Below, in pieces: positions 1 to 56,544 of a stretch of DNA of 56,544 nt. This stretch comes from Chitinophaga pinensis (GTDB lineage Bacteria > Bacteroidota > Bacteroidia > Chitinophagales > UBA10324): NCBI GenBank assembly GCA_945903305.1, contig CAMDOA010000012.1:1-56544 (forward strand). The letters are read 5' to 3'. Under the pieces are notes generated by a model. The model worked only from the letters and a program-made list of their open reading frames with translations. It was not told the origin of the DNA and made no database searches. The translations under genes and the position numbers were made by a program. Numbering within the stretch: position 1 is the first letter of the stretch; the number at the start of each line of letters is the position of its first letter.

Positions 1-1
1 A

Positions 2-3000
2 ATTACTTTAAGCGAAACACATACTGATGCTTCGTGCGGAACATCAAACGGAAGTATTGACTTAACCGTTAGCGGAGGGACTTCAGGCTATACCTATTTA
101 TGGAGCAATGGAATAACAACCGAAGATTTATCCGGAGTTTCAGCCGGCACCTATTCTGTAACTGTTACAGATGCGAATAATTGCACTGAAATAATGAATG
201 TCAATATCAGCAATACAGCAGGACCAGTATTATCAGAAACACATGTGAATGTTTTGTGTAACGGAAATAATACCGGAAGCATTGATCTTTCTGTTTCAGG
301 AGGAACAACTCCATACACTTATACTTGGAGCAATGGAGCAACCTCGCAGGATATCAGTTTACTGACAGCAGGACTTTATTCGGTAACTATTACTGATGAT
401 AATAATTGCCAGGCAACACTCTCAATAAATATTTCAGAACCACCGGCATTAGTATTAAATGAAACACATGCGAATGTTTTGTGCAACGGAAATAATGCCG
501 GAAGCATTGATCTTTCTGTTTCTGGTGGAACAACTCCATACACTTATACTTGGAGCAATGGAGCAACCACACAGGATATTAATTTGTTGATTGCAGGAAC
601 CTATTCGATAACTGTTACTGATAATAATAATTGCCAGGCAACACTCTCAATAAATATTTCAGAACCAGCAGCATTGGTTTTAAGCGAAACACATACTGAT
701 GCTTCGTGCGGAACATCAAACGGAAGTATTGACTTAACCGTTAGCGGAGGAACTTCAGGCTATACCTATTTATGGAGCAATGGAATAACAACCGAAGATT
801 TATCCGGAGTTTCAGCCGGTACCTATTCTGTAACAGTTACAGATGCGAATAATTGCACTGCAATAATGAATGTCAATATCAGCAATTCAGCAGGACCAGT
901 ATTATCAGAAACACATGTAAATGTTTTGTGCAATGGAAATAATACCGGAAGCATTGATCTTTCTGTTTCAGGAGGAACAACTCCATACACTTATACTTGG
1001 AGCAATGGAGCAACCACAGAAGATTTAACAGGACTGGACCCTGATGTTTATAATGTAACCGTAATAGATGCCAATGGATGTACAGCAACAGGCACAACAA
1101 ATATTATTGAGCCCGATATGCTGATGATTATGGATACAGTAATTAATGATGTTACATGTTTCGGAAGTTTGGATGGAGGAATAGATATTACAATAATGGG
1201 TGGCACAGCAGCATTTACCTATGCATGGTCAAACGGAGCTACTACTGAAGATTTAACCAACATCAGCGGAACACTTTATTATGTAACTGTAACTGATGTG
1301 AATAATTGCCAGGTGATCGATTCATTCAATGTAAATGAACCAACGCAATTGACAGCAACAATCAGCATCACCGATTCCATTTTTTGTGCAGGAATAGATT
1401 CGGCCTCCATTGATTTAACAGTATCAGGCGGAACAACATCATATAATTTCAGCTGGAGCAATGGAGGAACCACAGAAGATTTAACAAATGTTGCAGCCGG
1501 AAACTATACAGTAACCATTACTGATGCCAATGGATGCACAGCAACCGCGAATGTGGATGTAACTCAACCGGCAGTAGTAGTTGCAACAGCCACGCAATCA
1601 CAATCAGTAAATTGCAACGGAAATGCAACCGGTGTAGCAGTGGTAACCGCAACAGGTGGAACAGCCCCTTATACTTATATATGGTCAACCACTTCAACCA
1701 ACGATACCATAGCCGGATTGTTAGCCGCAACTTATTTTGTAACTGTAACCGATGTGCATGGATGTTCTGATACCACAAGTGTGATAATCACACAGCCATT
1801 GGTTTTAGATGCAACCATTGTTTCAATAACTGATGTAAACTGTACTGATTTACTGAGCGGCGCAATAGATATAAATGTAACTGGCGGAACATCGACATAC
1901 AATTATAACTGGAGCAACAGTTCAACTACTGAAGACCTGACTGGAATAGGATCAGGAACTTATTTTGTAACAGTCACCGATGCCAATGGATGCACCGATA
2001 CTTTGTCTGCAATTGTTGATCCGGCAATCAGTGTTAGTGTAAGTATAACTGCTGATGATACAATTTCATGTAACGGAGCAAATGATGGACAACTTACAGC
2101 AGTAGTATTAAGCGGAGGTACAGGGCCATTTACTTTCTTGTGGTCAAATACTGAAACCACACAAACTATAACCGGACTTTCTGCAGGAACATATACTGTT
2201 ACAGTAACTAATACATTGGGCTGTACTTATGTAGCAACCTACCAGTTAACAGATCCTGCAATACCAACATTCACTGGAGGCGGAACCACAATAGCATGCG
2301 GAACCGATGGAACATTAACCGCAACACTTCCGGCAGGATACAATGGCACATGGACTTTGGTAAGCGGCACCGGAAATATTGATGACCCATCATTACCAGT
2401 AACAACTGTAACCGGACTTGGCAATACCGACAATGTATTTGTGTGGACTATTACCAATGGCATTTGCACATTCACTGATACAGCCACACTGATAGTAACC
2501 GACTTAAATGCTGATGCAGGTCCCGACCAATCAATATGCGACAGTGTGAATGTTCAGTTGAGCGGAAGCCTGTCAGCAGGTTCAGGAACATGGAGCAGTT
2601 CAGATAATGGAATCACCTTCTCGAATGAAACAGATCCATCAACTACAACATCTGGATTAACTGTTGGACAAAATACCATCATCTGGACCGTGACCGATGG
2701 CAATTGCATTGAAATTGACACCGTAATCATCACAGTGAAATCACCAATAGAATGCAATACCGATTCACTGCAAATGCCAACGGGTTTCTCACCGAACGGT
2801 GATGGACCGAATGATTATTTTGTAATTCATGGTTTGATACATTATCCTGTAAATAATTTCAGTGTGTTTAACCGATGGGGAAATAAGGTTTACGAAAAGA
2901 AAAATTACAACAACGAGTGGGATGGCACCAACAACAGCGGTGATAAACTACCCGATGGAACTTACTTTGTGCTATTCGAAGCACCCAACCTGGCAAAACC

Positions 3001-3031
3001 ACTTTCAGGTTATGTTGACATGAGAAGATAA
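2..3031 (+). CDS. SprB-repeat adhesin with T9SS type B C-terminal signal (5' end outside window)
   Basis: The frame is open from base 2, so the gene begins upstream; about 1009 residues are visible. They form a string of roughly 75-80 residue SprB-type repeats, each with a GGT.PYTY.WSNG core, an acidic TTEDL or TQDI step and a Y.VTVTD.N.C end. The last about 90 residues are a gliding-motility-associated C-terminal domain (CHU_C, T9SS type B), seen as FSPNGDGPNDYF, then FNRWGNKVYE, then DGTYF. Family knowledge predicts a secreted, surface-attached adhesin of the kind moved by gliding motors or used in attachment. Repeats near the start are almost identical at DNA level (bases 12-343 against 684-1015). 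An internal ATG at 194 is not the true start. The substrate is unknown. Confidence 0.9.
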   Translation: MTLSETHTDASCGTSNGSIDLTVSGGTSGYTYLWSNGITTEDLSGVSAGTYSVTVTDANNCTEIMNVNISNTAGPVLSETHVNVLCNGNNTGSIDLSVSGGTTPYTYTWSNGATSQDISLLTAGLYSVTITDDNNCQATLSINISEPPALVLNETHANVLCNGNNAGSIDLSVSGGTTPYTYTWSNGATTQDINLLIAGTYSITVTDNNNCQATLSINISEPAALVLSETHTDASCGTSNGSIDLTVSGGTSGYTYLWSNGITTEDLSGVSAGTYSVTVTDANNCTAIMNVNISNSAGPVLSETHVNVLCNGNNTGSIDLSVSGGTTPYTYTWSNGATTEDLTGLDPDVYNVTVIDANGCTATGTTNIIEPDMLMIMDTVINDVTCFGSLDGGIDITIMGGTAAFTYAWSNGATTEDLTNISGTLYYVTVTDVNNCQVIDSFNVNEPTQLTATISITDSIFCAGIDSASIDLTVSGGTTSYNFSWSNGGTTEDLTNVAAGNYTVTITDANGCTATANVDVTQPAVVVATATQSQSVNCNGNATGVAVVTATGGTAPYTYIWSTTSTNDTIAGLLAATYFVTVTDVHGCSDTTSVIITQPLVLDATIVSITDVNCTDLLSGAIDINVTGGTSTYNYNWSNSSTTEDLTGIGSGTYFVTVTDANGCTDTLSAIVDPAISVSVSITADDTISCNGANDGQLTAVVLSGGTGPFTFLWSNTETTQTITGLSAGTYTVTVTNTLGCTYVATYQLTDPAIPTFTGGGTTIACGTDGTLTATLPAGYNGTWTLVSGTGNIDDPSLPVTTVTGLGNTDNVFVWTITNGICTFTDTATLIVTDLNADAGPDQSICDSVNVQLSGSLSAGSGTWSSSDNGITFSNETDPSTTTSGLTVGQNTIIWTVTDGNCIEIDTVIITVKSPIECNTDSLQMPTGFSPNGDGPNDYFVIHGLIHYPVNNFSVFNRWGNKVYEKKNYNNEWDGTNNSGDKLPDGTYFVLFEAPNLAKPLSGYVDMRR
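12..1015 (+). repeat. Higher-order tandem repeat inside the adhesin gene (672-bp period)
   Basis: Bases 12-343 recur at 684-1015 with about eight differences by eye, an offset of 672 bp or 224 codons (three repeat modules). A related module also recurs near 456-570, 225 bp after the one at 231. Later modules (after about 1020) are much more diverged, so the duplication looks recent and confined to this part of the gene. Confidence 0.85.
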
Positions 3032-3106
3032 AAAACTGAAAAAAAATAATTTGTATTCTCAGAAATAATTCTTGCCTGCAATTCTGTTTTTAATGGTGTT
3101 TTGATT

Positions 3107-3838
3107 TTACCCGTTCGCTTTCAGCAAATCCTCAGCTGTATCAATGCTCAGAGTTTCAATATATGTTTCTGCAAGGTGAATGGTGAAATTGTTTTCTATC
3201 CAACGAAGTTGCTCCAGTGATTCAGCTTGTTCAAGTGGAGTAGGAGAGAGCTGAGCAATTTTTAATAAAGTGTTTTTTCTATATCCATACAAACCAATGT
3301 GTTTGTAAAACTGATGATGATGCAACCAATCATTCTCTTCAATATTTCTTAAGTAAGGAACAACGGCACGACTGAAGTACAATGCTTTTCCTTCCGATGA
3401 TTTTACTGCCTTCACCACATTCGGATTTTTTAATTCATCCAATGTCGAAATTCTTTTTATCAATGAACCAATTTTTACATCATCATTCAAAAACAAATCG
3501 CGCAATGCAGTTAAGTGTTCTGCTTCAATAAATGGTTCATCGCCCTGAATATTGATGATAACATCAAAATCATTTCCAATAACAGATGCAACTTCAGCGC
3601 ATCGTTCAGTTCCGCTGTTGTGCAATGGTGATGTTAAAATTGCTTCAGCACCAAATAAAGCAGCAGCATTTAGTATTCGTTCATCATCAGTTGCAATAAT
3701 TATTTTATCAACTGTGTTGCTTTCTTTCACACGCTCATACACCTGCTGTATCATTGGCTTGCCTTGAATTAATGCTAATGGTTTTCCTGGCAATCGTGTT
3801 GATGCAAATCGTGCAGGAATTATTCCGAGGAATTTCAT
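3107..3838 (-). CDS. kdsB: 3-deoxy-manno-octulosonate cytidylyltransferase (CMP-Kdo synthetase)
   Basis: This 243-residue protein activates Kdo with CTP to give CMP-Kdo, the donor used for the inner core of LPS. The nucleotidyltransferase signature IIPARFASTRLPGKP lies at residues 6-20, SGTERCAEV at 75-83, and the metal-binding QGDEP at 98-102. Length matches the family. The ATG start gives the N-terminus directly at the conserved motif. The gene reads on the minus strand towards the convergent adhesin gene and is separated from upstream nfeD by a 139-bp repeat tract. It agrees with the heptose kinase at 24.2 kb in pointing to a standard LPS core. Confidence 0.96.
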   Translation of the reverse strand: MKFLGIIPARFASTRLPGKPLALIQGKPMIQQVYERVKESNTVDKIIIATDDERILNAAALFGAEAILTSPLHNSGTERCAEVASVIGNDFDVIINIQGDEPFIEAEHLTALRDLFLNDDVKIGSLIKRISTLDELKNPNVVKAVKSSEGKALYFSRAVVPYLRNIEENDWLHHHQFYKHIGLYGYRKNTLLKIAQLSPTPLEQAESLEQLRWIENNFTIHLAETYIETLSIDTAEDLLKANG

Positions 3839-3843
3839 CTTTT

Positions 3844-3982
3844 GTGAATGGTCAATAGTGAATTGTAAATTTGAAATCTGTAATCAGTAATTTGTAATTT
3901 GGAATCTGCAATTTGCAATTTGTAAATAGTAAACTGAAGTAATTGCTTTTTACAATTCACTATTCACCATTCACCATTCACA
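3844..3982. repeat. Intergenic repeat tract: inverted 26-bp arms around AATTTGN heptamers
   Basis: The left arm (3844-3869) and the reverse complement of the right arm (3949-3974) match at 25 of 26 bases. Between them are short near-tandem units of the form AATTTGY (about 3890-3930). The right arm continues as further CCATTCAC units into the nfeD stop codon region at 3978-3982. The tract contains no ORF. An exact 16-mer from the arms recurs upstream of argS at 55245-55260. Confidence 0.8.
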
Positions 3983-5354
3983 CCTTTCTCACAACAAGAT
4001 AATTCCCTCTTATCTCAATCACTTTCACTTTATCATTTCTTGAAATAAAATCTCCGTCGCTTATACTATCATGACGAATAGAATTTATTTCGACACTTCC
4101 GGCAGGTCGCAAATCGGTCATGGCTGTTCCTGTTGCGCCGATGTATGAATTTAAGGTAGTGACTGAATCGTTAAAACTTTTTGCATCTTCCAAAGTATCT
4201 GTCAGCACGATGCTTCTTGAAATTCGTGATTTTAAAAACCTATCGCCGAGAAAAATGGATGTGATGACTGCAACAATCATGATGGAAGTAATACGCAGTA
4301 ATGCATACAATAAATTATCGGCACCTGCCATGGAGAAATTAAAAAAGTCGTTTGCAATTAACGAAAGTGTAAGTGAGCCCACTATAAAAGTGACACCGAT
4401 AATTCCGGCCACACCAAAGCCGGGTAGAATAAAAATTTCGACGACGAGTAAAATCAATCCTGCAACAAATACCAATATTTCCCAATTGGCAGCCATGCCA
4501 TCCAGATACAAAGGAGCAAAATAAAGTACTGCTGCTGTGAGAGCTGCAAACAACGGAAATCCGATCCCGGGTTGTTGAAATTCGTAATATATACCCGCCA
4601 TAATCACCAGCAATAAAATGCTGTTTACAAATGGGTTTAATAAAAAACTGATAATGGCATCGAGCACTGATGATTCAAACTTTACAATTTTATAATCAGT
4701 AATTCCTGCAAGTGTGCAAACCTCTTCAATGTTGTTGGCAATGCCATCGCAATATTTATACTTCATGGCTTCATCGGTGGTGAGTGTAATGATTCGTCCG
4801 GTGTCGGCAATATCACTCAGGTAATTATTTGGCGATACCATTCCTTCGGCAATTTTCGGGTCGCGGCCTCGTTTTTCGGCAGTGGCTCGCATCATTCCAC
4901 GCATGTATGATTGATACTTGTCAGGCATAATTTCTCCGGTTTCATTCACCACCGATGCTGCACCAATTGTACTTCCGGGTTTCATAAAAATTTTATGACA
5001 TGCAATGGAAATCAATGCTCCGGCTGATGCGGCATTGCCATCAATTAATACATATACCGGAATTTTACTGTCGAGAATACGGTTGCGTATTAAATCGGCA
5101 TTTTGCAATTCGCCACCGAAAGTATTCAGGTGAAGAATAATTAAATCAGCATTTAAATCTTCTGCTTCCTTAAAACAGTTGTTGACTGTTCGCCACGCGG
5201 CGGGGGCTATTTCCTGTTTCAGCTCAAAAGTGTAAACCGTTTTTTTTGTTTCGGAAATGGTTTGAGCAAATGTGCATTGGTGTACAGTTAATTGTAACAG
5301 CAATACAATTATCGTGAATAAGAATCGTTGTGCTTTGTTCGTGAAAAGTTTCAA
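3978..5354 (-). CDS. NfeD family membrane-bound serine protease (ClpP class)
   Basis: This is a 458-residue long-form NfeD protein. A signal peptide (about residues 1-30) is followed by a ClpP/SppA-like domain. The expected nucleophile is Ser110 in NAASAGAL, and the dyad lysine is probably Lys146. Three or four membrane segments follow (about 240-375), then a C-terminal OB-fold NfeD domain (about 385-458). Family members cleave membrane proteins such as stomatins in the envelope. No stomatin gene lies next to it here. No in-frame ATG exists near the N-terminus; the only sensible start is TTG at 5354, which places the signal peptide correctly. The stop codon lies within the adjoining repeat tract. 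Confidence 0.9.
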   Translation of the reverse strand: MKLFTNKAQRFLFTIIVLLLQLTVHQCTFAQTISETKKTVYTFELKQEIAPAAWRTVNNCFKEAEDLNADLIILHLNTFGGELQNADLIRNRILDSKIPVYVLIDGNAASAGALISIACHKIFMKPGSTIGAASVVNETGEIMPDKYQSYMRGMMRATAEKRGRDPKIAEGMVSPNNYLSDIADTGRIITLTTDEAMKYKYCDGIANNIEEVCTLAGITDYKIVKFESSVLDAIISFLLNPFVNSILLLVIMAGIYYEFQQPGIGFPLFAALTAAVLYFAPLYLDGMAANWEILVFVAGLILLVVEIFILPGFGVAGIIGVTFIVGSLTLSLIANDFFNFSMAGADNLLYALLRITSIMIVAVITSIFLGDRFLKSRISRSIVLTDTLEDAKSFNDSVTTLNSYIGATGTAMTDLRPAGSVEINSIRHDSISDGDFISRNDKVKVIEIRGNYLVVRKV

Positions 5355-5385
5355 TGAAATAGTTTTACAGGATGATTAACGAATT

Positions 5386-5393
5386 CAAAAATA
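5386..5393 (-). promoter_or_regulatory. Candidate -7 promoter element for nfeD
   Basis: On the minus strand the sequence reads TATTTTTG, which fits the Bacteroidota -7 consensus TAnnTTTG, 32 bases before the nfeD start. No good -33 TTG was found at the usual spacing. The element overlaps the leader of the divergent LysM gene. Confidence 0.4.
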
Positions 5394-5395
5394 AC

Positions 5396-6538
5396 ATGAA
5401 AAAGGTTTTTGTGATTTTTTTAATACTGACTTTACCAGCCGCTGTTTTTGCGCAGAGTGCAACTCAGGATTATAAAGTAAGCAAGGGCGAAACTTTATAT
5501 GCTCTCTCACAAAAATATAATACATCGGTTGCGCGGTTACTGGATATGAACCCAACAATTATTAATAATAATTTACAGGAAGGAGCAACCATTAAAGTTC
5601 CCATTGTAAAAACGGATGTGAATTATAACAAAGTAAAAATTGGTCCACCCCAGTTTATTGTTCCGGTTACTTACAATATCAGCAAGGGAGAAACACTTTA
5701 TTCTATTTCGAAAAAGATGAACACCAATGTTGAATCATTGAGAATGTGGAATGAGTTAAAGAATGATAATATTAAAGCAGGGCAGAAATTAATTGTGGGA
5801 TATGGTAATTCAAATAACGAAAGTGTAGTGGTGAATGAAACCAAAACAACTTCTACCGTTGATGCAAAAAAAGTGGAGCCGATAAAAAATACCAGCAAGG
5901 ATATTGTAAAAACAGGAAAGGAAACTTCAACAAAGGATACCAAGAAAGTAGTTGCACCTAAAGACGATACATTGGTAAAAAAGCAGGACAAAACAGCCGT
6001 GTCAACTGTAAAAATAAACAACACTGAAACAAAAACTGATTCATATGCGGTAGTTGAAAACAAAAAATTAATTCCATCAACAACAGGAACAAGCAACACA
6101 ACTACTTCAGAAAAAAATCCGGTTGCAACAACCACAACTGTTGTTACTAACCCGAACACAACAAAAACGATTGATACAAATAATACTGCAACAACAACTA
6201 AAGTTTCTCCTCTAACATCAACTAAAACAAATTCGCCGGGAACCGATAAGACTTTAACTTACCTGACTGAAAAAGGAGTTATTACCTGGACAAAAAGTAA
6301 TAACGACGATGGGCAGTATTATGCCCTGCATCCAACAGCACCAATCGGAACTACTATTACTGTAAAGAATATGATGAACAACAAAACCCTGCAGGTAAAA
6401 GTGATTGGTAAATTGCCGAACACTGCAGATAATCAAGGTGTGCTGATGAAAATCAGTAACTCAGCAGCCAAATCCTTGAATGTATTGGACGATAAATTTT
6501 TATCCACCGCAAATTATATGGGGTACAAGGCGGAGTGA
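5396..6538 (+). CDS. Secreted protein with two LysM domains and an RlpA-like double-psi barrel
   Basis: The protein has 380 residues from the ATG at 5396. That start is preferred over the in-frame ATG at 5372 because it gives a clean signal peptide ending VFAQ. Two LysM modules follow (about residues 26-70 and 92-136), both with the SKGETLY core that binds the peptidoglycan glycan chain. A long Thr/Lys/Asn-rich linker runs to about 280. The final about 90 residues resemble the double-psi beta-barrel of RlpA-type proteins (HPTAPIGTTITVKN, then KISNSAAKSL). A role in binding or trimming the cell wall is likely; catalytic activity is not shown. It is divergent from nfeD with a gap of at most 41 bp. 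Confidence 0.85.
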   Translation: MKKVFVIFLILTLPAAVFAQSATQDYKVSKGETLYALSQKYNTSVARLLDMNPTIINNNLQEGATIKVPIVKTDVNYNKVKIGPPQFIVPVTYNISKGETLYSISKKMNTNVESLRMWNELKNDNIKAGQKLIVGYGNSNNESVVVNETKTTSTVDAKKVEPIKNTSKDIVKTGKETSTKDTKKVVAPKDDTLVKKQDKTAVSTVKINNTETKTDSYAVVENKKLIPSTTGTSNTTTSEKNPVATTTTVVTNPNTTKTIDTNNTATTTKVSPLTSTKTNSPGTDKTLTYLTEKGVITWTKSNNDDGQYYALHPTAPIGTTITVKNMMNNKTLQVKVIGKLPNTADNQGVLMKISNSAAKSLNVLDDKFLSTANYMGYKAE

Positions 6539-6561
6539 TTATTTTAATTCCGTTCCAGCAA

Positions 6562-6618
6562 GGTCTTCCTGCAAAGAGACCCTGCACATTAAAACGCGGG
6601 GTCGCTTCGCGGACCCCG
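6562..6618. repeat. GC-rich double hairpin in an AT-rich intergenic region
   Basis: There are two adjacent stem-loops. The first has stem GGTCT/AGACC (6562-6581). The second has a perfect 7-bp stem CGGGGTC/GACCCCG (6597-6618) with an 8-base loop. The local base composition is very unlike the flanks. No T-tract follows on either strand, so a simple intrinsic terminator is not indicated. It may be an extragenic palindrome of REP type. The rest of 6539-6814 shows no other feature. Confidence 0.6.
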
Positions 6619-6814
6619 TTGGCACAGATCTCTTATTGAATCTTTAAAAATATTCAATTGTTTTTGTATCAATCATTTTTTAAAAATTCTTCATAGATGA
6701 ATTAATCTGTGAATCTGTGGCTTAAATTTTAAAACAGTTGAAAATAGTTTTATGCTTTCACTTGCTTGTAACTTTTATGTTCGCATATTCGACACACTCA
6801 AAAAAAAATTATTG

Positions 6815-9289
6815 ATGCCATTTAGTACAAAGAAAATTTTTCTGTTTCTTGTTTTGTTTTTATCCGCTGCATTTGTGCATGCAACTGTTATTTCAGGAAC
6901 CATTACTGATGAAAAAGGAGAACCACTTTCGTATGCTACAGTTTTAATTAAAGGAACCACGCAAGGCGCCACAGCCAATGGCGATGGAAAATATTCGCTC
7001 ACACTTGCGTCTGGAACTTACACCTTGGTTTTTCAATATGTTGGTTATTCACCAAAATCAAAACAGATAGATGTAACCAATGTGCCCATCAAACTGGATG
7101 TGCAACTGAACACACAACAAATGGAGCTGAAGGAAATTGTGGTGAACAGCGATGCCGAAGACCCGGCTTACAAAGTGATTCGTGCGGCTGTTAAAAAGAG
7201 AAAATATTATCTCACTCAAGTGGATGAGTTCAGGTGCAAAGTATATATCAAGGGCATTCAGAAATTAGATAGTATTCCGAAACGGATTATGGGTTTCAAT
7301 GCAGATAAACTGGGATTGGATTCTTCGATGCTCGGTATTGTTTACCTGAGTGAATCGGAGAGCGAATACAATTTTCAAAAAACTGATAAGGTTCGCGAGG
7401 TAATGTTCTCATCAAAAGTGAGTGGCGATAACAAGGCATTCAGTTACAATCAGGCGAGTGATTTTGATTTTAACTTTTATAAAAATTTATTAGACATCGG
7501 AACACTCAGCGATCGCGGTTTTGTTTCTCCCATTTCGGAATCGGCCATGTTGTATTACAAGTATAAATTAGTTGGAACTTTTTACGATAACAATGAACTC
7601 ATCAATAAAATATTAGTCACGCCAAGAAGAAGAACCGATCCTGTTTTCAGCGGATATATTTATATTGTGGAAGAGAGCTGGCGCATTCACAGCACCGATT
7701 TGTTTTTAACAAAAGATGCGAACATTGATTTTGTTGACTCACTGGAACTGAAACAAATTTTTTCGGCAGTGAACGATACTGTTTACATGCCCATCAATCA
7801 AACCATGTTGTTTCAGTTTAAAGCATTCGGTATAAAAGGAAATGGATACTTTATTGGTTCGTTCACCAATTACAATCTGAATCCTGAATTTCCGAAAAAA
7901 TATTTCAGAGGAGAAACTTTAAAAGTGAATGACGATGCCAATGAAAAAGATTCGTCGTACTGGACTGTTAATCGTCCCATTCCGCTTACGCAAGAGGAGA
8001 TGGATGATTACCGTAAAAAAGACAGCATTGCCTTGCGTGAAAATTCGAAGGAGTACCTGGATTCATTAGACCGGAAAAAAAACAAATTCGGTTTCGGCGA
8101 TTTGATTCTCGGGTATGAATACTACAAACGATTTAATAAAACCTCCACCGGCACCGGTTCAATTCTTCAATTCATTAATTACAATACAGTGCAAGGATGG
8201 GCTCCGGAGGTTTCGCTTTACAAAACAAAACGATGGGACGATAAACGCTTCATGAGAATATCAGCTGATGCGGAATATGGTTTAAGCAACGAGAAATTCG
8301 GAGGCACTTTGCGTTTTCAATACTACTACAAGCCGGTGAAACTGCAACGATTCTGGTTGGAAGGTGGCAGCCGTGTTACACAATTCAACGAAGGGAAACC
8401 CATTAACGGATTGATTAATACTTGTTACACTTTGTTATATGAACAAAATTTTATGAAGGTATATAACAACACTTTCGGCAGCGCAGTGTGGCAGGGCGAA
8501 ATTAAAAACGGAATAAGATTAACTGCTAAAGCAAGTTATAATCACCGCCAGCCGCTTGATAATACCACTTTCAAAACTTTTAATGATCGTGCTGATAATA
8601 ATTTCACCATCAATTATCCGTTTGCCGATTCGGTTCAAACAAATTTTACAACATACAATGCACTTATCACTACCCTTGGTTTCAAAATAAATTTCAAACA
8701 GCAATACTATACCCGACCTTATGAAAAAGTTATTGTGGGCAGCAAGTACCCGACACTTCGGTTGTTTTACACAAAGGGTTGGCAGGCGCTGAACAGCAAA
8801 GTGAATTTTGATCAGGTGGAAGCAGAGTTAAATGACAACCTGAAATTCGGATTACTCGGTAAATCAAAGTACCTCATTCGCGCCGGATATTTTTTGAATA
8901 ATAAGTATGTGGGCGAAGTGGAACAAAAACATTTCATGGGCAACCAAACCATTCTTGCACTCAGTGATCACTTGCATGGGTTTCAGTTGCTGCCGTATTA
9001 TGAATTCAGCACACGCGAGTATTATGCTGAAGCGCATTACGAACATCGTTTCAATGGTTTCTTATTGAATAAAATTCCATTGCTGCGCAAATTGAAACTA
9101 AAGGAAGTTGCGAGCGCACATTATTTAATTACACCGGAAATAAATTATGCCGAACTCTCAGTTGGTCTCGAACACATTTTTAAAGTATTCAGAATTGATT
9201 GGATAAACTCCTACAGCAATCAACTGAAATTAAAATCGGGATTTGTGATTGGAATTAATCTGGGCGATGCCATTCAGATTGAGTTGTAA
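6815..9289 (+). CDS. DUF5686 outer-membrane protein with carboxypeptidase-like regulatory domain
   Basis: The protein has 824 residues from the ATG at 6815, chosen over 6752 because it gives a standard signal peptide ending FVHA. Residues about 25-110 form a carboxypeptidase D regulatory-like beta-sandwich (ISGTITDEKGEPLSYATV). The DUF5686 family signature follows (DPAYKVIRAAVKKRKYYL), and the C-terminal half is rich in alternating beta strands, as expected of an outer-membrane barrel. The last strand ends in a short aromatic-poor tail (IQIEL). The family is widespread in Bacteroidota and its cargo is not established. It is monocistronic on the plus strand. Confidence 0.85.
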   Translation: MPFSTKKIFLFLVLFLSAAFVHATVISGTITDEKGEPLSYATVLIKGTTQGATANGDGKYSLTLASGTYTLVFQYVGYSPKSKQIDVTNVPIKLDVQLNTQQMELKEIVVNSDAEDPAYKVIRAAVKKRKYYLTQVDEFRCKVYIKGIQKLDSIPKRIMGFNADKLGLDSSMLGIVYLSESESEYNFQKTDKVREVMFSSKVSGDNKAFSYNQASDFDFNFYKNLLDIGTLSDRGFVSPISESAMLYYKYKLVGTFYDNNELINKILVTPRRRTDPVFSGYIYIVEESWRIHSTDLFLTKDANIDFVDSLELKQIFSAVNDTVYMPINQTMLFQFKAFGIKGNGYFIGSFTNYNLNPEFPKKYFRGETLKVNDDANEKDSSYWTVNRPIPLTQEEMDDYRKKDSIALRENSKEYLDSLDRKKNKFGFGDLILGYEYYKRFNKTSTGTGSILQFINYNTVQGWAPEVSLYKTKRWDDKRFMRISADAEYGLSNEKFGGTLRFQYYYKPVKLQRFWLEGGSRVTQFNEGKPINGLINTCYTLLYEQNFMKVYNNTFGSAVWQGEIKNGIRLTAKASYNHRQPLDNTTFKTFNDRADNNFTINYPFADSVQTNFTTYNALITTLGFKINFKQQYYTRPYEKVIVGSKYPTLRLFYTKGWQALNSKVNFDQVEAELNDNLKFGLLGKSKYLIRAGYFLNNKYVGEVEQKHFMGNQTILALSDHLHGFQLLPYYEFSTREYYAEAHYEHRFNGFLLNKIPLLRKLKLKEVASAHYLITPEINYAELSVGLEHIFKVFRIDWINSYSNQLKLKSGFVIGINLGDAIQIEL

Positions 9290-9342
9290 TAAAAAACATT
9301 TGATTTATTAATCTGAAAAATAAATTAGTCAATTAAAATATT

Positions 9343-10269
9343 TTATTCCTTTCTTCCGCTTAATAAAAAAAGAGTGGCCATTCTAACTGCAACTCCATTT
9401 TCCACCTGATTTAATATAATGGAATGTTCGCTATCGGCCACATCACTGGATATTTCAACACCACGGTTTATTGGCCCTGGATGCATGATCACTATTTCTT
9501 TTTTTAAAGAGTCGAGTAGCGATTTGTTTATACCGAAATACAGTGCGTATTCCCGAAGTGATGGAAAATATTTTATATCCTGTCGTTCAAGTTGAATTCG
9601 AAGTACATTGGCAACATCACACCATTCAAGAGCTTTTTTTAAATTGTACTCCACTTTTACTCCAAGCGCTTCAATGTATGTAGGCATTAAAGTCGGAGGA
9701 CCAACTAACATGACTTCAGCCCCTAATTTTTGCAGGCAATAAATATTTGAAAGCGCGACCCGGCTATGTTTAATATCACCAATTATACAAACCTTTTTAC
9801 CCTTCACAGTTCCCAGTTTTTCGCGAATGGAATAGGCATCGAGTAGTGCCTGAGTCGGATGTTCGTGAGTTCCATCGCCTGCATTAATAATACTTGCATT
9901 TATGTGCCGGGCTAAAAACATAGGTGCTCCTGGTGATGGATGTCGCATAACAACCATATCAACTTTCATAGCTAAAATGTTGTTAACTGTATCAATCAAA
10001 GTTTCGCCTTTACTAACCGACGATGAACTGGCGCTAAAATTTACAATATCGGCACTAAGTCTTTTTTCTGCCAGCTCAAATGAAATGCGTGTTCGTGTGC
10101 TGTTTTCAAAAAACAGATTTACCACAGTGGTATCTCGCAAGGTCGGCACTTTTTTTATTGGCCGGTTTATTACTTCTTTAAAACTATCGGTCGTTTTAAA
10201 AATGAGTTCAATATCGTCAATTGTTAAATACTTTATTCCGATTAAATGTTTAACGCTTAATGCACTCAT
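9343..10269 (-). CDS. pyrB: Aspartate carbamoyltransferase catalytic subunit
   Basis: This enzyme joins carbamoyl phosphate and aspartate, the first committed step of pyrimidine synthesis. The protein has 308 residues. The carbamoyl-phosphate loop FFENSTRTR is at about residues 53-61, followed by MRHPSPGAP, then DGTHEHPTQAL and, near the C-terminus, MHPGPINRGVE. The chosen ATG at 10269 overlaps the TGA of pyrR as ATGA, the mark of translational coupling; an upstream ATG at 10296 lies inside pyrR and adds residues not typical of the family. No regulatory pyrI gene is adjacent. Confidence 0.96.
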   Translation of the reverse strand: MSALSVKHLIGIKYLTIDDIELIFKTTDSFKEVINRPIKKVPTLRDTTVVNLFFENSTRTRISFELAEKRLSADIVNFSASSSSVSKGETLIDTVNNILAMKVDMVVMRHPSPGAPMFLARHINASIINAGDGTHEHPTQALLDAYSIREKLGTVKGKKVCIIGDIKHSRVALSNIYCLQKLGAEVMLVGPPTLMPTYIEALGVKVEYNLKKALEWCDVANVLRIQLERQDIKYFPSLREYALYFGINKSLLDSLKKEIVIMHPGPINRGVEISSDVADSEHSIILNQVENGVAVRMATLFLLSGRKE

Positions 10270-10814
10270 TCTATTTCTGATTTTGGAATTATCCAAATGC
10301 GGTCAAATCCTTCTTTTTCTTTCCATTCCACTTTCACTTTTTCACTGCTAATGCTGTCAATGCTTTTTCCAATGTAATCAGGATGAATGGGGAGTTGTCG
10401 TTTAAATCTTCTATCCACCATCACTAACAATTCTACTTTTTCCGGTCGGCCAAAATCAAGCAATGCATCCATGGCGGCTCTTATAGTTCTACCGGAAAAT
10501 AACACATCATCTATCAGAATAATTTTTTTGCATTCTATTTGAAAATCAATTTCAGTGATAGCGGGGGTCAATTGTTTATCAGATGTTCTGAAATCATCGC
10601 GATAAAATGTAGGATCAATAATTCCGTATTTAATTTCTCTTTTTAATAATTCTGCCAATCTGATATGAATACGATTTGCTAATAATATGCCTCTGGGTTG
10701 AACGCCAATTATTATTGAGTCAGAAAAATCTCCATGCACTTCAATTAACTGCCTGCATAATCTTTCAATTGTGAAAGTAAATTTTTCAGATGAAAGAATG
10801 ATTCGTGGTTGCAA
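10266..10814 (-). CDS. pyrR: PyrR bifunctional pyrimidine regulator / uracil phosphoribosyltransferase
   Basis: The protein has 182 residues with the PRPP-binding motif IDDVLFSGRTIRAA and a conserved VQPRGILLANRI segment near the N-terminus. In studied bacteria PyrR binds UMP/PRPP and mRNA to attenuate pyr genes, and some homologues make UMP from uracil. Here it heads a pyrR-pyrB pair. The only fitting start is TTG at 10814, since no in-frame ATG lies near. I could not see a clear PyrR-binding attenuator in the leader, so regulation of this pair by PyrR is inferred from the family. Confidence 0.93.
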   Translation of the reverse strand: MQPRIILSSEKFTFTIERLCRQLIEVHGDFSDSIIIGVQPRGILLANRIHIRLAELLKREIKYGIIDPTFYRDDFRTSDKQLTPAITEIDFQIECKKIILIDDVLFSGRTIRAAMDALLDFGRPEKVELLVMVDRRFKRQLPIHPDYIGKSIDSISSEKVKVEWKEKEGFDRIWIIPKSEIE

Positions 10815-10833
10815 TGAAGGATAGAAATTTGCG

Positions 10834-10841
10834 CAAATATA
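10834..10841 (-). promoter_or_regulatory. Candidate -7 promoter element for pyrR-pyrB
   Basis: The minus-strand TATATTTG matches TAnnTTTG and ends 20 bases before the pyrR start codon. No good TTG occurs 19 bases upstream, so only the -7 half is supported. Confidence 0.45.
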
Positions 10842-10971
10842 ATTATCGGTGTTTAGTATATGCCATTTACGAAATCATTTTAAAATTTCATATGCCCACT
10901 AAGCAAATCAGTATTTATACAATTGCAATAAACAGTTTCAGGACATGCACAAAATAGGGTGAACACCCGGG

Positions 10972-12609
10972 TTAAAATCTTGGAGAATAAACCTTCTTTG
11001 ATTCCGGAAATTCTACAGTAATAGAAAATTGCATTTTCTTTTCTTCTCCTGCCGCTAATTTTAGTTTCCATAATAATTTTCCGGTTTCAACATTGTAAAT
11101 CGCTCCTCCTGCATCATCCAAAGTAATTTTTATTTCAGCGTTTGCTGAAATTGGAACTTGTTCAATAATATCTAAACTGATTTCAGTTGGCTCAGTGTTC
11201 TTCACTTTTATTTCATAAGTAACACTCTGACGATATTTACCTCCAATGAATTTTTCTTTGGTAAAATCTTTTAACTTTTCACGGGTGAGAATCACATTTT
11301 TATCACGACCAAGCGATAACTCCATGGTATCGTTTGTTTGGTTTGCATTGATGAAGCTCTGACCTACATATGCGCCCTGAAAAAATATATTGGCTGAACC
11401 GGGTAATAAATTCAGTTTTTCCCAATCAGCAATGTGGGCATTCAAAAAAACATCTTTATCCAATCGTGGAATGGAGTAGTAATCGTATGAAGCATCCATT
11501 GGATAATCACCAATGTTCACCCGACGAACTTCAGAACCTGAAGGAATTGTTGAAGCCAGTTTTATATCAAACTCAGTGGAAAGCGTGGACTGAGTTACAT
11601 TGGTATAGGATGCAGTTGTTTCACTCTCTTTGTATTTTTTATTTGCACCAGTTATAACCACTTCCTGCATTGAAATTGGTGCGTTATTTCTTTCACCACT
11701 TGCATCTTGTTGATTTACTGAAAAATCATTTACTCCATTGTTTCCATAATAATAATCCATGAACCAGGTGCTGAATATTGGTCCAGCCGCACCTGCTGTT
11801 GGGTTTCCGGTGGAGAGTTTGAGTTTTATGGCTTTCCAATCCTCGCCGGTTGTTTGCCAGATTGCTGCTTTGTAATTGAGTGTGATAGGCGCATTTACTT
11901 TATCGGCACGCACATCGTATTCTGGTGTCCATCCTGCATTGTTCACTAAGTAAGTGATATAAAATTTTGATGTGATTGCTTTATCAGATGTAACCTGAAC
12001 CCAGATCTCCCCGGTTGGCGCTGATTTTTTTTGCTGAAAGTTATAAAGCTGCTGATTCAATCGCGTTTTAATTTCATTTAGTTTTTTTTGTTTGTGTTCG
12101 GCATCCACCCATTTTAATTTCAAAGCCCATTCTTTTTCTGTCATAAAATCATAGTATAATTTCATTGCCTCGAAATTCAATCCCGTATTTGCGCCGGTAG
12201 TTTTCTTGTTTTCCTCCAACATATTCTGTTGCATTAACATTAATTCTTTTTGCTTACTTATCATTTCAAGGTCAAGATCAACTGCCTCGAGTGAATCGCT
12301 CCATTTTTTTGTTTCAGCCGAAAGTTCATTCTGATCCATGTAATTCAATTTGAATTGCACTGATTGAATAATCAATTTATCATCAGAAGAAATATTGATG
12401 GTTTGTTGATTAAGATTGGTTGGAAGGCCAATGAATACCACATCGGAATTTCCAGCTGCAAGTGTTAAACTCGTTGTCCGGTTCAGTTCAGCACCCGATA
12501 AATAAACGGTTGCCGATTTTACTTCTGATTTTGCTTCCACTTTTTTTTGTGCCTGAGTTGAAACAGAAATTAAAATTAACGCAACACCAAGAATTATTTT
12601 TTTAATCAT
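10972..12609 (-). CDS. MuiA-like DUF4139 domain secreted protein
   Basis: The protein has 545 residues starting at the ATG at 12609 (a longer frame starts at 12642). The signal peptide ends STQA. An N-terminal DUF4140-like segment (VKSATVYLSGAELNR) is followed by a charged, probably coiled-coil middle (about residues 110-190). The C-terminal half is DUF4139, with SFYI-type strands, the VQVTSDK region and WKLKLAAGEEKK near the end. The family is named mucoidy inhibitor A after a Xanthomonas-type phenotype; its biochemical role is not settled. It is exported, probably to the periplasm or surface. Only 69 bp separate it from the upstream CoA-binding gene, so they may be co-transcribed. Confidence 0.82.
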   Translation of the reverse strand: MIKKIILGVALILISVSTQAQKKVEAKSEVKSATVYLSGAELNRTTSLTLAAGNSDVVFIGLPTNLNQQTINISSDDKLIIQSVQFKLNYMDQNELSAETKKWSDSLEAVDLDLEMISKQKELMLMQQNMLEENKKTTGANTGLNFEAMKLYYDFMTEKEWALKLKWVDAEHKQKKLNEIKTRLNQQLYNFQQKKSAPTGEIWVQVTSDKAITSKFYITYLVNNAGWTPEYDVRADKVNAPITLNYKAAIWQTTGEDWKAIKLKLSTGNPTAGAAGPIFSTWFMDYYYGNNGVNDFSVNQQDASGERNNAPISMQEVVITGANKKYKESETTASYTNVTQSTLSTEFDIKLASTIPSGSEVRRVNIGDYPMDASYDYYSIPRLDKDVFLNAHIADWEKLNLLPGSANIFFQGAYVGQSFINANQTNDTMELSLGRDKNVILTREKLKDFTKEKFIGGKYRQSVTYEIKVKNTEPTEISLDIIEQVPISANAEIKITLDDAGGAIYNVETGKLLWKLKLAAGEEKKMQFSITVEFPESKKVYSPRF

Positions 12610-12678
12610 AAAAAATTTTTGATTAGAGAATGAAGAATGCAAATTTCCACAAAATATTTTAAGAATGAATTTCCTGAA

Positions 12679-13044
12679 TCAATATTGACCAATAGATAAC
12701 AAAACCAAAGTACAGGCATTCTCCACTTCAATTCCATTTTCAATGGCCAGCTTTTCCAATTCAGGATTTTCAGCACCGGGATTAAAAATTATCCGTTTCG
12801 GATTCAACTTTATCAAATCATCATAATAGCCGGTTTGATTTTTTGCCCCAAGATAAACTGTTACTGTATCAACAATTAAATCTTTAGGAATTGAATGAAG
12901 AATGGAGGATCCATTCACGGTTCCTTCTTTAATTCCAACTAATGTTATCGGATGCTGATGATTTATTAAACTACCTGCAGCAAGGAAGGAATAGCGGTTC
13001 GGATTTGTTGATGCGCCAAGAATCAATGTGTGTTTAGAGCTCAT
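12679..13044 (-). CDS. CoA-binding domain protein (YccU type)
   Basis: This small Rossmann protein of 121 residues has the typical GAS.NP.RYS start of the CoA-binding family, then KRIIFNPGAENPELEKLA and a conserved Cys in NACTLVLL near the end. Relatives bind CoA or similar nucleotides, sometimes as part of acyl-CoA synthetases; the free-standing form has no firm role. It lies upstream of the DUF4139 gene on the same strand. Confidence 0.85.
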   Translation of the reverse strand: MSSKHTLILGASTNPNRYSFLAAGSLINHQHPITLVGIKEGTVNGSSILHSIPKDLIVDTVTVYLGAKNQTGYYDDLIKLNPKRIIFNPGAENPELEKLAIENGIEVENACTLVLLSIGQY

Positions 13045-13164
13045 TTAAATTGAATTTTATAAAGGGGTAGCCATTTTAATCTTTAAATTTAACCATAACT
13101 GATGATAACTTACTAAAAACTGAAAGCGTAAAGAACCTCGAACCAAAACCCACTTTTCAATTTG

Positions 13165-13458
13165 ATGGATGTTTCTACAAACCCTGAACGCATATCACGA
13201 GAAATAATTCCGAACCTTAAATGTGTCAATTCCGAGGTTTTAAATTGTCCCGATGCTTTTATGCAGAGAAAGTTGTCGTTGCAGCGAGCAGCACAAATGT
13301 CTCACACTTTTTATACGAAAGCCAAAATTGTTTTTGTCACGGAAGAGGGAATCAAGGAGGTGATAACTACTATTTGGGCGGCCACAGATAACAACATTAT
13401 TCTGAAAGGGGGAATCAGTATTCCGGTTTGTTGTATTAAGGAAGTTGTACTGAATTAA
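13165..13458 (+). CDS. Conserved-looking small hypothetical protein
   Basis: The protein has 97 residues from the ATG at 13165. I do not recognise a named family. The composition is balanced, with no signal peptide or membrane segment. A beta-strand-rich C-terminal half (KIVFVTEEGIKEVITTIWAA, then NNIILKGGISIPVCCIKEV) suggests a small barrel or sandwich. It stands alone between the minus-strand CoA-binding and pdhC genes. It is judged a real gene because the minus-strand frames are closed, the composition looks like protein, and the reading frame fills the gap. Confidence 0.65.
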   Translation: MDVSTNPERISREIIPNLKCVNSEVLNCPDAFMQRKLSLQRAAQMSHTFYTKAKIVFVTEEGIKEVITTIWAATDNNIILKGGISIPVCCIKEVVLN

Positions 13459-13462
13459 AAAA

Positions 13463-13558
13463 GTTATTCGTTGATTAGTTATCTGCGACTAAATTTTATT
13501 TTTGAGAGTAAAAGTTGTTCTATCAACAAATCAAGTACTCAACTACTCAACAAATAAC
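13463..13558. repeat. Imperfect inverted repeat between convergent genes
   Basis: The arm at 13463-13480 and the reverse complement of 13541-13558 agree at 16 of 18 bases. The words are of GTTATTYGTTGA type, like other intergenic repeat tracts in this window. It lies between the 3' ends of the small hypothetical gene and pdhC and could act as a weak bidirectional terminator. Confidence 0.6.
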
Positions 13559-13563
13559 TCCTC

Positions 13564-14826
13564 TCAAACCAAAATTGTCACTGGGTTCTCCAGGAACATT
13601 TTAAGTGATTGCAAAAATTTTGCACCCTTTGCTCCATCCACTACGCGATGGTCGCAGCTTAAAGTTACACTCATCATATTAGTAGCTTTTACATTTCCCT
13701 TCTCATCAAAAACCGGCAACTGACGAATTTTTCCAACAGCAAGTATGCAGGCATCAGGCGGATTTATGATTGCAGTAAAATCATCAATGTCCATCATTCC
13801 CAAATTAGAAATGGTGAAAGTGTTTCCTTCCCAATCTGATGGTTGTAATTTTTTCTCTTTTGCTTTTGCACCAAATGCTTTCGCCTCACTCGAAATCTGA
13901 CTGAATGATTTCTGGTCGGCAAATTTTATAACAGGAACCAACAATCCTTCTTCAACTGCTACAGCCATTCCAATATGAATGTGATGATTGTAACGGATTT
14001 TATCGCCAAGCCACGAAGAATTTACCTGTGGATTTGCGCGCAATGCAAGTGCTGATGCTTTGATAATAAAATCGTTGATAGAAATTTTTTCACCAAGATA
14101 TTCATTCATTTGTTTTCGCGCATCCATTGATTTATCCATGCTGATTTCCATCTTCAAATAAAAATGCGGAGCGCTGAATTTGCTTTCAGCTAACCGGCGC
14201 GCAATGGTCTTGCGCATTTGCGAAACTGTAACTTCTTCAAAACTTTCAACGCCATTTACAAATGGCTGAGCGCCTTTTGATTTTCCCGAAGAAATATATG
14301 CTTCAATGTCTTTCTTAATAATTCTGCCTTCATCTCCGCTACCTGATACCTGTGAAATATTTATGCCTGAATCAGCAGCAATTTTTTTTGCCAATGGTGA
14401 TGCTTTCACTCGTCCGTTTCCTGATGCTACAGGAACAGAAATTTCTTTTGATGAAGTTGCGACTATTGTTGGAGTAACTGTAGTTTCAACTTTAGCAGAT
14501 TCAACTTTTACTTTTTCTTCAGGTTTAGAAACCGCTACAGGTTCTCCTGTTGAATTTGCTCCGGTTAGAGCTGCTTTATAATCTTCTCCTTGCTTTCCAA
14601 TCACAGCAATAACAGTATCAACCGGAATGGCGGCACCTTTTTCAGCACCGATATAAAGCAAAACACCATCCTGAAAACTTTCGAATTCCATTACGGCTTT
14701 GTCGGTTTCTATTTCCGCCATCAGGTCGCCACTCTTTACTTTATCACCTACTTTTTTGTGCCACGCCACAATCACTCCTTCAGTCATCGTATCACTCATG
14801 CGGGGCATTCTTATTACTTCAGCCAT
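13564..14826 (-). CDS. pdhC: Dihydrolipoamide acetyltransferase, E2 of pyruvate dehydrogenase
   Basis: This is the core of the pyruvate dehydrogenase complex and transfers the acetyl group from lipoamide to CoA. The protein has 420 residues: an N-terminal lipoyl domain with the modified Lys43 in IETDKAVMEFES, an Ala/Pro/Val-rich linker, an E3-binding domain (KASPLAKKIAADSGI, about 133-170), and the acetyltransferase catalytic domain. The active-site His392 is in CDHRVVDG. The PDH-type features favour pyruvate over 2-oxoglutarate, though the family call is by motif only. The E1 and E3 genes are not next to it. It ends beside an inverted repeat. Confidence 0.92.
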   Translation of the reverse strand: MAEVIRMPRMSDTMTEGVIVAWHKKVGDKVKSGDLMAEIETDKAVMEFESFQDGVLLYIGAEKGAAIPVDTVIAVIGKQGEDYKAALTGANSTGEPVAVSKPEEKVKVESAKVETTVTPTIVATSSKEISVPVASGNGRVKASPLAKKIAADSGINISQVSGSGDEGRIIKKDIEAYISSGKSKGAQPFVNGVESFEEVTVSQMRKTIARRLAESKFSAPHFYLKMEISMDKSMDARKQMNEYLGEKISINDFIIKASALALRANPQVNSSWLGDKIRYNHHIHIGMAVAVEEGLLVPVIKFADQKSFSQISSEAKAFGAKAKEKKLQPSDWEGNTFTISNLGMMDIDDFTAIINPPDACILAVGKIRQLPVFDEKGNVKATNMMSVTLSCDHRVVDGAKGAKFLQSLKMFLENPVTILV

Positions 14827-14849
14827 AATTTATTTTGTTGTTCGGGTGT

Positions 14850-14878
14850 CAAAAATAATTGCAAAAAGGAATTACCAA
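14850..14878 (-). promoter_or_regulatory. Promoter of pdhC
   Basis: On the minus strand there is TTG at 14878-14876, then 18 bases, then TATTTTTG at 14857-14850. This fits the Bacteroidota pattern TTG-N(about 19)-TAnnTTTG. It lies in the 52-bp gap between dnaX and pdhC, so pdhC need not depend on dnaX transcription. Confidence 0.6.
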
Positions 14879-16651
14879 TCAGAAATCGGCTTCGAGTTTT
14901 AAATCATCTCGCAACTGTTTGAGTTTCGGGTTTTTTTTAACCATGTGATCAAACTTTTCTGATGGTGTGTATGGTCGTTTTTTGTTATCGGCTTTAGCGC
15001 GTTCAGTATCCACTCTTACTGTGAGCTCAATCACTTTTTTCTGTAATTGCTGCTGTAAAAAAGCAACCATCAATTCCTGTTCATCCAATAATAATTGCTT
15101 GTGGCTTTGAGTGCCAACCACAATTAAAACGGTTCGTTTATTTTCTAAAACCGGGGGATAAATTTTCAGTATTTCTGAAACTGAAAAATTTCGTTCGGCT
15201 TGTAATTTTTCCAGGTACTTGCTGAAAGCATATTTTAATTTCTCTTCATCCAGCTCTTCGCCTATAATTTTTTCAGCAGCTTTTCCATTTACAATTTCCG
15301 GTTTCTCATTCTCAACTGTTGCTTTTAAATCATTCAGCGTTGGTATTTTAAAACCTGAGCCAGAAGTTGCACCTGTGTAAGTAGGTTTTACTGATGCTGA
15401 AGTTGAAGATGCAGGAGGTGATTTATATTTCTCTTCTTTTTCAGTTAAAATAGTTGGTGAAGAAATTGGTTTTGAAATTTCTACCTTCTTTATAATTGCG
15501 GACTCAGTTTTTTTTTTACTCTCCGAAATTTCCTCTCCTGATTGAACAAATTTCACAGTGCGAAACAGGTAGCACAATTTCATCATTGCCAGTTCCACAC
15601 ACAATCTTTTATTCCGACTGGTACGGTATTGTATTTCGGCATCATTGATAATATTCAACCCATTTAATAAAAATGAAACCGGTGTGTAAGCTGATTGTTC
15701 AGCATAACGATTTCGCAGGTTGGCCGAAGCTTCAAGTAATTGTAAAGTTTCCTTGTCCTTACTCACTAATAAACTGCGAAGGTGTGATGCTAATCCGCTA
15801 AGAAAATTATCGCCTTCAAATCCGTTGGCTAAAATTTCATTGAAAGTGAGAAGGCAATCTCTAATACTTTCCTGCAAAAAATAATCAGTGAAGCGAAAAA
15901 AGTAATCGTAATCAAGAATATTCAGATTGGTGAGAACGGACTGATATGTAATATTCCCTCCCGTGAAAACACTGATGCGGTCGAACATACTGAGTGCATC
16001 GCGCAATGCTCCATCCGATTTTTGAGCGATGATGTGGAGAGCATCAGCTTCGGTTTTTATTTCTTCCTTCTTCGCAATGTTGGCTAAATAATCGGCTGTG
16101 TCTTCAGTTCTTATTCTGTTGAAATCAAAAATCTGACAACGGGATAAAATGGTCGGAATGATTTTGTGTTTCTCAGTAGTTGCCAGAATAAAAATGGCGT
16201 AAGGCGGTGGTTCTTCCAATGTTTTCAGAAAAGCATTGAATGCCTGGTTAGAAAGCATGTGAACCTCATCAATGATGTAGATTTTTTTCTTACCTGTTTG
16301 CGGTGCATATCGAACCTGCTCAATCAGCGCGCGGATATCTTCTACACTGTTATTCGATGCAGCATCCAGTTCATGCACATTGAAAGTTGCATTGTGATTA
16401 AATGATTTACAACTCTCACATTCGTTACATGCTTCAATGTCTTTCGAAATATTTTCGCAGTTAATAACTTTAGCCAGAATTCTCGCGCAGGTTGTTTTGC
16501 CAACTCCTCGCGGACCGCAAAACAAAAATGCCTGCGCCAACTGATTACTGCGGATTGCATTCTTAAGCGTTAGTGATACCTGCGGCTGACCAATAACATC
16601 TTCGAACCTTGCTGGTCTGTACTTGCGCGCCGATACAATGAAATTCTCCAT
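14879..16651 (-). CDS. dnaX: DNA polymerase III subunit tau (and possibly gamma)
   Basis: This 590-residue clamp-loader ATPase has Walker A GPRGVGKT at 46-53, the zinc-binding cysteines 65, 75, 78 and 81, and DEVHML as Walker B. Domain III ends near residue 370, then a linker rich in Lys/Ser/Pro leads to a C-terminal part (about 480-590) that in tau contacts polymerase and helicase. At codons 379-381 there is a run of ten A (bases 15508-15517). One extra A, or a -1 shift, gives a stop one codon after the three lysines; one A less gives a stop after about five further codons. A short gamma form of about 382-386 residues is thus possible. Confidence 0.95.
   Translation of the reverse strand: MENFIVSARKYRPARFEDVIGQPQVSLTLKNAIRSNQLAQAFLFCGPRGVGKTTCARILAKVINCENISKDIEACNECESCKSFNHNATFNVHELDAASNNSVEDIRALIEQVRYAPQTGKKKIYIIDEVHMLSNQAFNAFLKTLEEPPPYAIFILATTEKHKIIPTILSRCQIFDFNRIRTEDTADYLANIAKKEEIKTEADALHIIAQKSDGALRDALSMFDRISVFTGGNITYQSVLTNLNILDYDYFFRFTDYFLQESIRDCLLTFNEILANGFEGDNFLSGLASHLRSLLVSKDKETLQLLEASANLRNRYAEQSAYTPVSFLLNGLNIINDAEIQYRTSRNKRLCVELAMMKLCYLFRTVKFVQSGEEISESKKKTESAIIKKVEISKPISSPTILTEKEEKYKSPPASSTSASVKPTYTGATSGSGFKIPTLNDLKATVENEKPEIVNGKAAEKIIGEELDEEKLKYAFSKYLEKLQAERNFSVSEILKIYPPVLENKRTVLIVVGTQSHKQLLLDEQELMVAFLQQQLQKKVIELTVRVDTERAKADNKKRPYTPSEKFDHMVKKNPKLKQLRDDLKLEADF
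15508..15517 (-). promoter_or_regulatory. A10 slippery tract in dnaX
   Basis: On the coding strand the sequence is AGT, then ten A, then CTGAGTCC. Normal reading is Ser-Lys-Lys-Lys-Thr. A -1 ribosomal shift or an extra A gives Asn then TGA. Loss of one A gives Leu-Ser-Pro-Gln-Leu then TAA. The site is just past the ATPase/collar core, where a gamma product would end. Confidence 0.6.
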
Positions 16652-16658
16652 CCGGAAA

Positions 16659-16666
16659 CAAATATA
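16659..16666 (-). promoter_or_regulatory. Candidate -7 promoter element for dnaX, very close to ATG
   Basis: The minus-strand TATATTTG is followed by only seven bases before the dnaX ATG at 16651. If it is used, the mRNA would have almost no leader. No clear -33 TTG is present. Confidence 0.5.
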
Positions 16667-16714
16667 ACCGCACTATTGATTGCTGAATGAATTGTGGAAA
16701 AATTTTAAGATAAA

Positions 16715-17383
16715 TCAATCCATCGCCCGATTCAAAAACTGAATGAACGGCGACAACTCAGTAAAAACAGAAACTGATTTTTTCAGAAACGAAGGAGAGA
16801 GAACAGTTTTATCATCCAACTCGCAGCCAAATAAAAAACTTTTGTGTTTGAGAATTTCGCTGGCAGGATTAGTGGCATCATATCCTTTCGGAATGGTTTT
16901 CATTTTCTCGCCATCCAATGCACCGAAAGTTGTTTTGAAACTCTTTGCTTCAGTGATGCTCTTGAATTCTTTCAGGTTGTAATCAATTTCCTGACGAACT
17001 TTTTTCAGTTCAGACGCTTCGGGCATCCACACGCCGCCACCCATGAAATTTTTTCCGCCCGGCTCAATGTGCATGTAGTAGCCGGCATATTTTCCTCTGC
17101 GCCCCTCGCGACCGAAAGCGGCTGCGATATGAATCTTGTAAGGCGTTTTATCTTTTCCGAACCGCACATCACGATAAATGCGGAACAAACAATCCTTCGC
17201 TTTTAAATCAACACCAATCTGCGAGTCAATTTTTTTCATTGCTAACATCAACTCATCAATAAACTCGACGAACTGAATTCTGATTTCATCAAACTCCGGT
17301 TTGTGTTTATCGAACCACGGTTTGTTGTTGTTCCCTTTTAACTGCGAAAGAAAGGAGAGTGTTTTTGGATGAAGGGATTTCAT
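16715..17383 (-). CDS. DUF2461 family protein
   Basis: The protein has 222 residues, a typical length. The N-terminus FLSQLKGNNNKPWFDKHK and the central CLFRIYRDVRFGKDKTPYK are the signature of the DUF2461/TIGR02453 family, followed by GYYMHIEPGGKNFMGGG. No signal peptide or membrane segment is seen, so it is cytoplasmic. The function of the family is unknown. It reads in the same direction as dnaX, 63 bp upstream of it, and may share a transcript. Confidence 0.85.
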   Translation of the reverse strand: MKSLHPKTLSFLSQLKGNNNKPWFDKHKPEFDEIRIQFVEFIDELMLAMKKIDSQIGVDLKAKDCLFRIYRDVRFGKDKTPYKIHIAAAFGREGRRGKYAGYYMHIEPGGKNFMGGGVWMPEASELKKVRQEIDYNLKEFKSITEAKSFKTTFGALDGEKMKTIPKGYDATNPASEILKHKSFLFGCELDDKTVLSPSFLKKSVSVFTELSPFIQFLNRAMD

Positions 17384-17386
17384 TTT

Positions 17387-17465
17387 TTGAAATTAAAAAT
17401 TAGAGATTAGAAATTAAAAATTCAGAGACTTAAGATAATTTTCAATCATTCAATTTTCAATCTTT
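17387..17465. repeat. Intergenic word-like repeat tract
   Basis: It contains AGAAATTAAAAATT-type units, with the near-copy GAAATTAAAAATT at about 17390-17403 and 17409-17422, followed by oppositely oriented TCAATTTTCAATC words to 17465. No ORF is present. It resembles the tracts at 3844, 20990, 26530 and 55240. Confidence 0.5.
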
Positions 17466-17469
17466 GAAT

Positions 17470-18192
17470 TCAAAGCTCGCCTTCCGCTGCGCAGGTCACA
17501 CCTAACAATTTATTCATTCGGCTGAAATTCATTTCGAATGTATTGTATGTACGAAGAACTGAATTCACTACCGGGTGCGATGGCTTCATGTTGCTTTTTG
17601 TTTCCTTGCTTTTTCTATTCAGCTTTCTGATGCTCCACACCAAAGGAAAAATTCCGGCGAAGAGATAAAAAATTTTTTTCTTCGAGATTTTTGCATTCAC
17701 CAACAATGCATTTAAAGTTTTAGAAGTATAACGGCGATAGTGACCGAGATATACATCGTGGCCACTCCACAAATCCATGAAGGCGGGAACAGTGATGAAG
17801 AAATGATTTTTACCTGAGCATCGTTTTTTAATTTCATTCAGTATTGCCAAATCATCTTCAATGTGCTCGAGCACATCCATCATTACAACCACAGCTTGCT
17901 CAATAACAGGAGGGAGGTTGATTGTTTTTTCTACTTGTTGTCCCACGGTTTCTTTCACTTCGGCTTCGGAGTAATTAATATCCACGAGCCAAACTTTGTC
18001 AATCTTCTCGGGCATCAGTTTTAATAATTCATACATGAAAAATCCGGAACCGGAACCCACATCCACCAACACCACTTTTCTTTTTTGTTCACGAAATATC
18101 TTTTTCACAAAACGAACAAGCGGCCACTTCTTCGATTGATAATACCAATGCGTACTTGGATTAACCCCTGATTCAAGTTCTTTTAAATCCAT
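17470..18192 (-). CDS. Class I SAM-dependent methyltransferase
   Basis: The protein has 240 residues from the ATG at 18192, just after the TAA of the upstream glycosyltransferase (2-base gap). A longer frame starts inside that gene and is not credible. Motif I is VDVGSGSGFF; the acidic motif II is WLVDI; VVMMDVLEHIEDD matches the post-motif region of small-molecule methyltransferases. A hydrophobic patch (IFYLFAGIFPLVW) near the C-terminus suggests membrane contact. Its tight coupling to the GT2/GT-C fusion suggests it acts on a glycan or polyprenyl lipid, but the substrate is not known. Confidence 0.85.
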   Translation of the reverse strand: MDLKELESGVNPSTHWYYQSKKWPLVRFVKKIFREQKRKVVLVDVGSGSGFFMYELLKLMPEKIDKVWLVDINYSEAEVKETVGQQVEKTINLPPVIEQAVVVMMDVLEHIEDDLAILNEIKKRCSGKNHFFITVPAFMDLWSGHDVYLGHYRRYTSKTLNALLVNAKISKKKIFYLFAGIFPLVWSIRKLNRKSKETKSNMKPSHPVVNSVLRTYNTFEMNFSRMNKLLGVTCAAEGEL

Positions 18193-18194
18193 AA

Positions 18195-20945
18195 TTATTG
18201 TTGCTCTTGGGGATGCGTTTTTTGTTGAATGATATTGGCGCGTATCATATAAAACTGCGCATTGCTTTCGTCTCCTTTCTGCTGATAGAGTTGACCAATG
18301 AGTTGGTAAATCTGAAAATCCATATCGGGGCAAAGTTCAGTGTATCGAATGGCGTGAGCGAGGGCGGCATCGTATTTTTTCAGAGAGAGTTCAATTTGCA
18401 GCAACCACCAAACCACTTCTTCATTTTGTGAATTATACTTAAGTGCATCAATAAAATATTGTTCAGCACCGGTTGGATTATTTTTTTGCATTTCCTGAAA
18501 GCCAAGAAAGTCTGATTTCTTTTTTCGTTCAATCACGCACGAAAGCGGAACGCCATCGGCTTCGTTTTTATAAATCGCTTTATCAGATGGCCAGGTACCG
18601 GCAGTTAGCATTGCCGGATCAACAGTGCGCGAAAAATAAATGCCGTAATCCCAGTCACGCGCGCTCCGTGTTTTGGGATTTCCCGGGGAATTCCACTTAG
18701 TGAAAACAATGGTTACTTTATCGGTATCATTTCTGAAATACCAGTTGATTGGGTCAACCGTATTTGTTGCAAGCAATATTTTTTTCTCCTTGTTTGCATT
18801 CTTAAACATGTCGGTTTGTTTAAACCAGTCCGCCGTTTTTCGCACGCTGTTCATGTAGTAGTCTGTATCAAATTTTCCGTAAGCGCCCTTTATTCCGCCA
18901 TTGATTTCGTTGAAGTAAACATATTCGTTTGGGTGATTGACAAACATGAAGCGGAGAGGAAATAAAAGCCCGGTAAGAAATACCAATCCAAAAAGGTATC
19001 TGAAGAATTTAAGTTTATCTACTGTCATATAGTGTGACCATGAAAGTGCCGACAACACTGCAATTAACGGAAGCAGGAAAAGAAATTGTCGAAGGCCATC
19101 ATACAACGGTGATTGATTGTATGCCGCATATGTCCAGGGAAAAAGTGTGGCGAAGAATATTAGAAGAACTAATGTGTGGTCAAATTTTTTCCTTGCTGAA
19201 TACCAAAGTAAACATTGTGCGAATGCACCAACCATAACAACAAGCGGAATGGTAATCATTATCCACTTCGGAATGTAGTACCACGGAATCTCATTCGACA
19301 TCATCAGCCGTCCTTCGAATAACAATCCAATGCCCATGGCGAAATTGGTTTGTTCCTTCAATGCTATAAGCGGATTAGAAAAAGGTGCGGTCAATCCATA
19401 AGGCCAGAATAATACTCCTCCGAAGTATCCGGCGAGCGCAACAAAAATCATTCGCTTCAATAAATAGCCCGATGATTTTGTGGAGATAATCTGTTTTCTT
19501 TTTTCTGCATTCAGTATGTAAGTGCCAATAACAAACGCGAATAACATTCCAATCAATAACAAACCACCAACACGAATATTAATGGCAAGTGCAATGCACA
19601 CGGCACTCATCACCCATGTCCGTGTAAAGGGTCGTGGAAGTTCCATAACCAATTTCACTAAAAAATAAATGGTGAGAATGTAAGTAAGTGCGAATGGAAT
19701 ATCCTTTGGGTTGTTCATGCTCTGTCCGAAAAATTGCGGCCATGATGCGAGTAATACCAAAGCTATTAATCCGGTGAGCCAGTTGCCTAATCTGCGTGCG
19801 AGTAAACCTGTAAAAAGTATTGCAAAGAATCCTGCGATTGCGTTTATCAGGTGTCGCATATCATATTCATCCAGTCCACCAATGTAACGGTTTGCAGCTG
19901 CGGAAATCATACTGAACAAGCCGCCATACAAATTCAGGTTTTCTTTGTTGCCGACTTTCAGGTGCAGGCACGAAGTATCTTTTCCGAATGAAGTATAGTA
20001 ATCCAAAACTTTCTCGCCATAAATTTTCTGATCTAAATCATCACCCGTAATTCCATAATGAAAACTAACAGTGGTCATCAGAAAAAATAAAAACACTGCT
20101 GTTGCTGCAAACAGAAAACGAAACAGCGGTTGATTTTTTTTACTGAGATCTGAATTTTTTATTTCAGAAAATGGCTGTATAAAAAACCATTTGAATTTCA
20201 TTTTCATAGAGAGCAACAACACCTGCAAAAACATTTTCACGCCATCTAACCCAACTGAAATTTTACTACCGTCCATTGCTTTCCATGTCACGGGCATGTC
20301 GGTGATTTTTATTCCATCAAGATGAGCCTGATACAACAACTCCACATCGTGTGCCCATCCTGCAGTGGAGAGTTTACCGAATAAATTTTTTGCAACAGTT
20401 GCAGGATATAATTTAAAACCACATTGTGTGTCGTGACTTTTCAGCGGTGTGAAAAACCTGACTGTGAGATTAAAAATTTTACCAATGAAGTTGCGCGACT
20501 TCCGCTCTGTTACTTTAGAAGTTTTTAATTCGCGGGAGCCGATTAATATTTCATTGGAGGAAAGTTTGTGTGCCGCAATCCAAATGTTAAGTTCAGTTGG
20601 TCGTGTGCTCATGTCAGCATCCAAGGTGAGCACATGTGTGCCGGTTGCCTGCATCACACCTTCTTTTAGCGCAAATCCTTTTCCCTGATTTTTTCCGGGG
20701 CGAATCAATTTGAATTTTCCTTGTGCCGAAAGTTCTTTATACAAATCACTCGATTCAATCAACGATGAAGTATCATCCTTACTTCCATCATCCACCACAA
20801 TTATTTCAAATTCTTTTTTCCAGTTGCGCGAAAAATCGCGTATCCCATCCAGCATTTGATTCACCCGCGCCGATTCATTGTAGCACGGAATGACCAATGA
20901 TATTTTCTGAAGTGAGGTAGTGGTTGTTGATTTTATTTCAGCCAT
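18195..20945 (-). CDS. GT2 (ALG5/DPM1-like) fused to a GT-C membrane glycosyltransferase and TPR tail
   Basis: The protein has 916 residues. Residues about 14-255 are a GT-A family 2 domain with SLVIPCYNE, VVDDGS and the metal-binding DAD at 109-111, of the kind that makes a polyprenyl-phosphate sugar. From about 279 to 700 there are ten or more membrane segments with an early lumenal acidic motif (GDDLDQ) and NNPKDIPF, as in GT-C enzymes of the PMT/ArnT type that use polyprenyl-phosphate sugars. Residues about 830-912 contain TPR-like helices. One protein could thus both make and use the lipid-linked sugar. It starts the pair with the methyltransferase. The acceptor is unknown. Confidence 0.85.
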   Translation of the reverse strand: MAEIKSTTTTSLQKISLVIPCYNESARVNQMLDGIRDFSRNWKKEFEIIVVDDGSKDDTSSLIESSDLYKELSAQGKFKLIRPGKNQGKGFALKEGVMQATGTHVLTLDADMSTRPTELNIWIAAHKLSSNEILIGSRELKTSKVTERKSRNFIGKIFNLTVRFFTPLKSHDTQCGFKLYPATVAKNLFGKLSTAGWAHDVELLYQAHLDGIKITDMPVTWKAMDGSKISVGLDGVKMFLQVLLLSMKMKFKWFFIQPFSEIKNSDLSKKNQPLFRFLFAATAVFLFFLMTTVSFHYGITGDDLDQKIYGEKVLDYYTSFGKDTSCLHLKVGNKENLNLYGGLFSMISAAANRYIGGLDEYDMRHLINAIAGFFAILFTGLLARRLGNWLTGLIALVLLASWPQFFGQSMNNPKDIPFALTYILTIYFLVKLVMELPRPFTRTWVMSAVCIALAINIRVGGLLLIGMLFAFVIGTYILNAEKRKQIISTKSSGYLLKRMIFVALAGYFGGVLFWPYGLTAPFSNPLIALKEQTNFAMGIGLLFEGRLMMSNEIPWYYIPKWIMITIPLVVMVGAFAQCLLWYSARKKFDHTLVLLIFFATLFPWTYAAYNQSPLYDGLRQFLFLLPLIAVLSALSWSHYMTVDKLKFFRYLFGLVFLTGLLFPLRFMFVNHPNEYVYFNEINGGIKGAYGKFDTDYYMNSVRKTADWFKQTDMFKNANKEKKILLATNTVDPINWYFRNDTDKVTIVFTKWNSPGNPKTRSARDWDYGIYFSRTVDPAMLTAGTWPSDKAIYKNEADGVPLSCVIERKKKSDFLGFQEMQKNNPTGAEQYFIDALKYNSQNEEVVWWLLQIELSLKKYDAALAHAIRYTELCPDMDFQIYQLIGQLYQQKGDESNAQFYMIRANIIQQKTHPQEQQ

Positions 20946-20969
20946 TTAATATACTTTATCGGTTGCGAA

Positions 20970-20977
20970 CAAATGTA
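20970..20977 (-). promoter_or_regulatory. Candidate -7 promoter element for the GT2/GT-C gene
   Basis: The minus-strand TACATTTG fits TAnnTTTG and lies 24 bases before the ATG. No TTG occurs at the ideal -33 position. Confidence 0.45.
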
Positions 20978-20989
20978 AACAACTGCATT

Positions 20990-21165
20990 TTAGATTTAAG
21001 AGTTTTGAATTTTGATTTAGAATAATAGCGAACACTGATTAACCCTGCCCGATGCAGTTGGGGATTTGTGATTTAAGAAGTGACTGAAGGAGTATCGAAC
21101 ATCGATTAGCGATTTATGATTTTTGAAGTGAAGGATTGAATATGGAACATTATATAATGATACAT
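20990..21165. repeat. Intergenic word-like repeat tract
   Basis: This non-coding stretch is built of short similar words such as GATTTGTGATTTAAGAAGTGA, GATTTATGATTTTTGAAGTGA and GAACATCGATTAGC. The two longest words, at about 21063-21082 and 21111-21131, are near-copies. It occupies most of the 246-bp gap between the glycosyltransferase and RDD genes. Confidence 0.5.
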
Positions 21166-21191
21166 GAATTATGAAGAAAATATTTCTGAAA

Positions 21192-21725
21192 CTATTTTCT
21201 ATTTCTCACACAAACCATATTAAACATCTTGTCGTGAAAGGTCATTTTCTTATCGTTGAATAAAACGAAAATGCAACTGGCTATTGCGGGAACAACCAGC
21301 AACATTATAAAGACTAGGTAAACCCATGCACGCGCCGCGCAGGTGAGAAAGCGTGGGTTTTTATGTTCAGCATCGTCGTTCACAATTTTAACTCTTATTA
21401 TTCTTTTACCAATTGTGCCACCTGTACTTTCCATTATTGGTGAATACAGAGTAACCCACAGCATGATGCCGAATGCAGGAAGTGCTTGTTTTAATCCATC
21501 AATAATATAGACAGCAGATTCCGGAGTATCCTGTCTGATAAAATTAAATGCGATGTATGAGGCACCTACAGCTATACCTGTAACAATTGACATATCAACT
21601 AATCGGGCAATTGTTCTTTGGAAAAAGGAAGCATACTTGATGGGATGTAATTCTTGTTCAACTTCTGTCATAATTTTTGTAAGTAGTTTATCAATCGAAT
21701 CTGATTGAGTTAGTGGTGTAATCAT
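21192..21725 (-). CDS. RDD family membrane protein
   Basis: The protein has 177 residues from the ATG at 21725 (a TTG lies two codons upstream). The RDD signature RLVDMSIVTGIAVGASYIA opens the first membrane segment, a second segment follows at about 85-100, GTIGKRIIRVKIV is the conserved cytoplasmic loop, and two hydrophobic stretches near 130-160 complete the fold. RDD proteins are small inner-membrane proteins, some linked to ion antiport; no role can be given here. It is downstream of the phosphoesterase gene on the same strand. Confidence 0.88.
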   Translation of the reverse strand: MITPLTQSDSIDKLLTKIMTEVEQELHPIKYASFFQRTIARLVDMSIVTGIAVGASYIAFNFIRQDTPESAVYIIDGLKQALPAFGIMLWVTLYSPIMESTGGTIGKRIIRVKIVNDDAEHKNPRFLTCAARAWVYLVFIMLLVVPAIASCIFVLFNDKKMTFHDKMFNMVCVRNRK

Positions 21726-21819
21726 AAACAAAAAATCGGTTATGAAATTTATTGAAGCAAAATAACATCACTATTGAAATTAATTTAGTTTGTATTTGAA
21801 ATTTATTTTCGATGAATAA

Positions 21820-22326
21820 TTATTGTTCAATTACTCCTCGTTTCCCCAATTCAATCACCTCTAAATTTTTTATAATGCTGTTTTCAATTTGAAACCGAAC
21901 AATGGTGCGCATGATATGAAAACCGCTTTTGCCTGCAGCACCTGGATTTATGTGTAACAGATTTAATTTTTTATCCGGCATTACTTTTAAAATATGTGAG
22001 TGACCGCAAATGAACAACCCGGGAGAATTGATTTGAATTTCATTTTTGATTTTCAAATCATAATTTCCTGGATAACCACCGATGTGTGTGATCCATACTT
22101 TCAAACCTTCAATACTGAATTTATTATGCTCCGGGTATTTTGTTCTGAGCTTTTGTCCGTCAATATTTCCGTAAACTCCACGGACCAAAAAATGTTTTTC
22201 CAGTTCTTCATTTACATCGGCACCAAAATCGCCGGCATGCCATACTTCATCACATGATTTAAAATGAGCAATTACTTTTTCATCAATGAAACCATGTGTA
22301 TCAGAAAGTAATCCGACTTTTTTCAT
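21820..22326 (-). CDS. YfcE/MJ0936-type metallophosphoesterase
   Basis: The protein has 168 residues, the usual size. Metal ligands are all visible: SDTHG near residue 8, HAGDFG in the middle of the N-terminal half, GNIDGQ, then CGHSHI and HINPGAAG. These small two-metal enzymes act on phosphodiesters such as cAMP or bis-pNPP in tests; the true substrate is not known. It lies 28 bp downstream of the ABC transporter gene and could be the tail of the hldA-ABC operon. Confidence 0.93.
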   Translation of the reverse strand: MKKVGLLSDTHGFIDEKVIAHFKSCDEVWHAGDFGADVNEELEKHFLVRGVYGNIDGQKLRTKYPEHNKFSIEGLKVWITHIGGYPGNYDLKIKNEIQINSPGLFICGHSHILKVMPDKKLNLLHINPGAAGKSGFHIMRTIVRFQIENSIIKNLEVIELGKRGVIEQ

Positions 22327-22354
22327 TGGAGTATTTAGTCAACAATCAAAAAAA

Positions 22355-24160
22355 TTAATTTATCTGGATTCGTTGCTTGATCAATTCATCATAAGTATGA
22401 ACAGCAATAATTTCCCCCTCTTTTAATTCATATATTTTGTTGCATTTTCTAAGAGTAGTATATCTGTGCGCTATCATCAACATGGTTTTTTTCTGTACGA
22501 AAAGATTGTTTATAGTTTCAATAATTTCATTTTCAGTTTCATGATCGAGAGCACTTGTGGCTTCGTCAAATAAAATTATTTCTGAATCATGATAGAGTGA
22601 TCGGGCAATAGCTATTCGTTGCTTTTGCCCTCCCGAAAGTTTACTTCCCTTTTCGCCAATCTGAGTTTCAATTCCTTTAGGCAATGATCTTAAAAAATCT
22701 TCTAATGAGGCTAATTTTATGCACTCATTTAATTTTTGCTCGTTGATATTTTCTCTTGAAACTCCAAATGCGATGTTTTCCGCGAATGAGGCATCAATTA
22801 AAAAATAATCCTGACGAACATATCCGATCATTTTGCGCCATCCGATTAATAAACTTTTGTCAATCAATTTTCCATCAACTAATAGCTCACCCTCTTGTTC
22901 AATTAATAATCTTAAAAAAATATTGAACAATGTTGTCTTACCGGAACCGGATGTGCCAATAAAGCCAACTATATCTCCCTTATTAATTTGAACTGAAATA
23001 TTGGATAAAGCCTGTTTTTTATTTTCAAAATAATTATAACTAATATTTTTTAACTCTATTGAATTTTCAAATTTTGGTTTAGCAGCTGTTTCTGTTTCTG
23101 CAGGAAATAAATCATCTGTTCCGGTAATATCCGCAGGAATATCTTTTAAAATATCAAAGACAACCTGATTGGATTTTATTCTGACAACTGAAATGATAAT
23201 TCGGTTAAAAGAGGGTAAAATTCTGTAGGCGGATGTAACAAATACAGCTAGAAAGGCGATGAATCCTGAATCTACTTTATTTAGTAAAACGGAATAACTG
23301 AATATTAAAAAAATGGCGATTAATGCAATGACTTCAATAAATCTGTTGGGTATTGTTTCATATAATGTTAACTGAACCATAGCATGGTTTAGCTGTTTGT
23401 TTTTACTTATAAATTTTTTTGAATAGTGCGATTTTTTATTCATCAAAATCACATCTATGTACCCATGAATTATCTGATATAAATATTGGTAGGTATAATA
23501 ACGAGATTCGGTTTTTTGCAAACCCATTAAATGAGTTTTGTTTCTGATGGCTCTGTAGAAAATAAATCCGGCTGGAATTAAAATTACCGCCAGTAATAAA
23601 AGCAACTTGATATCAAACAGGGATATTGCAATGAGTATAAGAATGACAATAACAAATTCTGAAAAGAATGAAAACATAGGAACCATCAAACTACTTGATA
23701 ATTCAGTGGGTGTTGCAGCAATATTCATTGCAAAAACTGAACTGTTTGATGAAACAATTTCGGTTATGTTTTTATTGTAAAACTGCTGTAGTTTTCTGAT
23801 GGTAATGTTAGTGGCAACTTCATACGAAAATTTTATTTGTGAATAGTTGATTAAAACGGCAATAAAATTTTTAATGGAAAATAAAACCACAACAATGAAA
23901 AAAATAAAAAGAATAAAATTGTTGGGGGATGAAAAATTCAGGAAAAGATAAATTGAATGTAAATATTCGTTTGTAAATATTAACTCGGATTTGGTGGTGA
24001 GATAAATAATAGGTAAAATGGATGCTAACCCAAATACATCAAGCAATCCGAGAAAAAAAATCAGGCATATTATCAGGAATGATTTTTTCTTTTGCTTTGG
24101 AGTTAGCAGTCGAAAAATATTTATTACTGAATTGACAATAATATTTTCGCTCGACTTCAT
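22355..24160 (-). CDS. ABC exporter, fused permease and ATPase (PglK/MsbA-like)
   Basis: The protein has 601 residues. Six membrane helices occupy about 25-320, followed by the ATPase with Walker A GTSGSGKTT, the signature LSGGQKQRIA, Walker B IILFDEATSALD and the H-loop IAHR. The permease is long and irregular, closer in feel to PglK-type lipid-linked oligosaccharide flippases than to MsbA, but this is a judgement by eye. It starts two bases after the hldA stop, so it is tightly coupled to the heptose kinase gene. A role in moving an LPS or glycolipid intermediate across the inner membrane is a reasonable inference. Confidence 0.88.
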   Translation of the reverse strand: MKSSENIIVNSVINIFRLLTPKQKKKSFLIICLIFFLGLLDVFGLASILPIIYLTTKSELIFTNEYLHSIYLFLNFSSPNNFILFIFFIVVVLFSIKNFIAVLINYSQIKFSYEVATNITIRKLQQFYNKNITEIVSSNSSVFAMNIAATPTELSSSLMVPMFSFFSEFVIVILILIAISLFDIKLLLLLAVILIPAGFIFYRAIRNKTHLMGLQKTESRYYTYQYLYQIIHGYIDVILMNKKSHYSKKFISKNKQLNHAMVQLTLYETIPNRFIEVIALIAIFLIFSYSVLLNKVDSGFIAFLAVFVTSAYRILPSFNRIIISVVRIKSNQVVFDILKDIPADITGTDDLFPAETETAAKPKFENSIELKNISYNYFENKKQALSNISVQINKGDIVGFIGTSGSGKTTLFNIFLRLLIEQEGELLVDGKLIDKSLLIGWRKMIGYVRQDYFLIDASFAENIAFGVSRENINEQKLNECIKLASLEDFLRSLPKGIETQIGEKGSKLSGGQKQRIAIARSLYHDSEIILFDEATSALDHETENEIIETINNLFVQKKTMLMIAHRYTTLRKCNKIYELKEGEIIAVHTYDELIKQRIQIN

Positions 24161-24162
24161 TT

Positions 24163-25152
24163 TCAGAATTTCAGATTTTTTAATTCGAGTAGTAACTCAT
24201 ATTTCTCAACGGATACAACCCCGGGTTTTTCGCAAACTATTCCACCGGCTAAATTCGATAAAATGGAGGCATCAAAAACATTTGCACCTGCTGAAATTGC
24301 CGCTGCCATAACTGCAATTACTGTATCACCTGCACCACTAACATCTGCTACATTTCTTATTTGTGCCGGAATAATTTTTCCGGTTTTGCCATCATTTATA
24401 TAAGCACCTTTTTCACCAAGTGTAATGAAAGTGTAGTGATGAAAAAGTTTTTTCTTTAAATCGTTATGAACTGCATTCAATTCATTTAACGAAGTCTCGA
24501 AATTATTTTCAAGTGCTTCTCTTGCTTCACGAAGATTCGGTTTGAAAACTGTTGCTCCATCATAAGCAAAAAAGTTATTCTTTTTAGGGTCAACAAATAC
24601 AGGAATATTTTTTTCGATAAATAAATTCATTAAAACTTCAATCAGAGAATCTGTTAAAACTCCTTTGTTGTAATCTTCAACAATCACTGCATCAAATTTT
24701 TTTGATTGTATTTGTTTTGCAATTAAAGTATAAAGGGAATCTGCTTCATAATCAGAAATATCAGTTTCTACTTCTTCATCAAACCGAATCATTTGATGAT
24801 TTTTACTCAGCACTCGTGTTTTTGAAGTCGTGATTCGAGATTTGGTTGAGATAATATTTGAAATGTCAATACCCGAATTGATCAATAGTTTTAATAACTT
24901 TTTTCCCGCTTCATCTTTTCCAATTACAGAAAATAAAACTGGAGTTACACCAAGCGATTTCAGATTTACCGCTACATTAGCTGCACCACCAGGGCGATCA
25001 TCCTTGCGTTCAATATTCACTACCGGAACCGGAGCTTCAGGCGAAATTCTATCCACACTTCCATATAAATAACTGTCTAACATTACATCGCCGATAACAG
25101 CTATGCGTAACTTCGGAAATTTGGTGGTGATTAGCTTTTCTAAATGCTTCAT
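24163..25152 (-). CDS. hldA: D-glycero-beta-D-manno-heptose-7-phosphate kinase (PfkB family)
   Basis: The protein has 329 residues from the ATG at 25152 (an in-frame ATG five codons upstream is not needed). It phosphorylates heptose 7-phosphate at C1 on the way to ADP-heptose for the LPS core. RIAVIGDVMLDSYLYG, SPEAPVPVV and GGAANVAVNL are typical of the RfaE/HldE N-terminal domain, and DVSGAGDTV holds the catalytic Asp near the C-terminus. The adenylyltransferase domain of HldE is absent, so a separate HldC-type enzyme should be encoded elsewhere. It heads an operon with the ABC exporter. Confidence 0.92.
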   Translation of the reverse strand: MKHLEKLITTKFPKLRIAVIGDVMLDSYLYGSVDRISPEAPVPVVNIERKDDRPGGAANVAVNLKSLGVTPVLFSVIGKDEAGKKLLKLLINSGIDISNIISTKSRITTSKTRVLSKNHQMIRFDEEVETDISDYEADSLYTLIAKQIQSKKFDAVIVEDYNKGVLTDSLIEVLMNLFIEKNIPVFVDPKKNNFFAYDGATVFKPNLREAREALENNFETSLNELNAVHNDLKKKLFHHYTFITLGEKGAYINDGKTGKIIPAQIRNVADVSGAGDTVIAVMAAAISAGANVFDASILSNLAGGIVCEKPGVVSVEKYELLLELKNLKF

Positions 25153-25164
25153 GAATAGAAGGGG

Positions 25165-25172
25165 CAAATGTA
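25165..25172 (-). promoter_or_regulatory. Candidate -7 promoter element for hldA-ABC
   Basis: The minus-strand TACATTTG matches TAnnTTTG; twelve bases separate it from the chosen hldA ATG, which supports that start over the upstream ATG at 25167, since the latter would precede the transcription start. Confidence 0.5.
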
Positions 25173-25229
25173 TAGAATCAACAATGAAGAGAATAGAACG
25201 AATAAATAATTTTTGTTCTTAAAGAGAAA

Positions 25230-26420
25230 TTAGTTTAGAAGAAGCAATGTTTTGTGAATTCGCTCAATGGCTGCAGTTAATTTTTCATCAGATGTTGCGT
25301 ACGAAATGCGCACACAATTTTCATCGCCGAAAGCACTGCCGGTTACTATCGAAACATTTCCTTCATACAATAAAAACATACAGAGGTCATCAGCATTTTT
25401 TATTTCATAGTGCTTGTACTTCTTACCAAAATAAAAACTGAAGTCAGGAAAGAAATAAAAAGCGCCATCAGGATTATTGCATTTTATTCCTGGAATTTTA
25501 TTCAATAATCCTTTCACCAATTCTCTTCTTCTGTTAAAAGCATCACGCATTGAAATCGTATCGGCTAAACTTCCGCTGATGGCTGCAAGTGCTGCACGCT
25601 GTGCAATTGAATTGGTACCTGATGTTATTTGTCCCTGAATTTTTTCACATGCTTTTGCAATTTCAATGGGAGCAGCTATGTATCCCAATCTCCAACCGGT
25701 CATTGCGTATCCTTTTGAACAACCATTTACAATTACTACTTTGTCTTTCAGCTCATCAAACTGCGCAATTGACTCGTGATTTCCAATGAAATTGATGTAT
25801 TCATAAATTTCATCGCTGATTATAACAATTTCCGGATGCTTAGAAAGTACTAATGAAAGTTGGTGCAATTCTTCATTTGAATATACGGAACCAGTTGGGT
25901 TGCAAGGCGAAGAAAAAATAAAAAGTTTACTCTTCGGTGTTATTGCTGAAGCTAATTCTTCTCCGGTTAATTTAAATTCGTTCGAGAGTTGGGTGTTCAC
26001 TTTCACTAATTTTCCGCCGGCCATTTTCACCATTTCACGATAGCTTACCCAGTATGGCGATGGAACAATTACTTCATCACCAGGATTTATTAATGCAAGA
26101 ACTGCGTTGGCTATTGATTGTTTGGCTCCTGTAGAAACTACAATTTGTTCGGGCGAAAAGGTGAGTTTATTATCGCGTTGAAATTTTTCGGCAATCGCTT
26201 TTCTTAAATCAAGAAATCCTGCAACAGGTGAATACTTGGTAAACCCATCGTCGAGAGCTTTTTTTGCTGCAGCTTTTATAAATGCGGGGGTATCAAAATC
26301 CGGTTCACCTAAACTTAAATCTATAATATCTTTTCCCTGTGCTTTTAACTCACGACTGAGCTTGGCCATCTGCAATGTTTCAGATTCACTCAGTTCTGAT
26401 ACTCTGTTGGCAATATGCAT
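25230..26420 (-). CDS. Class I PLP-dependent aminotransferase (aspartate/aromatic type)
   Basis: The protein has 396 residues. SLGEPDFDTP near the N-terminus, then YSPVAGFLDLRKAI, SPCNPTGSVYS for the PLP-facing loop, SDEIYEYI with the pyridine-N aspartate, and the PLP lysine in CSKGYAMTGWRLGY. FGDENCVRISYAT near the end holds the substrate-binding arginine. This subgroup (AspB-like) moves amino groups between aspartate or aromatic amino acids and 2-oxoglutarate; the exact substrate cannot be read from motifs. It is monocistronic, between hldA and the tRNA gene. Confidence 0.93.
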   Translation of the reverse strand: MHIANRVSELSESETLQMAKLSRELKAQGKDIIDLSLGEPDFDTPAFIKAAAKKALDDGFTKYSPVAGFLDLRKAIAEKFQRDNKLTFSPEQIVVSTGAKQSIANAVLALINPGDEVIVPSPYWVSYREMVKMAGGKLVKVNTQLSNEFKLTGEELASAITPKSKLFIFSSPCNPTGSVYSNEELHQLSLVLSKHPEIVIISDEIYEYINFIGNHESIAQFDELKDKVVIVNGCSKGYAMTGWRLGYIAAPIEIAKACEKIQGQITSGTNSIAQRAALAAISGSLADTISMRDAFNRRRELVKGLLNKIPGIKCNNPDGAFYFFPDFSFYFGKKYKHYEIKNADDLCMFLLYEGNVSIVTGSAFGDENCVRISYATSDEKLTAAIERIHKTLLLLN

Positions 26421-26529
26421 TGTTAAGGGAAGTTGAATTGTAATTTGTTATAAGTTATTTGTAATAAAGAAACGAAATTCAAATTCATAAAAGTAATGAC
26501 TACTGAGTTTAACAAATCAACTTTTTAAA

Positions 26530-26625
26530 ATGGGATCAATTGAACATTAGAAAAATTGAACATTTGAATAATAGAACATTCGAACAATAGAACCAATGAA
26601 CTAATCAACCAATGAACAAATAACT
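26530..26625. repeat. Intergenic word-like repeat tract
   Basis: Short words of the type TTGAACATT, GAACAATAG and CCAATGAAC follow one another with small changes across about 95 bp between the aminotransferase gene and the 3' end of tRNA-Met. It has no coding potential. Confidence 0.5.
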
Positions 26626-26634
26626 TTTAAAAAG

Positions 26635-26708
<74 letters not shown>

Positions 26709-26790
26709 AAATTTCTTCCTTCAAAAAATTCGAGGCGCAAATATATCATTATGCACCTGCGACACAAATAACATTCATTTTATTTCAGAC

Positions 26791-26826
26791 AAAAAAAATG
26801 CTCCGTAAAAATGAATTCACGGAGCA
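26791..26826 (-). terminator. Intrinsic terminator of the rpsF-rpsR-rplI operon
   Basis: On the minus strand a perfect 8-bp stem TGCTCCGT/ACGGAGCA (26826-26799) is followed directly by eight T (26798-26791). It is 19 bp past the rplI stop codon. Confidence 0.9.
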
Positions 26827-26845
26827 AAATTTATTTGACCAAAAC

Positions 26846-27292
26846 CTATTCGGCTATTACTTCAAAATTTATTGTCACACTTACATCTTTATGCAAATCA
26901 ATGTTTGCAGTGTAAGTACCTACAGTTTTAACTTCTTCCGGAATGGTAATTTTCTTCCGGTCAATGTTAATGTTCTTTTGTGCTTTAATGGAAGCGGCTA
27001 ATTGGTGAGTGGTAACAGTACCAAATAATTTTCCACTTGTACCTGCTTTCACACCTACTTTAAACATGGTGCTCTTCAAAGTCTCAACATACTTGTTGAT
27101 TTCTTTCAGCATCTTTTCTTCGCGGCGACCTTCCTGTTTTACTTTTTCTTCAAAGTCCTTTCTTGCTGAACCTGAAGCTACCACGGCAAGACGCTGAGGA
27201 ATTAAAAAATTGCGACCGTAACCTGCACGCACTTTTACCATTTCTCCTTCCTTGCCAAGTTTATTTACATCCTGAGTGAGTATCAATTCCAT
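26846..27292 (-). CDS. rplI: 50S ribosomal protein L9
   Basis: The protein has 148 residues, the usual length. The N-terminal domain begins MELILTQDVNKLGKEGEMV and contains the L9 signature KVRAGYGRNFLIPQRLA, followed by the long connecting helix rich in Lys/Glu and a C-terminal domain with GKLFGTVTTHQLA. It binds 23S rRNA at the base of the L1 stalk. It is the last gene of the rpsF-rpsR-rplI operon, 6 bp after rpsR, with a strong terminator following. Confidence 0.98.
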   Translation of the reverse strand: MELILTQDVNKLGKEGEMVKVRAGYGRNFLIPQRLAVVASGSARKDFEEKVKQEGRREEKMLKEINKYVETLKSTMFKVGVKAGTSGKLFGTVTTHQLAASIKAQKNINIDRKKITIPEEVKTVGTYTANIDLHKDVSVTINFEVIAE

Positions 27293-27298
27293 TTTCGT

Positions 27299-27577
27299 CT
27301 ATTTAAAAAGGTCAGTTACATAAGGCAACAACGAAAGCTGACGGGCACGCTTAATGGCCTGTGTAACTTTGCGCTGATATTTCAAACTGTTTCCGGTGAG
27401 GCGGCGTGGAAGAATTTTTCCCTGCTCGTTTAAAAAGTTCATCAGAAATTCTGTCTCTTTGTAATCAATATACTTGATTCCGTATTTTTTAAAACGACAG
27501 TATTTCTTCGGGCGTATTAACTGTTTCTGGGTGGAAAGATATTTAATATCTTTTCCCTTTGCTTTTGGAAAGGCCAT
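27299..27577 (-). CDS. rpsR: 30S ribosomal protein S18
   Basis: The protein has 92 residues. [18 protein letters not shown] and the S18 signature [19 protein letters not shown] are plain, with RQLSLLPYV at the C-terminus. S18 pairs with S6 on the 30S platform. The single Cys in KYCRF fits a zinc-independent form. It lies between rpsF and rplI with gaps of 3 and 6 bp. Confidence 0.98.
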
Positions 27578-27580
27578 GAT

Positions 27581-27964
27581 TTATGCTTCGGTGGTTTGAG
27601 TGGATGATGCTGCTCTGTTCTTACGCTCTTTTCCAACCAGGCCTGCTCTGCGCTTATCATTGTACTCAATGCCGTACTTATCCAGAGCGGTGGTTAAAAA
27701 GCGAAGAATGTTTTCGTCGCGTTTGTATTCCACTTCTAATTTGGCTATCGCCTGGGTATCTACTGCAAATTCAATAATGTAGTAGATGCCATTTGATTTT
27801 GCCATAATAGGATAAGCTAATTGCTTAAGTCCCCAATTGCGCTCCTCGACGATTGTGGCGCCATGGTCCTGAAGGAGTTTCTTGTACTTTTTAACCGCTT
27901 TATTCAAATCGTCTTCGCCCAAAATTGGTGAGAAAATGATGACGGTTTCGTAGTTGTTAATCAT
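27581..27964 (-). CDS. rpsF: 30S ribosomal protein S6
   Basis: The protein has 127 residues. The start NNYETVIIFSP and the RNWGLKQLAYPI segment are conserved in S6, followed by GIYYIIEFAVD and a variable Lys/Arg/Thr-rich tail of about 25 residues. S6 heterodimerises with S18. It is first in the operon and is preceded by a good promoter at 27998-28027. Confidence 0.98.
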   Translation of the reverse strand: MINNYETVIIFSPILGEDDLNKAVKKYKKLLQDHGATIVEERNWGLKQLAYPIMAKSNGIYYIIEFAVDTQAIAKLEVEYKRDENILRFLTTALDKYGIEYNDKRRAGLVGKERKNRAASSTQTTEA

Positions 27965-27997
27965 GAATTGTTAGGTATGATTTTTTTTAGGGGACGG

Positions 27998-28027
27998 CAA
28001 AGATATACAAACACGCAAAACCGCCAA
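27998..28027 (-). promoter_or_regulatory. Promoter of the rpsF operon
   Basis: On the minus strand there is TTG at 28027-28025, exactly 19 bases, then TATCTTTG at 28005-27998. This is a full match to the Bacteroidota TTG-N19-TAnnTTTG pattern, the best in the window. The predicted leader is about 30 nt and includes a run of A. Confidence 0.75.
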
Positions 28028-28226
28028 CAATTGTTTGATTTTTCTTTTCTATGTTAGTATGAATAAAATTTGATTCCGGCTTTTTGAAATCATTTCAACT
28101 TAATATTGCATTCAATTTCGTTAGTTGCTCTTTTAAAAATTACTTTTAGCTTGAAGATATGCAGTTTCATGCAATGTAAAGGTATATTGATGAACACGAT
28201 GAAATTTACTGTTGTCAATTAAAAAA

Positions 28227-29126
28227 ATGGATGAAAATAGAAGCCCGGTAAGTCAAGTGTTTAAAAAATTAACAAATAAATACCGACTTGTAATAATGAA
28301 TGACGAAACTTTTGAAGAAGTTTCTTCATTTCGCTTATCACGAGTGAACATTTATATATTACTGAGTACAATAATTGTAATCATTGTCACTTTCATTACT
28401 TCAGCAATAGTATTTACCCCGTTAAAGGAATACATACCCGGTTATTCAAGCACAAGCAATAAAAGAGAAATTATTAGCCTTCGTATGAAAACGGATAGTA
28501 TGGAGTTGGCAGTCAAGGCACACGATCTTTATGTAATGAATCTCGAAAACATAATTAATAATGGAGAACCAATAGTGAAAATTGACACTCCGGTTATTGA
28601 TGTAGAGGCCGTTCATCAATATGATAGTATTGATTTAAAAAAAATTGAACCAATGGAATCAAAACTGCGCGAAAATGTAGAGAATGAAAGCAGTTTCATG
28701 TTGAATCTTGATTTAGCAAAAGATCAGATTGGTAAAAAATTTAGTTCGATAGCTGAGTTTCATTTTTTTCAACCTGTAAAGGGATATGTAACGGCTGCTT
28801 TTGCTCCGAAAGAAGAACATTATGGAATAGATATAGTGGCTCCGGAAAACGAAGCAATCAAAACAACATTGGATGGAGTAGTTGTCTTTGCTAATTGGAC
28901 CACAGAAACCGGATATGTAATTGCCATTCAACACTCAAACAATTTAATATCTTTGTACAAGCATAATTCAGTTTTGATGAAAAAAGAAGGTGCTTATGTA
29001 AAAGCCGGTGATGTGATAGCTATAATCGGAAACACCGGTGAGCAAACTTCAGGGCCTCATCTGCATTTTGAATTATGGTACAAAGGGTTACCGCTGAACC
29101 CACAGGAATACATTGTTTTCAATTAA
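28227..29126 (+). CDS. M23 family metallopeptidase, membrane-anchored
   Basis: The protein has 299 residues from the ATG at 28227 (an upstream in-frame TTG at 28212 is less likely). A cytoplasmic N-tail of about 40 residues precedes one membrane helix (IYILLSTIIVIIVTFITSAIVF). After a mostly helical stalk comes the LytM domain, with the zinc ligands in HYGIDIVAP and GPHLHFELW and an active-site His in YKHNS. All key residues are present, so peptidoglycan endopeptidase activity is likely. The bactofilin gene follows after 13 bp; paired M23 peptidases and bactofilins shape the cell wall in other bacteria. Confidence 0.92.
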   Translation: MDENRSPVSQVFKKLTNKYRLVIMNDETFEEVSSFRLSRVNIYILLSTIIVIIVTFITSAIVFTPLKEYIPGYSSTSNKREIISLRMKTDSMELAVKAHDLYVMNLENIINNGEPIVKIDTPVIDVEAVHQYDSIDLKKIEPMESKLRENVENESSFMLNLDLAKDQIGKKFSSIAEFHFFQPVKGYVTAAFAPKEEHYGIDIVAPENEAIKTTLDGVVVFANWTTETGYVIAIQHSNNLISLYKHNSVLMKKEGAYVKAGDVIAIIGNTGEQTSGPHLHFELWYKGLPLNPQEYIVFN

Positions 29127-29139
29127 AAAATTAAAAATC

Positions 29140-29589
29140 ATGTTTAACAAACAAACATCAGACAACAATCAAATGAAAGTGCAACAATCGAATTCGTTGG
29201 CAACAAATTCAAGTGCCGTAAATATTATTGGACAAGGCACCTCCATTCAAGGCGAAATTGTTTGCGACGGCGATATTCGTATTGATGGAATGGTTAAAGG
29301 AACTGTTACTTCAAAGGCTAAAATTGTAATCGGGATTACCGGTTCTGTTGATGGCGATATCATTTGCGACAATGCCGATATCAGTGGAAAAATTTTTGGA
29401 ACAGTGGAAGTTGATGAATTGCTTTTTTTAAAATCATCGGCTTACATTGAAGGAAACATAACCACCGGAAAATTTGTAGTTGAAACAGGAGCCAAGTTCA
29501 ATGGCAGTTGCCGTATGGGAGTGAAAGAAATAAAGCCAGGTGAAAAACACAATCCCCAACAACAAGAACTCAGAAAAGAAGCAGTCTGA
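29140..29589 (+). CDS. Bactofilin (polymer-forming cytoskeletal protein)
   Basis: The protein has 149 residues from the ATG at 29140 (a TTG at 29113 overlaps the M23 gene and is less likely). Residues about 30-125 form the beta-helix DUF583 domain: GQGTSIQGEIVCDGDIRIDG, VKGTVTSKAKIVIG, DGDIICDNADISGKIFGTV, then SSAYIEGNI. Bactofilins self-assemble into filaments without nucleotide and place wall enzymes. It follows the M23 gene and overlaps atpZ by 50 bp. Confidence 0.95.
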   Translation: MFNKQTSDNNQMKVQQSNSLATNSSAVNIIGQGTSIQGEIVCDGDIRIDGMVKGTVTSKAKIVIGITGSVDGDIICDNADISGKIFGTVEVDELLFLKSSAYIEGNITTGKFVVETGAKFNGSCRMGVKEIKPGEKHNPQQQELRKEAV

Positions 29590-29779
29590 TGCTTCAACCT
29601 ACGCTAAATATTCAAGCTTGGGTTTTCAATTAATTGCCGCTGTGATGGTTGGATTTGCAGCAGGATATTTTATCGATTCATTTTTTCATTTACAATTACC
29701 GATATTTAAAACACTGTTTTCGTTCGGTGGTGTTTTATTAGGTTTGTATATTGTTATTAAAGAAGTTTTAAAACCTTGA
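29540..29779 (+). CDS. atpZ: AtpZ/AtpI family protein
   Basis: The protein has 79 residues with two membrane helices (GFQLIAAVMVGFAAGYFID and LFSFGGVLLGLYIVI) and the short conserved K.SSLGFQ motif before them. AtpZ helps assembly or Mg import for F-type ATP synthase. The start is GTG at 29540, 50 bp inside the bactofilin gene; no later start in frame would keep the N-terminus. In many Bacteroidota this gene sits between bactofilin and the atpI-like gene that leads into atpB. Confidence 0.88.
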   Translation: MKNTIPNNKNSEKKQSDASTYAKYSSLGFQLIAAVMVGFAAGYFIDSFFHLQLPIFKTLFSFGGVLLGLYIVIKEVLKP

Positions 29780-30177
29780 ACTCATTAAAATCATATTGGA
29801 GAAAATACTTTGCTGTCACTTTCATGATGGCTTTGTTTTGTATTGCAGTGTCGCAATTGGATAAAATGCAACCGTTTGAGAATTTCACCTATTCCATTTT
29901 TATTTTTTATGCAGTACTCAGTCCGTTGTTATTTTGGTGGGCATCGAAAGGAATTTTGAGTAACAACAATTATAAATTTATCACAGCCATTACCGGCAGC
30001 ATGACAGTGAAATTGTTGTTGAGCCTGGTATTTATCGTAGCATATGCTTTTTTGTTTAAACCTGGAAAACCTTATTTCATTATTCCGTTTTTTATTGACT
30101 ATAGTTGTTATACCATTTTGGAAGTTGTTGAGATGATGAAGCTTACCAAAATCGCGAACCGGAAATCGGAGAAATGA
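29776..30177 (+). CDS. AtpI-like four-helix membrane protein
   Basis: The protein has 133 residues with four predicted membrane helices (about 10-28, 38-56, 66-90 and 97-115). It starts with TTG at 29776, overlapping the atpZ TGA as TTGA. Its position and topology match the poorly conserved protein that precedes atpB in Bacteroidota ATP synthase operons. The family assignment rests mainly on context. Confidence 0.65.
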   Translation: MNSLKSYWRKYFAVTFMMALFCIAVSQLDKMQPFENFTYSIFIFYAVLSPLLFWWASKGILSNNNYKFITAITGSMTVKLLLSLVFIVAYAFLFKPGKPYFIIPFFIDYSCYTILEVVEMMKLTKIANRKSEK

Positions 30178-30794
30178 GTTCAGAAGCAAAAAATAAAATT
30201 GCCGTAGTTCTTCATCCTTTCGTTCCACAAAAATCATTACCACTGCTTGTAAACTGGATTGACGAATACAAAATAAAAGTCATCATTACACCAAACAGAA
30301 AAACAGTGATGGGCGATTATCGTTCACCCGATTATTCAAGAGGACATGTGATTACAGTAAATGGAACTTTAAACCCGTTTGCGTTCACAATTACATTCGT
30401 TCATGAGGTTGCCCATTTAATTGTTTGGCTGAAACACCGGGGCAAAGTTTTGTCGCATGGTGTGGAATGGAAAAATGATTTTAAAGAATTGATGAAGCCT
30501 TTGTTACTTCAGGAAATTTTTCCGGAAGATGTTTCATCCGCATTGCAAAAATATTTAAGGAATCCTGCAGCTAGTTCGTGTTACGATATTGCTTTAACAA
30601 AAACTTTAGCCAGATATAATAAAAGGGAAACTCTTCACCTGGAAGATATTATCGAAGGAAGTGAATTCATTGCCCACGATGGCAGGGCTTATATAAAAGG
30701 AAAAAAATTACGAAAGCGATATGTATGCATGAATGTTTCAACTAAATCGGCGTATTTATTTTCTCCTGTAGCTGAAATAAAAATGATTAAATAA
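30174..30794 (+). CDS. SprT-like zinc metalloprotease domain protein
   Basis: The protein has 206 residues. The zinc motif HEVAHLIVW, then SHGVEWKNDFKELM with the third ligand, fit the SprT family. CYDIALTKT and KRYVCMNVSTK lie in the C-terminal half; the typical zinc ribbon of Spartan/SprT is not complete. Related proteins act on DNA-protein crosslinks, but a role here is only inferred. The ATG overlaps the TGA of the atpI-like gene as ATGA, so it is the fifth gene in a row from the M23 gene, where atpB would be expected. Confidence 0.85.
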   Translation: MSSEAKNKIAVVLHPFVPQKSLPLLVNWIDEYKIKVIITPNRKTVMGDYRSPDYSRGHVITVNGTLNPFAFTITFVHEVAHLIVWLKHRGKVLSHGVEWKNDFKELMKPLLLQEIFPEDVSSALQKYLRNPAASSCYDIALTKTLARYNKRETLHLEDIIEGSEFIAHDGRAYIKGKKLRKRYVCMNVSTKSAYLFSPVAEIKMIK

Positions 30795-30796
30795 AA

Positions 30797-30825
30797 ATCC
30801 CGCTTCTCATAATGAGAAACGGGAT
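30797..30825. terminator. Bidirectional terminator between SprT-like and T9SS genes
   Basis: A stem-loop ATCCCG-C-TTCTCAT/ATGAGAA-A-CGGGAT has 13 pairs and one mismatch. On the minus strand it is followed by TTTTTATTT; on the plus strand by a weaker T-rich stretch. It lies between the stop codons of two convergent genes and would serve both. Confidence 0.85.
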
Positions 30826-30848
30826 TATGATTTTTGAATAATTAAAAA

Positions 30849-33800
30849 TTATTTATTGATGTTCAGTTTTTTTGTAATGACTCCATCATCGGTTTTTAAT
30901 GCCATGAAATAAATTCCTGATGCAATGTTCTCTATAGTGTAGCTGAAATCATTCTCACCTTGCTTCAATTCAATGATTGTATTTAAAATTTCCTGACTTA
31001 AAATATTGGTGATGCAAATTGAACCAGTTCCATCTGAATTTGAATTTATATTCAGATTAAAACTTCCGTTAGCAGGGTTTGGAAAAATTACAAAATCGTA
31101 ACCCGAATAAGTTGTTTCACTATTTTCTAATCTTAATTGTGTTGTAAAGGTTTGAATGGTTGACCAACCTGAATTTAGAGTGCCGTTGGCATTGCAATCG
31201 CTCCTCATTCTGATTTCATAAGTAGTACTGTTTATCAACCCACTCAATGTTTTTGAAACTGCCGGTGCATTGATTGCTGAGGTTGTCCAGGTAGTGATAC
31301 CTTGAATGCGATGTTGTATTCGATACTTCATTGCGCAAGTATTACCGGTCCAATTTACAGTTGTATTTGTTTGAGTAATGTTCGTAAAATTAATAGCAGC
31401 TGGTTTAGCGCAATTACATAGGGTTGTAAAAGTTTGAATAGTTGAATAGGCTGAAGCAACAGTCCCGGTTGAATTGCAATCAGTTCGAACGCGATATTCA
31501 TAGGTAGTAAGTGCAAGAAGCGTTGAAATTGTTTTAGTAACTGTAGGAGCATTTACTGCAATTGTTGACCAGGTTGTAGCACCTGTCACGCGAATCTGAA
31601 TTCGGTATTTTACAGCGCAGGTATTTCCTGTCCAGGCAATTGTTACTTTATTTCCTGTAATACTTGATGCGGTTATATTAGTTGGTATAGCACATGAAGT
31701 TGAAGAAATAGAAATAGCCGAATTTCCAGTGCATCCGTTTGCATCTGTTACTGTTAAAGAATACGAACCAACAATCGCCAGAATGGAAGTGGTTGTTTCC
31801 CCGGTATTCCAGATATATGAGTATGGACCAGTTCCGCCACTGGTAAGTGAATTCAGAGTTGTAGTACCGGAAGCACAAATTGAATTTCCGGATGCTGAAG
31901 TAACAGAAAGAACAGGAGGGGAGGTAATTGAAAAATTTGTTCCGTTATCGGAGCCAACCACACTAGGGTTTGAACTAACAATTCTTACTCTGTAAGCTGC
32001 TCCATCAACAACCGAGAAAGGAATTGTAACAATTACACTTCCGTTGTTTGAAATTGATGCTAATAATCCAATTGTATCCGCTGAAGCAAAACTTCCAACT
32101 TCATTGCTCAATTGAACAGTATAAATATTTCCTGCATTGTAAGTTCCTGTTGATGTAAACGGAACTGACGAAACTGTTCCTTTACAAAATGAAGAGGATG
32201 ATAGAGTTCCTGTTGATAATGTGTTCGCCGCCACTCTTCCGAAAGTAAATGCATTAAAAGCGGAAACAATAGTTGAAGTAATTGAACCGGCAGTTGCATT
32301 TCCTGCTGAAAAAAATTTGCCTGCATTGGTCCAGGACGAACCACTCCAAGAGGCTACCCTTAATCCAATGGTATCTGCAAATGCGCTGGCTGCTTCCCAA
32401 TTCAATTTCACTTTTGCATCAGCCGGTGTTGCGCCGCTTCTTGTTAATAAAACATGTTCAATATTGCTGACATATATAATCGGAGCAGTAACTGAAATTG
32501 TATTTGAAAATGCGGAAGCTAAATATTGCCCGGTCCATATTGTAGAATTTGAAGTTAAAGGGATCACTTCGAAATTTCTGAAAGATGTGGCATCACCAGT
32601 TGGAAATGTAAACGCACTTGTTGAAGTGGTTGTTTTAGATATTGGTCCATTTACATAACTACCAGCACTTGCGCCTGCATGATTTCCGCTTGAACCTAAA
32701 ACTAATTTAGCGGCAGTAAATGTGTTTAGTTTCCCGAGTATAAACACAACAATTGCATTGACATTAATGTCTGTTACACAATTAATTCCATTAGCATTAT
32801 TAATTGTCAGGTTACCCCAGTTTGTTGATGTGCCACCAATATTTTGACTGACAGTTCCATTAAAAATAATTCCTCCTGATCCGCCGACGCCAGCATTTAA
32901 CACTACATTTTTCTTTGCATTAATACTAAAGCTACTCATTGATAATGCAGATGAGCAATGAATGGAATCATTAACTGTAATGGTTCCTAGCATTGATTTA
33001 GAGCCGATATTATCAATAAATAATTTATTATAAGTTCTGGTTGTAATGGTTTGAGCAACAGATGAACTGTATAAAATTTTCCCCGAATTATTTATTGCAC
33101 TCAAGTTCCAGTTGAAATCGGCAGTTCGGTTTTTTATTGAAACATTACTAACCGCATCAGTCAATAAACCATTTCCAAGTGTTGAATTTAAAACTTTAAT
33201 GGCTCCATTTGTTCCAAATAAAAGCAATGGGCCTGCAGTTGAAACAAAGCCAGTAGAATCGGTTTCAGTTTCGGAGCCGGCAATTTCTCCTCCACTATCT
33301 ACAATTAAAATTCCATTTACTTTTAATGTATCGTTTGAATGAATCGCCATTGAACTGCCATTTACAATTTCGCGAACACCATTCACTACCCAGTCAGCAG
33401 CAGATTCAGAAATCAGTGCAACAATCGGATCGCCAATTAGTGGTGCTGAATTTTGTATCGGGGCATCAAAAACATTGAAGGGAACATTCCATGTTTTGGG
33501 TGAAGCAGCAGTTCCGCCGTTCAATGTTATTACCGGATGTGTTCCTAAAGAATCAAACAAACCGAAGTAAAATGATTTGATAAAAATATCCTGAGATGTA
33601 AGCGGAATGTCGATGGTATAACTCTTTAAATATTGAATGTAAACATTTCCGGAAAAATTTAACTGAGGTCTTTTCGGATCGGTGCCAGTGTAAAGTCTTG
33701 AGTTGCCAACAATGCCCAAAAGGTCGGGAATATTTACATCGCCAATGATGTTGCAAATGGTTTTATTGTTAGCCCCACCATCAGAATTAGGACCAAGCAT

Positions 33801-34643
33801 AGCAAAAGCAATTGCTGAATTTGATTGACTCATATTCGGCGATTGAAATACTCCATTCACAGTAAATGTTTCTCCTGCATTGGTGGCATCATTCATTATT
33901 AACGCAGTATTAACATTAATCGTAACCGAACCGCTACCAATATCAATGGATGATGACATGATTGAAGTTGCTGAACCCATTCTTAAATGCCCCACTGTAT
34001 GTGTGAGTGTGCTGTTGTTCTGTCCATTCAAAATCATTAATCCTCTAGATATAATTAATGAATCAACAACAGTAAACGAAGTTAAAACTTTAGTTGTGTT
34101 TGTAATTGTACTTGAGAAAGCCCCACCTCCATAAGTAATTGAAAAAGTTCCTCCGGTATTATTGAGCTTAAATTTGTTGAATGTGGTAGTTCCTGTCCCG
34201 TTTATAGTTTGCGCTATTGCTCCACCAAAAACTACATTGCAAACATTTGTGCCATTCACCATGTTGAAAGTTCCATTGTTAGTGAAAGTATTCCCGTTAT
34301 AATTCAAGGTACTTGTGGTTGCTGTTCCGGGTGCTATGCAATTAAAAATGCCACCGGCATTTATGGTAAATGATCCGGTTATGGTAAATGCTCTTCCGGT
34401 TCCTGTGGCATCAAAACTTAATGTTCCATTCACAATAACAATTGCTATGCTTGGTGGATTTATATTAATGGTTATAACATGACCGACACTAATTGTAATA
34501 TTATCTGAAGCTAACGGAACCGATCCACCCCACACGGCCGCGTTGTTCCAGTTTCCGGAAGCCACAGTTACTTTATTAGCAGCATAAATTGAAATATTTG
34601 CGATGAGCAAAAAAGCAGTAAGCAATAAACAAATTCGTCTCAT
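30849..34643 (-). CDS. Large secreted T9SS protein with beta-helix, SprB-like repeat and two FN3 domains
   Basis: The protein has 1264 residues. A signal peptide (about 1-21, ending YA) is followed by a long beta-rich region that opens like G8-type beta-helix proteins (VASGNWNNAAVWGG). At about 905-985 there is one SprB-like repeat (YSYIWNTGETTTS), then two fibronectin type III domains (about 990-1080 and 1085-1175) that share a W.GNTCA.KYRIQ core and appear to be a duplication. The last about 80 residues form a T9SS type A signal (FPNPANGSF, then IASGIYF). It is likely a surface or extracellular adhesin or scaffold. Partner and ligand are not known. Confidence 0.9.
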   Translation of the reverse strand: MRRICLLLTAFLLIANISIYAANKVTVASGNWNNAAVWGGSVPLASDNITISVGHVITININPPSIAIVIVNGTLSFDATGTGRAFTITGSFTINAGGIFNCIAPGTATTSTLNYNGNTFTNNGTFNMVNGTNVCNVVFGGAIAQTINGTGTTTFNKFKLNNTGGTFSITYGGGAFSSTITNTTKVLTSFTVVDSLIISRGLMILNGQNNSTLTHTVGHLRMGSATSIMSSSIDIGSGSVTINVNTALIMNDATNAGETFTVNGVFQSPNMSQSNSAIAFAMLGPNSDGGANNKTICNIIGDVNIPDLLGIVGNSRLYTGTDPKRPQLNFSGNVYIQYLKSYTIDIPLTSQDIFIKSFYFGLFDSLGTHPVITLNGGTAASPKTWNVPFNVFDAPIQNSAPLIGDPIVALISESAADWVVNGVREIVNGSSMAIHSNDTLKVNGILIVDSGGEIAGSETETDSTGFVSTAGPLLLFGTNGAIKVLNSTLGNGLLTDAVSNVSIKNRTADFNWNLSAINNSGKILYSSSVAQTITTRTYNKLFIDNIGSKSMLGTITVNDSIHCSSALSMSSFSINAKKNVVLNAGVGGSGGIIFNGTVSQNIGGTSTNWGNLTINNANGINCVTDINVNAIVVFILGKLNTFTAAKLVLGSSGNHAGASAGSYVNGPISKTTTSTSAFTFPTGDATSFRNFEVIPLTSNSTIWTGQYLASAFSNTISVTAPIIYVSNIEHVLLTRSGATPADAKVKLNWEAASAFADTIGLRVASWSGSSWTNAGKFFSAGNATAGSITSTIVSAFNAFTFGRVAANTLSTGTLSSSSFCKGTVSSVPFTSTGTYNAGNIYTVQLSNEVGSFASADTIGLLASISNNGSVIVTIPFSVVDGAAYRVRIVSSNPSVVGSDNGTNFSITSPPVLSVTSASGNSICASGTTTLNSLTSGGTGPYSYIWNTGETTTSILAIVGSYSLTVTDANGCTGNSAISISSTSCAIPTNITASSITGNKVTIAWTGNTCAVKYRIQIRVTGATTWSTIAVNAPTVTKTISTLLALTTYEYRVRTDCNSTGTVASAYSTIQTFTTLCNCAKPAAINFTNITQTNTTVNWTGNTCAMKYRIQHRIQGITTWTTSAINAPAVSKTLSGLINSTTYEIRMRSDCNANGTLNSGWSTIQTFTTQLRLENSETTYSGYDFVIFPNPANGSFNLNINSNSDGTGSICITNILSQEILNTIIELKQGENDFSYTIENIASGIYFMALKTDDGVITKKLNINK

Positions 34644-34722
34644 GGTTATTTAATTTTGGTTTGTGCGAGCAAGATAGAAATTTAGTTTGCTCAGCAAATA
34701 AAATTTTAACCGATGGTATTCT

Positions 34723-36027
34723 TTATTTCTGACAACTATCAATAAACAACTTCAGTAATTTTTCTAAATCATTGAACTTAGTGAGTGGTAAAGTCTCTGC
34801 ACGGTCATATACATCGTGATAAGCGCTGATGCCACCGAGTGTGTAAATAAAAAAACAACGAACACCTTTTTCAGAAAACGGATAATGATCACTGTTGGCA
34901 GCTTTACCTCTTGGCTGAACACTTTTTAATAAAAGATTTTCATCATTTATTTTAACAAGATTGTCGAAGTCACTTTTAAATTCGGTTGCGTTCACTACTT
35001 TAATTCCTTCTTCGCCTGTTCCCATAATATCCATATTTATAAGGAAGCGGATTTTATTTAAACTGATTAACGGATATTGAACAAAAAATTGCGATCCTAC
35101 CAAACCAACTTCTTCTCCGCCAAATGCAATAAACACCATGGTGTATTCCGGACGGTGTTCCATTTTTGAATAATATCGGGCAAGTGAAAGTAGCATGGCA
35201 ATTCCACTTGCATTATCGTTAGCACCTGGAAAATAGGTAGCATTTCCTAATGCACCCAGATGATCGTAATGTGCAGTAAGTACAATAATAGAATCAGGTT
35301 TTCGGGTGCCGTGTATGTATCCAATTACATTCTGCGATTGCACTTTCAATAATTTGTTTTGAATATCGAGGGTAATTGTTTGTACGGTTTTGTTGAACGA
35401 ACTTTTTAAAATTATCAGGTGTACAAATGGTTTTACTTCCATTGACATATTCATTGTCAGTTTGCTGCTATTAAGTTCTATGAACCCTGCTGCACCAAAT
35501 CCATTTTTTTCTTTCACCGTTTTTATAAGTGATTTTATACCGCCTCCCACTTTTGTGCTGTCGTCAATAATTAAAATAGTTTTTGAGTCCGCAACAGCAT
35601 ACTGCCAGCTTCCATCTGCGCTTTGCGTTGCAATAGCTTCAATTTTTATTAATTTAAATTTCCCTTTCTTTCCCTTACTCTCTGCCGAAACGATATAATC
35701 TATTCCGGGAGTTAAGTTTTTATCATCCAGTTTCACCACCATTTTTCCTGGGAAAGTATTTACATCCATCATAAATGATTGAAAGTATCCACCGCGATTT
35801 GCAGAAACACCATATTCATAAAACTGATCAGCAATGTATGCGGCAGCTTTTGTGTCGCCGTTGTTTACATACCCACGACCAAAAAAATATGAAGAGGAGA
35901 GGGTGTCAATTATTTTTTTTGCATAAGCACTGTCTTGAGCATTGCAAATTTTATTGTTGAATATTTCAACAAACAAGCAAAAGAAAATAAATGAAAAGGA
36001 GAGCCTACGAATGCAAAGTGAACTCAT
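34723..36027 (-). CDS. M28 family zinc peptidase, secreted
   Basis: The protein has 434 residues with a signal peptide (about 1-31). Zinc ligands are visible in order: AHYDHLG, GANDNASG, GGEEVGLVGS, NMDIMG and SDHYPF. This is the aminopeptidase Y/S type fold that trims N-terminal residues from peptides, probably in the periplasm or outside. The N-terminal about 170 residues hold a domain of unknown fold before the catalytic core. The ATG overlaps the last 23 bases of purS, so the two are probably co-transcribed. Confidence 0.92.
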   Translation of the reverse strand: MSSLCIRRLSFSFIFFCLFVEIFNNKICNAQDSAYAKKIIDTLSSSYFFGRGYVNNGDTKAAAYIADQFYEYGVSANRGGYFQSFMMDVNTFPGKMVVKLDDKNLTPGIDYIVSAESKGKKGKFKLIKIEAIATQSADGSWQYAVADSKTILIIDDSTKVGGGIKSLIKTVKEKNGFGAAGFIELNSSKLTMNMSMEVKPFVHLIILKSSFNKTVQTITLDIQNKLLKVQSQNVIGYIHGTRKPDSIIVLTAHYDHLGALGNATYFPGANDNASGIAMLLSLARYYSKMEHRPEYTMVFIAFGGEEVGLVGSQFFVQYPLISLNKIRFLINMDIMGTGEEGIKVVNATEFKSDFDNLVKINDENLLLKSVQPRGKAANSDHYPFSEKGVRCFFIYTLGGISAYHDVYDRAETLPLTKFNDLEKLLKLFIDSCQK

Positions 36028-36253
36028 AATATTCCATCACCTGATTCGATAATAATTTTTTGCAGGCAGTTTCTACTTTTTCGTTGGCGATTTTTTCTGT
36101 TTCTGCTTCTATCTGAATCGTTATGTGTTTGCCGATGCGAACATCTTTAGCTTCGTTGATTCCGAGGTTTTTTAATCCTGATACAACGGCCTTGCCTTGC
36201 GGGTCGAGCAATTCTTTCAGTGGCATTACATTAATTTCTGCTGTGTAAATCAT
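36005..36253 (-). CDS. purS: Phosphoribosylformylglycinamidine synthase subunit PurS
   Basis: The protein has 82 residues. The small FGAM synthase subunit bridges PurQ and PurL in purine synthesis. MPLKELLDPQGKAVVSGLKNLGI and ITIQIEAETEKIANEKVE are typical of PurS. PurQ and PurL are not in the window. It is first of a pair with the M28 peptidase and 44 bp downstream of pssA. Confidence 0.9.
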   Translation of the reverse strand: MIYTAEINVMPLKELLDPQGKAVVSGLKNLGINEAKDVRIGKHITIQIEAETEKIANEKVETACKKLLSNQVMEYYEFTLHS

Positions 36254-36297
36254 TTTTTGATTTGATATTTTGTTGATGTATTGAATTTCTTTAAAAA

Positions 36298-37116
36298 TTA
36301 TTCAGATTTTATTATGAATGAATTGATAATAGAAAGAAGTATGTACGAGATTATTGCAAGTGCTAATCCGGTCCATTGCATGAAAAAAATCAGAAGCAAC
36401 GATAATAAAATAAAAATTACACGCAATTCATTTCCTTTCCAACCGAGCGATTTTATTTTTAATGAAAACATTTTTAATTCTGAAACCATCAGCCATGAAA
36501 ATAAAATGGTGATTCCATATAATATCCATTTGTTGAGTAACAGATTTCCTAAACCATAATCATTACCAATACAAATTATTGGAAGGCAAGCGATAAAAAT
36601 GGCACTGGCAGGAGAGGGCAATCCAACAAAATTTTCGTGTTGTCTTTCATCAATATTAAATTTTGCCAATCGCCAGCAAGCAGCACACGCAAGAATTAAC
36701 GCCGGCAATAAATATATTTTACTGATAAAATGATAATCGCCACTAAAAATCAAGTACCCTTTTGAATCAAATATGGTATCTGTAAAATAACTTCGCTCAA
36801 GTAGCTGATATACTATTATCGCCGGTAGCACCCCGAATGTGACCATATCGGCAAGTGAGTCGAGTTGTTTGCCAATGGCTGATTTTGCGTTTAACAAACG
36901 GGCAACAAAACCATCAAAGAAATCAATGATTGCGGCAAGCAGAATACAAAAGCAACTGGTAAATAACCGATTACTGATTTCGTAAGTATCATGAATTCCA
37001 TACTCCCCTTTTGCCATAAAAAAATATCGTTCATCGAAAGCATACAATATACCTATGCAACCTAAAGTAAGGTTGAGCAGTGTAAGCAGGTTCGGAATTT
37101 GTTTGATGAGTTTCAT
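36298..37116 (-). CDS. pssA: CDP-diacylglycerol-serine O-phosphatidyltransferase
   Basis: The protein has 272 residues. The CDP-alcohol phosphatidyltransferase motif DGFVARLL..KSAIGKQLDSLAD (D-G-x2-A-R-x8-G-x3-D-x3-D) is complete, and about six or seven hydrophobic helices follow the family pattern. It makes phosphatidylserine, the precursor of phosphatidylethanolamine, in the inner membrane. The length exceeds some short bacterial PssA proteins and matches the Bacteroidota form. It is upstream of purS on the same strand. Confidence 0.93.
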   Translation of the reverse strand: MKLIKQIPNLLTLLNLTLGCIGILYAFDERYFFMAKGEYGIHDTYEISNRLFTSCFCILLAAIIDFFDGFVARLLNAKSAIGKQLDSLADMVTFGVLPAIIVYQLLERSYFTDTIFDSKGYLIFSGDYHFISKIYLLPALILACAACWRLAKFNIDERQHENFVGLPSPASAIFIACLPIICIGNDYGLGNLLLNKWILYGITILFSWLMVSELKMFSLKIKSLGWKGNELRVIFILLSLLLIFFMQWTGLALAIISYILLSIINSFIIKSE

Positions 37117-37650
37117 TGCTTGAGTTTCAATTTTAACATCTCCGCTTTATTATATTAGAGTTTAATCCGTTTTAGAAAAAAAATTAAAGTAAGCATTCAA
37201 ATTTTCAGCGGTTAAATTTAATTTGATTTAAGTGTTTATACGAATTCATTTATTTTCAAAATGAATAAGACCAACAGCGCATTCATCCATATAAATTTCT
37301 CATTGAAATAATAGGACTGAATATTTTTTTCCTTTTTTTCTTGTGATGATTCTTTTCGTTTGTTTGATGCTTCTTCATTGAAAATATTTAGCTCAATTTT
37401 AATTTTAATAAATCAGCGGTGAAAAATAATATGAATAGTATAGCAACACATAACTTGCAAGAAACAATATACAAGTGGCAAACAACAAAGCACAAGTATC
37501 AGGATTGATGAATGGGGTATAGATTTTTTCTTCGTGGCTTTTTGTTCTAAATCGGAGTAATAAAATCAATTCTTAATCCGCATAATTCAGCATCAATTTT
37601 TTCGTTTACAATTCAATTGAATAAATACTAAACATTAATTGCTATATGTT
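37117..37650. other. 535-bp AT-rich intergenic region, no gene seen
   Basis: The region lies between the divergent pssA (minus) and winged-helix (plus) genes. I see no ORF, RNA or strong hairpin. It holds a short word-like stretch at 37458-37497 of CAAGAAACAA/ACAAGTGGC type and a direct repeat CAGCGGT at 37206-37212 and 37414-37420. It may hold promoters for both sides, but no clear TAnnTTTG element stands out. Confidence 0.6.
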
Positions 37651-38241
37651 ATGGACGAAATCAATCAGTTAAAAAAGGAACTTGAAAAGAAGGATAGGAT
37701 TATTGCGTTCTTGTTAGAAAAGATTGCTTCCATGTACGACCAACATGTCAATATGAGTAAAGGGATTGGTAATAATGAGTTGCACAATGAGCATCAGTTA
37801 CAAGAAACTGGTATAAATGAGGCCAATAATTCCAATCCTATACATAGGATGGATATAATTGAGTTGAATAATACCAATCCATTGCAACAGATTGGTAATA
37901 GTGAATCCGATATTACAACTCCGAAACAAGTAATTGGTATAATTGAGATGAATACATCGAATGTAATGATGTTACAGCGCGAAATAAAAAAACTGTTCGC
38001 TATCAGCAGTAAGAAAAGAACATTAAAAAGCACCGCGAATGCAATGCTTTACCTGCACAACCATCCGGATGCAACACGACAAGAACTGACTAAAGCCGCA
38101 GGGTTATCTGCACCTGGTTTTGCAAAACTTTTTCTGCGGCTTCGCAATAAGGGTTTGTTAAAAAAACTATCGTGGAAAGAATATGTCCTCACCGAAAATT
38201 CGAAAGACATTCTTTACCGGGTTTTTGGAAAAAGTAAATGA
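37651..38241 (+). CDS. Winged-helix protein with coiled coil and five 14-residue tandem repeats
   Basis: The protein has 196 residues from the ATG at 37651 (an upstream TTG at 37639 is less likely). Residues 1-30 are a charged coiled coil (QLKKELEKKDR). Residues 39-108 consist of five units of 14 residues, consensus (I/T)G(I/N)xE(x)NN(x)NP. Residues about 120-190 form a winged helix (PDATRQELTKAAGLSAPGFAK, then GLLKKLSWKEYVLTENS), as in MarR-like DNA-binding proteins. It may be a transcription regulator, but its target is not seen. It is monocistronic and convergent with the TonB receptor gene. Confidence 0.8.
   Translation: MDEINQLKKELEKKDRIIAFLLEKIASMYDQHVNMSKGIGNNELHNEHQLQETGINEANNSNPIHRMDIIELNNTNPLQQIGNSESDITTPKQVIGIIEMNTSNVMMLQREIKKLFAISSKKRTLKSTANAMLYLHNHPDATRQELTKAAGLSAPGFAKLFLRLRNKGLLKKLSWKEYVLTENSKDILYRVFGKSK
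37765..37974 (+). repeat. 42-bp coding minisatellite, five units
   Basis: Units begin at 37765, 37807, 37849, 37891 and 37933, each 42 bp apart and in frame. Each begins with a form of ATTGGTATAATTGAG. Units 2, 3 and 5 are most alike; unit 4 is diverged. It encodes the 14-residue repeats of the winged-helix protein. Confidence 0.85.
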
Positions 38242-38287
38242 GTTTTGAGGATTGCTATTTACAATAAAATACTTTCAAAAAAATTTT

Positions 38288-40732
38288 CTAAAAATCTATC
38301 CTGTAATAAAACAACGGTAACCGCCCCAGTTGGTAATCGTAACGAATGGGGGATGCAGTGGCATCGAAATTATCGGGCGCATAAGTGAGCTTGAGAATAT
38401 TTTTTGTGTCGAACAGGTTCACAATATCCAAACCGATTTCGTGTGATACTTTTTTTCCGTTGATGCGGTAATTGATTTTTAAATCGGCGCGGAAGTAAGA
38501 AGGCAGTTGCAAAGTATTGCGCAGCGAATCAACATACACCACATCTTTCTGATAAGTGGAAGCGGCAGTGTCAATCGGTCCGTACCAACGACCGCCGGCA
38601 ACCGTAATTTTTGTACTCAACTGCAGGGCGTGTTTGTTTTTGAAAACAAATTCTTTAGCCAGAATTCCATTGGCTGCATACTGTCCGTTGAAATCGGTGC
38701 GGCGCTCAACACCATCGCTGCCTTTGTAATTGGATTCGAATAAGGAGAGTGTAACAAGAAAGTAATAATTTTTACTGAATCCCTTTTCTAGCGTGAACTC
38801 CAAACCATAATTCTGACCTGTACCATTGTTTTCTAATGTATCAGGAAAGAAACGAGAAAAGCCCGCACCCGAATTGACCAAGGAAAACGAAGAAGATTGT
38901 TTGGTAACAGGCACATCAAACAGGTATTGATAGTAGGCTTCGGTTTTGAAGTATAAATGTTTACCCAATTGTTTGTCGTAAGAAATTACAGAGTGATAAC
39001 TTTTTGTTAATCCCATATCATGATTGTATTCGTGCGCCACACCATTGCTGAAATCGGGACTGTAGAAATACAAGTAAGTATTCTGAATCTGGCTGTGCAT
39101 TCCTAATCCTATATTTAACGATTGATTGCGTTTCATTTCGTACTTCATGCCTATGCGTGGCTCCACAGGTGACAGCGCTTTTCCTAATGAAAAATACAAG
39201 GCATGCAAACCAAGGTTGAAGGTGAGTGCATCGTTGGGTTTGTAATGAATTTGAAAATATGGTTGAATGAGGTTTGCCATTTCGTGTGCATCCCATCGCT
39301 TATAGAATTGATAATAAATAGGAGAAAGCGTATCAATGCTACGGATGCTATCGAGAAAATTAAAAAAATAAGTATCAATGGTAAATCCTGTTTTGAATGA
39401 TAGGTGATTATTTATTCTGTTGGTTAAGTACCATGCCGCAGAAGCTTTATCCTGCATAAACGAATAACCAAGTAGTGGTTGAAGACTATCTAAAACAAAA
39501 ACACTATCAGCTGTTACATGTCGGTAAACCAATTCGTGATGAACCTTCTGACTTTCGTTCTGAAACAGCAAGGTGAATTTTGAAAACAGATTTTGATTGA
39601 ATGATTTATTCAGACTCAAACCCACCACACCCATTTGCGATGCGAAGTATTGGTCGCGGTCGTTCTCGCCATAAATATTTCTAATTGGTTTTTTCTGTTC
39701 ACTGATAAGAATGTCAACATTACTCATTCCACCAATCCCGAAAACAGAAAAATTGGTATTTCCTTTCATCGGAAAATTTAAACGGAAGGAACCATCCTGA
39801 TAATGAGGTACGGCATCGGTTCCTATTTCAATTCCGAGTGCGCTGAATAAAGCAAGCGAACTGTAACGGTAGGTAACAAGATAGGTGGATTTACTTTTTT
39901 TGCTGAATGGTCCTTCCGCTAAAACTTCAGTACCAAGAAAACCAAACTGACCGCTGAACTCATGCTTCTCATTATTTCCGTTTCGCAATTTCAAATCGAA
40001 TGCACCTGCAATGGAGTTTCCTAACTCAGCAGGAAAAGCTCCGGTATAAAAGTTTGAGTTTGCTAATATTTTATTATTGAGAATAGAAACCGGTCCGCCA
40101 GCAGTGCCGGGAATATTAAAATGATTGGGATTGAAAATATCCACTCCTTCTAACCGCCACAAAACACCAGAAGGTGAATTCCCACGCACCACAATATCGT
40201 TGCGCGAATCATCAGCACCTTGCACGCCAGCGAAGTTGCTTGCCATTCGTGCAGGGTCGCCGCGACTGCCTGCATACCGGTTGGTTTCTTCAATGGAAAA
40301 AGTTCGTGTGCTCACCGTACTCATTTCGTTGCTGCTTTGTCCGATTTTGTTCGCAATCACAACCAGCTCCTTAATATTACTTGCCTTCGCTTCCAGGTGC
40401 ACATCCATAATTGCTTCCTTTCCTGATGAAAGAACTATATCGCGCACCCAGGCATCATTGTATCCAATGTATGTGATATGCAATGAATATCTTCCTACTG
40501 AAATTTCATCGAAACGATAGATTCCGTTTTCATCAGTAAACATTCCTTTCACAATTGAACTGTCCCTCATCACTAAAACAGTTGCACCTATTAATGGGAA
40601 ATGACTTTCTCCATCATACACAACTCCTCGTATTGTTTGTATTGGAATTTGTGCAAAGCAATTCGTTGCATTAAGTATGATAGTTGGAACGAATAGTGAA
40701 AAAGTAAAAAGCAAAAGGAGATTTCTTTTCAT
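38288..40732 (-). CDS. TonB-dependent receptor with carboxypeptidase-like N-terminal domain
   Basis: The protein has 814 residues from the ATG at 40732 (a GTG precedes it). A signal peptide (1-27) is followed by a carboxypeptidase regulatory-like domain (TIRGVVYDGESHFPLIGATV), a plug domain (about 125-240, with NDIVVRGNSPSGVLWRLEGVDI), and a beta-barrel. The last residue is an aromatic Phe (YRIDF), as required by the BAM machinery. SusC-type features such as a long loop set or an adjacent SusD are absent. The ligand is unknown. Confidence 0.9.
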   Translation of the reverse strand: MKRNLLLLFTFSLFVPTIILNATNCFAQIPIQTIRGVVYDGESHFPLIGATVLVMRDSSIVKGMFTDENGIYRFDEISVGRYSLHITYIGYNDAWVRDIVLSSGKEAIMDVHLEAKASNIKELVVIANKIGQSSNEMSTVSTRTFSIEETNRYAGSRGDPARMASNFAGVQGADDSRNDIVVRGNSPSGVLWRLEGVDIFNPNHFNIPGTAGGPVSILNNKILANSNFYTGAFPAELGNSIAGAFDLKLRNGNNEKHEFSGQFGFLGTEVLAEGPFSKKSKSTYLVTYRYSSLALFSALGIEIGTDAVPHYQDGSFRLNFPMKGNTNFSVFGIGGMSNVDILISEQKKPIRNIYGENDRDQYFASQMGVVGLSLNKSFNQNLFSKFTLLFQNESQKVHHELVYRHVTADSVFVLDSLQPLLGYSFMQDKASAAWYLTNRINNHLSFKTGFTIDTYFFNFLDSIRSIDTLSPIYYQFYKRWDAHEMANLIQPYFQIHYKPNDALTFNLGLHALYFSLGKALSPVEPRIGMKYEMKRNQSLNIGLGMHSQIQNTYLYFYSPDFSNGVAHEYNHDMGLTKSYHSVISYDKQLGKHLYFKTEAYYQYLFDVPVTKQSSSFSLVNSGAGFSRFFPDTLENNGTGQNYGLEFTLEKGFSKNYYFLVTLSLFESNYKGSDGVERRTDFNGQYAANGILAKEFVFKNKHALQLSTKITVAGGRWYGPIDTAASTYQKDVVYVDSLRNTLQLPSYFRADLKINYRINGKKVSHEIGLDIVNLFDTKNILKLTYAPDNFDATASPIRYDYQLGRLPLFYYRIDF

Positions 40733-40821
40733 CACTGAAATATTTGAAAGCGAAAAGTAATATGTAAACTGTACAGATTTGATTGACTTATATCAACTTG
40801 TTATTCAGAATAAATGTTTAA

Positions 40822-41988
40822 CTAAAGATGCACTTGAAGAATATCAAGTGCCTTTATAAATACTGGCTTGTACCAAACCGCAATATGGTCATGTGATGCA
40901 TAGTAGTAAGAAGGGAAAATAAAACATACGCCAGCACACAACAATAAAAGTTTACGCAAATCATTAATTGAATTTTTTTCGAAGAGAATTGCAACAGAAA
41001 TAAAAATTACAGGGAACATGTATCCGGCACTCTTTGTAATATCCTCTACCGAATAGGCAATCAGCATAATCACAACCATCATTGCGCCCATTGAAAGAAC
41101 CACCGCATATTTTCTTTGTTTTAACAGATGGATGAAACATAGAATTAATAACAACCAAAATCCTTCAAGTGCTGACCAAAGTCCTAATCCCATTGCATCA
41201 GTTGCATTCATCAATACTTCAAGTCCTATATTTTTATTAGAAGTATGCAAATTGAAATATTCATACAACAGATAGCGACCAAGGGCATAAAACAGAACCG
41301 CGAGTAATACAGCAGAAGATTTTTTTTCAACTCTAAAAAAAGAAGCGAAAGAAAAGTCAGTTGTTTTTACTTCATTGAATTTCCACCAGAGAAAAATTAA
41401 TTGTGAGGTAAAAACAGCGCGCTCATCAGTCCACGATGCTAAAAAAGTAAATGTAAAAATCAGCAACACATTCGAATACAACATTGCCAGCAGTAAAAAC
41501 AAGTAGGCAACAATATCAAACCATGCATTGTTATCAGTAAATCCAGCGTGACCATTGTATATAAATGTTAAGCCAATTGTTCCGAGTAAAGCAAGTGTTC
41601 TATCATTCGTAATTCTTTCAATTAATAAAATGGAGAAGTACAGAAACAATATATTGACCAGCCATTCAATTACAAGAATTGCATAATCATTCAGATGAAG
41701 CACATAAGCAAGTAATGGAACAGTAAGCCTGAAAGTTCGCTTGGCAGCATTAGATGCACCATTAAAATCAAGTGGAGTAAATGGATGTTCCTTTTGCTGA
41801 TTGAATGCCTGCCATCCTTTTACTTCTTTAAAAGTTTTTTCATACCCACTGAATTGCGGTGAAGCAAAACAGAGAGAAAGAAAAGTTAATGCCAGTACTG
41901 ATATTATTCTCCAATTACGGGTGGCAGTAAATTTCTCAATTCGACCAATTATATTTTCATAAATTCTTGAAAGACTTATAACTGACAT
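40822..41988 (-). CDS. Polytopic inner-membrane protein of unknown function
   Basis: The protein has 388 residues with about nine or ten hydrophobic helices spread over the whole length. I do not recognise a family. Short loops with conserved-looking residues (FTDNNAWFDIVAYLF, then WTDERAVFTSQL) resemble GT-C or EpsG-like membrane proteins, but no catalytic motif is convincing. It stands between the TonB receptor and the TonB_C gene, same strand, with 56-89 bp gaps. Confidence 0.6.
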   Translation of the reverse strand: MSVISLSRIYENIIGRIEKFTATRNWRIISVLALTFLSLCFASPQFSGYEKTFKEVKGWQAFNQQKEHPFTPLDFNGASNAAKRTFRLTVPLLAYVLHLNDYAILVIEWLVNILFLYFSILLIERITNDRTLALLGTIGLTFIYNGHAGFTDNNAWFDIVAYLFLLLAMLYSNVLLIFTFTFLASWTDERAVFTSQLIFLWWKFNEVKTTDFSFASFFRVEKKSSAVLLAVLFYALGRYLLYEYFNLHTSNKNIGLEVLMNATDAMGLGLWSALEGFWLLLILCFIHLLKQRKYAVVLSMGAMMVVIMLIAYSVEDITKSAGYMFPVIFISVAILFEKNSINDLRKLLLLCAGVCFIFPSYYYASHDHIAVWYKPVFIKALDILQVHL

Positions 41989-42044
41989 TGAGCAGTTGAA
42001 TTAGCTGAATTGTTTTTGTAGTATCAAATATAGAATTGAAAATG

Positions 42045-42485
42045 CTAATACTTATCTTGAGAAATTATGGTATAAGTAATCTTTGCGTCAGTGTCAGGAT
42101 TCTTTGCTTCAGCGATTTGATAATTAATTTTTAACTCAGTCTTTTCAGTAATTATTGAAGCTATGTTTAAGCGAAAATTTATAATCAATGATTTATGAAA
42201 CACCACATGCAGTCCCTTGTATTTTTTCTTTCCGAACTGTAATAATTTTACCAGGCGCAAAGCTTCTTCATCGCAACCATATCCTATGCCGTGCTTGATT
42301 TTAGCGGCAATTACTTTTCCAAAAATATTTACATTATAGTCAACTGCAACGGCACCTTCAATATGATTCGATATTGCTTCATTTGGATATTTCAGATTTT
42401 CCTGAATGAATTTATTTAAAGCAGCATTGCCACCCGGATAAATGGGTTGAAGTATTAATTTTTCAGATTTAAATTTCTTTTTCAA
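42045..42485 (-). CDS. TonB C-terminal domain protein without membrane anchor
   Basis: The protein has 146 residues. From residue about 10 it matches the TonB C-terminal domain of Bacteroidota: IYPGGNAALNKFIQENLKYPNEA, then EGAVAVDYNVNIFGKV and IGYGCDEEALRLVKLL. There is no N-terminal helix or Pro-rich linker, and no signal peptide, so it would be soluble in the cytoplasm unless exported otherwise. No in-frame ATG exists nearby; TTG at 42485 is the likely start. Family function (energy transfer to outer-membrane receptors) cannot be assumed for this form. Confidence 0.75.
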   Translation of the reverse strand: MKKKFKSEKLILQPIYPGGNAALNKFIQENLKYPNEAISNHIEGAVAVDYNVNIFGKVIAAKIKHGIGYGCDEEALRLVKLLQFGKKKYKGLHVVFHKSLIINFRLNIASIITEKTELKINYQIAEAKNPDTDAKITYTIISQDKY

Positions 42486-42561
42486 AAGTTGTCCGATGTT
42501 TGATTTTATAAACTTAAAAATTTAATTGAATAAAGTTTTAGGTATCTAATTTAAATTAGAA

Positions 42562-42589
42562 AAGCCACTCTCATTTTTGAAAGTGGCTT
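42562..42589 (-). terminator. Terminator of the T9SS propeller-like gene
   Basis: The stem AAGCCACT/AGTGGCTT on the minus strand is followed by a short T-rich stretch. It lies 24 bp past the stop of the gene ending at 42613. Confidence 0.75.
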
Positions 42590-42612
42590 TGATTATTCAG
42601 GTTATAATTATT

Positions 42613-44265
42613 TTATTTTGAAATCACAAATTTTTCGCGCTTGAATACTTTTCCACCGGCAATTACCTGGTATAAATAAACACCACTTGGTAAATCAGAA
42701 TAATGAAGTGATACGGAACGGTTGTAAGCAGGTAATTCTACCGCAGAAATTTTCTTGCCGCCCAAATCATACAACTCTAACCATCCACTTCCTTCATATG
42801 GAAAAAAATAATTGATGTTAAAATTTCCATCACTCGGATTTGGAAACAAACTGATTTGTGTGTTTTCTGAATTTACATTTGGCTGATCGCCTATTGCCGT
42901 TGCATTAAATGAAGCGCAAGTGTGTGGTGTTCCGATAAAAATATTTGAAGTAGAAGCTAAGCCATCTGTTACATCAAACATATTCGAAACCAGTGAAGCG
43001 TAAGTTGTGTTTATTGTTTGCGAAGAAACTGTAGAAACATTGAGAGATACAGGTGATTCATGACAAAATCCATTTCCATTTTCATCAATGGTGCAATTGT
43101 AAGCCCAGTAGGCCATTCCTATTACTGAATAAGTATGCTCTGTTAAATGACATATATCGTATGCATCGTCATATCCTGCTCCGTTGAATTCATTATTGCC
43201 TGCTGACTTTTGCCAAACGATATTACCATCTGCATCTATACGAAATAACAAGGCATTAACATTTTCATCCTGATTCAAATAAATATTTCCTGCAACAATA
43301 GCACCTCCATCACTCGTTGCCACCATGTCGTTAATTGATTCAATTCCATTAGTTCCATATCTTTTAAACCATAATAAATTTCCACTCAAATCAGTTTTTA
43401 ATAAAAACGGGTTACCCGAAGGCGAAGAACCACCAATGTATGTTCCACCAATAATTAAACTGTTATCTGATGTTCTGATGAATGATTTAATAACCGGTTG
43501 TTGCTGGTCTAAAAATTTTTTCCCCCATTGAATATTACCGCCTGAATCAGTCATAAACAACGAAATGTAATTAGTACTTCCATCATTCAATCGTCCGGAA
43601 ACAAACATACTTCCATCTGCATTCACAATAATTTTATTGGCTGAACCGGTTGACCCATTCAGCGAAAAATCTTTCATCCATAATAAATTTCCCTGTTCAT
43701 CAGCTTTTAAAATTAAATGATTGGTGGAACAACCGCCTCCTGTTAAAACAACGCCATTATCATTATCAGCAGCAATTCCATAAATAAAATTGGAACCTTG
43801 TTTATGCAAAAATTTAAACCATGCGAGTGAACCATCTCCCGACATTCTTATTAAAGCAATTTGAGCAATTCCACCAGTTGTATCAGTTGACTGGCAGGCA
43901 GCCACAATATCGCCGTTGGTAGTTTCACAAATACCCGATATAATTAAATTAGTTGTTTGTGTTATTCCTCTTGCCCAGATAATATTTCCGGCTGAATCAG
44001 ATTTAATAAAATTTTTTCCATCAGAAACCACGATGTTTCCATCCTGCGTTCGAACTGATTTTTGAAAATTTAATCCCTGGTAAGAACGGAATGTTACATC
44101 ATTACCTGAGGCAACTGTATTTGGTGAGCGCGAAAATTGAAATATAAAAACCACCATGCCTGCAATTAATGCAAGGCAAAAAGTTCCAACCATTAATGCC
44201 CGCATGGTGCGTTGGCGTTGAGATTGTCTGGTTTTTATCAGAAAGAGGAGTCGAATTCTTCTCAT
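42613..44265 (-). CDS. T9SS type A cargo with beta-propeller-like repeats
   Basis: The protein has 550 residues. After a basic N-terminus there is one long hydrophobic segment (about 24-42), then repeats of about 50 residues with a GNI.W.K/LLW.K core and (S/D)GG..(V/L)...G phrases, as in PQQ/Kelch-type propellers that report sums in LIKTD.DGN units. The last about 75 residues form a T9SS type A signal (LFPNPSDGNFNI, then LPSGVYLYQV). The first 20 residues (MRRIRLLFLIKTRQ..) are unusually long and basic for a signal peptide; a start at Met21 (44205) is possible. It is likely exported and surface-bound or released. Confidence 0.85.
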   Translation of the reverse strand: MRRIRLLFLIKTRQSQRQRTMRALMVGTFCLALIAGMVVFIFQFSRSPNTVASGNDVTFRSYQGLNFQKSVRTQDGNIVVSDGKNFIKSDSAGNIIWARGITQTTNLIISGICETTNGDIVAACQSTDTTGGIAQIALIRMSGDGSLAWFKFLHKQGSNFIYGIAADNDNGVVLTGGGCSTNHLILKADEQGNLLWMKDFSLNGSTGSANKIIVNADGSMFVSGRLNDGSTNYISLFMTDSGGNIQWGKKFLDQQQPVIKSFIRTSDNSLIIGGTYIGGSSPSGNPFLLKTDLSGNLLWFKRYGTNGIESINDMVATSDGGAIVAGNIYLNQDENVNALLFRIDADGNIVWQKSAGNNEFNGAGYDDAYDICHLTEHTYSVIGMAYWAYNCTIDENGNGFCHESPVSLNVSTVSSQTINTTYASLVSNMFDVTDGLASTSNIFIGTPHTCASFNATAIGDQPNVNSENTQISLFPNPSDGNFNINYFFPYEGSGWLELYDLGGKKISAVELPAYNRSVSLHYSDLPSGVYLYQVIAGGKVFKREKFVISK

Positions 44266-44371
44266 GCTCGAAGTGTTTTAATACTGAATCGGAGCAGTCA
44301 TACGACGCTATATTTTAAAAGTTCCTTTAATTTTTAAAAGGTAAAAACACTCCTTCTCCTGAATGAAATAA

Positions 44372-44938
44372 TCAGATATTGGTCTTGAATAATTTAACTG
44401 CAAGTGCCAATAAAATCACTCCGAAAACTTTTCGCAAAATAGAAATTCCACTTGGACCAAGAATTTTTTCAAGGCGATAAACATTTCGCAGCACTACATA
44501 AACAAAAATTAAATTGATCAAAATGGCTATGATAATATTTTCTACATGTTTGTATTCGGCACGCAGAGAAAGCAGAGTTGTGAGGGTTCCTGCTCCTGCA
44601 ATTAATGGAAAAGCGATAGGAACAATAGAAGCAGTTTTAGGTGAATCATCCTTACTGAATTTCCATCCCAGAATCATTTCAAAAGCAAGAATGAATAATA
44701 TAAAAGAACCGGCAATGGCAAATGACTCAACATCAATACCGATTAAATCGAGAATAGAATTTCCAAGAAATAAAAAAATAATCATGATGGTGCCGGAAAC
44801 AATTGTAATGCGAAGGGGATAAATTTCGCCCACTTTGTTTCGTAAATCAACAATAACAGGTAACGAACCCACCACATCAATTACTGCAAAAAGTATCATG
44901 CTTATTGTAGCAATTGCTCTGATATCTATTTCTTCCAT
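44372..44938 (-). CDS. MarC family membrane protein
   Basis: The protein has 188 residues and six membrane helices. MILFAVIDVVGSLPVI at the N-terminus and IPLAFPLIAGAGTLTTLL-like IPIAFPLIAGAGT in the middle are the MarC signature. The family was once thought to be antibiotic exporters; a role is not settled. It is downstream of the small lipoprotein gene, same strand. Confidence 0.9.
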   Translation of the reverse strand: MEEIDIRAIATISMILFAVIDVVGSLPVIVDLRNKVGEIYPLRITIVSGTIMIIFLFLGNSILDLIGIDVESFAIAGSFILFILAFEMILGWKFSKDDSPKTASIVPIAFPLIAGAGTLTTLLSLRAEYKHVENIIIAILINLIFVYVVLRNVYRLEKILGPSGISILRKVFGVILLALAVKLFKTNI

Positions 44939-44976
44939 TTAAGAAAAAATTTAATTAATTCGTTTCTAAATTAAAT

Positions 44977-45015
44977 GAAGAAGTCCCGATTTGTTTTACA
45001 AACCGAGACTCCTTC
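44977..45015 (-). terminator. Terminator of the small lipoprotein gene
   Basis: On the minus strand a long stem pairs GAAGGAGTCTCGGTTTGT with ACAAATCGGGACTTCTTC around a 3-base loop, with few mismatches. It lies 33 bp past the lipoprotein stop, between it and marC, and is followed by the T-rich ATTTAATTT. Confidence 0.8.
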
Positions 45016-45047
45016 TAATTTATTATTGAAATTTTATTTGCTGACTT

Positions 45048-45197
45048 TTATGAACGAACCGTTTGTTCTACCGGTTGAGTTTTTGAAATTAACCCCGGGC
45101 AACCACTTCGACGGCCACAAGATGATAATGCCAACACACCCACTGTTAAAACTATTAACATGATTACAGTTTTAACTTTTAAGATTTGATGCTTCAT
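45048..45197 (-). CDS. Small lipoprotein, 49 residues
   Basis: The sequence from the ATG at 45197 gives 49 residues. A basic start (MKHQILKVK) is followed by a hydrophobic stretch (about 11-24) and a lipobox-like LSSC at 24-27, so Cys27 would be lipidated, leaving a 23-residue mature peptide with GRRSGCPG at its head. Family-like Bacteroidota small lipoproteins with a CG...GCP head exist, from memory, without known function. The gene is followed by its own strong terminator hairpin. An overlapping plus-strand frame at 44975-45163 is rejected in its favour. Confidence 0.7.
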   Translation of the reverse strand: MKHQILKVKTVIMLIVLTVGVLALSSCGRRSGCPGLISKTQPVEQTVRS

Positions 45198-45260
45198 TGA
45201 TTTGGTGTTTTTGAATAATTCTAAGACTATTACGATTAAATTTCTTTAAAGGTTCAACGA

Positions 45261-46622
45261 ATGTACATACATTTTATTGCAATTGGTGGAGCAGTAATGC
45301 ACAATTTAGCTTTGGCACTTCACTCACAAGGACATAAAGTTACAGGTTCAGATGACGAAATCATAGATCCGGCGTTTACCCGATTAAAAAATTCAGGCAT
45401 TATTCCTGAAAAATTCGGTTGGTTTCCTAAGAAATTAAATGCTGAATTGGACGCAGTGATTTTAGGAATGCATGCGCACGCCGATAATCCTGAATTGGCG
45501 AAAGCAAAAACTCTGGGCTTAAAAATTTATTCGTTCCCCGAATACATTTATGAGCAAAGCAAGAATAAGAAGCGTGTGGTGATTGGAGGCAGTCATGGAA
45601 AAACTACTATTACTTCCATGATTATGCATGTGTTGAAAGCAACCGAAAAAGATTTTGATTACATGGTGGGTTCGAAACTGGAAGGGTTTGAGTTGATGGT
45701 GAAACTGACCGACTCTGCTCCTGTTATTATTTTAGAAGGTGATGAATACCCTGATTCAGCTTTGAATAAAACTCCGAAATTTTTATTGTATAAACCTGAC
45801 ATTGCATTTATCAGCGGCATTGCTTGGGACCATATAAATGTGTTTCCGACTTTTGAAAATTATTGCGAACAGTTTCAACTTTTTCTGGATATGGTTCCGG
45901 CAGAAGGAAAAATTATTTACAATGTGGAAGATGCTGAGGTAAAAGAAGTGACTGATAAAACTTCATCAGTAGCGATAAAAATTCCTTACTGCACTCCTGA
46001 ATATTTGATAGAGAACGGAACAACTTATTATTTACACCATGGAAATAAAACTTCGTTGCAGGTTTTCGGCAAGCACAATTTATCGAACATGGCGGGTGCA
46101 TTTGAAGTTTGTAAACAATTGGGTGTAACTGAAGCAGAATTTTTTACTGCTATAAAAACTTTTAATGGCGCTGCCAATCGATTAGAGAAAATTGCCGGCA
46201 ATAATCAGGTAACCATCTTTAAAGATTTCGCCCACTCGCCTTCTAAGCTGAAAGCAACTATCGCTGCCGTGAAGGAGCAATTTTCTGGAAGAAAAATTAT
46301 TGCATGCATGGAACTGCATACTTACAGCAGTTTGAATAAGGAGTTCATTGCTGAATATAAAAACTGTATGACCGGTGCCGATGTTAAAGTTGTGTTCTTT
46401 AATCCGCATACCATTGAGCTCAAAAGATTGGAAGCAATAAGTAATGTCGAAGTGAAAAAATTGTTCGGTCACGATGATTTAATAGTGATGAATAAAAAAG
46501 AAGAAATAGAAAATTTTCTTTACTCACAGGACTATACAGATTCAGTTTTATTGCTGATGACCAGTGGAAATTTTGGTGGAATGAATTTATCTTTCGAAAA
46601 AATATTAAACAACAATGGCTGA
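45261..46622 (+). CDS. mpl: UDP-N-acetylmuramate:tripeptide ligase (Mpl-like Mur ligase)
   Basis: The protein has 453 residues. MYIHFIAIGGAVMHNLALAL and VTGSDDEI open the MurC-like Rossmann domain, the ATP loop is GGSHGKTTITS, and EGDEYPDSA, then DHINVFPTFE follow in the central domain. FKDFAHSPSKLKATI opens the C-terminal domain. Mpl rejoins recycled L-Ala-gamma-D-Glu-DAP to UDP-MurNAc. Shorter spacing and the GDEYP motif set it apart from MurC. Its stop overlaps the next gene start by 8 bp. Confidence 0.9.
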   Translation: MYIHFIAIGGAVMHNLALALHSQGHKVTGSDDEIIDPAFTRLKNSGIIPEKFGWFPKKLNAELDAVILGMHAHADNPELAKAKTLGLKIYSFPEYIYEQSKNKKRVVIGGSHGKTTITSMIMHVLKATEKDFDYMVGSKLEGFELMVKLTDSAPVIILEGDEYPDSALNKTPKFLLYKPDIAFISGIAWDHINVFPTFENYCEQFQLFLDMVPAEGKIIYNVEDAEVKEVTDKTSSVAIKIPYCTPEYLIENGTTYYLHHGNKTSLQVFGKHNLSNMAGAFEVCKQLGVTEAEFFTAIKTFNGAANRLEKIAGNNQVTIFKDFAHSPSKLKATIAAVKEQFSGRKIIACMELHTYSSLNKEFIAEYKNCMTGADVKVVFFNPHTIELKRLEAISNVEVKKLFGHDDLIVMNKKEEIENFLYSQDYTDSVLLLMTSGNFGGMNLSFEKILNNNG

Positions 46623-47133
46623 AACAGCTACTGAATCATTCATATTTGACTGGAGTAGATTCACTGTCCAGATTCCGGTGTATGCCGATATGAATAAAAT
46701 TTATGAGGTGTGGACTACACAAGCCGGATTGGAAAGTTGGTTTCTTTCGAAAGCAGAATTCAGAAATCAGGAAAATGCTTTACGAGATATTAAATCCTAT
46801 GCGCAAGCAGGAGATCAATACACATTCATGTGGTGGGGATATAAAGGTCCGGAAGAAAATGGAAAAGTGATTGCAGCAAATGGCAAAGATTTGTTTCAGT
46901 TTTCGTTTGCCGGTGAATGTGTGGTAACCATTACTTTAAAAATGATTGAAGGCGCTTGTATTGTAGAATTGATACAGGATAATATTCCGGTTGATGAAAA
47001 ATCAATGGTAAACTTCCATCTCGGATGCTCACAAGGGTGGACTTTTTATTTCGCCAATCTTAAATCGATTGTTGATGGCGGCATGGATCTCAGGAATAAA
47101 AATGAAAAACTAATTCGGGTAATAAATACCTGA
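46615..47133 (+). CDS. START-like/SRPBCC (AHSA1-type) domain protein
   Basis: The protein has 172 residues. FTVQIPVYADMNKIYEVWTTQAGLESWFL is the usual start of AHSA1/SRPBCC domains in Bacteroidota, with YTFMWWGYKGPEENGKV in the middle and LGCSQGWTFYFANLKSI at the C-terminus. Such helix-grip folds bind small hydrophobic ligands or Hsp90-like partners; here no ligand is known. It overlaps mpl by 8 bp and is probably translated with it. Confidence 0.85.
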   Translation: MAETATESFIFDWSRFTVQIPVYADMNKIYEVWTTQAGLESWFLSKAEFRNQENALRDIKSYAQAGDQYTFMWWGYKGPEENGKVIAANGKDLFQFSFAGECVVTITLKMIEGACIVELIQDNIPVDEKSMVNFHLGCSQGWTFYFANLKSIVDGGMDLRNKNEKLIRVINT

Positions 47134-47197
47134 GTGAATATATTTTCAAACTTTTATTTTATAGCCGGAATGTCGATTTCTTTAACACAAATTCGTT

Positions 47198-47205
47198 TAG
47201 GTTTG
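47198..47205 (+). promoter_or_regulatory. Candidate -7 promoter element for the exonuclease gene
   Basis: TAGGTTTG fits TAnnTTTG and lies 16 bases before the ATG at 47222. The -33 position reads TTT-like rather than TTG. Confidence 0.45.
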
Positions 47206-47221
47206 CGCCACTAAAAAAATT

Positions 47222-47980
47222 ATGAACCTTAAACTTAGAAAGCCTCTTGCTTTTATTGATTTGGAAACTACCGGAATGGATTTTTCAAAAGACCGTATTG
47301 TTGAAATCGCTATTGTGAAAGTGATGCCATCAGGTGAAGTGCAGGAATATTGCGAGCGCATTAATCCATTGATTCCAATTCCTGCCGAAACGGTTGCCAT
47401 TCATGGAATCACCAATGAAGCAGTAAAGGATTGCCCTTCGTTTCCACAGGTTGCTCAAAAATATTTTGATATTATTAATGATAGTGATTGGAGCGGCTAC
47501 AACAGCAGTCGTTTTGATTTTCCGTTTATGACCGAAGAGTTTGGTCGCGCCGGTTTTGTATTTGATAATGCAGCACGAAGAATGGTGGATGTGCAGCGCA
47601 TCTTTCATTTAATGGAACCCAGAAACCTATCTGCGGCTTACAAATATTATTGCGAGAAGGATTTGGAAAACGCACACAGCGCTTTAGCTGATACCCGAGC
47701 AACCTTTCAAATACTTGAATCGCAGCTGGATCGTTATCCTGAAAAATTAAAAAATGATATTGACTTTTTGCACAAGTTCACTAAGGATGGTGACTTTGTT
47801 GATATGGGTCGGAAAATGTATTTCAACAAAGGCATTGAAACTTTCAATTTCGGAAAACATAAAGGAGTGCCGGTGAAGGATGTTTTTAAAAAAGAACCAA
47901 ACTATTATGATTGGTTGATGAAGAGCGATTTCCCTCTCGACTTCAAAGAAAAAATTAAGGGTATTAAGGAGCGTAATTAA
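47222..47980 (+). CDS. DnaQ-like DEDDh 3'-5' exonuclease with ExoX-type C-terminus
   Basis: The protein has 252 residues. The DEDDh residues are in FIDLETTG (D, E), NSSRFDFPF (D), and ENAHSALADTRA (H, D). The C-terminal about 60 residues (FNFGKHKGVPVKDVF, then YYDWLMKSDFP) match the short domain found at the end of exonuclease X-like enzymes. It may act in repair or proofreading; the true substrate is not known. It is monocistronic, followed by the GT2 gene after 39 bp. Confidence 0.92.
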   Translation: MNLKLRKPLAFIDLETTGMDFSKDRIVEIAIVKVMPSGEVQEYCERINPLIPIPAETVAIHGITNEAVKDCPSFPQVAQKYFDIINDSDWSGYNSSRFDFPFMTEEFGRAGFVFDNAARRMVDVQRIFHLMEPRNLSAAYKYYCEKDLENAHSALADTRATFQILESQLDRYPEKLKNDIDFLHKFTKDGDFVDMGRKMYFNKGIETFNFGKHKGVPVKDVFKKEPNYYDWLMKSDFPLDFKEKIKGIKERN

Positions 47981-48019
47981 ATTCACACCCCAATTAAAGG
48001 AAATCAAAATCAGTTTCAA

Positions 48020-48763
48020 TTGAAAGACAGTCTCGTAATTATTCCTACTTATAACGAGAAAGAAAATATCGCCCGAATGGTGAGCGAAGTATTTTCTCTT
48101 TCCACTGATATGCATTTATTAATTATTGATGATGGTTCACCGGATGGAACGGCTTCTGTTGTTAAAGATTTACAATCTCAATTTTCAAACCGGTTGTTTT
48201 TAGTGGAGCGCACTGGAAAATCAGGATTAGGCACAGCCTACATTCATGGGTTTAAATGGGCACTTCAAAAAAATTATCAATTCATATTTGAAATGGATTG
48301 CGATTTTTCACATCCGCCAAAAGATTTAATTCGTTTGTATGATGAAGCCCTGAAAGGTGTTCATGTTGTGGTGGGTTCACGATATTGCCGAGGTGGAAAA
48401 GTGAAAAACTGGCCAATGGGAAGAATCTTAATGTCGTACTTCGCAAGTGTGTATGTGCGAATAATAACCTGGATGCCGGTAACAGATACTACTGCCGGAT
48501 TTGTTTGCTACAGAAGGGAATTTTTGGAAAAACTCGATTTCAATAAAATCACATTCATCGGATATGCCTTTCAGATTGAAATGAAATTTGCTGCATGGCA
48601 ACTTGGTTTTAAGATTAAAGAAATACCCATCACATTCACCGACCGCGTGGAAGGCGCATCAAAAATGAGTAAAGGAATATTTAAAGAAGCAATCTTAGGT
48701 GTATTAAAAATGAAATGGAAAAGTTTGTCGCAGAAAAATGCGTATGGCAAAATGAAATTATAA
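48020..48763 (+). CDS. Polyprenol monophosphomannose synthase-like GT2
   Basis: The protein has 247 residues. VIIPTYNEKENI, LIIDDGSPDGTA and FEMDCDFSHPPKD with the metal-binding DxD match bacterial Ppm/DPM1 enzymes that make polyprenyl-phosphate mannose. SRYCRGGKVKNWPMGR and DTTAGFVCYRR are also typical. There is no C-terminal membrane domain. The only sensible start is TTG at 48020. It is a stand-alone counterpart to the GT2 half of the fused gene at 18.2-20.9 kb, so the lineage has both forms. Confidence 0.9.
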   Translation: MKDSLVIIPTYNEKENIARMVSEVFSLSTDMHLLIIDDGSPDGTASVVKDLQSQFSNRLFLVERTGKSGLGTAYIHGFKWALQKNYQFIFEMDCDFSHPPKDLIRLYDEALKGVHVVVGSRYCRGGKVKNWPMGRILMSYFASVYVRIITWMPVTDTTAGFVCYRREFLEKLDFNKITFIGYAFQIEMKFAAWQLGFKIKEIPITFTDRVEGASKMSKGIFKEAILGVLKMKWKSLSQKNAYGKMKL

Positions 48764-48785
48764 ATAGGAAATAATAAAGTATAAA

Positions 48786-49304
48786 ATGAATATTCGTGAC
48801 GAAATATTAAAAGAACATTCACGAAAACAATCAGAAAAAATTGCCGCTTATATCGGATGCGATGAAAAGCGATTTGCAGAATTGATGAATCTGTTTTTTG
48901 AAAACACCTATCGTGTTACGCAACGCGCTGCCTGGATAGTTCGTATTTGTGCGGAACGAAATCAGTTTTTAATTGAACCATTTCTATCGAAGATGGTGAA
49001 TTATTTGTCCTGTGATGTGCATGATGCTGTGAAGCGAAATACACTGGGGATATTTCAATCCATTGAATTGCCAAAAAAATTATGGGGAAAAACTACAGAC
49101 TTGTGTTTTCGTTTTTTGATGAATTCCGATGAACTCATTGCTTTGAAAATTTTTGCAATGACTGTACTTGAAAACATATGTCAACACGAACCCGAATTAA
49201 AAAATGAATTGAAACTGGTGATTGAAAACCAATTGGAAAATGCGAGCGCCGGATTTAAAGCAAGAGCAAAAAGAATCTTAAAACGGGCTGGTACTGATTT
49301 GTAA
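48786..49304 (+). CDS. Conserved-looking helical hypothetical protein
   Basis: The protein has 172 residues, almost wholly helical, with a HEAT-like pattern of paired helices (TYRVTQRAAWIVRICAE, then VHDAVKRNTLGIFQSI, and ELIALKIFAMTVLENI). No named family is recognised. It starts 22 bp after the GT2 gene on the same strand and ends convergent with ccmB. It may be a small scaffold, but this is only a structural guess. Confidence 0.7.
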   Translation: MNIRDEILKEHSRKQSEKIAAYIGCDEKRFAELMNLFFENTYRVTQRAAWIVRICAERNQFLIEPFLSKMVNYLSCDVHDAVKRNTLGIFQSIELPKKLWGKTTDLCFRFLMNSDELIALKIFAMTVLENICQHEPELKNELKLVIENQLENASAGFKARAKRILKRAGTDL

Positions 49305-49342
49305 CACTAAAATAGTTTATAAAATAAATTCAGCATTTCCTG

Positions 49343-49993
49343 TTAATCTTTCCATAAAAACGGAAATAACAATACTGACATTACAATCATCACACCAACT
49401 AAAGAAATCAATAATGCAAAATCTTTATACTGCCACTCGAGCGTGCCACCATAAACTGATTCAAGCGAAAGTTTTATAAGCAGCAATAACATTGGAACTA
49501 TTATTGGAAAACTTAGTATAGGCATAATCATAGCACTGTTTCCAGCCTTGGATGCAAGTGCGCTCATAAGCGTAAAAGTTATGGAAAAACTAAAACTTCC
49601 AATTAACACAATCAATAAAAAATAGATCGGATGTTGTAATGGGTTGCCCAGTACTAAACTGTATAAAATAAAACCAATCACACACAGGATAATCATTAAG
49701 GATAAGTTGTAAATAATTTTAGAGAGTATAACCGACTGCGGACTTGCAATTGAATAATAATATAACCAGCGCGATCTGCCTTCCTGTAAAAAACTTTTGG
49801 CAACTGCATTTACCGCAGTAAAAAGAAGAACTATCCAGAAAAGGGTAATCCACAGTTCCGGTTTTAATTCAATGAAGGAAATGTAAATAAGAAAAATAAC
49901 CGATGCCAGATATAAAATAATTCCATTAAAGGCATAGCGCTGCCGCCATTCAATTAGCACATCTTTTTTTATCAGTAATAAAATATCTTTCAT
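49343..49993 (-). CDS. ccmB: Heme exporter subunit CcmB
   Basis: The protein has 216 residues with six membrane helices. KKDVLIEWRQRYAFNGI at the N-terminus and the FLQEGRSRWLYYYSIASPQSVILSKI segment are the CcmB signature. With CcmA and CcmC it helps pass heme for cytochrome c maturation. Neighbouring ccm genes are not seen here. A perfect 10-bp inverted repeat at 50001-50021 lies just before its start. Confidence 0.92.
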   Translation of the reverse strand: MKDILLLIKKDVLIEWRQRYAFNGIILYLASVIFLIYISFIELKPELWITLFWIVLLFTAVNAVAKSFLQEGRSRWLYYYSIASPQSVILSKIIYNLSLMIILCVIGFILYSLVLGNPLQHPIYFLLIVLIGSFSFSITFTLMSALASKAGNSAMIMPILSFPIIVPMLLLLIKLSLESVYGGTLEWQYKDFALLISLVGVMIVMSVLLFPFLWKD

Positions 49994-50000
49994 ACAATTG

Positions 50001-50021
50001 AATTTAACTTAAAGTTAAATT
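50001..50021. promoter_or_regulatory. Perfect 10-bp inverted repeat upstream of ccmB
   Basis: AATTTAACTT and AAGTTAAATT flank one central base. It sits 7 bases before the ccmB ATG. It could be a regulator site or a chance feature of AT-rich DNA. Confidence 0.35.
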
Positions 50022-50122
50022 GAAATCGATTTCTGTTTTTTTAATCGGCGACTGGTAAACGGAACCGAATCAAAGCGCTGATTATTTACGCATTAATTTT
50101 TTTACCTGGCAATGCGCATTAA

Positions 50123-51013
50123 TTACTGTTTTAATATTTTCTGATACTTGCTTGAATTGGCTGCATCCATTTTTGAAACAAGGTTTATAACCTGTGTTTT
50201 TTCAATAGGAGGGGCCTGCGAAAATATGTTGACGATTTCATCAACTTTTGCAGTAAAAAAAAGTTGAATAAACATGCTGTTCGGATTCTCCTGATTTAAT
50301 TTATCCAATAATGAAAAGGAAGATAAAACGGCTTTGCGACCGTTTTCCAAATCGTCATACATTTTATCTATGCCTTCACGGTGGTATTTATAAATGGCTG
50401 TATGGCCTAAATCATATTTGGCGTTCATTAAATTTTCAACTAACCAATATCGGTTTCTTTGTTCCATGGCTTTCCAACCTTTAGTAGCGGCATTGGTGTT
50501 GAGGTTTACAATGTTTTGCGCTTTCGCAAAATAGGGTGCGCCGCCTTTTGGTGAAAAAGTATCATAATCTAAACCGATAATTATATATGCGTAGTAAGCA
50601 AGTAATGAACTTAACTCACTTGTGATTGAATTTTCATTAAAATCAAGAGTTTGATATTGTGCATATTCAATGGTCCAGTCTTTATCAACCCAATTAAAAA
50701 TTGTAGAGTTGTAACCCGAATTAAAAACAGGCCGGTTCGATTGAATAGTCACTTGTGCCTGATATTTATCTGCTAAAAGTTCCTTGGTAATGCTGATTAG
50801 AAATGTACATTCAATTCGCTCATTTTGAGTATATGTATCTGCAGTCCATTTCCGGTTGTTCATAAACTCGGTAATGGTTTTTTTCATATCGTCAAATATT
50901 TTAGGGTCGGCGGTTTGTAACTGTGGCGTTATTACCTGCACCGAACAATTGAGTTCCTGTGCTTTGGCAAATGAGCTTACAATCAAAAGGAGAATTAAAA
51001 AAAGTTTACGCAT
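50123..51013 (-). CDS. porD: PorD-like (DUF4835) T9SS-associated protein
   Basis: The protein has 296 residues from the ATG at 51013, with a signal peptide ending AKAQE. The start ELNCSVQVITPQLQ, then FNSGYNSTIFNWVDKDW and GLDYDTFSPKGGAPYF are DUF4835 hallmarks. The family is annotated as PorD of the type IX secretion system; its exact role is not well described. It overlaps the end of coaBC by 8 bp, the usual Bacteroidota order. The C-terminal half is helical. Confidence 0.88.
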   Translation of the reverse strand: MRKLFLILLLIVSSFAKAQELNCSVQVITPQLQTADPKIFDDMKKTITEFMNNRKWTADTYTQNERIECTFLISITKELLADKYQAQVTIQSNRPVFNSGYNSTIFNWVDKDWTIEYAQYQTLDFNENSITSELSSLLAYYAYIIIGLDYDTFSPKGGAPYFAKAQNIVNLNTNAATKGWKAMEQRNRYWLVENLMNAKYDLGHTAIYKYHREGIDKMYDDLENGRKAVLSSFSLLDKLNQENPNSMFIQLFFTAKVDEIVNIFSQAPPIEKTQVINLVSKMDAANSSKYQKILKQ

Positions 51014-52214
51014 GAATTTTTGAAATAATAAAGTGAATGATGTCGTGCGCAATTTCGGATTTCATTTTCATTGGTAGTTCTTTTTTCTTTCCACCATTAT
51101 CAATAATTGTGACTTTGTTTGTATCGGTTCCAAAGCCGGCGCCTTCATCACGCAACGAATTTAAAACGATGAAGTCTAAATTTTTTGCTTTCAGTTTTTC
51201 TTTTGCATTTACAGTTTCATTTTCAGTCTCCAACGCAAAACCAATCAGTAATTGATTTTTCTTTTTCTTTTTGCCAAGTTCTGAAAGAATATCTTTTGTT
51301 TTTACTAATGCAATGTTGAATTCAGTTTCTTTCTTTTTTATTTTATTAACAGCAGTCTGCTGCGGTTTGTAATCAGCAACAGCTGCAGCCATAAGTGTAA
51401 TATCAGAGTTTGTAAATGCTTTTGTTGTAGCTGTAAATAATTGTTCAGCGGTTATTATAGAAACAAATTTTTTAAGATTGTAAGGAACCGGAATATTTAC
51501 AGGCCCGGAAATAAGAGTAACATCAGCTCCTTGTTTTATACAGGCTTCGGCCAAAGCATATCCCATTTTTCCGCTTGAATGATTTCCTATGAAACGCACT
51601 GGGTCAATGGCTTCGTATGTGGGGCCTGCGGTAATTAATATCTTTTTTCCTTTGAGTGATTGAGAAGTGTTGAAATGATTTGTGATTTGCGAAATAATTT
51701 CATCAGGTTCCATCATTCTTCCTTCGCCCACTAATCCGCTTGCTAATTCACCATGCGATACATTCAAAACAATATTTCCATTCTGCTTCAGTAATTGAAT
51801 GTTTCGTTTTGTGGCTGCATGTGCCCACATATCTTCATCCATTGCCGGCGAAATAAAAACAGGGCATCGTGCAGAGAGATAAACTGCGGTTAATAAATTA
51901 TCGCAATATCCATTGGCAAATTTTGCAATGGTGTTTGCTGTTGCGGGAGCAATTGAAAATAAATCGGCCCACAATCCGAGTTCGACATGATTGTTCCATA
52001 ATGAATCATCGGCTGTGGTCAATTCAGATAAAACCGGATTCTTTGAAAGGGTTGAAAGTGAAAGCGGGGAAATAAATTTCCCCGCTTCATTTGTCATAAT
52101 CACTTTTACTGTGGCTCCTTCTTTTACCAATAAGCGAATTAAAAAGGCGCTTTTATATGCTGCGATACTCCCGCAAACTCCGAGCAGAATTTTTTTTCCT
52201 TTTAAGGAAGACAT
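51006..52214 (-). CDS. coaBC: Bifunctional phosphopantothenoylcysteine synthetase/decarboxylase
   Basis: The protein has 402 residues. The N-terminal flavin domain (1-180) has GVCGSIAAYKS, the active His in NHVELG, and PAMDEDMWAH; it decarboxylates phosphopantothenoylcysteine. The C-terminal domain (from about 190) has ITAGPTYEAIDPVRFIGN..SGKMG and MAAAVADYKP and joins cysteine to phosphopantothenate. Both steps belong to CoA synthesis. It overlaps rpoZ by one base (TGATG). Confidence 0.97.
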   Translation of the reverse strand: MSSLKGKKILLGVCGSIAAYKSAFLIRLLVKEGATVKVIMTNEAGKFISPLSLSTLSKNPVLSELTTADDSLWNNHVELGLWADLFSIAPATANTIAKFANGYCDNLLTAVYLSARCPVFISPAMDEDMWAHAATKRNIQLLKQNGNIVLNVSHGELASGLVGEGRMMEPDEIISQITNHFNTSQSLKGKKILITAGPTYEAIDPVRFIGNHSSGKMGYALAEACIKQGADVTLISGPVNIPVPYNLKKFVSIITAEQLFTATTKAFTNSDITLMAAAVADYKPQQTAVNKIKKKETEFNIALVKTKDILSELGKKKKKNQLLIGFALETENETVNAKEKLKAKNLDFIVLNSLRDEGAGFGTDTNKVTIIDNGGKKKELPMKMKSEIAHDIIHFIISKIHA

Positions 52215-52567
52215 CAGAACAATGGCTTAGGCGCTTCCTTACTTGGGTTACGGTAGTAAACCTTTTCTTCCAGAAATTCTTCAGTAGCCATCAGAGTAGG
52301 ATGCGCTAATTTTTCGTAGTGTTTTGAAATTTCAATCTGTTCGCGATTCTCATGTATTTCTTCTAAGTTATCAGAAGAAGAGGCGAACTCTTCGAGTTTT
52401 GCATGCAGCTCTTCGCGAATCTGACTGGCGATTTGGGTTGAGCGTTTTGCAATAATAGCAATGGCTTCGTAAGTGCTGCCTACCTGGTTTTTCATTGCTT
52501 CAACATTGCGGGGTTCTGCAACATTGGTCATTACCTGACTTTGTAATTTTTTAATGGAGTTACTCAT
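52214..52567 (-). CDS. rpoZ: DNA-directed RNA polymerase omega subunit, Bacteroidota type
   Basis: The protein has 117 residues. YEAIAIIAKRSTQIASQI is the Rpb6/omega core, flanked by an N-terminal extension and a C-terminal Glu/Lys-rich tail (EEFLEEKVYYRNP) seen in Bacteroidota. It overlaps the bamD end by 8 bp and coaBC by 1 bp. Confidence 0.92.
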   Translation of the reverse strand: MSNSIKKLQSQVMTNVAEPRNVEAMKNQVGSTYEAIAIIAKRSTQIASQIREELHAKLEEFASSSDNLEEIHENREQIEISKHYEKLAHPTLMATEEFLEEKVYYRNPSKEAPKPLF

Positions 52568-53363
52568 GAATGTCGAGTTTATTTAAATTGGAAGTTGAAT
52601 TTTCAAAAATGCTTTTTGCTTCTTTTTCGTACCGGGTGCCGGCAAATTTATCTTTGTATTGGTTATAAACCGCAATTGTTTTTTCGTACCTGTCTTTTTG
52701 TTTAGTAGCAACACTGTTCAGGGCGTAAAGATAGTCTGACTTCACTATCAAAAAACATGCTTCGGCAATATTAGGTAAATCGGGATAACTGCGCACTAAG
52801 TTGGTTAAAGCCACTGCTGATGCTTTGTAGTTAGTCATTTGATAATACAATTTTGCACCGGCAAAAGCTTTTACCTGCAATTTTGATCGCATCTGGTCAA
52901 TATCGTCATTAGCCTGACTCACCAATGGGCTTGTTGGAAATGTATTGGTGAATAGTTGGAATTCATTAATTGCTTTCTCGGTAAACTCTTGTGTCATTTC
53001 ATATTTTGGTGACATCTGCATGTAGCATTTGGCATTCATAAATAAACATTCTTCGGCATGAAGACTTGTTGGGTAAGTAGCATGATAGTTTTTGAAATGG
53101 TAGGCTGCCACTAAATATTCGCCGGTTCCGTAATAGCAAAATGGAAGATAATAGTACATTTCCTCACCTTCTTTGGTTCCTTTATATACCGGCACCAATT
53201 CTTCAAACAGGGGTAATGCTTTATAATATTGTTGCTTGTTATAGTAAGCTTTTGCCACTTCGTATTTCTTGCCTAAATCATTACCTTTTAATACTTCCTG
53301 ATATTGACTGCAAGAAGAAACTATAATGGCAGAGAATAAAATAAACAGCAGGTTTTTTTTCAT
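52560..53363 (-). CDS. bamD: Outer-membrane assembly lipoprotein BamD
   Basis: The protein has 267 residues from the ATG at 53363 (an ATG eight codons upstream is ruled out by the adjacent promoter-like element and lacks a fitting signal). The lipobox IVSSC places lipidated Cys at about 18. TPR-like repeats follow (KYEVAKAYYNKQQYYKALPLFEEL, then MYYYLPFCYYGTGEYLVAAYHF). BamD helps BamA fold barrel proteins. It heads the bamD-rpoZ-coaBC-porD operon. Confidence 0.92.
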   Translation of the reverse strand: MKKNLLFILFSAIIVSSCSQYQEVLKGNDLGKKYEVAKAYYNKQQYYKALPLFEELVPVYKGTKEGEEMYYYLPFCYYGTGEYLVAAYHFKNYHATYPTSLHAEECLFMNAKCYMQMSPKYEMTQEFTEKAINEFQLFTNTFPTSPLVSQANDDIDQMRSKLQVKAFAGAKLYYQMTNYKASAVALTNLVRSYPDLPNIAEACFLIVKSDYLYALNSVATKQKDRYEKTIAVYNQYKDKFAGTRYEKEAKSIFENSTSNLNKLDIHE

Positions 53364-53370
53364 GGGCGCG

Positions 53371-53378
53371 CAAATATA
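53371..53378 (-). promoter_or_regulatory. Candidate -7 promoter element for the bamD operon
   Basis: The minus-strand TATATTTG is followed by seven bases and then the bamD ATG, the same spacing as at dnaX. The mRNA would be almost leaderless. No -33 TTG was found. Confidence 0.5.
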
Positions 53379-53468
53379 GCTTTTCAAATTAATTGGGGGA
53401 TTTTGATGAATGACAACTGAAATGAAGCGTATTTTATTGCCTATTTGTTACATTGAGATTTTATATAC

Positions 53469-55238
53469 TTACATACGGTCAGGCACTTCAATGCCTAATA
53501 ATTTCATACCGCGTTTTAAAATATTGCCGGTTAAATCGGAGAGGAGTAACCGGAAGTTTTTCAATTCTTCAGTTTCAGCTTGAGTAATGGAGTTCTCAGC
53601 ATAAAAAGAATTAAAACTTTTAGCAATAAAATAAATATGATTGGCAAGAAGGGCGGGATCTAAATTGCTTGCAGCTTCTTTAATAATATTCGGATACAAA
53701 TAAAGTTGTAACAGCAACTGTAACTCAGAATCATTTGCGTGAACAGCAGGAGAGGAGTTCTTGAAATTATTTCCGACCTTGCGTTTTACAGATTGTATGC
53801 GCGCATAAGTGTATTGAATAAACGGCCCGGTGAATCCATGAAAGTCAATGGACTCTTTCGGGTTAAAAATCATGCGCTTGCGTGGGTCAACTTTCAGAAT
53901 AAAAAATTTCAATGCACCCATTCCTAATTTGTAATATAATTTTTCTGCTTCTGCTTCAGTGAAGTTTTCTGTCTTGCCTAACTCCAGTGTTTGCTCTTTG
54001 GCGGTGCGAATCATTTCCTCCATTAAATCATCGGCATCCACTACGGTTCCTTCGCGCGATTTCATTCGGCCGGTTGGTAAATCAACCATTCCATAAGAGA
54101 GATGATTAATTCCGGGCGCATACTTTTTTCCTAACTTTTCGGTAACGAGTTTCAACACTTTGAAATGATAATCCTGTTCGTTGGCCACAGTATAAATCAT
54201 TTGATCGGGTTCAAAATCTTTGTAACGCAAATCGGCTGTTCCTAAATCCTGCGTGATGTAAACCGAAGTTCCATCGGAGCGCATCAACACTTTTTCATCC
54301 AAGCCGTCAGCAGTTAAATCAACACACACCGCACCATCCGGTCTTTTATAAAAAACATTTTTGCTTAAACCTTCTTCAACAATATTTTTTCCGAGCAGGT
54401 AGGTATCAGATTCTTTGTAGTGTTTATTAAAATCGCATCCAATCAAATTATATGTTTCTTCAAAACCTTCGTACACCCATCCATTCATCATTTCCCAAAG
54501 CGCACGAACTTTTGTATCGCCATCTTCCCACTTCAATAACATTTCCTTCACTTCAATATTGAGCGGTGCATTTTTTTTTGCTTCTTCTTCAGTTTGACCT
54601 TGTGTCATTAATCCGGCAATCTGGATTTTTAATTCCTGATCAAACTTTACATAGTAATTACCAACCAGGTGATCGCCTTTTACACCTTTTGATTTTGGTG
54701 TTTCTCCTTCACCAAATTTTTCATAAGCCAACATTGATTTACAAATGTGAATTCCACGGTCGTTGTAAATATTCACTTTCACTACCTCGTTACCTGCTGC
54801 CTTCAAAATTTCTGAAACAGAATAACCAATAAAAATATTCCGGATGTGCCCGAGGTGAAGAGGTTTGTTTGTGTTTGGTCCTGCATATTCCACCATTATT
54901 TTTTTATTGGTGGCCGGCAATGAAAAATAATTTTCATCAGCAGAAGCTTTCAATAAAAAGTTATTCCAGAATTCATTTTTCAATTTAAAATTCACAAAAC
55001 CCTTCACCACATTGTATGATTCAATTTCCGGAATTTCTTTTTGCAGTGCATCGCCAATTTCTTTCCCGATTTCTTCAGGTTTCTTTCTTGCAATTTTTAC
55101 AAATGGAAAAATGACCACAGTAAAATCGCCCACAAATTCTTTTGCTGTTTGGTTGACAGTAATATCCTGATCGGAAAAATTTGTTCCGTATAATTTATTA
55201 ACGATAGTTGCTGTCGCTTTTTTTAATTGCTGTTCCAA
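53469..55238 (-). CDS. argS: Arginine-tRNA ligase
   Basis: The protein has 589 residues. An N-terminal Arg-S additional domain is followed by YAGPNTNKPLHLGHIRN with the HIGH-class motif. The MKSREGTVV segment stands in for KMSKS, as is usual in ArgRS of this type. The C-terminal anticodon-binding helices include YTYARIQSV. No in-frame ATG exists near; the start is TTG at 55238, directly after a tandem repeat. It lies downstream of the arginase gene on the same strand. Confidence 0.96.
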   Translation of the reverse strand: MEQQLKKATATIVNKLYGTNFSDQDITVNQTAKEFVGDFTVVIFPFVKIARKKPEEIGKEIGDALQKEIPEIESYNVVKGFVNFKLKNEFWNNFLLKASADENYFSLPATNKKIMVEYAGPNTNKPLHLGHIRNIFIGYSVSEILKAAGNEVVKVNIYNDRGIHICKSMLAYEKFGEGETPKSKGVKGDHLVGNYYVKFDQELKIQIAGLMTQGQTEEEAKKNAPLNIEVKEMLLKWEDGDTKVRALWEMMNGWVYEGFEETYNLIGCDFNKHYKESDTYLLGKNIVEEGLSKNVFYKRPDGAVCVDLTADGLDEKVLMRSDGTSVYITQDLGTADLRYKDFEPDQMIYTVANEQDYHFKVLKLVTEKLGKKYAPGINHLSYGMVDLPTGRMKSREGTVVDADDLMEEMIRTAKEQTLELGKTENFTEAEAEKLYYKLGMGALKFFILKVDPRKRMIFNPKESIDFHGFTGPFIQYTYARIQSVKRKVGNNFKNSSPAVHANDSELQLLLQLYLYPNIIKEAASNLDPALLANHIYFIAKSFNSFYAENSITQAETEELKNFRLLLSDLTGNILKRGMKLLGIEVPDRM

Positions 55239-55239
55239 T

Positions 55240-55267
55240 TTGTAAATAGTGAATTGTAAATAGTGAA
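55240..55267. repeat. Tandem 14-bp repeat upstream of argS
   Basis: Two perfect copies of TTGTAAATAGTGAA lie at 55240-55253 and 55254-55267, ending one base before the argS TTG at 55238-55236 on the minus strand. The junction contains the exact 16-mer AATAGTGAATTGTAAA (55245-55260), also found at 3854-3869 and, inverted, at 3949-3964. Confidence 0.85.
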
Positions 55268-55316
55268 TTCAATTGGTTGAGAAAATGAAATCTAAAATCT
55301 TAATTCTAAAATCAGT

Positions 55317-56276
55317 TTACTCCTCCGCCCAATCGTTGTATAACTGATTGGTTACTTTCTGCAAAATCTCAAAAGCGTTTTCAGCCATCAGGTTTTCTTT
55401 ATCCAATGTCGGATTCACTTCAGTTACTTCGAAGCAACAAACTTTTTCGTCCTGCATTAATCGCAGAATTAAACTTGCCGCTTGTTTTTCAGTAATACCG
55501 TTTGGCACCGGTGTTCCTGTTCCCTTGCTGATAGTAGAATCCATTGAATCGACATCAAAAGAAATATATATGTAATCGCATGGTTCAACTGCATACAATA
55601 CTTCGCGCGCAGCTTTGTCAATTCCGTAATTTACAATTTCCTCAGTTGTTATCACACGAACACGATGTTGTTTCAACAAAAAATCTTCCTGCTGTTCAAA
55701 ATCGCGAAGGCACACATACACTAAATTATCGTAACGGATTTTTGGCAACACGCCTCCAATGTTTTTATATTTCTCCCAATATTCGCGAATGGTATCATCA
55801 ACATTATTCACTTTCATAGTCATATTATCTTCACCCAATGCAGCTGATAGCGGCATGCCGTGCATATTGCCGCTGGGGGTAGTATATGGTGAATGCAAAT
55901 CAGCATGGGCATCAATCCATACTACAGCAATGCGTGCTTCGGGGTATGCCATTTTAATTCCGGCTATGGTTCCGGCTGAGGTGCTGTGATCACCGCTTAA
56001 TACAATTGGAAAATTTCCTTCCTGTAAAATTCCTTTTACTGATTCGGCTACCCGCTCACTTACACTTACTACTCCTTTTATCCGGCGTGCATAACTTGAA
56101 CGGGAAGGTTCGTAGAGCATTTGATTTTCTGTTGGTATATCCTGACTTTGATAGCGCTTAAAAAAATCGCTACCGAAATCGAATGCGGCAATTTTTATGG
56201 CTTCAATACCCAGGCTTGCACCTCGTGTACCGGCTCCGATTTCTGATTTTACTTCGATGAGCTTTATATTTTTCAT
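55317..56276 (-). CDS. Arginase/agmatinase family protein
   Basis: The protein has 319 residues. The manganese ligands are visible in SGDHSTSAG, WIDAHADLHSP and SFDVDSMDSTI, with EVTEVNPTLD near the end. NMHGMPLSAALGE after the second motif is typical of arginase rather than agmatinase, but the split is not certain by motif alone. It would yield ornithine and urea (or putrescine from agmatine). It is divergent from speA and upstream of argS. Confidence 0.9.
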   Translation of the reverse strand: MKNIKLIEVKSEIGAGTRGASLGIEAIKIAAFDFGSDFFKRYQSQDIPTENQMLYEPSRSSYARRIKGVVSVSERVAESVKGILQEGNFPIVLSGDHSTSAGTIAGIKMAYPEARIAVVWIDAHADLHSPYTTPSGNMHGMPLSAALGEDNMTMKVNNVDDTIREYWEKYKNIGGVLPKIRYDNLVYVCLRDFEQQEDFLLKQHRVRVITTEEIVNYGIDKAAREVLYAVEPCDYIYISFDVDSMDSTISKGTGTPVPNGITEKQAASLILRLMQDEKVCCFEVTEVNPTLDKENLMAENAFEILQKVTNQLYNDWAEE

Positions 56277-56391
56277 TATAAATTATTGATGGAATTTGGT
56301 GGCGCAAATGAAATACTCAATGTTCGATTTTTCACATGCTTAATTCTTGCAAAACTTTATTTCACAACTGTTCAAACTTATTACATTTGGC

Positions 56392-56399
56392 AACTCGAA
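56392..56399 (+). promoter_or_regulatory. Candidate -7 promoter element for speA
   Basis: TACATTTG fits TAnnTTTG; the spaced upstream position reads TTT. It predicts a leader of roughly 35-40 nt before the ATG at 56442. Confidence 0.5.
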
Positions 56400-56441
56400 A
56401 AAACAAATCATAATCAAACACCTTTTTATCACGAAAGTGAG

Positions 56442-56544
56442 ATGAACAATACCTATCACGACCTCATCCATCAGACTTTTGATTTTCCGCAGGAAGGTTT
56501 TAAAGTAGAAGACAATCAACTGCTCTTCAACGGAGTTTCGCTCC
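56442..56544 (+). CDS. speA: Biosynthetic arginine decarboxylase, N-terminal fragment (runs off the window)
   Basis: Only the first 34 codons are present. MNNTYHDLIHQTFDFPQEGF, then a short acidic stretch and LLFNGVSL, matches the N-terminus of Bacteroidota arginine decarboxylases as I remember them. The enzyme makes agmatine for polyamines. It is divergent from arginase, so two arginine-consuming routes start from one 165-bp region. The call depends on a short fragment. Confidence 0.7.
   Translation, partial: MNNTYHDLIHQTFDFPQEGFKVEDNQLLFNGVSL

What the first reader, a model, noticed from the sequence alone, without database searches (positions are those of the whole stretch)
15508..15517. 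dnaX has an A10 slip site placed to make a gamma subunit
The ten-A run lies at codons 379-381, just after the clamp-loader core. In-frame reading continues to a 590-residue tau. An extra A (or -1 shift) gives Asn then TGA; one A less gives a TAA after five codons. In Thermus thermophilus, dnaX makes gamma by transcriptional slippage on a nine-A run, and in E. coli by -1 frameshifting. I did not see the E. coli-type downstream hairpin, so transcriptional slippage seems the closer parallel.
Basis: partly seen in the sequence, partly recalled or inferred. Interest (0 to 1): 0.72.

Follow-up and report, generated by a model that had tools for sequence, protein, structure and literature searches.

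The report
Phylum-wide slip site in dnaX
A run of ten A's in the gene for a DNA-replication clamp loader probably lets one gene make a long and a short protein, and most of the relatives sampled across a phylum have kept such a run, while one group has put other tricks in its place, which suggests that making both proteins matters.

Summary
In detail: dnaX (14879-16651, minus) has A10 at 15508-15517, codons 379-382, about 20 codons after the part that aligns with E. coli gamma. One extra A gives Asn-stop; one A less gives a stop after five codons. It is far more than chance. Of 240 distinct dnaX loci, 197 keep A9-A13 within -1 to +38 codons of the same point (181 of 202 Bacteroidia, 16 of 38 picked from other classes). 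The cores of the same genes have no A9 in 241 kb. Run phase varies, both non-tau frames close at once, and tau lies in the 0, -1 or +1 frame (136/54/5). This fits RNA polymerase slippage best; ribosomal -1 shifting is not excluded. Thermus dnaX and some two-ORF dnaX genes with A10 are in print, so the window's site alone is a new member of a known kind. Not found in the listings: conservation across the phylum with frame flips, and replacement in one Bacteroidales family by T9 (4 loci), a tentative +1 site (5), and an in-frame UAG followed by tau and a covarying hairpin (33 loci checked; model hit in 107 of 190 genomes). No RNA or protein data.

The parts
14879..16651 (-). dnaX, tau (590 aa)
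   Evidence: PRK14971, TIGR02397
15566..16651 (-). clamp-loader core shared by gamma and tau, about codons 1-362
   Evidence: residues 4-358 align with E. coli gamma/tau chains
15508..15517 (-). A10 slip site, codons 379-382
   Evidence: conserved in relatives
15504..15506 (-). TGA that would end gamma (382 aa) after one extra A or a -1 shift
   Evidence: read directly; (0 codons to stop)
15490..15492 (-). TAA that would end gamma (386 aa) after one A less or two more
   Evidence: read directly; (5 codons to stop)
14879..15507 (-). tau-only C-terminal part (208 codons after the run)

Best explanation
The A10 run is a programmed slip site. RNA polymerase slips on it, so that dnaX mRNAs carry varying numbers of A. 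mRNAs with 10 (or 10+3n) A encode tau; all others run at once into a stop and encode gamma, the clamp loader without its tau-only tail. Shown: the run, its two nearby stops, its conservation as nucleotides in changing codon phase across the phylum, closure of both non-tau frames, and tau in three different frames. Inferred: that slippage happens in the cell, that it is in transcription, and that both products are used.
For: A>=9 occurs 0 times in 241,155 bases of core, 196 times in 36,045 bases of linker, 3 times in 94,445 bases beyond (241 loci). Run phase is 0/1/2 in 40/86/71 loci, so the residues around it differ while the run stays. Frame tau-1 closes within 6 codons in 93% of 196 loci and tau+1 in 89%, controls 43% and 37%; 94% and 88% in 82 loci thinned at 75% identity. 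-1 ribosomal shifting would need only the -1 frame closed. Tau sits in frame 0/-1/+1 in 136/54/5 loci, 2 undecided; the +1 state maps to 3 origins and cannot be served by a -1 ribosomal shift. In two-ORF genomes, several of them single-contig (L180, L189, L203, L209), tau can be made only by a frame change, so efficient slipping is implied. One clade has T9 instead of A. No conserved downstream hairpin: mean z -0.42 and -0.48, controls -0.31 and -0.21.
Against: No RNA-seq, proteomics or reporter data. SD-like tetramers upstream: -18 to -4 in 35 of 196 loci, controls 7-18; within 14 nt in 80 of 195, controls 5-24, and in 20 of 82 thinned, controls 1-11. The window has one (GGAG). This hints at ribosomal help. 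One tRNA-Lys (UUU) in the 31 of 33 tRNA hits read, whereas PMC5009743 (section 21) links slippage in Thermus with two tRNAs-Lys. -1 is much commoner than +1 among two-ORF genes (54 to 5; one of the 54, L091, is doubtful). Of the three +1 origins only L026/L027/L034 rests on more than one genome; L059 differs from its sisters by one A, which could be an assembly slip. 43 of 240 loci lack the run at the site (at least two of these, L032 and L141, are cut off soon after domain III), and parsimony leaves it open whether the run is ancestral (root 36 steps without, 38 with).
Confidence: 0.74

Rival explanations
1. Ribosomal -1 frameshifting on A_AAA_AAA, helped by an upstream SD-like GGAG, makes gamma (E. 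coli-like).
For: A-rich slip codons and a TGA directly in the -1 frame; SD-like excess upstream; -1 is the commonest two-ORF state; one tRNA-Lys seen.
Against: The +1 frame is closed as well (89% against 37%); tau in the +1 frame in 5 loci, 3 mapped origins; no AAG at the end of the run, no conserved hairpin; no Rfam match to a dnaX element in the gene at E up to 10 (that Rfam holds such a family is recalled, and no positive control was run).
Confidence: 0.18
2. The run is kept for a lysine patch in the protein, or is a chance feature of an A-rich linker.
For: Lysines are encoded by the run in every phase; linkers are often charged.
Against: The run stays pure A although 29% of Lys codons in the cores are AAG; its codon phase varies; A>=9 is absent from 241 kb of core; both other frames close at once; T9 and UAG designs stand near the same place in relatives.
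Confidence: 0.04
3. A DNA-level mutable tract (phase variation): indels switch dnaX between tau and gamma.
For: Sister species differ by one A (L058/L060 A11, L059 A12).
Against: Clades of up to 17 loci keep one state; a cell fixed in a gamma-only state would lack tau, which is expected to be needed (general knowledge).
Confidence: 0.04

Closest known systems
Thermus thermophilus dnaX transcriptional slippage (Larsen et al. 2000; not held, seen only through passages of PMC1088944 and PMC5009743)
   Same: A run in the sense strand, tau in one ORF, stops close by in both other frames, gamma from slipped mRNAs.
   Different: A9 there, placed about seven-eighths through the gene; here A10 at codon 379 of 590; slippage not measured here.
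Two-ORF dnaX genes of the GeneTack survey (PMC3711429, passages read)
   Same: A10 in nine genes, tau reached by a frame change, transcriptional cause proposed.
   Different: 17 genes, all -1; which species the nine are stands in a supplement that I could not read, so overlap with mine is unknown. Here 197 of 240 loci have the run, with three tau frames.
E. coli dnaX -1 programmed ribosomal frameshift
   Same: Same product logic, gamma ends directly after the shift.
   Different: A_AAA_AAG, SD and hairpin there; no AAG and no hairpin here.
Caulobacter gamma by proteolysis of tau (PMC5009743, section 21)
   Same: Same end product.
   Different: No recoding.

Membership tests
Thermus-type dnaX transcriptional slippage | run of 9 or more A in the sense strand after the clamp-loader core | tested here: met
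Thermus-type dnaX transcriptional slippage | stop codons close by in both non-tau frames | tested here: met
   0 and 5 codons; set-wide
Thermus-type dnaX transcriptional slippage | mRNA population with varying numbers of A | not testable with these tools
   no RNA reads
Thermus-type dnaX transcriptional slippage | gamma and tau both made, near 1:1 | not testable with these tools
   no protein data
E. coli-type dnaX -1 frameshift | A_AAA_AAG heptamer | tested here: not met
   run is followed by C
E. coli-type dnaX -1 frameshift | downstream stem-loop | tested here: not met
   window z -0.31; 196 loci near control values
E. coli-type dnaX -1 frameshift | SD-like sequence about 10 nt upstream | tested here: inconclusive
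   GGAG close to the run in the window; 20 of 82 thinned loci against 1-11 in controls
Two-ORF dnaX (GeneTack type) | tau lies in another frame than gamma | tested here: not met
   tau is in frame 0 in the window; 59 of the 197 loci with the run meet it
UAG class (relatives only) | in-frame UAG after the core with tau in the same frame | tested here: not met
   absent from the window; 33 of 33 checked loci of a Bacteroidales family

The most novel reading that the evidence does not exclude
Making both tau and gamma is under such steady selection in Bacteroidota that the recoding device is exchangeable: polymerase slippage on A9-A13, slippage on T9, +1 shifting at CCC_AGG_C-like sites, and programmed UAG readthrough with a small structured RNA element have replaced one another near the same spot of one housekeeping gene. 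The UAG class would be programmed stop-codon readthrough in a core bacterial gene, in more than half (107 of 190 by model hit) of the genomes held of one Bacteroidales family.
Probability: 0.6. Interest if true: 0.88.

Novelty: new variant of a known kind. Interest (0 to 1): 0.78.

Why it matters
Whether gamma matters has been disputed (PMC5009743 speaks of considerable controversy), and a review (PMC3290774, passages read) holds that most other bacteria lack a dnaX frameshift signature and may make no gamma. A signal kept in most loci sampled across a phylum, with tau moving between frames and the device apparently exchanged, says that both products are needed there. It also gives many natural two-ORF dnaX genes in which tau itself depends on a frame change, so efficiency can be measured directly, and a candidate case of programmed UAG readthrough in bacteria. 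Gene callers may mark such genes as broken.

Tried and rejected
Downstream hairpin in the window: nothing beyond shuffles, nor in the set. Rfam: nothing relevant in the window, nothing at gathering score in six UAG loci. TAG as a reassigned sense codon in the UAG family: unlikely, since 6 of 33 tau frames end in TAG. A suppressor tRNA in G349 (genome of L126): none with CUA among the 41 tRNA hits; a tRNA missed by the model or the assembly is not excluded. Bypassing as in T4 gene 60 (recalled): the codon before TAG recurs in frame within 20 codons in 10 of 33, control mean 13.6. R1 hits outside the family (best 8e-5) were taken as chance and not inspected.

One search had a strand error (68 of 241 loci read) and was not used; one search replaces it. 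L079 was dropped as a duplicate of L052; still hold it. L091 counts as -1 but its 0 frame stays open for 157 codons; L246 (no run) is a weak, GC-rich call. L300 fell into the CCC class by pattern only and I do not count it. Dropped before the family count: L276, L305, L317 (too short) and L304 (no usable row); G371 and G403 were not fetched. L397 was taken out as a copy of L111. L054 was too short for the tree. The 38 loci outside Bacteroidia were picked by me, one to three a family, from the listed rows, which favours better-scoring genomes.

Full report
Observation. The window's dnaX (14879-16651, minus strand, 590 aa; PRK14971 and TIGR02397) carries A10 at 15508-15517. The run starts at codon 379. 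E. coli gamma and tau chains align with residues 4-358, so the run lies about 20 codons past the clamp-loader core, with 208 tau-only codons after it. The two other frames stop 0 and 5 codons after the run. Gamma would be 382 or 386 residues.

Sampling. I gathered dnaX by homology of the protein, never by the run: 57 of 60 genomes of the relatives set, the window's own included, 80 named GTDB contigs, and from 296 genomes of the phylum the 24 loci not yet held, 42 further listed rows of the same class, and 38 rows that I picked from other classes. That is 241 loci, 240 distinct.

The run is kept. 197 of 240 distinct loci have A9 to A13 within -1 to +38 codons of the end of domain III: A10 in 142, A9 in 36, A11 in 15, A12 in 3, A13 in 1 (offsets, counts). 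By group, 181 of 202 Bacteroidia and 16 of 38 from other classes. Two of the loci without it, L032 and L141, end soon after domain III. In the window's own family all 15 loci have it; one further genome of that family, G012, gave no dnaX match. In the 241 genes, A9 or longer occurs 0 times in 241,155 bases of core, 196 times in 36,045 bases of linker, and 3 times in 94,445 bases further on. The phase of the run in the codon frame is 40/86/71, so the neighbouring residues differ; Lys codons of the cores are 71% AAA.

Both other frames are closed. Counting from the tau frame, the frame reached by one extra A stops within 6 codons in 93% of 196 loci and the frame reached by one less in 89%; control positions 60-345 nt further on give 43% and 37%. 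In 82 loci thinned to under 75% identity the values are 94% and 88%. Both together within 6 codons: 163 of 195; control 15%. A pure -1 ribosomal shift would put no pressure on the second of these frames.

Tau changes frame. Tau lies in the gamma frame in 136, in -1 in 54, in +1 in 5, and is undecided in 2. On a FastTree tree of the core (240 loci) the fewest changes of tau frame are 20, and of presence of the run 16. A parsimony mapping that also codes loss gives 16 changes 0 to -1 (one, L091, doubtful), 3 changes 0 to +1, 11 losses and 5 gains in frame 0; the root is undecided (36 steps without the run, 38 with), so I do not claim a single origin. Of the +1 cases, L026/L027/L034 are three genomes of one clade; L059 and L181 are single genomes, and L059 differs from its sisters by one A. 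Several -1 genes sit on single-contig genomes and clades of up to 17 loci share the state, so assembly error is an unlikely cause there. In such genes every tau needs a frame change. That the roles flip so freely fits the remark in PMC5009743 (passages and section 21 read) that at close to 50% efficiency one base can reverse the roles.

Transcription or ribosome? For slippage: both frames closed, +1 states, no conserved hairpin, a T9 version (below; a U run can be slippery for ribosomes too). For the ribosome: SD-like tetramers just upstream in 20 of 82 thinned loci against 1-11 in controls (a wider window gave 35 of 196 against 7-18), the window among them; one tRNA-Lys (UUU) among the 31 of 33 tRNA hits of the genome that I read. 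I put slippage first and do not exclude a share for the ribosome.

Where the run is gone. Many of the losses are in Bacteroidales. In 53 loci from the family of G349 (the genome of L126, isolate RUG539; 61 genomes searched, 59 with a match; loci, classes) I find: A runs with tau in 0 (5) or -1 (12); T9 right after the core with stops 3 and 4 codons on in the other frames (4; L278, L282, L286, L288); a UAG class (8); CCC followed by AGG, AGT or TCG in 5, of which L265, L266, L267 and L269 have a +1 frame that closes within a few codons and L271 has tau in +1 (tentative, one clade, whose member L268 has the same site and A10); L300, which only matches that pattern; one other two-ORF gene; and 17 with nothing that I recognise. 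The fewest changes of class on the tree of these, the further UAG loci and eight outgroups are 11, one of them owed to L300.

The UAG class. A TAG stands 4 to 12 codons after domain III, and the same frame then stays open for 190-260 codons: 33 of 33 loci. The tau profile is found in that frame in the ten first loci and in 17 of 17 loci stored in the right orientation (two of these repeat genomes of the first ten). The next three residues are Ile-Ala-Arg in 33 of 33, with changes only at third codon positions (ATT/ATA, GCA/GCT/GCC, AGA/AGG), as expected if they are translated. A small hairpin follows. On the first ten sequences its three pairs, which I chose by eye on these sequences, are formed in 30 of 30 cells, with changes on both sides in 10 (covariation 0.881 against 0.270 shuffled, 0 of 500). 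On 33 sequences 99 of 99 cells pair, score 0.616 against 0.161; that alignment was fitted to the model. Against it: folded alone, the ten are not specially stable (z from -2.58 to +0.70, two below -2) and some prefer another fold. A covariance model hits 107 of 190 genomes of the family, once each, at E up to 1e-5; 33 of these I checked in dnaX, 74 I did not. In 393 genomes of the order only G349 and G354 score strongly. TAG ends 6 of 33 tau frames, so it works as a stop there. No CUA tRNA is among the 41 tRNA hits of G349. I read this as programmed UAG readthrough: gamma by termination, tau by readthrough. That the hairpin drives it is inference.

Literature. Known: Thermus dnaX slippage and E. 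coli shifting (PMC1088944, PMC5009743, passages; the original Thermus paper was not held) and 17 two-ORF dnaX genes, nine with A10 (PMC3711429, passages). PMC3290774 (passages) holds that most other bacteria lack such signatures. Searches for dnaX with slippage, Bacteroidetes, Flavobacterium, Chlorobi, realignment, readthrough and Bacteroid, and for stop codon readthrough with Bacteroid listed no paper, by title and start of abstract, on phylum-wide conservation or on a dnaX stop readthrough. Some listings were capped; supplements and most subscription papers were not searched.

Verdict. The window's site is a good case of a known device. The wider pattern, one device kept and apparently exchanged across a phylum, is what a specialist would find surprising.

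Noticed in passing
L379-L406, L151, L154, L088, L089, L111, L124 (family of G291 and Bacteroidaceae-like records): No A9 run near the core (except L388, A11), but a 4-bp GC hairpin, mostly GGGC-loop-GCCC with loops such as UUCG or GCAA, 21-39 nt after domain III. A search for any such hairpin finds one in 30 of 32 loci against 3-8 of 32 in six control windows. Some stems differ (L380 GGGG/CCCC, L395 GGCC-UUCG-GGUC). Function unknown; the tau frame is open in nearly all.
   Followed up: partly
L307, L309-L313: Related genes share a GGGGGAG stretch after domain III; L309 has tau in -1 and a stop just after it. A -1 shift site is possible.
   Followed up: no
L120: Tau in the +1 frame with GCT AGG C before it and no A run.
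   Followed up: partly
L448:1987-2064 (G000:C69:9621-9697): ARAGORN calls a tRNA with a four-base anticodon (gaaa) in a tRNA cluster of the window's genome.
   Followed up: no
window, whole: A8 matches are about half as common as in dinucleotide shuffles (26 against 52), in line with selection against slippery runs.
   Followed up: no
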